Source: Thunnus maccoyii | Taxonomy: Eukaryota > Chordata > Actinopteri > Scombriformes > Scombridae | Reading direction: 5' to 3' | Assembly (NCBI RefSeq): GCF_910596095.1 | Contig: NC_056543.1 | Location: 24,438,542 to 24,502,541, forward strand | Length of the DNA stretch: 64,000 bases | Shown: piece by piece, positions 1-64,000 of the stretch | Numbering within the stretch: the first letter of the stretch is position 1 | How the letters are laid out: each line of letters begins with the position of its first letter | The notes under the pieces: model-generated | Seen by the model: only the letters and a program-made list of their open reading frames with translations | The model's database searches: none | Told to the model about the DNA's origin: nothing | Made by a program: the position numbers and the translations under genes

Positions 1-279
1 ACTGCAGCATATGCGTTCCTTTGCTGAAAATGTTCCAAAGAAACCACATTGATTTGGGCGAAGAGCAATCCAGTGGCTTAAACACCCAGATATAGATGAG
101 ATCCTTGCGGTTGCATAATAACACAATTGGATCAGTTCTCCAGGACAAGGCTGCCAATTGTATCATAGAAAAATAGGTATATCCAACTCCTATGCGTTTT
201 CATTCACGTGGCAAAATATTCAGTATCTGTCAGACTTCGTAATAACGGTGTGTTTTCTTCTTCTGGCGTATAAAGGATG

Positions 280-666
280 CCTCCTCAACTAGTCGATAAT
301 AGAAAATATACTCTGTAAATTGCATGTGTCGCACCGGGAGGAGACGGGCCGCCAGTAAACAAACAGAACTAACGTGAAAACAGTAAAACACGGTGGATTT
401 CCGAGGAGAAAATCATTGCCTATTAGTTCATCACTCTGAGGAGAGGAGGGTGGATCTGCACAGCATCAAAAGCCAAGGGAGGATGCATCCTATGCACAGA
501 CTGCTGCAATGATAGCCCCAACAAAACACCACATTGCCGGATCAAGTCCAATTCGTTTCTGCTATAAACCAGCTTGTTTGGTGAGGTCAGACAACACCAG
601 CCGCAGTTTTCATCTCTTACAGTCCCACACTGCAACGTTTCTGTTGAAGCCAGACTTGGGTTTCTT

Positions 667-701
<35 letters not shown>

Positions 702-1140
702 GTGATTCCTGGAGTGTGCGTTTCTTCCCTTTTTGTGGGGTATTTTCCTCAAGCCGTTTTCAGCGCCACGCCACTGGCATCTCCAAAAGTACGGTGCGCC
801 TGTACGAAAACATTTGCATGAATTTCCTTTTAGCGTCGGACCTCTGTTAGAAATAGACGGGGAGGAGGGGTTAAATTGAAAGATTGGCTTTCCATTACGT
901 AAACACGTGGTTTCTGCGCCGTCATATCAGTGATGCTCTCGGAAATCTTTATGATCCGACTCAGACTATTGTCACAAGCCGTATACCGGCTTAAATTCTT
1001 GGAAATTACGGTGTGTATGAAGTAGATCGTGTGCGTTTGCGGGGCATTAGTGCACCGCACGTCAAAGAGTCCACATATACATCACTCGTCTTCATTCAAT
1101 TTCTACTCGATGTGTCATTTCTTTGCTCCCGGCGCCTTAA
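280..1140. promoter_or_regulatory. CpG-richer stretch, candidate promoter of an off-window gene
   Basis: This stretch has clearly more CpG dinucleotides than the next 10 kb (clusters near 330-370, 760-810, 830-990 and 1120-1135). It holds no reading frame that looks like protein beyond repeat-derived shadows. Human synteny (RASA3 lies head-to-head with CFAP97D2) suggests it could be the start region of a leftward gene. I could not find a RASA3-like N-terminus, so this is only inference. Confidence 0.25.
668..699. repeat. (TG)n microsatellite
   Basis: An uninterrupted run of about 16 TG units lies inside the CpG-richer stretch. The open frames running through it on both strands are low-complexity artefacts. 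Confidence 0.95.
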
Positions 1141-4100
1141 GTTGTTGCAGCTTTGATGTATGTTAATCGAGTAATTGCGCACACAGGTGTTAAAACTCAC
1201 CTGCTGTAATATGGTTGATGGGGACGCTTTACGTGAGTGTGTGTGTCAAGCATTGCTAAAGCAGAGCTGCAGCCTATAGGGCACTGCAACAGATCATCTA
1301 TTACTTCGGCAGGTTGAATGAATTCAATCCAACAATTGCAGCAGAAAATATGTATTCACCATAGAAGTTAATGCAGAAGATTGCAAGGTAGAAAAACGTA
1401 TGTTTAAAACTATTTGGTCCGCCAGTAAATATATAATTACAGGGTACAAATTTCAAGGGAAAAATTCTGGGTCATTTATTTGACAAAACATTCATGTGTA
1501 AAATTGTGTGTTTATGTTTCTGTTCTGTTCATTCATCTCTGAGGACCGAGGGCCAGTAAGTGTTGCTCATGACGACTGTTACCACTGTGTGACTCCATTT
1601 CTCCATGGGTTTAAAGGTTTTCCATCACAGACTAAAGGGGGAGGAGAACATTGTTTTCCCTAATCATACCTGCCTTGCTAGGTAGGGGTTGTGTGTGTGT
1701 GTGTATGTGTGTGTTTGTGCAAAGGCAAAATTCATTTTTTTCCCACCGAAACCATTTTATATTGGATTTGGCTCCCGTAGTGTTTTTGTCCCTCTGTTGT
1801 ATGTGTTTTCCGTACTTCAGATCTAATAATCCTGGATCTGTCAGCGTGACTCCCTCTCAGCACAAATGGCAGAAGTCAGTTGGTCTGCCAGTGTTTGAAA
1901 GTGGACCCATTAGTTGTTCAGTATTGAGCTCACCCACAGGTGTTGGACACAGTTTGCCAGTAAGTCATCCTCGTTAAGGCTGTCATACAAAGAAAAACAA
2001 ATAACCAACGTAATGACTGCAAACGACCCATTTAGAACTGATCCTGTGATTTTGAATTTGTGAAGGATGAGTATTGAGTTATTTTACTTACATAGTGATT
2101 TGCTGTAAATAAACTTAAGGGAAAAGGTTGATTCATAATGAAACAGTGTTGCATTAGATCACTCATTGATCCATCCATTCTCCAAATTACCTCCAAAACT
2201 GGCACGTAACACTTTGATATGTATTACTGCCATGTTATGTTTGCAAAATGTACATCTCACAACTCTTGAGATAATCATTTTTTCATAGTCATGTTTTTTG
2301 TGGACAACTGATGACACATTACAGTTGAACTCTGCGTTATTATCAGAAGCTGCTTTTGTCCGATGTAACGTTGAGTGAGTGGAACAGACAAAAAGCCGAG
2401 GTTTGTGTAAACAATATTAACCACAGCGCAGGAAGCTTGATGTGAGACTGGAGGGGTTCATTAGTGGGGTTGTGTTGTGTGTTCGTCTCTGAATTACAGC
2501 ATTAATCCACTTTAATGACCTAGTTCTGTGGCACCCAGGTCTTGTCAGTTGTCTGTGTCCTCAGTCCTCAGGGATGTGGGCCACTTTGAAACAAAATGTT
2601 TCCAGATTGACTTTCTTTACACAGCAGCATCATTTTGCTGTGTCACTGTTTAAAAGGCCAACTGTAAAGAATGTCTTATTGATTTTAAGAGGGAGCTGTC
2701 AATTCTTCGTTACTGATAGAGTATGCACACGTGTGGCCGCTAAGACTTTTAAATGTGCACACACACTTAACCAGACCACACACATACATACACACACACA
2801 CACAGCACACCACGTCAGACATACGTAGTTACTTAAGCAATTAAAGATATTTCCATGCGTGTGCTGTATACTTCCACACGTGTCCCGTGAGGTCAAATGG
2901 ACTCGCTGGAATCAGCACAAGTCGGAGCAGTGCACCGCAGGCTCTCCTGCTTTCTCCCTCCGCAGATGCCTCTCATGTCATCCTCTCTATCGATCCGTCT
3001 ACCGTAATGTAAAGTATCATCACACCCTGGAGGATATCGTCTGACAATTTTGTCAGGGATCATTAGAATACTTCTTTTTGATTGCCCGGGCTGTGGCCAG
3101 CAGGAAGTGGCTCCCCTGTGAGTTTTAACAGCCTCTTTTCTCCTGATGGCGAAAAATAACTTGATTTAAGATGCACTGAGATAAATGGACTGGTTCCAGT
3201 TTTACTCATGGTCTCTGTGGCTTTACTGTGCACATTTAAAAGGCTCGCACATGGGGGAGTGTGAAGATTGCATGAATGGGTGTTATTATTTGGAGATATA
3301 TGGTATACATGGAGGGATTCATAAACGATCTGAAAATATTTAAAGAGGTGTTTGATAACACAGGCTGTTTTGACTATTTTAGGATACAAGTTCTGCACAC
3401 ATACAGTATATTTTTAATTTGGGTGAACTGACCCTTTAAAGTAGTGAGCGCAATCTATGAATGAATGAGCCACATGTGCTACGCTTTGGATTAGACTGAA
3501 GATATTCAAATAAAGTGTAAAGAGTTTAAAAGGTTACAGTGAGCATGATGGGCTTTGTTGAAGTAATTCAAGCATTCCTTTCAGTATTAATTGCTAACTT
3601 GAAATGATAAATGCCCACACATGACAGCATAAAGTACTCTAATGTGCTCTTTTGAAAGGAGAAGATATTTAAGCCATTTGCCTTTTGCTGTTTGGGGATG
3701 AAAATACTGGACAATAATGAACTGAAAGTGATGTCAATTAGCCAGTGAAAACACATTAAGTGCTTCAACTAGTTAATAACAATTTTGGACAACTGAAGAT
3801 CACTTAACAATAAATCTATTTGGACTATTGATTTCAAAACAGTGTTGTTAATACAGGAGTGTGATTCTATGGATTTGAGGTTAGTTTTGCAATATAATAA
3901 AACATTTCTACAGTTCAATCTGTTCAAAACGATTGCATTTGGTTATTCATGTAAAAAGCATTATGTTTCATAATCAGCCTGTTGTAGTTTAATTTAGGAA
4001 CTTGTGCATTTGTCCAAGTCATGCCCAAGGCTTTCAGAGAATGCTTAGACTGGGACCACATTTATGTCCATGTTCAGTAGCAGAGTTAAAACCATCCGCT

Positions 4101-7100
4101 CCCCTTCACCCAGCATGCCCACAGCCAAGATGTCTACCAATCAGAGAAGGAGAGTGGGCCGTGTTTGGCACTGCTTAGAGCAAGTGTTCGCTCGCAAATG
4201 AACAGCTGCTGTGAACCACTTCATGACCAAAGACTTCATTTAAACATTACACACACTCACATATACATAAACACAAACTGTGCATGTAAACAAATTGTAG
4301 CCAGCTTGTGTTCATCACCACTCTTCTCTTTGCCCAGTGAATGCCCTCCTTCAAGTTGTCTGCAACACAGTCGCTTATGTCCAGGCACAGAGTTGAAGGG
4401 CCAGAACTACTTTATGTTTGGCACTGTGCTCCAACAGCTTCAATACACTATAAACACCATTAAACAACTTTCTGGGTTGGATTAATTTACAGATATAAAT
4501 TTTGTCAGAATGGGTAGGTGTATTTGTGTGTGTATACTGCACATGGAATACAAAACACAGGCATGCAGGACAGTTGATATGTTCAGCACATATTAGCATC
4601 CAGTTTTGATTTCCTGCTCACTGGTACTCTGCTAATATGCAACACCATATGTGATGTTTAGCGCAGGGCTCCAAAACCTCTCCAGTGCACCCACATTGTG
4701 ACTAATAGGGCAAAAGACCAATAGAACAAATTGAGAAATCCCACACACATAATAACCAACTGCTCTTTAAAATCCATTGTGACTAACAGTATTCATTATT
4801 GCAGACAGATAAGGGCAATGACACTGGGCCAGTGCAAGGGCGCTGGAAGCAGGGGGTCCAAAGGGCCATTGCTGACCCCCGCCGCCCCCCCACACACACA
4901 CTTTACCCTTCTTCTACATTCTTTTTAAGTCGTGAATCACCGTATCCCCGTAAATGCCCCTATATTGCGAAACTTACAGTAAAAATGCGTTTCAATCATT
5001 CCCGTCCACTCTAAGACTTTAGGTAAAATGAACATAAAACGGGAATTTACATTTCAATCCAATCAGACAGGTCCAAAGCACTTCCTTTTTACGTAAAGGC
5101 GCTTGATGTGCTCCCAAAGTTTATTTAGGCTATTGTAGGCTATGAATGACATTCTCACAACAACATGTCATGTCGATAATTTGCGAGGGATAAGCAGAAG
5201 GAAAGTCATGTTTTTTTCTGATTTATCATTAAATATGGATTTGGGGCATGGATGCTTACAACACAAGGTCGACGTTAACATTCCTATTGCCTGCTTGTTA
5301 CTCAGCTGCAGAAGTGTTACTGTCCTGTAAACTTGTAGTTTTGGGAAATTAAAGAAAAAAGCTTGTATCTAATCCCATAAACATTAGTTAGCTGCTTTGT
5401 GTTTGGAATTATACCACGTCCCTGTGGTGCAAGCAAGCTATAGTTACTCAAAAAGCAAAAGTTTAGTGAGAATCTCCAGTCTATCTACCACTACACATGT
5501 GCACAAGCACACACACACACTCCCCTTTCATCTATCTTCATGGTGCACTGTACATGTAAAAGTAGAAATGGTACAAAAACAGTCTTTTAAAAAGTCCGAA
5601 TAGTAAAATAGTCCCCTGATAATGACTACGTTTACAATTAGGTGACATCTTGTCATTGCTAACAGAACGTCCATCAAAAGCCTCTTTTCACTCCCTTCAT
5701 ATGTTGTACTATTTCTAGGCCTCCGCCTCTCTTACCACCAGACTTCAGGGTCATAGATGGTCGATGTACCTTGTTGAGTTTCAGAATTATTAGGAGCAAC
5801 TAGAGATGTGACTAACTTTGCATTGATTTCATGTTTTAATGAACCTCTTGGTGCTCGTTTCAACTTGGAAACTGGCATTCTCTGTTCTTATGAGAAGTCT
5901 TTTTTTTCCCCTCAATTACCAACCAAAAAAGCTCAGAGATCATCTACGCAGTCTTATTGTCTGTTATGAAATGAGATCTATGAAAACATTTGTCATGAGG
6001 GCAAATGGTTGAAATATGGATGAGTATGATGTTATCAGTTTTGTTTTAGACAAGGCAAGAAGTGCCTTCATCGAGTAGTCACTCAAAGTATGAGGAAGGG
6101 CCTGTGAGTCAAATGGAGCGGTGAATAAGTGAGTGGATATTAGTAATGAATGCTACTGTGGTCACTCTCATGCCAAGCATCGTTTGGCATTGCCACCACT
6201 GCCCTTCCTCTGGCCTTTCTCCCCACGCCCTCTTCTAAACTTTACCCAGAAGCGATGCACACATGTCTTAATGATGCACAGGGCCTAAAATAAAGCCCAC
6301 TCTCAGATCACGCCCTTTTATAATAATCTCTCAGGGAGTTTCCTGTCCAGAGAGAATTGTCATAATCAACATATTTCCCGCCTTATCATGAAAGCACCCT
6401 CCATTTTTAGCCTGGCTGAGCTCTCCACGGCTACTTTACAGTTCAGTTTGACCCCTTTGGTGATTTGAAGAGCTTTATTTTGGATGTGGTTGTCCAAGTT
6501 TTCTTTCTCTCATGGCTGTGAGATGCACTCTATATGGTTGTAACAGTGCAGTTACATAGTCGTGCTCATGAGGTTGTACCCAAACGTGCAGCCATGTGCG
6601 GTCATGCAATTGATTGGTTCCTGCAGTGCCAACAAGATAATCAATATTTCAACTATTTCAGCCCCTCTTTAGGCGCTGATCTGCCATGTAGTGAACTACT
6701 TTGTTCTACTCTTGTACGCTGTATTTATCCTGTACCTGCTCTGCGGATTGTAGAAGTCGTTGTTAAGACAAGGATATAAGATTATCTTGTACTACTTGTA
6801 CCAGAATAAAATGCAACAAGTACGGGGACAATAATGTGATACTATCAGGTTATTTTAAGTGTCAGACATGAGGTGGATGTTTCCTCATGAACTTCTTTAT
6901 TCCACACTGGAGGGTGCAGTTTTTTGCACTACCTGACTGGCAGGTTCAGTGACTGTGAATGCAATCAAACTGGCTCATCATTTATATTCAGAGATACAGT
7001 ACTACACATGTCACTTAGCAGGTTTATTTTTAACCCTTTTATATTGAAAAAGACTTAATTTTGCATATGTTTTTGGATCAATTGTATCTATGGATGAATA

Positions 7101-7160
7101 ATGATATTCTTTAAACTTTCATTGAACTTTGTATCTTAAGTACATTTTATTATAATGACT
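1141..7160. other. Gene-free AT-rich stretch
   Basis: No exon with convincing coding content and splice sites is visible on either strand. The stretch contains short CA/TG runs (near 1691-1715, 2777-2810 and 5505-5520) and a fragment near 4830-4895 with C-rich wording that resembles a fragment of a dispersed fish repeat. Open frames here are short and compositionally random. Confidence 0.6.
2777..2810. repeat. Imperfect (CA)n microsatellite
   Basis: CA repeat interrupted by CATACATA units. Confidence 0.9.
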
Positions 7161-7450
7161 TAAAGCTGCAGTAATCAATATTTTATATGAGTAACATCTA
7201 CAGCAGCATGCAGCTACTTTCAGTGGAAAAGCTCTAATAAACCCACTGTACTCTAAACTGCCCCTTACTAAACGGCAGACACACAAAGTTAGCTGGTGAA
7301 AGACAGACAGATATTTGCCTCAGTCATTGGACATTGGAGACCAAAACTGAGCTACAAGAAGAGTGAAACCCAATGATTAATAATAATATTCATTGGGTGG
7401 CCAGAAACAAGACTCCAAATGAATGTTCATGTAGTTCTGCGTCTGCAGGA
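7161..7450. repeat. Dispersed teleost repeat (nonautonomous element)
   Basis: The stretch starts with TTAAAGCTGCAGTAATCAAT and later contains a block ending in GGTGGCCAGAAACAAGACTC. I recognise both as parts of a repeat that recurs in many teleost genomes. Boundaries are approximate because I did not find a clean matching right end. Recognition is from memory, not a search. Confidence 0.5.
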
Positions 7451-9790
7451 TGTGTTGGCAGGCAATACTTCGCCTACATGTTAGCCATATCAACATAACA
7501 GGCAATAATATGTCAAATGTCTGTAATTTTTAGCTTTATGTGGAGCTCTGCCCCAAGTGACTGAAGGAAAACTGATTAATGTGGCATCACATCCCCTTTA
7601 TTACACACAGTAGTAGGTGCAGTCATCTTGTGAAAAAGTCACAAATTAATTAATGAAGCTTTTGTTGTTTTGAAATAAAATCACTGTGGACTTGTCAAAT
7701 TCACATTATCCTTTCCATCACAACATACATTAGCTCCTGAATGCAGCTGTGTTCAGCAGCTAATGCTTAGCCTATATCTCATATTTCTGAGATGCTCACA
7801 TTCACATTTTCTACTGCATTAACATGCAACAATAAGATGTATACAATGACATAAAAGAAATACACACTGAGTTGCATTATCTGCCTTATGCAAGTTTCCA
7901 GTCTCTGAAAGTTCACTATTGTTGCACACATCATCACACTCAACAGTCTACCACATGATTGTATGACCAGTCATTAAAAAGAATATGATTTGTTACAAAG
8001 TGGCCAAAAAACAGCCATGTACAATCCATACATTTCACACAGAATAAGCTCTAAAACTGGAGCCTAATATTCTTCACTTTCAAAATACAGTATCCTTAAA
8101 AATCATGCACAGTATGGTGTCAAACACAGACTTCCTGAATATCTAATTTGAAGAAGGTTAAATAACCTGCAGAGGAATTGTTTTTACAGTTTTTGAACCA
8201 AGATAAAAGGAAGAGGAACATTGCCAGTAACCAAGAAGCTGTGATGTTAAGAGAAGGTGAAGTTGCCAAGGGAAACAGGAAAACATTTATAGTTGTGAAC
8301 AAACTGAGGTTACATTTAAGAGGACAAATCATACTGTAAATCTGCATTTGTGTTCACTTACTGCAGTCGATTAGTCAGGCATGTTACTGTACTCAGCCCT
8401 CACTCCGCTAATTTGTTATCCTCATAACTCATACCACTGTTATGTAACGGCACTGTGGGTCTTTTTTTAACTTGCAAAGACTGCATCTTTCATTATTTAT
8501 ACCATTTCATAGCGCAGATCTATCTGGGATATAGGCCTGTATGGGTTGAGTATAAAAATGGGACAAACTTCCTGCATCCAGGAGGAAGTGCAGCATGTGT
8601 GCGCAAAACTGTCATCAAAAGAGCCACTTTTAGAGGGATAAAGCCTATTTCCGAGTCAAAGCATCCATTCCTCTGTAGCTCAGCAGCATTAATGGAGCAG
8701 CAGAGCTGAGAGTATAGTGCCTTAGAGTCGTTACCTATTCTAGCATCCATTAGCTGAAAATTGTGTTGACTTTGAAACTACTTTCTATATATCAGGTAAG
8801 ACAGATTTTCAGATTTTGTTAGGGTTAACCTTTTTGCCACCATGAACCAGGGGAACTGTATAGAGAATAGTTTGGGGGTTTTTTTGCACAAAGAAAGGTG
8901 CAGGTGAGGGGAAAAACAAGAGGGGCTGATAACACCCTTACATATGATATGATTAAAGATTATATACATTATACTTTATAACTTTATCATGTAGATAGCG
9001 GCGGAACAGGGTCAACTCCAAAAGAAGTAAGAAGTATCCCTTGAGATGTCTCTAATGTCTGTTTCTATATTTAAAAGGTCAAGACAGTGTTTATAATGCC
9101 TTCTGCTGGCAAAAGCTTCCTGGTCCATCACTTTAAAAGCCTCTTGATCTGAAAGGTATGAAGTGATACATTTGAGCCAACTAACTGCATACATATGCAG
9201 ACACAATAAAGGTTTAATTGTTCTGATTTCAACAGTACCTTAGTCTGATGTGACATTAGAATTACCTTGGCTTAACAAAATAATGAAATATAAAAGCTAG
9301 AGGTGAAAAACACATATTTTTACTAACAAAACGTCTTGATTGCAGGTGTCTGTTCAGTAATCTTAACAGGTAGGCTGGGAGGCGGTGTGATGCAGCCACC
9401 TCTAAACAGGATCCTCTCATGGGACCTGTTACCTTAGTCACTTTCCATCACTCAGATTTAAAAAAAAAAAAAGACTCGATCCTGACCTTGGGGAAATGCA
9501 CAAAGGCCTCCTGCTGATCTCTCTGTGGTTCTGGCCAAAGGCATCGACTAGAAAAACATGAGCTCTGAGGGAACTCCTGGTATTTGTCTCAATCTGCGGA
9601 GACAGGGCGGCCAACAGGAGAGACAGTGGGTGGTACTGTTCAATGGCCATACTGAGGTAAACAGAGCAGCAAATGTGTGAAGTATTATACTATTCTCCTG
9701 TAAACAGAGACAACTATATAAATGTACTGCCTAACATAATCCAACACAAATGGTGATGGGGTTACCAAACTAGATGAACTGGATGATCAG
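7451..9790. other. Gene-free stretch
   Basis: AT-rich DNA with no supported exon, RNA gene or intact mobile element on either strand. Open frames such as those at 8120-8347 and 8455-8709 show no recognisable domain or splice context. Confidence 0.55.
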
Positions 9791-9905
9791 AGTGAATGGA
9801 CTGCATTTATATAGCACTTTTCTAGTCTTACCCAACACTCAAAGCGCTTTACAATACATGCCAACATTCACCTATTCACACACACATTCATACACTGATG
9901 GCAGC
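9791..9905 (+). repeat. Dispersed teleost repeat fragment
   Basis: The block containing TGCATTTATATAGCACTTTT, then CTCAAAGCGCTTTACA, then a CATTCA/CACACA-rich tail, matches a very common short repeat I know from teleost genomes. Only about 115 bp are present. Confidence 0.55.
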
Positions 9906-10849
9906 AATCCCATAGTTGAGTATAACACTGACAAAATGGACAAAAATACACCACACATGTTGGAATTGCATGAGAATAATGCAACAAAATTGCCCGATGT
10001 CCTATTTTTAATCACTCCTCCAATAGCAATACATTGTCTCCTTTTTCTTTCTCTGAAGTTGTAGTACTATAAAGAATATACATTACATATGTGCATCTGG
10101 GCTTTGATATTAAAGATTGGCTTCATCTGAAAAATATTACACACATCCACACCAGACACACAGTCTCTGTTATGTTGATATGTGAATCAGGTCTTACTGT
10201 ACTTCCCTCTCCCACAGAGACCTTCCTTCTTAGCATCAATTCCCACAGCAGTGCAATGGAAGATCCACCGGTGAGACTTCCCTGGAACTGGTAGCATCCC
10301 CTGCCATTCTGAACAGGACATAAAAACAAGCTTCATTGTCTTAAATGCATCATTATCTCCCATCTCACATGATGGTGGTATATACTACAAAAAAATTACA
10401 CTTTTCCATATTTGTATTTGCACAACATTGAAATCCAATTAAATGTAATTTTTGACAGTTGTTTTTGGAAGTGGCATTGTAAGTTGAATAGAGATCACCT
10501 GTGTGTAATCGAGGTGTGACAAAGGGATTTTTGGTTAAATGATTGAAGGTCCAATAAATAAATGCAGAGGAACACTCTAGACAAACCCACAAGTTAACTG
10601 AAAAATACCAGTCAATGGAAAGGATGCAAGATTTCTGATGCACAAAGTCAAGTAAGGTCAATCAGGGAAATGAAAAGAATTTGGCTCAGCTGTAAATCTG
10701 CCTAGAGCAGGTCGTACTCAAGACCTGAGTGTTTGTGTGTAAGGCCATAAGTGAGGTCGCCAAGAGAACTGTGGAGATCCTTTTGGTGGCCACAAGGTTC
10801 CTTGGCTTAAATGGGAGATGCTGTATATACAACAACTGTGAGAAGTTTG

Positions 10850-10925
10850 AATTTTCTCCCCGTGTCTGCATGGGTTTCCTCCAGGTGCTCCAGTTTCTTC
10901 CCATAGAGCAAAGAAATGCAATTTA
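10850..10925 (+). repeat. Dispersed repeat fragment
   Basis: The wording CTCCCCGTGTCTGCATGGGT followed by TTTCCTCCAGGTGCTCCAG is a familiar piece of a widespread teleost repeat. It is short and degraded, with no open frame of its own. Confidence 0.5.
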
Positions 10926-11124
10926 TGTGAACTAGTGGCTCTTTTGCCCAAAGCTGTAAGTTAAATGTTGTTATGAAAGGTTGCCCAGTGTGTACTGGGA
11001 AAGCTTCCAGCACCCTACAACCCGAAGCAGGAATAAATGGACATCTGAGCAAGTGTTTGCCAGAATGCTTTCTGGTCATACTAAAATCTGTTTTGTTTAA
11101 ATTAAACCCCGCACATCAGCAGAG

Positions 11125-12260
11125 AGTAACACTGCATTCCCACCATGAAGGCTGGTGGTGGCATAGACTGTAAAAGAATACAAACATAGTCATTGTGACG
11201 TCACCCATTGGTTTGTGGACTGCCGTTTTGAAGCCTCAAATTTAGCGATTTGACCGTCGCCATCTTTGATTTTTGGAGCCAGAAGTTACCATATTTGGAC
11301 GAGAGTATGGAACTGACACTAGCGCTAGCTGCTAGCTTAGTTAGCACTGTGCATTTACAGGCTATGGTTAACTGTGGTAATTCTAATGCTAATTTTCACT
11401 GGCGAAAAACGGGCTTAAAGCCATTAAAACAAAATGTACTTACCGGAAACACTGAACACTGAGTGTCTTTTAATACAACCAAATGCTGAACAACACTTTT
11501 AAAGGCGACCAAAACGTTACAATTAACTTCATGAACTGAAAACACACTGTGAAATAGCAGCAGCTACGCTCGTACTCTGAGGTTACGCCATGGTTACGTT
11601 ACGTAATCAACGTTGTCGCCGTGATAGCGAGTTGTCAATCATAACGTAGCCACGCCTTAAAGCATACGCTGCTTTATCATCTATTTTACTCTAAACGGGT
11701 CCATAACTTACAAAATGAACATCATACTGTACTGAAGAAGACTTGAAACTAGCGATTGAGACAATAAACTCATTAGGAAAGTGTTTACTGGGGTAATAAA
11801 TCAAGTGAGAAGTAGGGTCATTTTCTCATAGACTTCTATACAATCGGAACCAGTGGAGTCGCCCGCTGATGGCCATTAGAGAGAATGCAGGTTTAAGGCA
11901 CTTCCGCATTGGCTTCACTTTTCAGAAGAGCGCTATCCGCTTGGGTGGTGGCAGCATCATACTGTGAGGAATTTTCCTCTTCAGCAGGCCTTGGAAGGCT
12001 TCTGAGGAGTCGAATTAAATCTACAAGAGAAATACAACTGTGGAAAAGATTTCTTTTTCAACAAGACAACAACTCTCAAAACATGTCCTTGAAATGTTGA
12101 TATCCTGGCATGACCATGTCAGAGTCCAGACCTCAATCCAGTTGAGAATTTGTGGCAGAAAATTGCTATTCACTCACAGTCCCCATGCAACTTGACAGAT
12201 TCACAAACAATGGATGAAATCTGCAGTGTCCAGATCAGCAAAGATGCAACAGACTGACTC
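11125..12260 (+). pseudogene. Degraded Tc1/mariner-like transposase fragment, split by an insertion
   Basis: Conceptual translation of 11944-12260 gives, in shifted frames, the Tc1-family block with FQQDN (near 12055-12072) followed by a decayed copy of the segment that normally carries the SPDLNPIEN wording (near 12120-12155). The short 11125-11163 piece reads as the transposase DNA just upstream. The parts are separated by 780 bp of unrelated repeat. Frames are broken by shifts and stops, and no terminal inverted repeats were found, so this is a dead remnant. The family assignment rests on recognised motifs only. Confidence 0.7.
11164..11943. mobile_element. Nonautonomous repeat inserted into the Tc1 remnant
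   Basis: The insert is bracketed by the direct repeat GGTGGTGGCA at 11154-11163 and 11944-11953, consistent with a target-site duplication of about 10 bp inside the Tc1 transposase sequence. Its ends carry wording (GTGACGTCACCCATTGGTTT near the left, AAGGCACTTCCGCATTGGCT near the right) that I recognise from a common teleost dispersed repeat. It has no coding capacity and no obvious terminal inverted repeats. Class is uncertain. Confidence 0.6.
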
Positions 12261-13950
12261 TGAAACTCATAAAATCTTTAAGCAGTTAGTTATTTTACAT
12301 TTAAGTAATGTTAATAAATTCAGGTCAATTTGTAGAGATGTGTTCTCTGTATTAAGATTCAAGATTTTTTTCATGTTAGTCAGTGTCAAACAAATTATAT
12401 CCAGTGTGATTAAAATAAAAATAAAACATAAAAAAAGTCTAGGAAGGTATGAGCAAGTCTTTTTACAGCCATTGTACACAGCGTTCCTTCAACTCATAAC
12501 AGTAAGGTTTTGAAGGCAACATGTATATGCTTTTTGCTATAGCCCCATTTGAGACTCAGCTACGTAACAAGGAATTTTCATTTTTGGAAATGTGATAGAA
12601 AAAGCAAACACAAAGAAAGAATGTGAGAGGTCGAGTTCCTATTTTAACACCCTGGTATCCACCATCTGTCCCATCAAGACGTCTTCTCTTATACAACAAA
12701 GTAACAAATTGGGCAGGAAACGTTTTACTGCCTATAATTCATTCATGAAGGCTCTTCCTATGCACTGAGATGTGACTGCACTGGGGAGAACGGTTAATTG
12801 GCTTTTGAGGGCATCTGTGGGGAGATGTCAGACATGAAGAATCACCCTTTGCCATAGCAGCTTTACAACAGCTCCTACAATCTTACACAACTGTACTCTT
12901 TTGTAATACATTCATGAAAGTTACATGTGTGCAGTTATTTGCTAAAACATTGCTTTAGCCTTGATGGTTAGTAACACAGGTTTTGCATAGTGTATATTAA
13001 TGTTGAGTTCATTACCAGCCTTAAAAAGCACTTTAAGTCTTGTTGTGCTAAACACTAAATTCATTCATTATCATGGTGTAAGAAAAAAGAGTGACATAAT
13101 CATCTATTACTGTTATATATTACAGTTTTATGAGTGCTTTGGTTGTTCATTCTGGCATGAGATTTGAATTATTAACAATTGTGATCTCAGTTGCACTAAA
13201 AATAGTCATAGCCAGCTCTAGTCAGTAGAGGGGGGTGTTGTAATGTAGATAGATGTTCATTCATGAAGTCATATTACCTCAATGGGATTCATTCAACAAA
13301 TCTTTGATGATACACTCCTTTGTATTGTATTATTTGGAAGATATATTGGGTATGTTATATGATAACATAATTTAACCTGATACTAGAGCATGGTAAACAT
13401 TGTTATCTGGTGTATGTATTCAATTTAATTGAAGGTATTTTTATACTTTTTATACCTTTAAATAAACCTATTTTCTATGTAATTTTTTTATTCTTGTATC
13501 CAGGTATCAGTTTACTATGTGGATTAGATTTTCTGTGGTTGTCTTCTGTATAAATAAACTGTATAAAATGTTGCACCGAATGTGTTAGTTTATGTTGTTC
13601 TGATGTAAGTTTCCAAGTAACCGTTACCAAGGCTGTAATTGTCTCTACGCAGCAAGTAGGAAAATACAGTAACATTCATGCCCTTGACCTCAGGGATTTT
13701 ATCTTGTTTTTGTTTTGGTTTTTTCCATTATATGTAATAATTCTACATTTGATTTCATTTTTTTCTGGATCAGCCTGTTTAACAGATCCATTGAACTTTG
13801 ACTCTAACAGAAAGTCTGTTTCTTCATTTTTCCTTTCAGGGATGAGCAACAGTTTAAAATAGCATGAACACATTTTTGAAAACTCGGTTTGTATCCCATT
13901 TCAATTTCAGCTTTGAACTGTGTGAAACGGTGTCTTCGCACAGCAGCTCA
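12261..13950. other. Gene-free stretch upstream of the CFAP97D2-like gene
   Basis: AT-rich DNA with no supported exon or RNA gene. Near 13200-13500 are TA-rich tracts. Confidence 0.55.
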
Positions 13951-14082
13951 TTTTACAGTCACTCTCTCCGCCATCTCCTCACTAATTAGCCTATCTCTAT
14001 GCCTGTATGCGTTTCTCTGTGTGGAACTTGCTAAACAAGCACATGGTTTGAAACCATTCATTCATCTCCCTGCTCTCCAGCT

Positions 14083-14096
14083 GCTGTCATGGCAAC
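14083..14096 (+). promoter_or_regulatory. RFX X-box-like motif
   Basis: The 14-mer GCTGTCATGGCAAC matches the palindromic X-box GTTGCCATGGCAAC at 12 of 14 positions, with a perfect right half-site. It lies about 130 bp upstream of a likely 5' untranslated exon end (donor at 14227/14228) of a gene whose human relative is ciliary/axonemal. RFX-driven expression is inference. Confidence 0.4.
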
Positions 14097-14099
14097 CAT

Positions 14100-14227
14100 G
14101 TATGACTGGCAGAAAACAGACTGCGGTCTCTGAGCTCCAGTTAACCCGGAGGGTTTAGGCATAAACACACTCTTGGGCAGATGAAGAGCTGCGATATTGA
14201 GACACCAGGCCAGCCACAGACTGTGAG
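14100..14227 (+). other. Probable 5' untranslated exon of CFAP97D2-like gene
   Basis: A good donor (GAG then GTGAGT) lies at 14227/14228, and the next acceptor at 14413 precedes the coding start by 3 nt. A reading frame opened by the ATG at 14181 runs out of frame across the junction and stops at once (TGA at 14418-14420), so it cannot be the protein start. The 5' end of this exon is not defined by the sequence. Confidence 0.45.
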
Positions 14228-14416
14228 GTGAGTCAGAGAGCCCTGAGGGACTGGGTTAGCTGGCATACTGTACACTTTTATGTGATTAGTGCTGGACCAC
14301 AGTATAATAATACATTATTGTTGTTAACATTAATTGGTTTGTTTTGGGGTTTTTTTAGTGGGAGTGGGGGGCTTGTAGTATTGCCACTTTGTCCAATGTT
14401 TTTATCTTTACAGAAT

Positions 14417-16071
14417 ATGATGCACCATCTGGCATATCAACCTCTGCTTCCCACTGTAAACAAATATCTTCAGCAGAAATGGGACCAGTCTTCATATGAT
14501 TTACACAAGAGAAAGGTTAGGCGCAACATATATTTTGAGTTGTGACTTAAGCATTTATTCAAGTTACAAACCAACCAAATTAACCTTTTTTTACCCATCC
14601 AGTTAGTGCATGATGAAATTAGTATTATTACTATTCAGTGTCTTATATAAGCTGTATGTGCTGTATGTGTCTCCCAAGGTGAAGTCAGCTAAACCAACAA
14701 TAAACACAACTCCACCAAAGACCTATGGTCACGTGGCTCTGAAGCTGAAGAAACTAAAGGTTGTTTTTTATCTCTCATGTTTTCGACTTAGCTCACATCA
14801 TGTCCATGGGGTGGCAGCAGATATTACAGTACTGAAACCATAGAGTGAAGTCTCAAATTATTAGAAATGAATATCTGAGGAAATTATAAGAATGTTTTTG
14901 CACTCAATTCAATTTAGAATATTGTTTTAACCATAAGTGATTTAAAAAAGTGATAAATTACAGTAGTCAAAATATTGAAAAGATTGATTGACTATTTCAG
15001 GTGTCTCATCATGTTTTCCCCCTGATGCTGTGTTTCTGTTTCTAATCTTATGTGATTGCATTAAGCTTGAAGAGGAGTGGATAATGAAGATTCAGAGGGA
15101 AAACAATATGCTCATGGACAAAATATCACACATCATGAGGACAACCGGAGGAGTTGACAACAGGAATTACTATGAAAGGAAAAGGTAAGTTGAGGTTTGT
15201 GCTTTGCATTCACAGCAGCAAATGAATCAGTACAGGGAAAAGTAAATATTTAAAGTCAACATGGGAAGGCAACAAGTTGTATTGCCAAGAAAATAAGGTG
15301 GGCCTTGAAACTAAAAACCCAGCCTGTCTTTACTCTTCATTGTAGCCTTGGCAAGGAGAAGCGACAGCTGGAGTTGCTCCGTATTACCAAGGAGAATCAA
15401 ATGATCCTGCTCCGTCTGAGCCAGTGCAGGCCTCACTATAATGTGAGGAGGTGGCATGAGGATTGGCTCCAAACTCTCAAGGTGATGGACGCCATTGCAC
15501 GTTACCCACGAGGAGCAAATCAACAAAAGGTTGCTTTATTTTTTCTTTTTACTTATTGTAAAGTATAACATTACTGTTGTGATTCACCTGTTAAGCGCAA
15601 TATCTTCTTCACTCTATATACAAATCAGAATCACAATGACCTCCTAAACTGTATCAGAAGGATTTTGTACCATATAGATTTCATTTTGTGTGTCAATTTC
15701 AGAGCCAAGAAAATTCCAGTAAGAAGAGTTGTGGCTGTGAGAAAGAAAAAAAGACCAGTGCTGATGAAACCACACACAGCCCTGTGAACAACAAGACCAG
15801 GGGCAAAGCAAAATCTAAGGAAAATAAAAGCAGGAAAGAAACCACCAAGAAAGAGAACACTGGAACTGAGCAAGAGGAGGCGACTACACACCCTGCCCCT
15901 AAACCAAATGTACCTGAGAAATCCATCTCACCAGATACACTTGAGAATCCTGGTTTTTCTGACACCATTCAAGTCGAAACGTCCTTGGCTTGTGATGGAC
16001 CTGAAATGTCCAACACTCCTCACACACCTAAAACAAATGAGCAGGAGACCACAAGTACTGAGGAGGGATAA
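14417..16071 (+). CDS. cfap97d2: CFAP97 domain-containing protein 2-like (5 coding exons)
   Basis: The coding exons are 14417-14515, 14679-14759, 15066-15184, 15346-15529 and 15703-16071, giving 283 residues. Residues 1-160 match the CFAP97 domain family: an N-terminal LLPTVNKYLQQKWDQ block, then PTINTTPPKTY, LKLKKLKLEEE, a central NRNYYERKS, and a KEKRQLELLRITKENQ coiled segment. The human relatives CFAP97D1/D2 are short sperm-axoneme-associated proteins, so a role in the ciliary or flagellar axoneme is inferred. D2 rather than D1 is chosen from the wording of the first exon and the position next to CDC16, as in human 13q34. The last exon adds about 122 residues of Lys/Glu/Thr/Pro-rich, probably disordered sequence that the short human protein, as I remember it, lacks. 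Two in-frame ATGs open the protein; the first is used here. Poly(A) signals AATAAA lie near 16375-16397. Confidence 0.82.
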
Positions 16072-16489
16072 AAATGCCTTGCAGTAGCAAAGTAATCATT
16101 TTCTGCACTGTAAAGATACTCTGTTAGTTCCACTATGAGCAGTTTTGGACAAAGATAACCTTAGCTCCAAGTGAAACTGAACCCAGATATTGTATAGCAG
16201 GAATATGTTATGTGGTACTATTAATCTATTAATTGAATACAGTATTGGTAGTCTTATGTATAGGCTGTGTACCAGGATAATTTAATGATCACAATACTTC
16301 CGTTGATTATTCACAAAGAATGCTCAATAACCATTTGTAATGTGTTTATTTGATAAGGACACAAAGAAAGAAAAAATAAATAAGAAAATATCAAATAAAT
16401 GTGTAAAAACTGTTTTTTATACTCATAAAATCATTTTACAGCTAAACATGTAGCGAAAGTGGAAAAAAATTAGAGTTAAAGTGGAACCT

Positions 16490-16679
16490 TCTGTACACTC
16501 GAGTTTCCCTACGACGTAGTTTAGCGGAACACTCGCAGCAGAAGAAGCCGCGGATTTGATTTTACGCAGCTAGCAAGCTAGCGCATATTACAGGCGCACA
16601 GTTTGATAGATTGTTTTTTTCTGTCTCTAAGAATGACACACATTTGATAGTCAAAGCGTCGTCTTCAAAAACAATCAAA
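16490..16679 (+). promoter_or_regulatory. CDC16 promoter and 5' untranslated region
   Basis: This CpG-richer stretch starts about 90 bp after the poly(A) signals of the upstream gene and ends at the CDC16 ATG. No TATA box is evident, which fits a housekeeping cell-cycle gene. The intergenic gap is only about 300 bp between poly(A) signal and start codon. Confidence 0.5.
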
Positions 16680-19600
16680 ATGAATCTCGACAGACTTCGG
16701 AAGCGAGTGCGGCAATACATTGACCAGGTAACAATTATGATTTCTTACTGAGTTTCTGTGTTGCTAGCTAATGCTAGCTTGCGAGCAAACCTGGCGTTAA
16801 TGGTGACAAACCTTCATACTCGAGACTGTCACCCGGCCAGCAAGTCAACAAACCACAACAATAATATGCATTTGAGTGACTCTTATCATGTCTATGTGTA
16901 TGTGTGTGTACGTGTGTTTACAGCAACAGTATCAAAGTGCTCTGTTTTGGGCCGACAAGATAGCATCCCTGTCTCACGGTGAGTGACGTTAGTGCTGTTT
17001 ATGATCGCGTACTTACTAATCTGTCACCTAAAGTTACATAGCTTATGTTATAGGGACAATATTCGTGTTTTGTTCCTGTTATATTTATCAATGTTGTACG
17101 ATCACAGCTTAAATGCAACTTTTCACCAGTGGATGTGGCGGATAGCACATGAGCTGCAGTGTTTTAGTGTAGCCCGTCAGTGTCTGCGATGACTATCTAA
17201 CTTCAGAAATAAATGACCGTAAGTTATCTCTCTGTGTGGCTTACAGAGGACCCCCAGGATATCTACTGGCTTGCTCAGTGCCTTTACTTGACCTCACAGT
17301 ACCACAGAGCCTCGCATGCCCTCCGTTCACGAAAACTTGACAAGGTAACTCCAGGCTATGTGTGAATTATTGATATGTGCAAAGCCATGTGCAATGAGTA
17401 ATGAGTTTTGGGTTTATGACGCACATTAGTATTTTTGTGTTTTTAATTTGTGTAATGATTTATGTGTTAAAGTCTAAATTAACCCTATGACAACAAAGTC
17501 AGTAGCATAGTCTTCTTTGTGTCAGTCCTCAGTCTGAAACAACACTTGTCTTCTCTCACACAGCTGTATGGAGCTTGTCAGTATCTTGCTGCTAGGTGCC
17601 ATGTAAGTGACTTGAACATACCTCTACTGTATGAATTTGAAACCTTCTCTTGCTTGTTAATAAACTTCAGAATGCCATCTAGAGAATCCGTCTAGATATA
17701 TTTTGTGCTTTCGATGTATTTATTTATGACTATTTGTTCTAGTATGCTGCCAAAGAGTTCCAGCAGGCCTTGGATATCCTGGATGCAGAGGAGCCAGCTT
17801 GTAAGAAGCTACTGGACAGCAGTGGGAAGGAGGACAGTGGGACACCAGAGTCAACCAAGGACTGGGACATGTCCCCTGCTTCTGTAAGTCTGCCACTGAA
17901 ACACTGGAATATATCTAATATAGCACACAATTTCATGATTTCAAAGCTCAGTTAGGTCACAGATTGTTTTTCTTAGTTTTGAAAAGTCTTCAGTTATTAC
18001 TCAGCATATGCTGTAGTGTTGCTTTTGATAAAACACAGTCAGCACAAAAATATCCACACCCCCACTCATGATGTTTTCCTGTTGATAAATACTGTCTGTT
18101 GGAGCAATCTGTAGCTGTATTGTCAAAGGAGTCTTCTTTGAGTGTCCAGACTTTTCTGTCCAGTGCAGTTCTAGCCCTCACAACCACTCCTACCACCAAG
18201 GATAGTTGTATTTACCTCATTGGTGTTACTTTCGTTCTTGGTGTTTAATCCTAATTTTTGAGGGAGAATGTATTCTTTTTTTTTTTAATAAATTTAAGAA
18301 TGTCAGAAGAATCCTTGAATGTATTGTCATATATGCAATCTCTATCATTTATTTTCCCATTTTTGCATACCATACAGTAGCCTCATACATTGATTTTGAT
18401 TGGCATAAAGTGTAAAAGTCCTGTTCACAGCAAAAACATAAATGATAACAATATGATACTAGCTTGAACCCAGTGGTTGAAAAACTTGCTCCGGAGTTAG
18501 ATTTGCAGCAAAAGTAGTGCAGCAGAAGGATTATTTTGAGCAGGCAAGCTGCATGACATAAAATGTTTGGAATAGAATATTCTCTCTGTTGTGCAGTTTT
18601 TATACAATGAGTCATTTCAAACTGCTTCCTGTGGCCAGGCTTGTTAATGTTGTTGACAGAGCTTCAACACTAAATGAATTTATGAGTAATATTACAGACA
18701 TTTACTAGAGACTTTGACCACTGGCCCCTTCTTTCCGTTCTCCCTATTCTCTCTGTGAAATATTTCAGATCAACAGCTCCATCTGCCTCCTGCGGGGTAA
18801 GATCTATGATGCCATGGACAACAGGCCACTGGCCACCTCCAGCTACAAAGAGGCCTTGAAACTGGATGTGTACTGCTTTGAAGCTTTTGACCTTTTAACT
18901 TCGCACCACATGTTGACCGCACAGGAAGGTGAGGCTGATGTGTCTGTACATATCTTTCAAGTTTCTACAGAAATGATCTGTCTGTTACCATGTAAATGTC
19001 TTGTATAATGTCAGCATATATGAAACCTATTTTGTTCATTCTTCCATAGAGAAAGACTTCCTTGACTCACTTCCTCTGAGTCAACAATGCACCGAGGAAG
19101 AGGAGGAACTGTTGCACTTCCTATTTGAGAATAAGTTAAAGAAGGTAGAGGGGCTGTGTTTTGAGTTTTCCCAAATTATTGTGTATTTCCTTTGCCTGTT
19201 AATTAATTAATTTATTTATTTATTAAAGGATAAGGCAGGTGGTATTTTATATTTTTGTTATTGTCAACAAATTCCATGAAAAGGCTGAAACCAACAAGGA
19301 AGTTATCCTACTAAGAAGTATTAAATTTATATCCATAGCTAATATAGTTTATTCTGTAATAGACCCCCATTGTTGTCCAAAGACGACTTTATTAAAAGCC
19401 ACACTGTTGCAGTGGGTCACATGTTCCTTCATTATGATGAACATTGGCACTGTAGTTTATTTTGAGTCAATCCCATATACACCATCCCGCCTTATCCTTT
19501 AATCTGACTTCAGAGAGAGCTAACAACCAACCATATAATGGCGCTCTAGAGCGTCATGATTTATTTCTTTACAGTTAATATTAATTGAAATGCAAATGCA

Positions 19601-22600
19601 TGTCATGGATATTTTGCCCTGTTTTTGTCTAATTCCTTGTTCATTTGTCTCATTTGTTTTCCTTTTTCATGACCTTGCTTTATCCCCTTTCCCACCCACT
19701 CACTTGCACCCACCCTTTGTGCACATACCTGAACACACACACACACCCTGTCTCTCTTCCTCTTTTCTACTGCAGTATAACAAGCCCAGTGATTTGGTGG
19801 TGCCAGAGATGGTCAATGGTCTTCAGGACAACTTGGATGTAGTGGTGTCTCTCGCTGAGAGGCATTATTATAACTGTGATTTCAAGATGTGCTACAAACT
19901 CACATCAATGTGGGTGTCTTCAGTTTCAGCTGTTGATTTGTGTTGTGTTGTGCAAAATAATGGACAGATTTGTAACACCTGCTCTGGAAATTTGGGGTCT
20001 ACATTCATTATATAACAAAGCTAGAGGGATTTTGCTATTGTCATTATGATTAGCTGTTTACAAAATGTGTTATTTGCTTTACTTTATTGCTTACTGTTCA
20101 TACCTTTTCTCATCTAGAGAAAGCTTTTGTCTAATACGCACCCAATGAGGAACCAATGTAGTCAGAACGGTCAAACCAAGAAAGCACATAAATGTACCCT
20201 TATGACACAAAACAGCAATAATACACACTTCCTAAAATAACACTTATTACAAAAACATGTGCTTTTTCACATTGCACACGTGCTTCCTTGTTTTATCTGG
20301 CAGCTGCCACTCATGCAAATATCTAAATCAGGCTACGGTAGTTTGACATGTGCTTGTCACCACTGAAGCACTCACGTTCAAGTCACCTGAATTTATGAAT
20401 TTAAAAACAACCATAACAACCAGTGAATGTTGCTTTCTTTTACAAGTATGGTAGATTTTATACATTTCAATTCATGAATCACAGTTAATACTAACACTTG
20501 GTCAATTTAGATTTTTATTACCTTTTGTCTTTCCTTGATTGTTATTCCACTGGGGTGTTCATATGAGTTGTCATTTTGTATTTACTCCAAACGATCCAAA
20601 TACCAGTTGAAGGGTTGTGCCTGGTTGCTTGGCCAAAATATGAATATATTTCAGGCTGAAAACATTTTTTTTTTAAAAATCTAAATTGGGCAAATGAGTT
20701 GCATTCAACACTATGTTAAATAGTGTCTGTATACACTGTACTGTTTAATGCAGCTCTGTTTGTTTGTTTGTTTGTATTTCAGGGTGATGGTTAAAGATCC
20801 CTTCCACGCCAACTGTTTGCCAGTCCACATAGGAACTCTGGTAGAGCTTGGAAAAGCAAATGGTAAAATATGTAAAATATACCAGCCATAAAGACCACTT
20901 TGATTGCTTGGCCTATTCATTAATATTGAGATTTAAATAAGAGTTATTTTATAATGTATTGATATTGCTCAGTTTTAAGCTTCTTTATTTTTTCTTGTTT
21001 CCCCTTCAGAGTTGTTTTACCTCTCGCACAAACTTGTAGACTTGTATCCCAACAACCCAGTAAGTGTTGCCACTATATAACTTCTCTCTGTTTACTTAAA
21101 TGAATCTATTTGGTAACCAGATGAAAACCTTTTCCCAGGTGTCCTGGTTTGCTGTTGGGTGCTACTATCTCATGGTTGGCCATAAAAATGAACACGCTCG
21201 GCGCTACCTTAGGTATGTATTAGCACTGTTAAAGGAAGTCCATCCTGTTTTCAGCCTCAGGCAGTTTATATTTGGGTTCAGTTCTACGTGCCACATATTT
21301 GATATTGTATATTTCCTGTAGCAAAGCCACCACCCTGGAGAGGACATATGGTCCCGCATGGATCGCCTATGGTCATTCATTTGCAGTAGAAAGTGAGCAT
21401 GACCAAGCCATGGCTGCCTACTTTACTGCTGCCCAGCTGATGAAAGGGTAGGCAAATGACTGACAAATCCGTGAATTTTCTTCTGCGTTACTTCTCTGAA
21501 ATGCCACAGAACAGCTGACATAAGCTATCAGTCAATAAAACCCCCACATTGCCATGACTAATGGTGCACAAGTTGTGCATCTAGAGGTACTTTTTTTTCT
21601 GCTATGATTGACACATAAAATGCAGACAGGAAGAATAACAAGGGCAAGTCCTGCCAGTCAAAAACATTCACCAACTTGCTGCTCTTAGTATACAGCTGAA
21701 ATAAAATGTTGCTACTTCTGTGAATGTTTTTTAGTTTGGTCAGTTTAAAGTGTCTGAACTTGTAATTTTCTAATCTTGTGACATGTTTATTTTTCACACT
21801 TGCCAAAAAAAAGGCAGATTTAAGTGTTGAACTTTTCAACTGCATTAGTTGTTTAACATACTATACAGTATTTAAACATACTGCTAGTTTTTTAGGTTTA
21901 ACATAACTTCATTTAGGCTTCAAAACTCTTTTTGAGAGTTGAGATTTTAGGCAGTGTTAATAAAATGAGATAAAAAAAGAGGAATAGCTTGTTTGATGTC
22001 TCCTTCCTTTTCCCATCCAGGTGTCACTTACCCATGCTCTACATCGGCCTGGAGTACGGTCTGACCAACAACTCCAAGCTGGCAGAACGTTTCTTCAGCC
22101 AGGCTCTTAGCATCGCTCCAGAGGACCCATTTGTCATACATGAGGTGGCAGTGGTTGCCTTTCAAAACGGAGAGTGAGTCATGCGTCCGCAAACACATTT
22201 GTTTAATGTGGCTGAGGCCTCTAGTTTCACAAAGGTAGCATATATACTGCAGCACATATGAATGTTGGCACACAGCAATGTTATTTCTGAAAGTAGACTA
22301 AGAAGGTGGGGTGAATTAACATCATGTGCTGTCCATGTAGCTGCCATATAAGCGACTATCACAGGCTGAATGAAATGACTGGATGAACAGTCCCTACTTG
22401 ACAAAATTCAGAGCAGCTTATTCGCTATTTCGGGTTAAACTATTAGTCATTTTTTTCTAGCAGTCCAACAGTTGGCTGAGAGATTTACATGAAATTAGTC
22501 CAATTAATGACTCTGAGCATCAGAAAATACTTATGTGTTGATGTAACTCCCAGTGATTAATTAGTACATTGTTATGGGAAAGATCTTTCAGTTCACTAAG

Positions 22601-25408
22601 ATTATACAAAAAACATTTTTTCTCACTGACAGTTTTTTAGAGTTTTAGTTTGATTTTTCCCTTGTTTTTACATCTTAAACTAATAAATATGCATAATGTG
22701 ATTTAATTTGGGTAAACGGATCCTTTCAATACAGGAAAGCATAGTAGTATAAACACAAAGTACACACATCTGATTTAAAGAGGAACTGAAACAGCAGCCA
22801 CACACCGAGGACACACAGACTGCACACAGGGTATCTGGTTTATTATATAGAAAATTCATGCTGTAGGAATGTTTTCCACATCTGTTTCAGCTGGAAGACA
22901 GCAGAGAGGTTGTTTCTTGATGCGATGGAGAAGATCAAAGCCATAGGGAATGAGGTAACTGCTAATTTATTAAATTTGTGTGAATGATGAACGTCTTCAA
23001 ACATGACCGCATCTGTAAGTGTTGCTTCATGTATGCTTTATACTATTTTTCATTCAATTTAAGGTAACTGTGGACAAATGGGAGCCTTTGTTAAACAACT
23101 TGGGTCATGTGTGTCGAAAATTGAAGTAAGTATGGATCCAGTTTTATTGTGCAGTCTGATGTTTAAATGAATGATCTTGAATCCTGCCTTTTTTTCTATA
23201 TGACAAGGATTTCATGCTCTCCTCTGAGTTGGGACATATAGTGCTAGCAAATATGTTAGGATAAATTTATCCTGAGTGAATGATTGAACCAAGATTGTTT
23301 GGAGGGCACTCTCTACTGATTTTTTTCGTTCCCCTCATCTTTATTTTCTTTCACCTGCCTGCTTCAAACTAGATTCAAAGTCGTGCTCAGTTGTTCTGTT
23401 GCAGTATAATTCAAGCATAGGTAGGCCGTCATTGAAAATTCATTTGAATACACTTAAATGAATTATGCACAGCCACCATTCAATAGATGTAAGGGGCTTG
23501 CAGAATGTGCGCCACACAAGTGGTTGTCTTGAAAGGATTGGATAGTTTATATGTAGAAGAAGGATTTGAACCACACAAAGTGAATCCATCATGTGGATTG
23601 TTGGTGTGTCATCGATACATTCATGGTCCGGTATGATGTGTTGCTACCTTCGGTTGCCACTCTGTTGTATTCTATTGATTCTAATGGTTCTCTGTCTGTA
23701 TCCTTTCTATATTATTTAAAGTGATTGTAATTGAAGTATTTATATATCTTATTTTCTCCACCATCTACAATTGTATATGTATTTATAGGCATGTTGCAGT
23801 GTCCAGTCCACAAACCTTCTAGCATTTATTAATATTTATTGGAATAATAAAACAAAACTATATTATACCCATTTGTATATCTTAGTTACAACGCACATCA
23901 GGAAACTGGCTTACTCAGCCAGGTGATTGTTTACAAGGTAGAGCTGTTTTGGTCACTGTCAGACTACTTCTCAATACTCATAGTGAAATGTGCCAAAAGT
24001 TGGGTGACCATTTCTATGGAAGTATATACATGTTAAATTATGTTTTAAAGCATCTTTAGGCTGTGCAGTTCATGGTAAAGTAATGTATTATGTTCATTTT
24101 TTGATATTTCTGCAAATAGCTGCTTACGAAATTTTGTTGAATCCCTTCATATTTACCTTTTTTATCCTCTGATGTTTTTCTGTAGAAAGTACGACCAGGC
24201 TTTGGAGTACCACCGTCAGGCGCTGGTGTTAATCCCTCAGCATGCCTCCACCTATGCTGCCATCGGATACGTCCACAGCCTCATGGGCGACTTTGAGAGT
24301 GCGATTGACTACTTCCATACGGTATAGTTCCTTTCTCTTCAGTCCATATGGGTTTTGTGTCTTGCTTTACATCATTGAGGTCACAATTTAGCAAGAACCA
24401 TTCATAGAAAGGAAGGTTGGGCTCCTCTGAGAGTTCGAGCAAGAACTGAAGTTTCCATGGAAACCACAACAACAAATCGGTATACCTTTTAATGGAGTGT
24501 CACCAAAGGTCAATTTGTTGTGTGGCTGGTTCTAACATTAAAAAAAACAAAAATCACAAACATAAAATCAAACATAAGACAGGACCAATGAATAACACTC
24601 AAAAATTCAAGTTAAAACACCAGTGGTATTCTTAAATTTTGCAGTTAAAACAAAATTAAAGAATGGAAAGAAAAACATATTACATAGTACATAAATACAT
24701 TGTATATATTTGGTGATATGAGACAGTTTTTGTTTCATTAGTCACACTAAACACCAAAATATGGAGCATCCTCTGTGATTGGTTGAATGAATTTCCTTTT
24801 TATCAACAAATATCTTTTTTCTCATGTTGTGTTTTTTTCTTTCCACGGCAGGCACTTGGACTGAAAAGGGACGACACGTTTTCTGTGACAATGCTTGGCC
24901 ACTGTATTGAGATGTACATTGGTGACACAGATGCCTATATAGGTATGATACAGCTAGAAGCAGCAGTGCCAGAGAATTTAATTTTCTTTTAATTACTGTG
25001 AAGGAAATTCCATTTTTCAACATGTCACCCCTTAGCTTTTTTTTAATAAGGCTGCCTGGAAATACTTCATTATTGTTTCATTAAAGTGGTATTTGGATCT
25101 TTTTTTTGCATTCACATTAATGATGTGATATTTGTCTCTAAATTTCTCACTAAGGCACCGACCTCAATGACAAGGTGCGAGGAAGCTTGAACACTCCAGC
25201 ATTGATGAAGATGCTGAACACATCAGAACCCAGTGAGCTTCTAGCCACACCAAGACTGGAAGACACCAGTATCACGTCGTTGGAAACACCACTGTCAAAT
25301 CAGGACAAGATGATGTTGGAAACACCCCTGCGACTCTCTTTAACCCTGGAGTGCGATATGTACGAAAGTGACGTGATGTTAGAGACCTTGTCAGACACCA
25401 GCACGTGA
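16680..25408 (+). CDS. cdc16: Cell division cycle protein 16 / APC6, anaphase-promoting complex TPR subunit (18 exons)
   Basis: Exons: 16680-16727, 16924-16978, 17247-17344, 17564-17602, 17743-17883, 18769-18928, 19050-19144, 19776-19909, 20783-20862, 21010-21059, 21139-21212, 21322-21447, 22021-22173, 22891-22954, 23064-23125, 24186-24321, 24852-24942, 25155-25408. They join in frame to 619 codons, essentially the human length (620). The protein starts MNLDRLRKRVRQYIDQ and is a run of tetratricopeptide-like helices from about residue 25 to 540 (for example WFAVGCYYL, AWIAYGHSF, YIGLEYGL, LNNLGHVCRKL, YAAIGYVHSLMGD). APC6 homodimerises in the APC/C ubiquitin ligase, which acts in mitotic exit, and binds the small subunit CDC26. 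The C-terminal tail (about 535-619) is Ser/Thr-rich with several TP sites, including LETPL twice, plausible phosphorylation sites. Introns carry repeats, including a TIR element at 19223-19502. Poly(A) signals AATAAA lie near 25939 and 25998. Confidence 0.96.
19223..19502. mobile_element. Short TIR transposon (MITE) in CDC16 intron 7
   Basis: A 280-bp element whose ends are perfect inverted 14-mers, TTAAAGGATAAGGC on the left and its complement on the right. The outermost TTAA on both sides could be a piggyBac-type target duplication rather than part of the TIR. There is no transposase frame. Confidence 0.7.
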
Positions 25409-26832
25409 TTTGATCCTGCCAGGGGGTGGAACTGTCTTAGCAACAGGTTGTCATAGGTACACATATCCAAGCCCAAGGACAGCTTTCAAACTTAAACTTG
25501 GGCACCTCGCCTCCACCAAAGGTTTCTTGTGGATTTCCCCTCTTGTGCATTAGATATGATTGTGTTGTATAGTGTGTGTTGTGTAGAGTAAAAGTGGGTG
25601 AGTGAATTTGTTTACAGCACCTGCTGTACATCAGATCAATTTAGCAAGAATGCACTTTGAAAGGGGAATTAACATGTGCCTTGGTTAAGGGGTTGAGAAC
25701 TGGGTTGAGCATTGGACTTTGGGTTAAGCCTGAAGTCACTGGAAAGATGTGATCCTCTGACACTTGATTGAACGGAGCAAACACAGCCGTACGCCTCATG
25801 TCACAATTAAAAGACTACAGTCACTTATTACTGCCTATGGCAGGACCCTCCGTATTGCTTAACCTGTGGACTTTCACCTGGAAAAAGAGCCAGCTAAATA
25901 CAAGCAGTTTTGGTGAAACAAGTTACTGGTAATTCTAGAATAAACCATGCATTTATCTTTAAAGATTTTATCATATCTGTTGTTTGTCTTAATTGGAATA
26001 AAGTGGTTAATTTGTAAAACCCCGCAGAACATGGATCATGGCAATATGGCTGAGGAGTATTTTAATATTATCATTGACAAACGATGACAAAATCCTTATT
26101 GAGATATTGTTGATTAGAGTTCTGGTGTCTAAATTGATGACTTACATTTAGATCTTGCAGACATACAAACATATAAGTAAACCACTGAGCATTTTAATTA
26201 ACAGACTGAAGAAACAAGACTATCATTTTACATTTTTAATACTCAAATACATTTTGTTATAAAGATGCTGTGATAATTATTATGATATTTGCTTAAGTCA
26301 TTAGAGTAGATATATAAGTAAACCTAATGACACTTAGCAAAGTTAGAATGCTACAAAGATTTTGTTTTCAGTAATTTCCTATACAACAAAAAGGCACAAA
26401 AGCATCTATTCTCTTTATATAGAGTTGAATGTCACCCAACTGTCCTACAATACACATTAATCATTATGGGTACAAAACTGTGGAAAAGTATTCAGTCCTG
26501 TCTTAGAGCATATTTTAAAACAGGGAATCCACTGCAGATTAGATTTCCTGTTCAGAGAAACTCACATTGTAGAACAGATTTTATATTTCAGTTACCCTTC
26601 CAGAGATATTCTCTGGAATATCTCTTTGCAATAACATGCAAAGAGATATTCATGTAGTGTGAGACAACTAACTGAAGCACAGAGCATCCTCTCAGATGTC
26701 ATGTTCCGTTTGAGGGGAGGAGTGAGGTCTCCCTGCCTCAAATGAAAACACACATCTCCTCTCCATTGTCCCTCTGACAAACACCGGTCAGATACAGCAT
26801 TTCATCCTTTACCTCCGGGTCTTGTTTTCCAA
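25409..26832. other. CDC16 3' untranslated region and intergenic DNA
   Basis: The first about 600 bp is 3' UTR, ending near the AATAAA at 25998. The rest is AT-rich, with two adjacent hairpin-forming inverted repeats at 26600-26651. No exon is supported. Confidence 0.6.
26600..26651. repeat. Pair of perfect short inverted repeats
   Basis: The first is CCAGAG-5 nt-CTCTGG (26600-26616). The second has 15-bp perfect arms, GAATATCTCTTTGCA, a 6-nt loop and the complement, at 26616-26651. Both share the AGATATTC wording, so alternative foldings are possible. Confidence 0.8.
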
Positions 26833-26862
26833 TGGAGAGCGGCTGGAGCCACTTCAGGAGAG

Positions 26863-27442
26863 ATGGGCTGCACTCCGTCTAAGTCGGCCGTCATTTACAC
26901 CCAAGACAGGGTCTGTCGGGACCTGGACACCTGCTCCACTTTTGTCCCAAGCCTGAAGAGCTCCGTGTCGACGCCAGAGAGACCCTCACCTCGGCTGCGT
27001 ATGGACACCAGCAGTGGGAGGCAAACTTTCCTCAGTGGTGAGTTGATGAAGTTGTTACAAAACGCGCATGGATTCTGATTTATGGAGATTTAATGTCTCA
27101 TGCATGCTCCGGGAAAAAAAAATCGCAGTTGGAGATGCAAGTCCAGTTTATTCCAATAAGGACAAAACGCAGTAACGGAAATCCAAAAGTCAGATTTCTG
27201 GACCATTTTATGGCCTAAATATTTCCATCTGCTCCCCAGTACCTCACCGAGACGTCCACGGTCGGTCAGTGAGTCAATCGTCCTGGTCTGAATCCTGGAG
27301 CTCTGCGGGAAACTCCCTCTTATGCAGCTCGTCCTGCACAGATCAACTCAACATGATGCCCCGCAGCCAGACACCGGACCCGCACACTGAAGCTGAGGGC
27401 TGCAAAGCCATTAACTCATTCCAATCTGCAGTTACACAGTGA
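26863..27442 (+). CDS. Small putative N-myristoylated protein, unrecognised (2 exons)
   Basis: Exons 26863-27037 and 27240-27442 join in phase (donor G/GTGAGT, acceptor CCCCAG) to a 125-residue frame ending at TGA 27440-27442. The N-terminus MGCTPSKSAVIY fits the N-myristoylation rule (Gly2, Ser6), with Cys3 for palmitoylation, so membrane anchoring is likely. The rest is Ser/Thr/Pro-rich with Trp-Ser pairs (SSWSESWSS) and a Cys cluster near CSSSC, with no domain I know. The start resembles the MGCTPS start of photoreceptor cilium actin regulator (PCARE) proteins, but the protein is far shorter and I do not claim homology. An out-of-frame ATG at 26833 opens a 16-codon uORF overlapping the start. 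AATAAA lies at about 27608. The human 13q34 cluster has no counterpart that I know of. Confidence 0.55.
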
Positions 27443-28160
27443 CTCTGGGACATAAAAACATACGCATAACAGGTGGAAGCTGGTTTATTTTCACACCACA
27501 TAGGCTACTGCTTGTTGGATGTAAAAACTGTACCATCATAAGCTCTATATGCAGTCATGAAATGAAGGGTCAAGTGGAAAATATGCCCAGCTATGGATGA
27601 AATCCTGAAAGAAATAAATGCATTCTTGAATTGATTGAACTTAATTGTTTTTGTAATGATGGTTGTTGATTACAATATTCAAAATCCAGCTGCACGCTTT
27701 CTACTAAAGTGACGTTCATTGAATGTATGTTTACATGTTGAACATTTCAAAACATTTGCAAAACATGAACAGAATTTTAAAAACGTTACATACTCAAAAT
27801 AAGACAGAATTAAAAGTTTAAAAACATCATTTTGAGCTCTGTCTGCGTCATTTGTGAGTTGTACAGTAAACTATTGGTATTGCAGCATTACACATATTCA
27901 CAGTACCTTTTAAAAACTGTAATGATTGGGAAAATTAGAGTTTGGGGCCCTAAAACTTACTTACTGGACATATTGTGGCTACAAATTCAATCAAATGGAA
28001 ATCAGGAGGAAATGCGAAAGGTCCAGCTGGCGCTAACAGAAACCTTTCATAGCAGTATGCAATCAATGTATGCCCATTTTCTTGTTTTTAATGACACAGT
28101 TGATAGTACTAGTTTTGTGACACCGCTCAGTCGCATTGCCATCAAAGCCGTCTTTCTAAA
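27443..28160. other. 3' untranslated and intergenic DNA before UPF3A
   Basis: AT-rich DNA holding a probable poly(A) signal near 27608. No further coding exon is supported; the open frame at 27832-28188 has no homology I recognise and runs into the UPF3A promoter. Confidence 0.5.
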
Positions 28161-28170
28161 GCTCCCTCCA

Positions 28171-28198
28171 CTCGCGATATTACTGTAATCTCGCGAGT
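28171..28198. promoter_or_regulatory. TCTCGCGAGA-type core promoter element of UPF3A
   Basis: TCTCGCGAGT at 28189-28198 matches the palindromic TCTCGCGAGA promoter motif at 9 of 10 positions. A partial second copy, CTCGCGA, lies at 28171-28177. They sit 40-65 bp upstream of the UPF3A ATG. That motif is known from TATA-less vertebrate housekeeping promoters; direct use here is inferred. Confidence 0.6.
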
Positions 28199-28236
28199 AC
28201 AAAGTGACAACACTGGCGAGAGGGAGATGGAGAGAA

Positions 28237-29146
28237 ATGAGGTCTGAAAAGGACCAAATGACGGTGGGCAAGGAGAAAAACGTCGTCGAGATAAAGTTTA
28301 GGGACATCCAAAGAGAACAAGAAAACACTCCCGGTAACCCCAAGCAGAAAGAAGAGAAGAAAGAGGTTTTTACAAAGGTAGGAAGACGAGGGTTTGTCGT
28401 TTTGTTTACGCTGCGTGGAAAACAGACATGGAGGAGGCTCGGAGGAAGGTGGGATCGTTTCAGCACCGCGGACAGCGACAGGAGTAGGACGCGCTGCTGG
28501 AATCACGACGATCCCACTGCTCCTCCAGACCCTCAGCTAGATCTACAACCTCCTATCAGTTTAGACTTCACACTCCTCTCTGACTTTGTTGATGTAACTA
28601 TTGTTTTTCTCTGTAAAAGAAGCTGACATTGGCAGCTAAGTGATTAAAGGAATGTAGCAAACACTGATCATAATTGTGCTCTTATTTACAATAGTAATTC
28701 CTTCATCATCGAATGGTTTATAATACGTTTATTCAGCCTTGCACGGTCTGTAATCCCGGTTTAAGCCCCCAAAATAGCTCATATCCCCAGTAGCCTCGAG
28801 AGTTGTCAAGGCGTTATTTGAAGTAGGTGTATTTTAATACAGTTTGCATAAAATGTCAAAAAATGACTGATGGCTCATCCCAAAATTGTGCTTTTGAAAA
28901 GATAATTTTGTCTGTCTGCATTTGATAATTTATTATTTGTGTGTTCTGTTGTACACCTTAACATGCAGTACCAGTCAAAAGTTTGGACACACCTTCCCAT
29001 TCACTTCAATGAGAAAGTGTGTCCAAGCTTTTGACTGGTACTGTACACTTTATAAGTTGCTTTAAGATGATAAACCTAGTTTACCCAGACTCATCCTATG
29101 TAAGATAGTGTGCATTCTTCTTCTTCTTCTTCTTCTTCTTCTTCTT

Positions 29147-29177
<31 letters not shown>

Positions 29178-32100
29178 TTATTATTATTATTATTATTATT
29201 ATTGCCAATGTTTTTTCAGGTGGGTGGAAGTTAGGACAAATATATTTTGCAAACCCTCTGACACTGTCACAATCCTGGTTGTTGATACTTTGAATAAAGA
29301 TAATGTGAAGAAAGTAGCTTCAACATTGAAAGAATAATCTTATTCCACATCATCAGACAGCATCATATATGTATCAGCTTGTTCCAAGCCTTTGTTGAAG
29401 CTATATGATATTTCTGCTAATTGACATATCCAATCCCATCTTTTATGGCTGCACCATTCCATGAAATGGAAATATTCTAGATGTGAATCATTTTATACAC
29501 TTTTGCCCAAAATGTAGCCTTACATACAGTATATGGTGTCATTGGAAACTTTGAGATCTCCGCTTAAATTTAAAATTAAGTTCTGGGCATGAATAATGTT
29601 TGCCTGCACAGTAAGACTTTGGCCCATTGGCAGCTCACTGAAGTTTTTAAAGGGGTACTCAAGCAGTTGGGTAATGCACTTCTATAAAGTTGGGGGACTC
29701 ATAAGAAACATGTTTAAAAACAGTGTCAGTATCCAAGCAGCAGAGGCCAATATATCATCACTTTTAGTGTCTATTATCTGCCAAGCTACAAAAATGCTGG
29801 AGGCTATAATGCAAATTACTGGAATCATTTGCCACATCCCCCCTGCCTGGTTTATGTCTTTTAAACTGCATGCCCTCAGTTTTTTTTAACTTGGGCTTTC
29901 TGTTACAAATTTGATGTCTTTATAAAGCTTCTTCAGAGCCACAGAAAACATTACGCAATTGTTTTTACTGGATGCGTTGTACTCCCCATGATGAATAAAC
30001 TGACAATTCAGTGGTAAACCCCTTTATGAGCATTTCAAATCTAGTTATACAAGAGAAAAATGTCAAACAAATATCAGTGTACTGTATGTCTTTAGTACAG
30101 TATTCTCTCATGACTTAGTTTGCACATCAAGTGACCCCACTTGGACCTGAGCCCACAGTTGAGAAACTCTGGTATATAAAATAACTACTACGCAAAGGAT
30201 GAATTATCCCTGAACAGAAAATGCACCACCAACAATGTTCTTCCTTCTGAAGTGAAAATCATATGTAAATGATTGTCTACAGGTGGTGATTCGAAGACTC
30301 CCACCTAACCTGTCAAAGGACCAGTTAGAAGAGCAGCTCAGTCCACTTCCATCCTATGACTATTTTGAGTTCTTTCCAGCTGATCAAAGGTAACCATGAT
30401 AGCCTCTTCAGCCAATCACAAAACTACGTATGCTTAAGATAGCAAATATTGTTGCATTGTCCCTTTTATACAGACATTGATGACTTTTTCTGTTGTCTCC
30501 ACAGTCTCTACCCGCACCTGTTCTCCAGGGCATATATCAATTTTAAAAACCCTGAAGATATCCTTCTGTTTCGGGATCGATTTGATGGCTATGTCTTCAT
30601 TGACAACAAGGGTAACTCTTGATTTTTTTAAACTCAGTTTGACTTTGATGCCGCTGTGGTGCCGTGAAGGTGGACATACACCACCACCCATTCTGCAATA
30701 TTAAATGCAAACAAAAGTGTGTTTGTTTTACAGCTGCAAACCCAATTTAATGGACAGAGAGGTGGCTTTAGAGCTTTTGTTGCCATTGTTACCATTTGAT
30801 AACTGGTGTGAAGTGACAAGCTGCCTTTTATTTCAATATTTACTCAGGCCAGGAGTACCCTGCAGTGGTAGAGTTTGCCCCCTTCCAGAAAATCTCCAAG
30901 AAGAAGCTAAAAAAGAAAGATGCCAAAGCTGGGAGCATTGAAGAAGGTAGTGAAATACAGAGCTTGCATTTTAAACAGTTATCATTATATTGTTCCAGAA
31001 TGGATTTCAGAGCTAAAGAAAATAAATCTTTGTAATCTTGGAGTATTCAAACATATGTTTCTGTAATCTTTATTCACCTTGTAATCTTAAACCCCCTCAG
31101 ACCCAGAATATAAGCGGTTCTTGGAGAACTACTCCTGTGATGAGGAGAAGTCTATGGCCAATCCTGAGACTCTGTTGGGAGAAATAGAGGCAAAGACCAG
31201 AGAGCTCATAGGTGAGTCGCAAACAAAATGATCACGAGTTTCGGAGTAACAGCTCCTACAAAATTACTGAACTTCTGTTTTTTTCTCTCCCCTTTCTTCC
31301 CACTTTGATCAATTTCAGCTAAACGGACAACACCGCTGTTGGAGTACATCAAAAATAAGAAAATTGAGAAACAAGTAAGACAGAATAAAAAATACTCAGA
31401 TTAATTGTTTCTAAAGATGTCAAACATCTTTTGTAATGCGCCACATCCTTCCCCTACAGAGAATAAGGGAGGAGAAGAGAGAGGAGAGGAGAAGAAGAGA
31501 GCTTGAAAAGAAACGGCAACGGGAGGAGGAGAAGAGAAAGCGACGAGAGGAGGAGAGACGCAAACGGAAAGAGGCAGAGAAGCAGAAGAAATTGTCTGAT
31601 AAAGACATCAAAATTAAAGTAACCATTAAAAAATCATACTTATTTGTATATCCTAGTTGTTTGGATACTTTAAATGGTGTAGCATGTAGTTACGGAATCT
31701 GTTGCCTCTTGTATTATCTGTTTTAGCTCCTAAAGAAGAGTGACAGGGACGATGACGTGGATTCAGACCGAATGAAGGACAAAAGTGAAATTGGGGATAC
31801 AGAGAGAGGGAAATGGGAGAAAGCCGGTGGACAAATGAAGTCAAAGGACCTCAAGGAAAAGTAAGGATCATCAAAATCCTTCATTGTAGCTGGGCAATTT
31901 TCTGTTAAAGTGAGCATCACGTGGGGTGGTCAGTAATAATACCACTGGTTGGTACCACTTAATGTTCAAGCATACTTAGTGTGTAAATACTAGTCACTCT
32001 AGGAATTTTACAAATAGTAAATAATTGAAGGGATCCTGTTGGTTTATGTATCCACTGCCAGAGAAGCTTGCTTTTAATAAGCTCCTTGATTGAATAGGAA

Positions 32101-33859
32101 GGACCCTTCCACTGACTCCTTGCAGAGAATCTGCAACAAAATATATATGTTAACATTTACAACTCAGAGCATTGTGTGGGGTGACCACTAATAAGACATA
32201 AATGGAAGGTCAGTGGTCAACGGGAGGTCCCTCATGATCAATTAAAAATACTGTGCAAGCTACATTGGTGGATTCTTAAGTGTGAGCTCACAACCTGCTA
32301 AACCAAATGTTAGCAGAAGATGCATGTTATATTTTTTTATATTCTAATGAGCTAACTAATGAGTAATTGCTGATCTGTTGAGTATTAAATCATTTCTTAC
32401 TTACAAATGAAGTAACAGTCCATGACCCAAATATAAACAAAAGTACAGCCCCAATAAGTACCTAAATTCAAAACACACATTTGAAATCTGCTATCACTCC
32501 TCTCTTAATTCTTAATGTAATAATAATGTGATGTAATGTAATAATGTCTTTGTAATAATCATGTATTTGGTGTCTATGTAATCTCTCCTTTGGCCACTAG
32601 AGGTCAGCCTGAGAGTGACAAGGAGCAGAGAGAACAGCACTGCCGCAGACAAAGAGATAAGGATCATCGAGGGAAGGATGACGAAAGGAAACGTCAGCGA
32701 CACCACTATGAGTTTGACAAGTTCATGCGCCGCAAAGATGAAACAAAATGGGGAAAGGGTTACTGCCAGGACCGAGCCAAAAAAGAGGGGCACCATCATG
32801 GCTATTCTTATTGCCCTGACAGTGGAGACAAACTGGGAAAGGAAGACAGGGAGGAACTGGGTAACAGGAAGGAACGCCTCCGAAACAAGGTGAGCGAGAA
32901 GGTGAGCATGAGATGGGGGGGAACGGTGACAACTAATTGCTTTGTCTCTCGTGATATAGTCTTTTAACTTCATTGTTATGACTTGTTACAGATGGTGACT
33001 GACCTGAAATTGCTCATAAGGATGAATACGTGTTTGTGTGGTGTATCTGTGTTTGGCCCTTTGAAAAAACTGCAATGATGTTACTGGCATTGGCTCACAG
33101 AACATCTGGTGTGAGGTGCACATTTAAACACAAGGATCCAAAAGCCAAACAGTTTATTAGTAGAAATCATTCAAGGATGGATGGATGGATGGACGAATGG
33201 ATGATTTTTCTATACATGAAAACAAAATATCACCAATCAAAAAGAACATTTTACATCCATCACCTTGGAATTTATGATTAATCTATTATAAATATGATAC
33301 AAAACAATCCATTTTACATTCAAACAAATCCATGACATTTTAACTAAATAAAACGCACGTAGTTTGTCTCTTTGCGCAACCCTCAGTTATGGTTTGGAAG
33401 GAAAACCCTGACAGGCCCAAAAGCAGAGTTTTACAACTTCCTGGTAGTGTCTCAGAGCCCTAGTGGTAGTGGGTGGTGGTGGTGATTCAACAACTTGTGA
33501 TGTCAGGCGACCTATCTAGGGTGTGTCACTACCTGCTAGCCCTGTGCATGTTCGGATACACTTCATCCCTGTGTAAGCGGATTAAATGCATTAAGAACAT
33601 GTATGGATCTATGTAATGAAAGTGTGTGCTGCTTCTCTCTCCCATGCCCTGCTCTCTTGTCTCCCTGCAGGACCGTCCAGCCATGCAGCTCTACCAGCCA
33701 GGCGCACGCAACCGCAAGCGCATGAGCTCAGCAGGCAAAGGCTATGACTGCATCCCTGTTGGTCACTCGCCTGAACCCGGGACAGAGCGTTGCTATGACG
33801 TTGTTACCATGGCAACAGGGCTTGATAAGGGGTTCGAGAAAAGCAAAGATGAGCAGTGA
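28237..33859 (+). CDS. upf3a: UPF3A, regulator of nonsense transcripts 3A (10 coding exons)
   Basis: Exons: 28237-28377, 30283-30389, 30505-30611, 30848-30946, 31101-31211, 31319-31374, 31460-31618, 31727-31860, 32601-32889, 33671-33859. They join in frame to 463 residues (human about 476). The start MRSEKDQM matches the human UPF3A start, which decides for the ATG at 28237 over the one at 28258. Residues 48-136 form the RRM-like UPF2-binding domain (VVIRRLPPNLSKDQLEEQL, DYFEFF, YPHLFSRAYINF, VVEFAPFQK). A highly charged Arg/Glu/Lys segment follows at about 208-262 (exon 7), then a hydrophilic tail. The last exon carries the exon-junction-complex binding motif near residues 402-418 (DRPAMQLYQPGARNRKR). 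UPF3 proteins link the junction complex to UPF2/UPF1 in nonsense-mediated decay; UPF3A is the weaker or modulatory paralogue. Poly(A) signals lie near 33887 and 34043. Confidence 0.95.
28966..29043. mobile_element. Foldback miniature element in UPF3A intron 1
   Basis: A 78-bp sequence with 27-bp arms (28966-28992 and 29017-29043) that are inverted repeats with one mismatch, and a 24-nt loop. The arm wording CAGTACCAGTCAAAAG followed by TTGGACACAC is a Tc1/mariner-type terminus I recognise from fish and mammals. It is too short to code for anything. Confidence 0.8.
29115..29203. repeat. Compound (TTC)n-(ATT)n trinucleotide microsatellite
   Basis: About 20 TTC units pass directly into about 10 ATT units, in UPF3A intron 1. 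The homopolymer-like open frames here (Leu or Ser tracts) are artefacts. The (TTC)n part is polypurine/polypyrimidine and could form triplex DNA. Confidence 0.95.
33175..33203. repeat. (GGAT)n tetranucleotide repeat
   Basis: Short imperfect GGAT repeat in UPF3A intron 9. Confidence 0.85.
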
Positions 33860-36040
33860 GCAGTTTGGATGTTCATAGGAAATACAAATAAATTATTCAG
33901 CTTCTCAACCTAAGTTGATGCTGACAAGTCTGACTGATTATTATTGAGCTTCTAAAAATAATATTCCCCTGTGAGGGAAAAGTTAACTTAGTAATATTTA
34001 TTTTCTTATTTTTTGTTTTAGTCATTTTCATCAGTATAGGTGTAATAAAATTCAGAGCTTTGAATGTTGGTCAAGGTTTTTCTTCTTTCTGGACCATGAA
34101 CATTTTTATTACATAAATATTTTAACTGTCTCACTGTTCAGCATTCAGAGAGTTATCCAACAATACCACTAGATCGAGTATTGATATATATTGGGTATTA
34201 ATATGATAGCACAACAATTAAGTCAATTTGTCACAACTGTGTGGTATATTTCATGTGCTACCTTGGTGCTGATGCACGTAATGAGATTTTTTCTGTTAAT
34301 TTTTTAAATTGCTGCCTGCTTTCTAGTTTTTTATTTTAGTTTTCATCAAATTGTATCAAATCTTTGTCACTAGAGGCAGTCCAGTGTCATTTCTGTTGGT
34401 CGTGTGTGTGTGTGTACCTGTAAACTCACCTGTAGTGTCCATCATCAATTTGCTGGTGAAACCATGACCTCATCCTCCGCAAAAGAGATCTTGTTTCCAA
34501 GCCTTTGTAGAGTCCACTGAACTTGGATGTTTTTAAAGATCCTACAGATTTTATCAAAAAGAAATATAATGTAAGTAGAGCTTACAGACAATGGATGTAG
34601 AAAATGTAAGAGTGGGAATCCTGTGTGTATTTTTGTGTGTGAAGGTGAGCAAATGAGAGGAGGTTATGAATGATTAAGAACACAATGTTTCATGTTCTAC
34701 CACTTTTTCCTAATTGTTATGTGTTTTATGACATTTTGTCCATAATCTTATTCTAAGGTTTCATGCACTACAGATAGGATTTTTTTTCTGTGAGGAAAGC
34801 TTCATGAGCCAGGAAGAACACATTGTCTACATTTCTATAAAGCATTTCCTAGAAATAAAATGAAGGATTTCCCAGCTTGACACAGATAAATGAAAACAAT
34901 TGATTTTCTAAGATGTTTGCATGGTTTTCTATTAATTCTATCAACTAAATGTAATGGAAAAGCCACAGATATTGCTATAGTAATATGATCTGTTTAATAA
35001 GCCTTACTGTATAATGTTTTTGCACATGACCTAACATTTGTCTATCATATCTCTTACATCGTTTGGGTTTCGTTCCTTATGCTGTGAAAAAATAAAGCTC
35101 TTCTACAGTTATGAGAGATTCAACATTTGTTTCAGTCTCAGTCTCTGCACTTGAAAATGTACGACAGTTAGGGTGGTGCAGTATTTGCAGGCTGTATTAC
35201 CCATAATGCACGTTTATAAATGCTAGTTATGAGTCAATTACAGTTAGCAATGAATAAATCTATAACTGAATCCTAGCTTTAGTGGGTGTGGTCATGTCTG
35301 GCTGCTTCATGTGTGATGCAGAAGGCAGATTATCCAAATCTTAAATAAAACTCTCCTCTTTCTTTTTCTTCTAAATGATCAATCAAATGTTAATTTTTTT
35401 TCTTTTTACTTGTTGAATTGTCACTCAATCAGACAGTGTCTGTCACATTGTCACACAGATAAAGCAGAACTATCACAAGCAACAGGAAGCACAACAGCAT
35501 ATCTCATAAATCTGGCATTCTCACTTCACTTAAAGACAATACCTTCCTTCTGCCTGTGTGAAAGCGTGTATTTACCTTAAGCCCCAACTCTATTATGGTG
35601 CCTTGGCACTTATTAAAAGATATCTCATAGATTTTACTCTATGTGACTCATTTCAGTCTCAACCCACATATAAAGATATTCTATCCTCTGCATTTGCGTA
35701 GACGTCAGAGTCATTTGGACTTTTCCCATCACATTTCAATCACAGCAGCAGTATGACTGATAATGAGTAAAAATACAGATCAAACACATGTGTCATGAAC
35801 CTAAAAACCTTCAAGAGTAGACTACAGTCTTGTAATTTTTAAATGATTTTATTACTCTTATAGATAATTCATGAACCATATAGTGAGGAAAGAGACAGAT
35901 GAGTAAATGTGTATGCTTTCAGTGTTGTTCGCATGTCTGCATCTTAAGAGTCATCTCCAAGACGGATTGTAATGTGTTGGCAGTTTCTTCAGTTGGTATA
36001 GGATAGAGATTGTCACATGATCCATTTCCTCTCTTTATCT
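33860..36040. other. UPF3A 3' untranslated region and intergenic DNA
   Basis: The first about 200 bp is UPF3A 3' UTR. The rest is AT-rich with a short TG run near 34402-34416. No exon or RNA gene is supported on either strand. Confidence 0.55.
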
Positions 36041-36049
36041 CTCGCTGTC

Positions 36050-36157
36050 AAATGCACAAACCTCATTTCCTCAGCAGTCAATATCTGTACCTTAGTCTGC
36101 AACTGACACTCGTCTGCCTACCTGACTTCCCTCTGGTCTACCACTGCGTTCATAGAG
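36050..36157 (+). other. Possible 5' untranslated exon of P2RY8
   Basis: A strong donor (AGAG/GTGAGT) at 36157/36158 follows a stretch with two TTTCCTC/TTTCCTCA boxes (PU.1/ETS-like, near 36026 and 36066). The P2RY8 coding exon has an acceptor at 37454, so a 1.3-kb 5' intron is plausible. The transcript start is not visible; this is inference from splice sites and the known presence of noncoding 5' exons in P2RY8. Confidence 0.35.
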
Positions 36158-37454
36158 GTGAGTGTACAACTGACTTTTACTAAGGTTTATCAGTACTTAT
36201 ACTTTATATAATTTAAGTTAATATTGTCTTGAAATGGACTTACGATGCACCGCGTGTCAATATTTCTTTATTTTTAGTGTGATTTTTTTTTTTTAGATCT
36301 CTACTTTTAACTTTAAACATTTGTTGTTTTTAAAGGTGCCCAGTAAAAATAGACTTGACTTAGTATTTTTAGTGAAAAAAGAAAAAAACTGTACCATGTT
36401 TTCAACATGTTTCTTCTTTTTAACAAAGAGTAGTCACAAGAAATAAACGTCTGACTTACATCCATGCTGCAATATTAGTATGGTGTGCATAGTACATAGC
36501 ATGTGACACACACAAATAGATAATTGCACACTCATAAATAATACAAATGTAAAAACATCATATATTAGTATATATAGAGAAACATTCAGTCCTCATTAGT
36601 GGACAGTGATGCAACAAATACTCTTACGGAGAGAAAGTAGAGAAAAAAAGAACTTACAAATATTCATTATTGCAATCCAATATGTTTTCCTGATCTGTCA
36701 AAATACTTGAGCATGATGTAGTGATCCTCCTGATCATTGTGGTAATAGTGTACTTTCCATTGCATAACTTCCAATGAATGTTACAATGGCTCATTGAAGT
36801 TAAGTGCGTCTTCTGCTTATTTGGTTTGTGGTAATTCCCTCCAAACCACCATGTGCACAACATGCGAGAGAAAGTGTCTAGTGAAAGTGTATTTCTCGTC
36901 TGTGTTGATGTGTGAATTTCCTCATGGCACTGAGATAGAATTCAGTTTTGTTTTCCATTTTCTGCAACTAGACTTGTTGTTTAAGCTCTTGGTTTAAGCT
37001 TTTTTATAATATCTTCACTGGCAGTCTACTTCACAGCCAGATTTACATGTGCCGATCGCACGAGCCACCTTGAGCGACAGTTGGCTCTTGTCACCACAAA
37101 TCGAGCGTGTCCTTTTCCTGTGTGAAAACTCCACCCGACACATGTGCTACTGTCACGCAATCAACAAAACAGAGCAGTGGAATTATGAAATGAATGCAAC
37201 ACTATCTGTTTCACACTTTTGAGTTCAATCAGTTTTGCACAGTTGTATGCACCACTCTTGCTTGAGAAGGTTTTTTTTTCTTGTGGTTTATGATATCTAA
37301 TATTTTTCTCATACATTCAGACATTACCAAATGATAACATGATACGCATAAATTAAGATGTACATGATACTGCTTTATTCCTGCCTGTATTTTGTAAGAA
37401 AAATTAACACTACCACAAGCCTCATTGAAGCCTTTGTTGATTTATGGCACACAG
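36158..37454. other. Intergenic or 5' intron DNA upstream of P2RY8 coding region
   Basis: AT-rich except for a slightly CpG-richer block near 37040-37160. No coding exon is supported. Confidence 0.5.
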
Positions 37455-37481
37455 GTGATGAGAGGCAGCTCCCCTCCAATC

Positions 37482-39077
37482 ATGTCGAATTCAAGCAGCA
37501 CCAAACTAGACAACGCCACCCTGAACCTGTTTCAGGATGTAAACACCAGCATCACCATCTCTGTCATGTACATTTTGGTTACTGCCATTAACCTGGTAGG
37601 AAATGGCCTTTCCATGTGGCTCCTCCTCTTCCACACGTCTCCTAAGACTCCCTCCATCATCTTCATGATTAATCTCACCCTCACCGACTTGGCCCTGGGC
37701 ACTGCCCTGCCCTTCCAGATCGCCTACCAGCTCCAAGGATACCATTGGAATCTAGGACCCAACATGTGCAGGTATCCTTTGTGTTTGCTGGACACTGCTG
37801 AAAGTATACGATAAAGGATGTCCTTAACAGAAATTCATTGAAATTTGGGAGAAACTGTCTCTTATGATGTTTTCAACTTTCATTGATTTAGGACATTCTT
37901 AAAGGAATAGTCCGACATTTTGAGAAGTAGGTTTACTCACTTTCTTGCCAGGGGTTAGATGATGAGATCGATACCATTCTCTTGTCTGTGTGATAAATAG
38001 GAAGGTACAGCCAGCAGTCAGTTAGTTTATCTTAGCGTAAAGACTGGAAACAGGGGGGAACAGCTAGCCTTCCTCTGTCCAAAAGTAACAAATTTGCATA
38101 CAAACACCTCTAAAGCTCACTAATTAACACATTATATCTCGTTTGTTAAGTCTGTACAAAAAAGTGGCTGCTATGTCTACCCATCTTCTCATCTAATTCT
38201 TGGCAAGAAAGCAAAAAACACATTTCCCAAAATGTCAAACTTTTCCTTCAAACTTTTTAATCATGATTTTGCTTTGACCAGTGATTAAATAAAATCCTTT
38301 TTCTATGTATCCACCCACAGTTTCCTTACCCTTGTCTTCTACACCAATATGTATTGTTCCATCCTGACCATGATGGCCATTGGTATTGACCGCTACCTTG
38401 GCATCGTCAGGCCCATGCTGTTCAGAGAGACCAGGGGGAGGAAGTCCATCGCTGTCATCAGCTGCCTCCTCATGTGGGCTATGGTACTGAGCGTTCTGTA
38501 CCCGCTGATGACCACAGACCTGACCTATAACATTCCTGAACTGGGGATTACCACATGCTTTGACGTGCTTAAGAAAGACATGCTCCCGTCCCTGTTGGCC
38601 TGGGTGGCCTTCCTCTTCAGCATGGTGTTTGTCCTCTTCCTCTTCCCTTTCTGTGTCACGGTATTCTGTTATGTCAGTGTCATACACAAACTGGCCAGTG
38701 ATTCCAGGACAGCCCAGAAAGAGAGAGCGATACGTCTAGCCTTCATTGTTCTCCTGGTCTTCACCCTATGCTTTGCTCCCAACAACATCCTCCTCTTGAC
38801 TCACACTGTGATGAGACTCTTCTATCAGAAGTCTCTCTACATGGCCTACAAACTGTCTCTCTGTTTTAGCTGTGTGAATAGCTGCCTTGATCCGTTCATT
38901 TACTACTTTGCTTGCAAGGACTTCAGACAAAAGCTGAGACAGATCATCAATCTGCAGATCTTGAGTAGTGGGGACTCAAAGATGGAGAATAGAGAGAGCA
39001 TATACTCTGCACACTGCACTACAGAAGGTCGTGAGACTGAACACAGCAATTTGGTGCAGCAGCACAGCAGAGTATAG
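37482..39077 (+). CDS. p2ry8: P2Y receptor family member 8 (2 coding exons)
   Basis: Exons 37482-37771 and 38321-39077 join in frame to 348 residues (human 359). The protein is a class A G-protein-coupled receptor: N-glycosylation sites in the N-tail (NSS, NAT, NTS), TM1 with GN, TM2 with LTLTD, Cys at the top of TM3 paired with ECL2 Cys (ITTCFDVL), DRY at the TM3 end (GIDRYLG), TM6 with CFAPNN, and a DPFIYY variant of NPxxY in TM7. DLTY, GITTCFDVLK and CFAPNN agree with human P2RY8 as I remember it. Human P2RY8 couples to G-alpha-13, confines B cells to germinal centres and responds to S-geranylgeranyl-glutathione; the same ligand in fish is inferred. The start at 37482 has A at -3 and aligns with the human start; 37458 is an in-frame alternative. 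The intron contains a TIR element. Poly(A) signals lie at about 39391 and 39402. Confidence 0.93.
37899..38251. mobile_element. TIR MITE in the P2RY8 coding intron
   Basis: The left end AAAGGAATAGTCCGACATTT and the right end (complement near AAATGTCAAACTTTTCCTT) are inverted repeats. Similarity extends about 50 bp inward, to CTTTCTTGCC on both sides. A second, more damaged copy lies at about 51885-52233. It has no coding capacity. It is a familiar percomorph repeat, recognised from memory. Confidence 0.75.
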
Positions 39078-39890
39078 AAAGAGGGAATGAGAGAAACAGA
39101 AAAACAGGAGAGAAACAGTGAAAAAGAAAGTGAGGGAGAGAGAGAGATAGAGAGAGTGTCTTAGTGGTTACCCTGTGTCACCCTCTTTCAACATATTTTT
39201 ACTTCATTTCTTTTCTTTATGTGTATTGCAGAATAAGTGAATATTGGCAGGAGCTGAATCTCTTTTCAAACTTTATCTTTGTTTTTCCATTATTATTTGT
39301 GTTTTTTAGAGAATATTTGTTTTTAAAGAACTGTGTATTTTATCTGTCACCCAAACGATTATCTGGCCAGATGTAGCATGTATGAGTGTAAATAAAATAT
39401 CAATAAAGTCTATATATTACATAAGCCTTCTTTGTCCAAGTATAGCTGGATTAATGTAATTTTTACATTGTATATGTTAATGCCTCGGTAAATAATAAAT
39501 AAGTTCCTCTTTTCATCATTTTTCGTTTCTTTTTTTCCAACAAAAGATAATCAGAAACGGCTTATTGCCATGTAGGTTTGCTTTGTTGTTGTTGTAATGC
39601 ATAACAGTCAAACATATACACAAAATGAAGTAATCCTAAATAATATAAAAAAGACAGGATTTACAATTGTAAATGTAAATGTACAAATGCAAAATATATT
39701 CTAAGTGAGAAGAGCTGCTGTAGGTTGACATTTTAAATAGAAGAGAATAAGATGAAATGTACCCTACAAAATATTGACCAGGAGTATATGCAGTGTGCAA
39801 TTGATAATAATAATGAAAAATAAATAAATAAATAAATAATAGAAAAAGTATTCCTCCTCTCGTCATTGTTATGGTTATGGTTATTGTCTC
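39078..39890. other. P2RY8 3' untranslated region and intergenic DNA
   Basis: The 3' UTR begins with a purine-rich GA tract (39078-39158) and ends near the AATAAA signals at 39391-39402. After it lies AT-rich DNA with an (AAAT)n run near 39819-39838. No gene is seen. Confidence 0.6.
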
Positions 39891-39899
39891 ATGCTATGC

Positions 39900-39960
39900 A
39901 CCACGTGCTTCTCCTCTGTCTGCGATTGGTAGATCCGCCCACAGTATAAAACGTCATCAC
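39900..39960 (+). promoter_or_regulatory. ASMTL core promoter
   Basis: In order it shows an E-box CACGTG (39902-39907), an inverted CCAAT box (ATTGG, 39925-39929), a TATA-like TATAAA (39945-39950) and a CRE-like ACGTCA (39951-39956). The spacing fits transcription starting near 39975-39985. Confidence 0.5.
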
Positions 39961-39974
39961 GTATGCGTCGTCAT

Positions 39975-40022
39975 GCTGGTTGTCGTTGCAAGCCGTCCAC
40001 TCGCCGTTTCCTGACTTGTGCA
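39975..40022 (+). other. asmtl: ASMTL 5' untranslated exon
   Basis: A CpG-rich leader ends with a strong donor, GCAG/GTAAGC at 40022/40023, and would join the acceptor at 40883, 23 nt before the ATG. The start of the exon is estimated from the TATA-like box. A short upstream ATG frame (from 39963) may or may not be transcribed. Confidence 0.5.
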
Positions 40023-40906
40023 GGTAAGCCAAATGGTATACTGTATGTTTACTGTAATAAATGTAATGTTCCGACCATGAAAGATGGTTTTAAAGTGACT
40101 GTGTTCATGCTGCTGTGGGTAAACTGGCTAACCGACGTCCTTACAGTAGCGTTACGTTAAAATGTTGATACAGGAGCTTTTTCAGGACACTAAGTCCTCA
40201 AAACAAAGTTAGCTGATATTAACTGACATAGCTAACACCAAGTTAATATGACGTTAAGTAGGACAGCAGAGGTGTGTGCTATGTTTGTTAAATTAGTAAA
40301 TTAGGCATATGCTTATATAACGTAACATGTTTACCTGAGCTACTTTCAAAGACGCCACATATTAGAGAATACTTGCGATGTCTTTACTATACTACTTTAC
40401 TTTTACTATACTTAATGGAAATGTATCTACAATACTTACAGCAATACATTGTGTTCTTTTAAGTCAGTACTGTATCACATGTATGAGAAATATAGGCCTA
40501 ATGCAGCATTTACCTTTAATTGTGTTTATTATAAGCTAATTCGTCAATTATTTTTTACAATATGTTTAGAAGATAGAAAAAACCGTCCATCACAATATTC
40601 CGGAGCCCAAAGTGAAAATTGTTTTGTCCAACCGTCAGTCTAAATCCCAAAATATATTCAATTTACAATAATGTGAAATAGAGAAAAGCTGTAAATATTC
40701 ACCTTTGAAAAGCAGGACTCAGCAGGAATGTTTGGCATCATGATAAATGACTTAAATTACAAATTGATTATCAAATTTGATGTTATGTCGATCATGTAAT
40801 CGAGTCATCTGATTTCTTACTCCTGAGCCTCTGACATTAACTAGGCCACATCTGTAATGTTTAACTCTGTTCATCACCCTCAGGGCAGTAAGACAAGAAG
40901 ACCACC

Positions 40907-43900
40907 ATGGTGCTGAACCCTGTCATTTCCAAGCTTGTTGGTAAACTGGTTGTGCTGGCAAGTGCTTCTCCTAGGAGACAGGAGATTCTCCGCAATGCGG
41001 TATGTGTCCGACCTGGTTTAATTCATTGGATTTGTATATTTATCATGGTATGCACAATTTGTTTGATCGTGAACACATAAAACTGTATATTTGGAGTTGG
41101 ACTCTCTACTGGCCCATGAGTCCACTTTTAGATCATAAAACTCTTATTTTTCAAATCAGAAAATGAAAGTAATTTATACTCAGACAGCTCGACAACTCTC
41201 CTAATGCTGGAATCATTTTATTGGATCATATACATATTACTATACAAATCAAACCTATTTCTTTACATATCCTACTGGGAAATATGGCTTGCATTATAGG
41301 AAAAATATACACGTCAAAGCAGAGTCATCCAAAAGTTAAAGTAATAGAAAAAGTAACACACTATAGCAGTTAAACAATAAGTGAGTAAAAATGAATTAAA
41401 ACAGGTAAAATCAATAAATCAGAATACACTTTAATGTATTGTAATGTAGCATATAGTTTCAGCGCTGCAGTGCTGGTAATTAGTATAGAGGTTGCAAATT
41501 AAGTGATTTTATTACACATCCCAAATAGTAGTGTCTCTGTCTATTGCACCTGGCCCTGAAGAGTCTACACCTCCACCTTAAAGGAGCTCAAACTCTTTAT
41601 TTAAGGGGTTTGGGGTATCTGTGTCAATTTGTAGACCTAACAGTAAGGTTTCAGATCTTTGGGCTAAATGTATGATGAATGCTTTGTCACACCTCTTACA
41701 TTGAATGATAATAACAATAATATGAATGTTTTATTGTTGTTTTGTGCTCTCCTACATATCAGGGCTTACGATTTGAAGTGGTACCATCTTGGTTTAAAGA
41801 AACACTTGACAAGGGACTTTTCAAAGCACCTCATGAGTATGCTGTTGAGACAGCCAAGCAGAAGGCTCTGGAGGTGGCCAGGAGGATGCCCTTTGTGAGT
41901 TAATCTACTTTTTATATGACTATATACAGTATATATTTTTTCTGTAGTATGACATATTGATAACATATTTTGTATTAATTTGTTTCAGAAACACCTGAAG
42001 ACTCCAGACATAGTAATTGGAGCCGACACTATTGTGGTAAGAGGAGGAAGATGACTTACTGTCTGCAGTATACTGTATGTTGCATGTTTCCTGTTCACTT
42101 TCGGCTGATGTTTTTTTATTTCCACAGACTGTAGATGGCATGATTCTGGAGAAGCCAGTGGACAAGCAAGATGCTTACAGAATGCTGTCAAGGTCAGTAT
42201 AATTTTACATTATTTCATTACATTACAGACATAAAACAGTCAGAGCCTTGTTTATAAGTCCTCTCTTCTTTTTTTTCCTGCTCCAGCTTGAGTGGTAAAG
42301 AGCACAGTGTCTTCACAGGTGTAGCTATTATCCTCTGCCATGAGAAAGAAAGTAAGTGAATAATTGTTGCAGTTGTTTTTCTGTTGAAATTTGATGAAGC
42401 AATGGATCATTTACACTGTAGTATAGTGCTTCCATGAGTGGACACATTTCATTTCTAAACTCCCCTGTCCCTCAGACGAAGAGGTGGATTACCAGTTAAT
42501 AGACTTCTACGAAGAAACAAAGGTGAAGTTTGCTGATCTCTCAGAAGATATGCTGTGGGAGTACATCAATAGTGGTGAACCCATGTGAGTATGATGGCCT
42601 GAACTTTCATACATGTAAGAACTATTGATTTTCTTTTGGTGTAGTAACCGCACCAAGCATTTAATCAGTGGAGGTCATGTTCACTGGATATGAGCATCAT
42701 GGACTTTTTGCTTGTTGGACTTTGATGCCACAGTTTTATTCCAGCTCTGTTTGTCTTGTCCTATTTGACATGAAGTGATTGTGTCAGCAAGATAGAAAAT
42801 CTGGAGTGAGGTCAGTGAGTGTATTGTTTGATTTGCTCTGCATTTGAGGAACGTATCATACATACATACAAACCCTTTGTGTATAGTGTTTTTGTATTAT
42901 TATACAGTGTTGCTTGAAAGTCTGTGAACCCTTTAGAATTTTCTGTATTTCTGCATTAATATGACCTAAAACATGATCAGATATTTATACAAGTCCTAAA
43001 ACTAGATAAAGGGAGCCCAATTAAACAAATGAGACAAAAAAATGTCATTTTTTTCATCTTTTTCATTTATTTATTGGGGAAAATTATCCAATCTTACATA
43101 TTTGTGAGGGGCAAAAGTATGTGAACCCTTGCTTTCAGTAACTGGTGTGACCCTCTTTTGCAGCAATAACTTCAACCAAATGTTTCTGGTAACTGTTTAT
43201 TAGCTCTGCACATCAGCTTGGAGGAATTTTAGGTCATTCCTCCTTACAGAACAGTCTCAACTCAGGGATGTTGGTGGGCTTCTTTGCATGAACTACATGC
43301 TTCAGGTCCTTCCACAGCATTTCTATAGGATTAAGGTCAGGACTTTGACTCGGCCTCTCCAAAACATTATCTTTCTTCTTCTTTAACCATTCTTTGGTAG
43401 AATGACTTGTGCGTTTAGTGTTGTTGTCTTACTGCATGACCCACTTTCTGTTGGGCTTCAGTTCACAGACAGATACCTTGACATTTTCCTGTAGAATTTG
43501 CTGGTACAACTCAGAACCGAAGAAGTGTAAGATTTTTGTCTCATTTGTTTAACTGATGTCTCTTTATCTAGTTTTAGGACTTGAATGGAAGTCTGATCAC
43601 GTTTTAGGTCACATTCATGCAGAAATAGAGCAAATTCTAAAGGGTTCACAAACTTTCACGCAGCACTGTATGTTGAAATGAAATGTTTGTCTGTGTGTGT
43701 CAGGGACAAGGCTGGCGGCTACGGTATTCAAGCTCTTGGTGGCATGCTGGTGGAGTACGTCCATGGAGACTTCCTCAATGTTGTGGGTTTCCCCCTCAAC
43801 CACTTCTGCAAACAGCTGGACCTTATTTACAACCGCTGTCCCTCCTTGGATCAGGAAAGTGGCTCTGTCCATTTAAACCACAACGGCACACACTTGATAC

Positions 43901-46629
43901 TCACTCAGCCTCCATCCAACCTGCCAGCTTCATCGAAACACAGCTCCTCATCCAACCCCAGACCCAACAGTCCCTCTGCCAGTCAAACAAAGCACACCCA
44001 GAGCAGCCCTTCAGCCAGTCCCATCCATAAGGTTTGCTTTTCTCACACAAAGAGCACAATTTGTTACTGTTTTCTCCTTATTTATAAGAGCTGATCTCTC
44101 CTTTTTATAGGTCAAACGGAAAGGCAGTGAAAGTGAAGTGGGTGAGAGTTCCTGGACATTGCTCAACAGCTTGTCTAAACACACAGATGAGAGAGAGGCT
44201 GAGCTCAGAGGCTCTGAGAATACAACATTACCGCTGACAACCAACAGAGGGCAGTTGATTGAGCATAACGTGAGAGAGCATAAGGACAGTGGACCTAAGA
44301 GAGAGGATTTGCAGCGAATCATTGAACTGATGGATGGATTCAAAGCCTCAAAGGTAATTAGGAATAAACTGTGATTGCAAAATAAGAATGTTTATCTATG
44401 TTGTAGTTGACTTCTATAAGATGTAATGAAACATTTAGCTGAACTTAAGACTCAAAAAAAATGGTGTAATGTTTTTAATGAACAGAAATGATAAAACAAT
44501 GTTTTTATCATTTAGCATGTGTTTCTAGATTCCAGCACATGGTTTTTGTTGTGTGATATCATCAAAATAAAAGATAAAATCTGCTTTATCATCTTAGCTG
44601 ATCGTTAAAACAAATTAAACTCTGCCTTTGTATCCATTCTGCCTCTCCAAAAATGTCCCAGGCACTGTTTACCGCATCCGAGATGTGTGTGTTCGACCTT
44701 CTACAGAGCAAACCAGGGCTGGATGCAGCACAGGTGGCCCAGGAGATCAAAGCCTCTACAAAAGGGACTGAATGCCTGCTGGAGGCTTGTGTGTCTCTGG
44801 GACTGTTGAAGAGCAAAGAGAGAAGTTAGTCAGCACTCAGCTGATAATTACAAGATGAGGCATTAACTTTAAATAAATATCTCATATGTTTTATGTTGAC
44901 TTCACTCCCAGAATACCAGAAGCCAGTGTACAAGAACACGGACATGGCAAAGCGGTTTTTATTGTCAGATGCTCCTTTTTCACTGCACGGCTACATCCAG
45001 CACTGTAACAACACTGTGTGGCCTCTTTTCTCCCACCTGGAGAGCGCTGTGAGGGAGGGAACCAACCAGCATGAGAAGGCCTTCGGCAAGAAATCTAAGG
45101 ATATGTTTCAGGTGATTATCTCCAAGTTCAGTCTTAGATTTGTTAAAATGTGGATAAAATCGTGTTGACATTGTTTTATAAATGCTATTTTCTGGTTTCT
45201 CCTGGTAATTTTTCTCTATTTACAGGATACTTTCTACAACAGTCAAGAGGTCAAACTGAGATTCATGAATGCCATGCACAGCATCGCTAAAGTTACGGGA
45301 AAAGCTGTAGCAACAGCCTTCGACCTCTCCCGTTTTAAAACCGCCTGTGACCTTGGAGGTAAGGATAGATAGAACGTAAAAGTAAAAAGTTTTCATAGAT
45401 AATAAACCATTCTTCTGCATTTCATCTTTCTGTTTTTTTTCCAGGATGCACAGGTGCCATGGCCTATGAGTTTACTAAAGCCCATCCTGGCTTGTCTGTG
45501 ACGGTGTTTGACTTGCCAGTCGTTGTTGAAATGAGTGAACATTTCCACCCGCAGCACACAGACAACAGGGTATCATTTGTAGCAGGTCAGTTTGTGATTC
45601 CACACTAAAATACTGTCATGACTGTTGGTGTTGCTAGCTGATGCTGTGTAATTAGCTTATTCTGTTGGTCTTGGTTGTCAAGTTAGAAATGTTAATGTAC
45701 ACCTACTCTCTCTGTAAGCGTAACTCATGGCTTTGTCCTCACTGTATGAATAGGAGACTTCTTTAAAGACGAGTTACCCAAAGCTGACTTGTACATCCTT
45801 GCAAGGATTCTCCATGACTGGCCAGACGAGAAAGTGCATATCCTGCTGAGTAAAATCGCAGATGCATGTACACCAGGTAAATTTCACAAAGCTATTTCAA
45901 TCTTTTCATCTTTTTTATTATGCGTTTGACTGATCAATGTTAATAATTTCAATCCATGAATTGTTATGGTATATGATTAGTATAATGTTCTCAGTCATGT
46001 GAAACTCTAGAGTTTGCAGACTATCAGTAAAACTGCAGCCACTGATTTCATTGATTAGATCTCTTGCTCTGGTTGAATGATTGTTAATAAATGAAAACAA
46101 CTTTTGTTTAGTTAAGTTTCCGCAGAAACCTGCAGACTCTTTAACCTTTGTATGACTGCTGAAACTGATAGAAAAGCCTGTTTACAAGCTGAGATGATTG
46201 CATTGCAACAAAATGTAAAACAACATATTGCAAGAGGATTGCAAGTTCAAAGCAGAACTAAAATACCAAAATCTTGATAGTGGTTTAATGTCTCCCTTGT
46301 TATTCTTGAGCTTCATTTTTTGCCATAAGGCAAAGAAATGTAAGGAGATAAGGGAGTACAAGACCACTACTGTTGTTCTCTAAAAATCTGCATACACATC
46401 ATGCACTTGCACCATGCTGCCAGGCTGTGGACTCCTGCTGAGTGAGATCTTCCTGGATGAAGACAGAAGGGGCCCGAGTCGTGGGCTGCTCCAGGCCCTC
46501 AGTATGAGCGAGGGGAAACAGAGAGGCGCAACAGAATACAGTCTGCTTTTGAAGAGCCATGGTTTCACCACAGCACAAGTCAGACATACAGACAACTTCC
46601 TGGATGCTATGCTCTGCATCAAAGTTTGA
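40907..46629 (+). CDS. asmtl: ASMTL: Maf/HAM1-like pyrophosphatase fused to HIOMT-like methyltransferase (14 coding exons, last exon copy A)
   Basis: Exons: 40907-40999, 41763-41894, 41989-42036, 42128-42192, 42287-42351, 42476-42584, 43704-44031, 44111-44353, 44662-44824, 44912-45111, 45226-45358, 45445-45585, 45754-45876, 46424-46629; together 682 residues (human 621). The ATG has an ideal context (ACCACCATGG). Residues 1-215 are a Maf-type nucleotide pyrophosphatase domain: ASASPRRQEIL (18-28), GADT (86-89), DKAGGYGIQ (about 172-180). A Ser/Thr/Asn-rich linker of about 140 residues is longer than in human. Residues 360-682 form an acetylserotonin O-methyltransferase-like domain with dimerisation helices, the SAM-binding DLGGCTG (about 526-532) and LHDWPDEK (about 594), which holds the family's catalytic His-Asp pair. 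Human ASMTL has nucleotide pyrophosphatase activity; methyltransferase activity is unproven. This form ends in exon copy A, with a possible ATTAAA poly(A) signal at 46853. Confidence 0.93.
42903..43670. mobile_element. Nonautonomous Tc1/mariner-type element in ASMTL intron
   Basis: The element begins TACAGTGTTGC and ends GCAGCACTGTA, with inverted repeats of about 140 bp (both ends contain TGTGAACCCTTTAGAATTT and CAAGTCCTAAAACTAGATAAA). TA at each border is the expected Tc1/mariner target. The interior holds a familiar degraded block but no transposase frame. It lies between coding exons ending at 42584 and starting at 43704. Confidence 0.85.
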
Positions 46630-46852
46630 CTGATGACACTTTCAGCAAGACTATATAGAAGGTCTTGTGATTTATATTGTTGGTAATATTTGCCAAAATC
46701 AAAAGCTAAGATCAGGACTGTTTTTATGATGAAATGAGTCACTAAAGCAAGTAAACCAATAACAAATGTTCAGCACTACCCTTTTTTTGCTGATCAACAA
46801 ATATAGGTAGTTGTTTTTTGAGTCATTTATAGAAAGATATATCTAATATCTA

Positions 46853-46858
46853 ATTAAA
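46853..46858 (+). terminator. asmtl: Poly(A) signal candidate for ASMTL last-exon copy A
   Basis: ATTAAA, 224 nt after the copy A stop and 113 nt before copy B. It is the second most common poly(A) hexamer, so copy A transcripts could end before copy B. Confidence 0.4.
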
Positions 46859-46971
46859 AAAGTGTGTATGTTAGAGGTATATACATTGTCATTTTTAATG
46901 TTGTATAATTAGCCACTGTATAATTGTCCTATACACTAAGCACCAGAACAATCTCTTGTGTTGGGCCGTAG

Positions 46972-47177
46972 GATGTGCAGTGCTCGTAGCTGAGACCATG
47001 TTGGACCGACAGACACCCTACTCCACTCTGCAGTCTCTTAACATGCTGGCCCAGACTGAGGGACTGGAAAGGACAGAGAGCCAGTATGCAGACTTGCTGA
47101 GCAAACATGGATTTGGGGACACACGTGTAATTCACACTAAGAACTTTCTAGATGCTTTTATTGCTGTTAAAATGTAG
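46972..47177 (+). CDS. asmtl: ASMTL alternative last exon (copy B)
   Basis: A second terminal coding exon of exactly the same length (206 nt) and phase as copy A. It has an acceptor GGGCCGTAG at 46971 and a stop TAG at 47175-47177. Joined to the exon ending at 45876 it gives a 682-residue protein. Both copies end ...HGF...V.HT.NFLDA...K, and both begin with Gly-Cys, so they are clear homologues. Copy B has the family wording NMLAQTEG.ER; copy A has ALSMSEGKQR with a three-residue gap there, offset by DEDRRGP near its start. Neither is broken. An AATAAA at about 47325 follows copy B. Tandem exon duplication is seen directly; mutually exclusive use is inferred. Confidence 0.85.
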
Positions 47178-47324
47178 CAGCAAGTGAATCATCCATTTGA
47201 ATCCTAACGTTTTTTTATTCAGTTGATTATGGCAAAAGATCGCTGTGGTTTGTGATATTTTTGATCAGTGGTTGGAAAATATGTTGAGATATTTTACTGA
47301 AGTAAAAATTTTATTGCAACAATT

Positions 47325-47330
47325 CAATAA
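47325..47330 (+). terminator. asmtl: Poly(A) signal for ASMTL copy B transcripts
   Basis: AATAAA in the context CAATAAACTTG, about 150 nt after the copy B stop. Confidence 0.65.
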
Positions 47331-47339
47331 ACTTGATTA

Positions 47340-50300
47340 TTGATAAAAGTCCTGTGTTCAAAATTTTACTTAAACCTGCAATAACAGATGTTTCTGGACA
47401 TGTGGGGGCATCATAAACACTACATTAATATATTATCTTTTAAGTTGATGTGGTGAAGTCCAATATTCCTATAACTTTTTTTGGACTTCAGTAACTTGTG
47501 ATTGAAATCTTTAAGTCTAAAAAATATCTTCATTTGTCATATGCGTCATTATATAAGTAGAATGTGTGGTGAAAAGCTGTATTGCCATGGTCATGTACTA
47601 TAAAATGTAGTCCAAGTATGTGCAAAATAAGCATTTTAGAAGATATTCAGAATATTTTATATGTGTGTGTGAGAGAGATATAATTTTAATTTTATATTCT
47701 GTTGAGTGTTAAATCTATAAGAAACTATATACACTAAGTTTTTATGATGTGTGCCACCACTGCCAGTAACAATAACTGAAATGATGGATATATCACCCAC
47801 AGAAGCTATATATGTACAATAAGTGCACCTGTTCCACAAGCTGCAGGAATTATATCTAGTTTGTTGATAAGCAAGTGATTAGAGATATTTTTTTATGTGC
47901 GTGTGAAACAACTGACTCCATTTCCTTTCTACGCTGATACAAATGATAACCATGACAAATGAAACAAATACACTGCAATTTTTACGGATGCTAAAATAAG
48001 ACCTGTGGTTGCCTGCTGTAGTTAGTGTGAGAGTTATCTATATTATCTGATCTGCAGCTTTACTCTAATCCCCATTAGATCCGTTATGTCAGCAGACATA
48101 TCAGTTGAAAAGCCGTGCAAGGGCATTGTAGAAAGAATTGTATGCATCCAAATGGCATTGAAATCCAGCCAATGTCATCCACATACTTACCCACCCAAGT
48201 ACTTAACTTTGCTTTAAGGGAAGCACAGATCCTCTTAAAGGGAGTGGATAAGCACTTATAGCACTGCTTTCCCTGTAACTTTCTGGTGCTGCAGATACAT
48301 CCCTGGATCCTGTTCCCTAAAACTCACTGGATCAGTAAGTTCTCAGAGTTTCCAGACTGCCCAAAGAAGAGATTTTTTGTCAGATCGGATGCATCTGTAA
48401 CAGGGCCACATTGTCTCTGCAGGGGATATTTCACACTACTGGGCTGGGTTTTCTATTTTGGCATCTCTAAAACAGTGAAGTGTAGAAAATAAGACAGGAA
48501 CACTAACAGAGAGCCCCACAAAATGAATGACATGATATGTCTGCATACATCATGTCAAACCTTGAATTTCTCAGCATTAATGATACCACTTTTGATGTGG
48601 ATAGTCTACCTAACCAACAGGCTGTTGTAAACAGCAACATTTACACTGTGGTCGTGATGGGTGACGGCTGTGGCAAGAGTGTGCACCCTGCCTCTTTAAT
48701 ACTGTGAGATGTCATATTATGATGCAATCTGGATGCAATGGAGCTAAGATGATTAAAGAAGAAATAATCACTTTTAAGTAGCATTATCTCTGTAGTACGT
48801 AGATGTAATTTTTGTGTCTCCCCAGGGGACATGACTTCATGTACACTCACTTCCTCTTTCACTTTAGAGTGGCAGAGGAAGACTGCCAGTGATGAGGGGG
48901 CCTTCTTCAAAGCCTGTCAAACATGCTCTGCAGCCAGGGTGAGGCCTTCTTCTCTGTCTTGTATGATGGGTCCAGCACATTTTTCTAAGTTTACTTAACT
49001 TTACATATACTTTAGATATAAATGTTCTGCTCAGGGAGAATTTACATACATAAAAGCAAAAAGAACACATTCAATAAAATACGCTATTAACAATAATCAT
49101 CATCAGTCTTAATCATCAATCATAATATATCATCTACAATAATACATCATTGAATAATAGCGTTAAAAAGTTTACCCTCACCCTCCCACCCTGACAAACT
49201 GGTACCACCCTGGTAACCCTACAATCGCTATTTAAGCTTTAACCGTCTTTCCTTGACCATAATAATCACAATTATTACTGTTTTTGTTAACGATGCTCAA
49301 ACTGATTTCTTATCCTCTCACATTGCGTGTTGTCAATACACATTAAAAAAAAAAAAAGTGTATTGATAACTGTCAAAGGATAAGATGGTGTCAGAAGATA
49401 ATCAAAACTCTGACTTCGTACCTTGTGACATGAATCTGTTCCACATGCCTGTAACTGTTTTACTCACATTATATGTAGCTCAATTGATATTCTGGAAATG
49501 TAACCCAAATATCTTTTTTGTAGTTGAAAGAATTGCATAGTGCTTTAGTTTCTTGCCATGTCAGTAAATCTCCTCAAGATGGCATCAAAAACCTGCAGAT
49601 TTCTCCAGAAAACCTTTTAGAAAACCGTCCTGTTAAACTGTGTATTTTTTTCTTGTGACAGCTACATGTGCTGTAAAGATTGTTCGAGCATTGAGTGAAA
49701 CTGAGCTATCAGAATTAAGGTTTATGTTGCAAGGTAGATGAGTTATTTGTGCTTTATGCATTTGGTTGGGGAGCGTAGTCTCTTAATGCATACAAGCATA
49801 TGACACCATCCCTTAATTCCTTACAGATATACCTCTTAAATTTCAGTTTTGAAGCAAAGCAGTCAAACAGCTGATGGGAATGTGGGAATATCTCTGGCCA
49901 GAATAGCTCTTATTCTTTGTGACACTGAAAGTGTATCCGGATTACTCTTCATTTTGGATCCCTCCCTAAGTATTTTCCTAGAAGGGTAATAAGGGTGGTC
50001 ATGTTATTCATGGCTATTTTCTTGTCAGTCTGGGCTCAGGCTTTTTGTGACATCAAACTGATTTCCATTACTCAGATTTTGTTCTTTCGATGGGAAGAGA
50101 CAGAGGGAGGGTGTACTGAAGTTCAAATATGACACTGACTGTAAATCACATACGGTTTGTTTTATTGTTAACGCACACTGAATGCATCAAAACACCACAT
50201 ATTTGCAATACTTTCCTTCCATGCTGATTGTGAAAGCCTGCACTAATTCAATAAATTCAGTGCTTCATACACATTGCATTACTGATCAGTTCTTTTTAAA

Positions 50301-51880
50301 GGCAACTAAGTGACACCAAAATGGTTGTGTAGTAGGAGAATGTCAGGCTTGTGAAATACAGATGAGCATCACAAATCAAATAGCAGAGTCTGTGTTCCCT
50401 TAAAACATGATGAAGCATTTCCATGAAAGGATTTGCATATCCGTTCACTTCCAATGTCCCAGCTGCACTCGCTCACCCTTGAATGCCTCAACTTTTGTGT
50501 ACGAACATCAACAGCAAAGCCTCTGCGAGGCTTTCTAATGAAAACCATTCAAGTCAATCAAGTTTACCAGAGACCAAAGGCCAGTGTAATTTGGGAAAAT
50601 TGCTGAAACTCTAAAGTAATCTTCTGTAATGTGATCTTGCCTATTGAACACTGGCTGTACTGTACGTGTCGGATAAGAGCTCAGTCATTTTCTTCAAATG
50701 CAGTCTTGACAAGCAGCATGGATATCCACCTGCAAGTAATCATCATTCTAGTGTTAAGTGCTTTGATATTAAAATGACTGATTTAAGACCATTTGCTGCT
50801 AGTAGATAGCAATTTGAAAACACTTCCATATGTTGATAGCGAGGATAAGCCGAGTTTGTGAACCGAGAGGACTGCAATGTTGTGTTTACTGTTGTAGAAC
50901 AGCCAGTGAAAACAGATCATGGTTAAGTCATGAATTTTTCAGTTTTCAGTCTAGAAAGCAGAGTATACATTTAACGGGAATGATGTAATCAAAACACGTT
51001 AAATATTAGTGGGTGCAAAGTTTTAGAGAATTTGGTTGAAGTATGTTAATTGCTGTGTAACATAAACTTGCAACTTCTAGTGTAACCACTTGGGGGCAAC
51101 GTTGGCTAAAAAAACCTCCATACGGGGCTGATTTTATCAAGTTAAATTGTTTGTTGACATTTTTATCAACGTGACAAGAGAGGAAAGACAATTTCACTGC
51201 TGAGATATTTGAAATTCTGCAAAGATCCATGTCAAATTTTAATGTTATCTTAGTTGAAAAATAAATAGTTTGTTTATACTGAAAGCGTCTCTGTGACTTA
51301 AGGGAAGGATACACAGAATCCAAATGGTTGCATGCAGAATGACTCTCTAATCAGTCGGTTGTCTGAATTGCCTTTCAAAACTGAACTCATGCTTGGGCAC
51401 CTGTTTCAAAGAACAGGCTTGTTTATCAAAGTCCTCCTCTGTCAACAAACAGAATAAACGCAATGATGGCTGGCTCCTCAACCCACATCTGATTTCAGCA
51501 AATGTGCAATTGTTCAAAGTGAGTTGTGCTTCATTGATTTGTTTCAAGGCAGAGGAAAAATAACCTCAGGGCTTCTACCAGTTAGAAATAACAATGGAGT
51601 CCTTCTCCGCTGTTTGTAGTTTTTTTGGCCTGACATCAGTAGTAGAACATGGAGGGATTTTCACTGCGGATTTAAGTGCTGGTGGGGACTGTGTAAAAGA
51701 GTGCTTCTCATTAGAGAAGGGGCTTTATTTCTGGTGCATCAGATCAGCAAATTATACAGTCATTGTACTCTAATACTACAGTGATTCTGCAGCGATTTTA
51801 AATTGATTTATGTCTGCTTTTCTCTTTAGTGCCTTGGATGATTTATATATATTTATATAATTGTTTGGGTCATTCAAATT
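47340..51880. other. Gene-poor stretch downstream of ASMTL
   Basis: AT-rich DNA without a supported coding gene. It contains one exon-like island (48868-48938) and an imperfect inverted repeat around an A-tract at about 49298-49385 (CTTATCCT ... CAATACAC, A-tract, GTGTATTG ... AGGATAAG). Other open frames are short and unrecognised. Confidence 0.5.
48868..48938 (+). other. Exon-like island, unassigned
   Basis: A pyrimidine-rich acceptor (CTTCCTCTTTCACTTTAG) precedes a 71-bp segment with one open frame (WQRKTASDEGAFFKACQTC) and a donor AGG/GTGAGG at 48938/48939. No partner exon or homology was recognised, so this could be chance. Confidence 0.2.
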
Positions 51881-51884
51881 AAAG

Positions 51885-52233
51885 AAAATATGCTTATTTG
51901 CCTTTTTTTTTTCTTCCTGAGAGTTATAAGAGAAAATGAATACCACTCTCATGTCTGGAGCAAAGAGGCGATTAGCTTAGCTTAGCATAAAGCCTAGAAG
52001 CAGGGTGAAACTGTTAACCTGTCTCTATCCAAAGTTCAAAACTACGCCAACCAGCACCTTTAAAGCTCACTAATAAATTTTGGCTAGATGTTTCCCCCTG
52101 TTTCAAGTGTTTATGCTAAGCTAAGCTAATCACCTCCTAGCTCTAGCTGTATGCATACTCCACAGACATCATTTAACTCTTGGCAAGAAAGCAAATAAGT
52201 GTATTTCCCAAAATGTCAAACCATTCCTTTAAA
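51885..52233. mobile_element. Second, damaged copy of the TIR MITE seen at 37899-38251
   Basis: The right end (AAATGTCAAACCATTCCTTT) and interior wording (CACCTTTAAAGCTCACTAAT) match the intronic copy. The left terminus has decayed. Internally it has a hairpin built from GCTTAGCTTAGCAT and ATGCTAAGCTAAGC. Confidence 0.7.
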
Positions 52234-52639
52234 AAAAAAAAAAAAATGGAATAAGCATTATGATGATGTGATTGCTCATAACTTTAACTTTTACCAAACC
52301 CCAGGATATGTTTACATCAGTGGTGAAATAGCAAACACACAACTATTCAGCTTAGAACCACAACCCATTTGGCCCTGTTAAAAGCCAACAACAATCTCAT
52401 TAACATATGGAAATATTTGTTGCGGTCAGATGCGAGAGACTGTCTCCCCTTCCTGTCTTCATGTGATGTGTGAGGTGTCACTCAGAGATACAGTAGGGGA
52501 GGAGACTCTCTGTGCTGAAATGGTTGGTGACAGGGCTTTCATCCGACCCACTGAGGGCTCTTTGTTGTTATTTTGGGATCTCTCATGGGTGCAATCTGAG
52601 AGAGCAGCAGACAGACTGGGTCTCATCTCTGCACCAGTA

Positions 52640-52740
<101 letters not shown>

Positions 52741-53042
52741 CACAAACACACAGAGGTACACACACATGCACACACTAACAGGCACCTGCATATACAAAAA
52801 AATGTAATGACATGCTCACTGTCATGTCAATCAAATTGTCTAGTTTTCTGGAGATATGTGTGCATATGGAAAAACCATTAATTCTCAGTAATTGAGACAT
52901 AAGTAGAGTATTTCAGTGCAGAGGAATTATTTGTTCCATGTGATCCAATATAATTTATATGGAAGCCAAGTTATGGTGGTAAAAAGTTTTTACAAAAAAA
53001 GAACAAAACTAACTAAATACAAAAAAAATACTCATGATATGT

Positions 53043-53068
53043 TAAAAAAAAAAAAAAAAAAAAAAAAA
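53043..53068. repeat. Poly(A) tract
   Basis: An uninterrupted A run of about 25 nt. It is not obviously the tail of a retrocopy, because no gene-like sequence lies just upstream. Confidence 0.95.
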
Positions 53069-54082
53069 GAGAGATAGTATTTGACATTAAGTCAAAATTT
53101 GACTTGCTGTCTCATAAATTTTTATTTTCATCATGTCTAACTTTAATTTCTTTTTTTACCTGGTGGAATTGGGCTTCCATAAATCTGAGTCTCTACAGTG
53201 AACTAGGAGTTTGGGGGATCACTGTTTAATTTCTATCTGTTATAGTAATGAAAGTCTGCAATTTAAGTGAAGATTAGGGCTTGTTCTCAGGTTGTTTGGA
53301 TGTGAGTTATTTCCGTTTGTGCAAATCAAAACTCTTCTGTTCTAGTTAAAAGCTCGGCTCGCCCAGCATATTTCCCTCACTTATCCTTGTCCCTGCCAAG
53401 GTTTTGAGATATCATGATAATCAACAAAAAATTGCTCTGAATTACTCTATGTCATTCCAACAAATTACTCAGAGTAACAAGAACATTGCTAAGACACATT
53501 GCTTTTGAGTCTCATGGAAGGTTTTAATCTCTTAAACCAAAATTATCTGCATGGCAGACACCACCAGTGCTAAGTGAGAAACAGTGTTTTTTGTTATTTG
53601 TCTGAACTGACCCTGAAAAACGGCATACTCTTTGCTGCAGTTGTGCGTCAACATTCTTCATTTGAAAGTTACGCTACATGAATGAAAATGAAAGTCTCCA
53701 GTTAACAGCTTAAGTCTGTTTGATTTCACATTCAAAAATGTAACAATGTTCATAACCTTTGACAGTGTAAGATGCAAAACAAATGTTTAGCCTATCAATG
53801 GTTTGTGCTGATAAGATATTTACGAGGTTGACAAAGTTGTCTTTGTGTCTGTCTTGTTGTCTGTTATCGTGAGTTGAAGGTGCTTCTGCAGTGGCCTCTG
53901 ACACGGATCAGAGGCGGCTGCTGTTTAAAACAAGTGAGAAGATATATTCCTCTCACTGTGCGATGATGACCCTTGCTCTTAACCCCCTCCACCAGCAGCT
54001 CATCTTCCAAACAATAACAATCAGTTCCCTCCACATCTGACAGAGCCAAAGAACAACTTATAAATGATATGCATCTCCTGCT

Positions 54083-54096
54083 GGTCCCATGGCAAC
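54083..54096 (+). promoter_or_regulatory. X-box-like motif upstream of an exon-like island
   Basis: GGTCCCATGGCAAC matches the RFX X-box palindrome at 12 of 14 positions and lies about 140 bp before the acceptor-like site at 54234. Chance is possible. Confidence 0.2.
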
Positions 54097-54234
54097 CGCC
54101 TTGACTTTATTGTTGCGTTTCTTTGATCCCGCCAAGCTTTGATTCATTTCTCTTTCACCCTTTTAGCTAAACATATCATATGAATTTGGAGCTTTGTTCC
54201 TGACAGGCCCCGTCTTACCTCGCTCTCTCCACAG

Positions 54235-54360
54235 GCTCCTGACGCCTCCCAGAGGAGCCGCGGAGGAGGAGAGGAATTCCACTGGATTCAAAGACTTCTC
54301 TGGCTTTCTTTGACTCTTCCGTCTGCCTTGCCTTGCCTTCTCTCGCTCATTGTGTTGACC
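54235..54360 (+). other. Exon-like island, unassigned (possible untranslated exon)
   Basis: A strong acceptor (CTCGCTCTCTCCACAG) opens a CpG- and purine-richer segment that stands out from its AT-rich surroundings. Two frames are open for 25-45 codons but show no recognised domain. A clear donor was not found. It could be an untranslated exon of a gene that continues rightward. Confidence 0.25.
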
Positions 54361-56082
54361 TGTTCCTCGTGATCCCCTGCCAAACCATCTTCCTGGCCCT
54401 GAGGGACTGTGGCTTTATGTGCACATGCACACACAGGCATAGATATTACGTGGGTGCATGGAAGGTTTTTGAGGGTTTTATATTAGACAAGTTCCATAGT
54501 TGGTTCTTCTGCATATCCAGGCCTTTGATTCAGTGAATGAGGAGAAAGAACTTTGGCCTGATTCATTGGGCGTTTTTCATCAAGGCTTATTAGTTTGTTG
54601 ACAGAGCTGGAGATGTGTTGCCAGGTTTTTTACAAACTGCAGCTTTGAGTGTATTCTTATCGATTCCATTGAGAAATTAATTGCAGGCAGTTTGACATGG
54701 GTTTTACTTTTAAGACTCATCATCTTCAAGAGTGGGACATTACATCTAAAGGACTTTCGCCAAACGAGACTGTAATGAAAAATGAAAAGTGTGTATTTTC
54801 CCAGTGCCATCTGTTTTCAATCAGAGCAATATCCTAAACATGACCAGTTTCTTGAATCTGCTACCTTCAGCTTGCCTCTCAGATGTTTGAGGTTTGAGGC
54901 CACTCATTATTCTAGTCAGGCCTCTCTGACAGCTATACAAAGTACAACGTTTTCACCAGCACAGCCCAAACAGAACATAGAACTCAGCTTTCCTCAGAGC
55001 GGCTTAATCATCACTTTATCCTATAACGTGATCCATAATGGTCAGTTCTGTATGAAGTTTCGTGATTTAGCTTGGTCACTAATAAAATTCCAGAGATCTT
55101 TTTTTTAGTTGTTGACCAGCACTATCAGATAAAGATTTGCAATTTTACAATTAAAGTCCCCCCTCCACTCAAAAATGTGTTTTGCTTCTTGTTACTACAG
55201 TTTGATGTTTGAGCTTCACCGTGCAGAATGATGTATGTGCAGAGTTTGACACTAGAAGACTGTTTTCACATTCATCTGCTGAAGGTGGAAAGTTTCACTT
55301 TGCTCATCCTTAACCTGAATTTAACATGTGTACCTATGAGCCGGATTTGTGACATCACAACTAGTTTGGAGCCAATCGTGGTCCAGTATAAAACTTTCAC
55401 AAGTGTGATGTGGAACCTCAAAGCCTCCAGTGCACAAACGCTGAGAATGGACTTTTTTTTTTTGAAAAACATATCAGACACAAATTATTGTTCGAAGCTG
55501 AGTATATTTATATGTTTAAAACACGCCTCATGTCCACTCAGCTCAGTTTTCACAGAATGCAATTACAATATTACTGCTAGACTAATTAATAGACAACCAA
55601 TCCTAGTTTTGTTATTGCAACCAATAGCACACTTAAATCCTAAAATTTCTCCCCAAGTATACAATGAAACTCAACAGTGAACTTGGAGAAGTATTTTTAA
55701 AAGGAAAACTTAATGTTTTAAACAAATGACCAATTTTATTTGGAAATTAAAATCAAAGTGAATGTGCCTGAAATGTCCATTTTAACCAACCATCCTTTGT
55801 ACTGTGAAACTGCCTGCATCTATAAGGACAGTGGGTCCACTTTAAACCAAGTAGCTCCAAATCTACTACTACTGTCTATAAAACTTTAAATACTACATTG
55901 TATTACTTTATTGTGCACCTTTGTCACTTAATCCTCAGCCTTAGCAATGAAGGCAGTGAGTAAAGTGTCATCAACCAAGAGGAATGATAAACAGTAAGAT
56001 TTGTAAAGTAATGTGGTGGATCATTCAAGCAGCTCAATGACATCATTGTATGTCTTTATTATGTGTCTACATGATACACAAA

Positions 56083-56119
<37 letters not shown>

Positions 56120-57594
56120 ACTGGCTATCAGAACAGCAGACAGTGACCAATGAATGTGCAGAGAAAGACTTTAGTAGTTATGTAGTTAGGTGCTAAACAA
56201 CTAGCTTGATCTCATTTATAGAAGCTAGCATTTTAAACAGTAATATATCATCTTAAAATTAATTGTTTGGCATAGTAACAAATTAAACTATGGTCTATAT
56301 GACTGCCTGGTTCTGTCTCATGCCAGATGTGCTACTAAATCAGCACCACATTTCCCATAAACTTCTCTACTAACTGCTGCAATAAGGGTGTAGCCACTTG
56401 TTGGAAGCCTTAAGGAACAATTCAGGCTATCAGAATCCAGGCCTTATTTTGTTGCAGCTCCCTTTCTGACAATTTATTGTGTTCAATGTTTTGTCACTTA
56501 TTTTACTGTAGTGCATTACTGTATGTTACTCTAGTTCAAAACTATAAAACACATCCTTTCATGAATTCACACAGCTACCTCCAGAGACTTTTTTTAGTGG
56601 TATCTTCTGACAGATTTAACTGTCAGTTCAGCCACTAGCTATCACAGGTTTCAGTCCCTCGCTTATTTGTTTAACTGGTGTTCTCTGATTTCACATGTCA
56701 TTCTTTAAGTGTATAGGAGGCTGTGTATGCATGTTATCTTCAGACCTTTAACTACCCTGCACACCCACACAGGTGTTTTCACTTATGCTCGTTAATTAGA
56801 CCTCTCCTCATGTGGAAGTTGGGCAGGGCTGTGCTGGGAATTATGCGAAGTCATCAAACTACATGTACCTATAACAATAATAAAGGTGCAATTTTTTTAT
56901 TCATTCATATAATTATATACTTTTTAATGTGTTGTAATATTTTTTTTGTCTTTCATTTAATACATTTATTACTTTTCTTTACAAATACTAAATACTATAT
57001 AATACTATATAATACTATATTCTTGAATATGTTATCAGCACTCCTGTATTGTATTGTGTACTATGTGTATTATTACAGTAATAAAAGTGCAAGTTGTCTC
57101 GCTCAAAGAGGAACAGCAAAGCAAATAGGAGAGTGAGCAAGTTGTACATACCACCACATTCAAGAATTTTAATCAGGCACAGTAAGTTTAAACACCCGTG
57201 TATCCCGTGTGTGTAGAGCCAACATGATCTCATGGGATACATCAGATACATTATTAGAAAAACGTTGGAGCAAATTTCCACATCGGCGTTATTTGGATAA
57301 ACTGACCACATATTGGGAATCTAAATGGTTACTTTCTTGCCTGAAAAAATATTAAAACTTAATAAAGTGACACGGTCCTACAGTGAAAATTACAACAGCT
57401 TTTAGCCTGGCTCGAAATGTCTGCCATTACGGCTGGTTGGTGCGAAATGCATTCTGGGATACTTGGCTGTCCAAGTATCTCATGTCCACACAAGGCCCCG
57501 ATCAGACAAAGCGCTTTTTAGCAGCCTAGGGCAGCTTTTTGTGATTGTTTTCAATGAGAATGAATGATAAATCATTGGTGGTAATTAAATGCAG
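54361..57594. other. Gene-free stretch
   Basis: No supported gene. The block at about 55155-55450 (from CCCCCCTCCACTCAAAAATG to CAAACGCTGAGAATGGAC) looks like a teleost dispersed repeat I have met elsewhere. A (TG)n microsatellite lies at 56088-56116. An AT-rich tract with repeated AATACTATAT lies at 56990-57020. Confidence 0.5.
56088..56116. repeat. (TG)n microsatellite
   Basis: About 14 TG units. Confidence 0.95.
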
Positions 57595-58396
57595 CAGGGT
57601 TCCCGCAGATCCTTAAATTAGATTTTCAGAATTTAAGATCATAAAATGTCGTAAAAAGTCTTATTTTTAATCATGGTAAAGTCTTAAATTTTGTGGTGAT
57701 GCCTAGTTGCATGAGAAATATCTCCACACAGGATTTACTTACTTAAATATGGTTTAGTCTTCGGTCACGACTCAGTTCAGCTCTTTCTTTTTCTGGTAAT
57801 GTTTTGATCGGTTCTCCACAGGCCGCCTGCTCCCGCGAAGGTAACACAAAACAGTACAAATGATGCTAAGCTAAAGACAGTTAGCCAGAGGCTTTCAGTG
57901 TAGACACAAAGTCCTCTCTTATTTCTGATAGTTTCTAGAATTTGGATAATAATGTTTGCACTGCAGAGTGGCAACAGCCAACATGCGACATGAAGGAGAG
58001 GAGTGGACTTTTGATTAGGTGACCACACCAGCTGGTGTTTACAGATTTAATGGACTGTTAAAGTGAATGAAATGTAGATATACTGTAATGTATATGTGTC
58101 TTAGCTGGAGTTTACAGATTTAATGGTAATGTAAAGCATAACAGTGGGACACAGTTCACTGCATTTGCCATTAATTTGATTACTTTATAAGATTTTACAT
58201 ATGTTTGTTATATGGAGATACAAAATTATCCAGAAAAATATCTCTATTAATATTGTCAAGTTGATTTCAAACATAAAGCTCAGCCCTAATGTGCATTAGT
58301 TTTGCTGCGGAAAGGGTTTTAAATTTTCTCCGTCGAGGTCTTAAAAAGGTCTTAAAAAGCATTGAATTTGATTTCAAAAAGTGTGCAGCAACCCTG
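57595..58396. mobile_element. hAT-like nonautonomous element
   Basis: The left end CAGGGTTCCCGCAGATCCTT and right end (AGTGTGCAGCAACCCTG) form short imperfect inverted repeats with CAGGG(T)/(A)CCCTG termini. Both subterminal zones are rich in TCTTAAA units. The body has no transposase. An 8-bp target duplication is not clean. Assignment is from end sequence and familiarity. Confidence 0.55.
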
Positions 58397-60510
58397 ATGC
58401 AATACATTTGCAGTACACAAATAATTTATGGTAATTTGCAATTTTCACTGAATTAACTCCGTAACACATTAAGGCATTTTGAAACTATCTTGTAAAGGAA
58501 CTATAGGTTATCATTTACATTTACATTTACATTCTGATGTTTCAGTTTAAGGTGAGTCCTCTGAACATGGCACAAACAAAGTATCCAAATTGTATGATAA
58601 TATCTCTTACTGTATGTATGATATATACATATACACTATATTGTTTGAGCACTTCACTGAGTCTTATCAACACAAAAACTCCAACGTGATGTATCACTGA
58701 AAACTTTGTGATCTTCCACTATTGTGAGTTTAAACAATGTTTTATCACACAATAGAGTTTGTAAAAAAAACAGATTAATTGATTATAACAAACTGGTTTT
58801 AAGTTTTACATACATGTGGGAAACATTAGGCCAGTTGTATTATACTTAGCCGCTTCTTGTTGATCCTCTGTAGGGTAGTGGAGATGAGAAAGAATTCATT
58901 AGAAAATGAGGGATGTTTGCAACACTTCAGGCTTGCTGTATGATCTATGATACATTTAATTAATGTATGATCTGTCTGTTAAAGTTACTACAAGGAACTT
59001 TTAACTGGTTATGAAACAAGTCTCATGATGCCGCTATATGACCTATATAAGAAGAAGAAGAAGATTGGCTATTTCTATATATATGTTCTATATGCCTGCC
59101 ACCAGGTTGGATTCCCAGCAATTACAGCATGCAGACCAGAACAGCCTATGTTTACATTACATGTAGTATTGTAGCATGAGGGAGTATAAAGATGTTACTA
59201 GGACGAGGGGAGGACGAGGAGAGGACACTTTTCTATGCTTGATAATGTTAAAAGTAAAGTTGTCAGCTTCTCAACTCATCTAACTATAAAGGAAGGAGTC
59301 TCTGTCTGGATGTGTGTCTGTCTCTTCTTCACTTTTCTAAACAGGCACATTTTGAATGGGCACTGCGTTAGTTTTAAAAAAGACAAAAGAGAGAGAGAGA
59401 GCAGCAGTGGTCGAGTGAGCTAGAGAATGAATGAAGAGAGTGAGCAGTGGTGTAGCGAGTACAAAGGAGTGAATCTGAGAAATAAAACATTTTTTTCTGA
59501 TTGTTTCACAGTGGTTATGTTCCAAAGCACATACAAACACGCCCACACCTCAGTACAACCCTGCAGGAAGGTGCTGCATAGCCAGATTTGGTGTGAATGC
59601 AGCCTTACATGTAACCAAGGTGTATGAACAGTACTAAAACAAAGTTTACTTTGCTTCACCATCATCATATTACAATCATTACTCTTACATAGCCACAAAT
59701 AGATACATTACCTCATCGTTATGCATCCTGCAAACAGCTGTTTTAAAAAGAAATATAGTATTAAAAATGAGTAGCTCTTTCTATCACGCACTTCCAAAAT
59801 AGCCAAAGAAGGCTATATTTGCTGTTAAATAAAGATAAATGATAAATGAGTCAGTCTTACCAAATGCTGGCCATGGGAGAGTAACAGGGTTAGAGTTTCA
59901 CTCTCAGAATTAAATCTCAGGATTAAAATGTCCTATCTTGTTATTAAATAAAGTATTTTTAATGCTTACCTTCTGTTTCCCACTGCATACAGTATGTGTG
60001 TGAGTGGGCAAGGAGCCATGCTTTTGTATTTTCAGGTCTTTTCCCCCATGCTATGACATCACATCAATGTAATTGGTAAGTTGCAATGATGGTCCTGGAG
60101 CAACATTAATTATGATGTCGTAGGAACAACACCAATAAGGCGATATCAGATTGTGCAACCAACAACACAGCAACTCTTTATCATATAAATATAAATATAA
60201 ATATAAATAGCGTATTACTTTTAAGGACATGTCTACACACTTTAAGCTTTTTGCATTTGTCATTTAACGCCGTTGGTTTGGTTTAGGCACAAAAACCACT
60301 TGATTAGGGTCAGGGAAAGATCATGGTTTGGGCTCAAATGATCAGTAAAATGTCCGGACTTGACAGTAAAAATATCTGTTTTAACAGCAGGATATATCCC
60401 GACATAACGGTAAAAAAGTCTAATTAAAATGTCCTGATGTGACGATGAAAAGTTAGTGGTCTTGAATGGTACTCTCCTGCCACTTTTGCAACTTTTTGAT
60501 AACTACCCAT
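58397..60510. other. Gene-free stretch
   Basis: AT-rich, with a short AGA repeat (59049-59063), an (ATATAA)n run at 60182-60208 and a repeat-like block at 60268-60340 (GTTTAGGCACAAAAACCACT) familiar from teleost genomes. No exon is supported. Confidence 0.5.
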
Positions 60511-61275
60511 TAGGGATGTGCAGAGAGCCCAGTATTTGTATTTGTATCTATATTTGTTGAGGCAGCAAAATTATTTGTATTTGTATTTGAATAAAAGTGG
60601 AAGGAGGCTTAAATGTCCTGTTTTTGTTTTTACTATGCTTTTAATTTTAGGAAATTTAAGTGTTACAATATGTGTTCATGAATAAACTACCTTACGAAGG
60701 AGGTCCCCACACCAGGTCTCAAACTGGAGTCTCCCATATTATAGACGACTGCACTGATTACTGAGCTAAAGCTTTACACATCACCTCATTGCAGACAGAC
60801 CTCTACCTATTTATACACCCATAACACAGAGACAGCACAGCATGTAATGTGTAGGGAAGAACTTCAAAGCGATTCTTGCTTTGCACTTTTCATTTATTGC
60901 CTATTTTTTACAACCTAACTTTGTGGAAAGGAGAAAGGTTATGGAGTGTCCCTTGGGAGCACTTCATGTTTGTAAGTAGCTCAGCTTTATCTCTGGTTAA
61001 CACCCCCAACTCCAGGAGTGATATCCAAATTGGGAAGTGTGCGTCATGTAGCAGGTGGATGTGACTCCCCTCGTTGAAACCTGTTGATAGACGTAACAGC
61101 GGAGCAGAGGAGAGAGACTGAGATAACAATGTAACCTTCCTGCACACTGGTATTTGACATGGGTTTTTTTTTCTTTCACAAAAACAAACAATTTTTTAAA
61201 ATATTTGTATGAAACAAATATTCATAAATTTCTGTGCTTTGCCAAATAATGTATTTGTATTCGGGCCCACCCCTA
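60511..61275. mobile_element. hAT-superfamily nonautonomous element with 8-bp target duplication
   Basis: The ends TAGGGATGTGC (left) and the complement of TAGGGGTGGGC (right) are inverted repeats. The flanks CTACCCAT (60503-60510) and CTACCTAT (61276-61283) are an 8-bp direct repeat with one mismatch, as hAT elements leave. The subterminal DNA repeats TATTTGTATTTG. No transposase frame is present. Inside lies a tRNA-like segment on the - strand. Confidence 0.75.
60695..60785 (-). pseudogene. tRNA-like sequence inside the hAT element
   Basis: Read on the - strand, the segment contains TTAGCTCAGTAATCAGTGCA, an A-box-like block, and about 30 nt later GTTTGAGACC, which resembles a B box (GGTTCGANNCC). 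The order and spacing are those of a tRNA. A proper anticodon stem could not be drawn, so it is a degenerate tRNA-derived piece rather than a functional gene. Confidence 0.4.
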
Positions 61276-63910
61276 CTACCTATCTAGCCATCCACCCAAA
61301 CCGCCTCCTCTTAGTAAGCCAAAATCACCTTATAAGAGAAAAGACAGTCACATTATATTGACATCATCTGAAATTTGTCACTTCCCCTGTCACTCAAATG
61401 TAGGTCATTTTGGCGACTGAATTTACAACCTAAATGGCGTGAAACGGCAAGCGAAAACCAAAGTGTTGACATGTGAAATGACTTAAGAAATTGGCATGTT
61501 ATTCATACACCATTTGGTGATAACAGGCTGGTAGGGTCTTAATGACAGACAGAGCTTCGTGTCCTACTGTGATAAAAAGATGTGCACCTCTTGACCACAA
61601 AACCGCCCAGTCACGTCTTCAATCACTTAACTGTCTGAAGTCATAGATGTGCCCTCAAAAGCAAACAAGTGTCATCCATTCAACAGAATCACTGAACCAG
61701 AGTTGGCTGACTCTATACACTCACTAACCAAGTTGTGTAAAGCCCCGCAAATTATGCAAGGGCCCCGCCTCCTCCTTGTGTCAAAGCATTTTTTTAAATC
61801 TTTTTTTTTTGAAGCAGATGAAGCAGAACTATCCTTTTGGTCACGAAAAGAGAAAAAAAACACCATGAGAGTGAATTGCAGGAACAGCAATCAGGTAAAC
61901 TTTGAGTTTGATGTCATCAAATAACAGGAACGTTAATGTTGATGTGCTAGCTTGCAGTGCATCTCTCTTTAGTCTGTCTGTCTCGCTAACCTTGCTTGCC
62001 CGCCACTTCCAGGGCTGTGTTCTATGACGTGTTTGATAAAGGTGAGAGTGAAATACAACTATTTGATGAACACCAATGGGCAGGTAGGAGGGCCCCTTAG
62101 CAGAATTTTGCTTAGGGCCACAGGGAGGTTAGGACCGGTTCTGCACTGAATCACTTTGTGAGTGCAGTGTTATGGGAAGCACCCTCATAACAAAGTGCAG
62201 AAGCTCCTCTGCCACGAGTGCAAAATAAGTCTAAGGAACGTTTGTGACACTGATGTGGAGTTATATATTTAAGTATTTGCTTTAGTCAGTGCTCATCCTG
62301 CAGCTTTTAAAATAAATATAAAGATGAAAATAAATATATGTAAGATAAATAAGAAACCACTTTTCCTCTGTTCTTTTCTTTTCTTCTTACCATTGATAAT
62401 ACAGTGCATACAATAAGTAGATAAGGACAATGACAATGCTTAATTGTCAGCCTGAACATGTAAATCAAAACCAAGTACATAAAAATTTCAGCATCTAGTT
62501 TGTTTTGTTTGTTTACTTAATTCAACCTAATAATTTACTGCACTTGTCAATAAAGCAACAATGTTTTAAATCAAGTTTGATGAATTTTAGTTTTTCTCAA
62601 TAATATCTGACAGACCTTAACAAGTGATTCCCTCCGTCTTTGATCACCCTCCTTAGGTATCAAAGCAGTTAGGAAGATCGTTAGAAAAGTACAACCTGGC
62701 CTATATCACGTATTACAACTCCTTATCCTCAATAACAACCATGTGTGCAGTGCAACAAGTTTCAGCAGTAATGTCTTCATTGTTTTTCTATATACCATGA
62801 GATAGAAGAGAAGAGTGAATAGGACTTGAATTAATTGAAACTGATTTTCCAGTGATGACTAAATGCAGTTACGTGTAGTATAATAGTGCTTGATGGATTG
62901 CATAAACCACAGACATGCTGTTTTATGAAAAGAATATGAATGAATTCATCAGTATTGGCAAATAGTATGAAACTGATTTTTTTTTAATATCTAATACTGA
63001 CTTGTATGCCATGGAGTTGCCATAACTTTGGACTGTGAGATTGGATTAATAGGGAGGAAAACAGTGCAGATGAGATGAAGAGAGAGCAACAAAGTGTTGG
63101 AAGTTGGACCTTGTTATGATTTACACATATTTTAAAAAAATGTTACATATCATCACAATGAAGCCTTTCACCATCGTCAATAATTTTATCACACTTTTCT
63201 CTAACAACCCTTAACTGCTCTTAGTCAAACTGGAACGACAGTGCTGACTTAAAACTCAGCACATTTATTGTAATATGACTTTTAACCAATGGAGGGCAGT
63301 ATGACTATGATGACAGGCATCGTCACAAAAGTGAAGGCCCAAATAAGCTCTGTTCAACACCCCCAAAACACTGATGTGTGGGGATACAGTGCATAATAAA
63401 TACTACATGATGAATTTTGCTTCTTTGTCATTCAGATGTGACACTAAAGTTTTACACCCTGTGATTATAACTGACGAATGAAGAGAGAGGAAATATGTTA
63501 GATTGTTCATTTAAAAAGAAAAAAACATTTTGTGATTGTATGTTGTAGTCTACTCTACTTAGACTCCAAAAATTTAACTGAAGTCTCTCAGCCCAAAAGA
63601 TGTTTTACTTTACTTTGTCCAGCATAGTTATCTGAGAGATACTGGAGTAACAGATTTTCACTATGCTATAAGATAATTTTCTATTCATAATGTTGAATAA
63701 GGTTTAAGAACACAATTTTAAAGATTGAAACATATGTCCATCATGGCTTTCATGTTTTAAAATATATTTTTAAAATGGCTCATGTAGATATTTTGTTCCT
63801 ATTTGCTTAAATGTCTCTTACCTTTTACAAGTATTCTGCCTCTAGAAATAAACATCTACCAATATTTTCTCGCAAATCAATGTTTAATTCTCTCTTTTTT
63901 TTTCATTCAG
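61276..63910. other. Gene-free stretch
   Basis: AT-rich DNA. The piece at 61740-62130 has GGGCCCC/GCTTAGGGCC wording typical of another teleost repeat. No exon, RNA gene or intact element is supported. Confidence 0.5.
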
Positions 63911-63969
63911 CCACGTTTTGTTTCAAGCAGTCTTTGAAGAGCAGCAGTGGAGCCTGGGGATGGTTGGGG
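63911..63969 (+). other. Exon-like island near window end, unassigned
   Basis: A pyrimidine-rich acceptor (CTCTCTTTTTTTTTCATTCAG) is followed 59 nt later by a consensus donor GGGG/GTGAGT. The segment is GC-richer than its surroundings. It may be an untranslated or short exon of a gene that continues beyond 64000; no protein homology was recognised. Confidence 0.3.
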
Positions 63970-64000
63970 GTGAGTAAAGCTTGGACGGCAGACAGCACCT

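Follow-up and report, generated by a model that had tools for sequence, protein, structure and literature searches.

The ASMTL gene described here is found at a single locus and ends in two homologous last exons, A and B, whose reading frames have both been kept and which encode different residues at the methyltransferase active site. Judging from the sequence, we regard it as rather probable that A and B are genuine, ancient duplicated terminal exons that serve as alternative last exons and so switch the methyltransferase site of the protein. The donor at 45877 would either be joined to A, with cleavage of the transcript before B, or skip A and be joined to B. The Maf half would be constant in both forms; the B form, which is ASMT-like at four of five residues, should be capable of methyl transfer, and in the A form, with N302S, E311Q, and Q306 missing, ordinary O-methyl transfer should be lost or strongly changed. 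That both exons are used, that they arose in tandem, and that they form a functional switch is what we infer from these features.

Gene structure and surroundings

The window, by which the whole 64-kb stretch of DNA analysed is meant, contains the ASMTL gene on the plus strand (40907-47177). Its 13 upstream coding exons (40907-45876) splice in frame to either of the two homologous terminal exons A and B, each product has 682 residues, and the two forms differ solely in the last 67 residues. The features of the gene are as follows.

40907-40999, 41763-41894, 41989-42036, 42128-42192, 42287-42351, and 42476-42584, plus strand: ASMTL exons 1-6, most of the Maf part (splice sites, open frame, Pfam)
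43704-44031 and 44111-44353, plus strand: ASMTL exons 7-8, Maf end, linker, and start of the dimerisation match (splice sites, Pfam)
44662-44824, 44912-45111, 45226-45358, 45445-45585, and 45754-45876, plus strand: ASMTL exons 9-13, dimerisation and common O-methyltransferase part (splice sites, Pfam)
45877-46423, plus strand: intron ahead of copy A, 547 nt, with the donor CAG/gtaaat common to both exon choices
46424-46629, plus strand: terminal exon A, in which DEDRRGP is retained and LVQ is missing, with N302S, a gap at 306, E311Q, and L338; stop TGA at 46627-46629
46853-46858, plus strand: ATTAAA, possible poly(A) signal of A (chance expectation in the stretch 0.54)
46972-47177, plus strand: terminal exon B, in which LAQTEG is retained and the DEDRRGP stretch is shorter by three residues, with N302, M303, Q306, E311, and L338; stop TAG at 47175-47177
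47326-47331, plus strand: AATAAA, possible poly(A) signal of B (followed by TCCTGTGTTC some 20 nt downstream; chance expectation in the stretch 0.51)

In both spliced forms, Pfam finds Maf, Dimerisation, and Methyltransf_2, all over the curated cut-offs, and the gene is therefore ASMTL, as an earlier note on this DNA had proposed. The Maf match (198.9 bits) covers protein residues 15-210, the Maf part running on from exons 1-6 into exon 7, and Methyltransf_2 scores 189.2 bits with A and 201.7 bits with B. Exons 9-13 encode H108, F156, R252, H255, D256, and W257 (human ASMT numbering). What that note had stated about the exon pair was likewise confirmed, namely the exon coordinates, the length of 206 nt for both, the entry in phase 1 from the exon whose last base is 45876, the open frames, the separate stops, and the AG acceptors.

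Outside the coding exons, the intron 42585-43703 holds a mobile-element-like stretch (42856-43681). A reverse-strand open frame within it (43234-43428) presumably carries the wording of Tc1/mariner-type transposases, SPDLNPIEMLWKDLK. Translated pieces that resemble one another (DHVLGHI.AEI..ILKGSQTF) occupy the two sides of the stretch, on opposite strands, at 42856-42984 (minus) and 43553-43681 (plus). Directly upstream of ASMTL, at 37398-39077 on the plus strand, lie two open stretches that we take to resemble rhodopsin-type receptor exons (P2RY8-like), and short open stretches at 30256-31231, also on the plus strand, presumably resemble exons of a UPF3-type protein. A long CA-type repeat, visible as HT and VC runs in the translated frames, is located at about 52600-52780.

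The Maf half of human ASMTL is a measured nucleotide pyrophosphatase (PMC3899018). In the present gene the pyrophosphatase half (40907-42584) looks intact by motif, as judged by eye; by the same kind of inspection, the Maf residues given for human ASMTL in the text of PMC3899018 (S19, R24, K65, D88, and K100) seem kept in the motifs SASPRR, ETAKQK, GADT, and LEKP. The ASMT part consists of six exons (exons 9-13 and one last exon), a match in exon count with the fish ASMTL in the text of PMC6151645. The present gene further resembles that fish ASMTL in being a Maf-ASMT fusion and in Y108H, and its N302S and E311Q recur in copy A. The mudskipper ASMTL of the same source has 13 exons and 605 residues, whereas the present model, with a single last exon included, has 14 coding exons and is 682 residues long.

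Homology, upkeep, and origin of the two exons

The local alignment of A and B reaches a raw score of 129, compared with a mean of 22 (sd 4.2, maximum 47) for 2000 shuffles, and in tblastn searches within the window each copy retrieves the other at E 3e-13. Chance similarity is ruled out by these values, and the proposal that A and B are homologous terminal exons thus stands. A search for a third copy by tblastn gave nothing else below E 0.07 in the 64-kb window. The aligned codons encode the same residue in 30 of 65 cases (46%), or in 26 of 68 if no gaps are allowed, and bases differ at codon positions 1, 2, and 3 in 29, 23, and 46 of 65 cases, respectively. A duplication artefact of the assembly is ruled out as well, given a nucleotide identity of about 47-50% over the aligned codons and the finding of copy A DNA at one place in the whole genome (a lower bound).

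The host genome that was searched comprises 54 contigs with a total of 782 Mb; the window is located on contig C11 at 24.44-24.50 Mb, and all genome-wide match counts are lower bounds. The B end was found in at least four places (B itself, A, C11 at 14.01 Mb, and C16 at 4.84 Mb) and the penultimate exon in at least three, which are ASMTL and two asmt-like genes on C11 and C16. In the stretches that were read, each asmt-like gene has a single last exon; with four last-exon and three penultimate-exon places in these counts, ASMTL alone has two last exons for its penultimate exon. A second ASMTL locus is ruled out by the penultimate-exon search, its count being a lower bound. No Maf-part match was obtained in the 10-kb stretches at the C11 and C16 asmt-like genes, which may not span the whole genes. 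A and B are adjacent homologous exons of equal entry phase, each open and with its own stop, which is the arrangement by which tandem duplicated alternative last exons are recognized.

The identical length of the two exons had been taken as evidence of duplication, a point that did not hold. Human ASMT (4a6d) reads both DEDRRGP and LVQTEG in the last-exon region, and the genome's own asmt-like last exons are ungapped at the DEDRRGP and LVQ places. Relative to these sequences, A is shorter by three residues at LVQ and B by three residues in the DEDRRGP stretch. The equal length of 206 nt is, on this alignment, a coincidence, because the copies each lost three residues at different places and the separate losses happen to balance. 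LAQTEG had been suggested as ASMT wording, but DEDRRGP cannot be set apart from it, since human ASMT has DEDRRGP as well as LVQTEG and each copy has lost one of the two.

Despite their divergence, both copies look maintained as protein. At fourfold sites, 10 of 11 differ between A and B, a saturation of synonymous change that leaves dS, and with it dN/dS, undefined; dN (NG86, with gaps) is 0.54. The similarity to human ASMT is nevertheless about equal, copy A having a raw score of 123 and copy B one of 119, whereas shuffled sequences reach 22-23. In simulations of neutral drift with local base composition and substitutions only, this score falls to about 88-89 at 0.1 substitutions per site, to about 30-32 at 0.5, and to the shuffled level of about 21-22 at 1.0. 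An open frame survives such drift in 7-9% of cases at 0.5 per site and in about 3% at 1.0, which makes open frames by themselves weak evidence; on these simulations, the retained similarity is the stronger indication of maintenance. Neither copy is decayed. The GC content is 0.52 in exon A and 0.48 in exon B, and 0.30-0.34 in the flanks.

The relationship of the copies was approached with a 21-row tree that used 18 of 80 bacterial loci and a nine-row tree that used 4 of the 80. A and B group together in both (96/90 and 84/85, respectively). In the nine-row tree, moving either copy to the three ASMT rows lowers the log-likelihood by 3.7 units and is not rejected (p-AU 0.098 for A and 0.102 for B); joining a copy to the C11 asmt-like gene by itself is disfavoured, at p-AU 0.023 for A and 0.049 for B. 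The A+B grouping thus appears moderately supported. In a further tree, which is not counted as evidence, an added human ASMTL row fell beside A+B (86/84), with A+B kept (97/82). In the 21-row tree, three bacterial loci from Terriglobia/Acidobacteria (L001, L002, and L003), whose best-segment identity of 39-41% is the highest among the 80 listed loci, join the last exons of animal ASMT and ASMTL (85/83). Viral contigs scanned with A-type and B-type end patterns gave 2 and 3 matches, respectively, and no relative.

Shared wording points in the same direction as the trees. HGF and NFLDA, which the earlier note had named as common to the two copies, occur in both A and B and are missing from human ASMT and from both asmt-like genes, which favours a duplication inside ASMTL; the HT that was also named is not exclusive to the pair, because the RHT of A is also found in the C11 asmt-like gene. 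A different origin, which we hold to be quite improbable, would be that the last intron of ASMTL captured A from a paralogous asmt gene, in the way reported for KRAS exon 4A from NRAS. An asmt-like gene does lie on the same chromosome as ASMTL (C11), RHT is common to that gene and A, A has DEDRRGP as human ASMT does, and a clade of A with ASMT is compatible with the nine-row tree at p-AU 0.098. However, such a capture would not account for HGF and NFLDA in both copies, and the union of A with the C11 gene alone is disfavoured, as given above. For a duplication within ASMTL, the size of the duplicated unit is not readable from the flanks by blastn, which gave nothing below E 0.03 beyond the shared query stretch, because blastn also misses the exon pair itself. 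The last exons of the C11 and C16 asmt-like genes are 58% identical to each other; this value and the 46% between A and B fit an early split of the two copies, but identities are not a clock.

Active-site residues and use of the two ends

The N-acetylserotonin site comprises nine conserved residues (Y108, F156, H255, D256, N302, M303, Q306, E311, and Y338) in the text of PMC6151645, and five of these nine (positions 302, 303, 306, 311, and 338) are carried by the last exon, which bears out the view that this region contributes to the substrate pocket. Copy A has S302, M303, a gap at 306, Q311, and L338, and copy B has N302, M303, Q306, E311, and L338, thereby keeping four of the five residues of ASMT. 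Y338 is missing from both copies. R252, H255, D256, N302, Q306, and E311, the set for an active ASMT-type O-methyltransferase, are all present in form B, whereas form A fails at the last three with S, a gap, and Q. Both asmt-like genes have N302, Q306, and E311.

Residues were also counted over all 80 bacterial relatives fetched; an earlier count had used 51 of the 80 loci, hand-picked for long matches, the 29 omitted having shorter ones except for L052, L071, and L078. At position 302, 64 of the 80 relatives have N and one has S. Position 311 is D in 40, E in 35, and Q in 0; in 31 the E stands before an R, as it does in ASMT, and the D alignments are less sure. Position 306 is variable, with Q in 0 and a gap in 0, and the loss of Q306 would therefore matter within the animal family only. 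In plant O-methyltransferases the residue corresponding to position 311 partners H255 in catalysis. From its conservation and from that work on plant enzymes, E311Q would be expected to affect activity. The proposal that the choice of last exon could alter substrate specificity is supported insofar as the region carries substrate-site residues, but the effect may exceed substrate choice, because A is without an acid at 311 and D or E stands there in 75 of the 80 bacterial relatives.

For fish ASMTL, the text of PMC6151645 (Zhang et al. 2017) names the differences Y108H, N302S, and E311Q, and leaves open whether every fish ASMTL has them. H108 is present in both forms of the present gene, S302 and Q311 in A only, and B has N302 and E311. 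Because N302S and E311Q match A only, the end already published for other fish ASMTL probably corresponds to A, which by the standards of that text is not an odd extra copy, and B is probably a fuller end that is undescribed in the literature covered. Provided that A and the published fish ASMTL inherited N302S and E311Q from a common ancestor, the split of A and B would predate the split from the published fish species, and B would have been kept since. A further-reaching version of the switch, which we put forward only tentatively and consider doubtful, is one between on and off, in which the A end would give a Maf pyrophosphatase with a dead or re-purposed methyltransferase and the B end a full bifunctional enzyme, both selected since early teleosts. 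If this were true, published fish ASMTL work would have covered the altered form only.

The splice acceptors of the two exons were scored with a matrix built from the 12 other acceptors of ASMTL, each left out in turn (range 0.3-12.3, median 5.5). A scores 5.2, near the median, and B scores 3.3, below 11 of the 12; among 188 other intronic AGs, 3 score at or above the level of A and 17 at or above that of B. The good acceptors ascribed to both exons thus fit A better, that of B being weak. A weak distal B acceptor behind a stronger proximal A would make A the default and B the regulated end.

The same weakness would also be expected if a single copy were in use now and the other were a recent relic, which we think unlikely. 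B would then be the likelier unused one, because the variants published for fish ASMTL match A, and only A. Yet the score of B to human ASMT (119) is hard to reconcile with such a state, as drift of merely 0.1 per site would already bring it to about 88, and B retains all but one of the five substrate-site residues of the exon, gives the higher Methyltransf_2 score, and has a kept frame with no internal stop.

Two GT sites 3' of the stop of A score 6.3, inside the donor range of the gene (4.7-11.4). They would allow A to be spliced before B as a poison or 3'UTR-forming exon, with its stop upstream of a junction and less ASMTL output as the result. We consider this highly improbable, since it leaves unexplained both the kept amino acid sequence of A and the match of A to the named fish ASMTL variants. 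Two alternative last exons, each ending its own transcript, remain the preferred reading. The poly(A) signals that had been assigned to the two copies add nothing to it: the hexamers are present, the position 46853 is right, and 47325 should be 47326, but with one found for each copy against the 0.54 and 0.51 expected by shuffling they are no evidence.

Comparison with known systems

Fish have two asmt-like genes according to the text of PMC6151645, and the two such genes of the present genome, together with H108, make a teleost host probable. Human ASMT (4a6d) and the C11 and C16 asmt-like genes share N302, M303, Q306, and E311 with copy B, and their homologous last exon carries Y338, unlike the ASMTL copies with L338. 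The C11 and C16 genes enter the last exon in the same phase as ASMTL, but have a single one. A second last exon of ASMTL is not described in the open-licence literature covered, including the portions of PMC6151645 and PMC7010912 consulted, and sequence databases may already list both ends. In a 2024 review, as far as its consulted text goes, the methyltransferase half of ASMTL is placed among the tentative methyltransferases (PMC11514484). If one gene makes a site-complete and a site-altered form, this would offer a built-in control for finding the substrate, and conclusions on fish ASMTL for which only the A end was considered would have to be checked.

Tandem pairs of homologous last exons are already known from other genes. 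KRAS 4A and 4B are ancient homologous terminal coding exons that are mutually exclusive, with 4A reportedly derived from NRAS (PMC9882654, a preprint, as given in its consulted part). As in KRAS, two homologous terminal coding exons of one vertebrate gene encode different C-termini in ASMTL; the KRAS swap alters membrane targeting, whereas the ASMTL swap would alter a folded active site, and an origin within the gene is likelier here. For human genes, 236 events of tandem duplicated exon substitution, 77 of them C-terminal, are given in the main text of PMC9741552, in which "ASMT" does not occur, and the regions concerned tend to avoid small-ligand sites. The ASMTL pair resembles these events in that tandem homologous exons would be swapped, C-terminal cases being common among them, and differs from them in that the swapped piece carries active-site residues. 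It would thus be a swapped terminal exon of a type that is untypical by that account.
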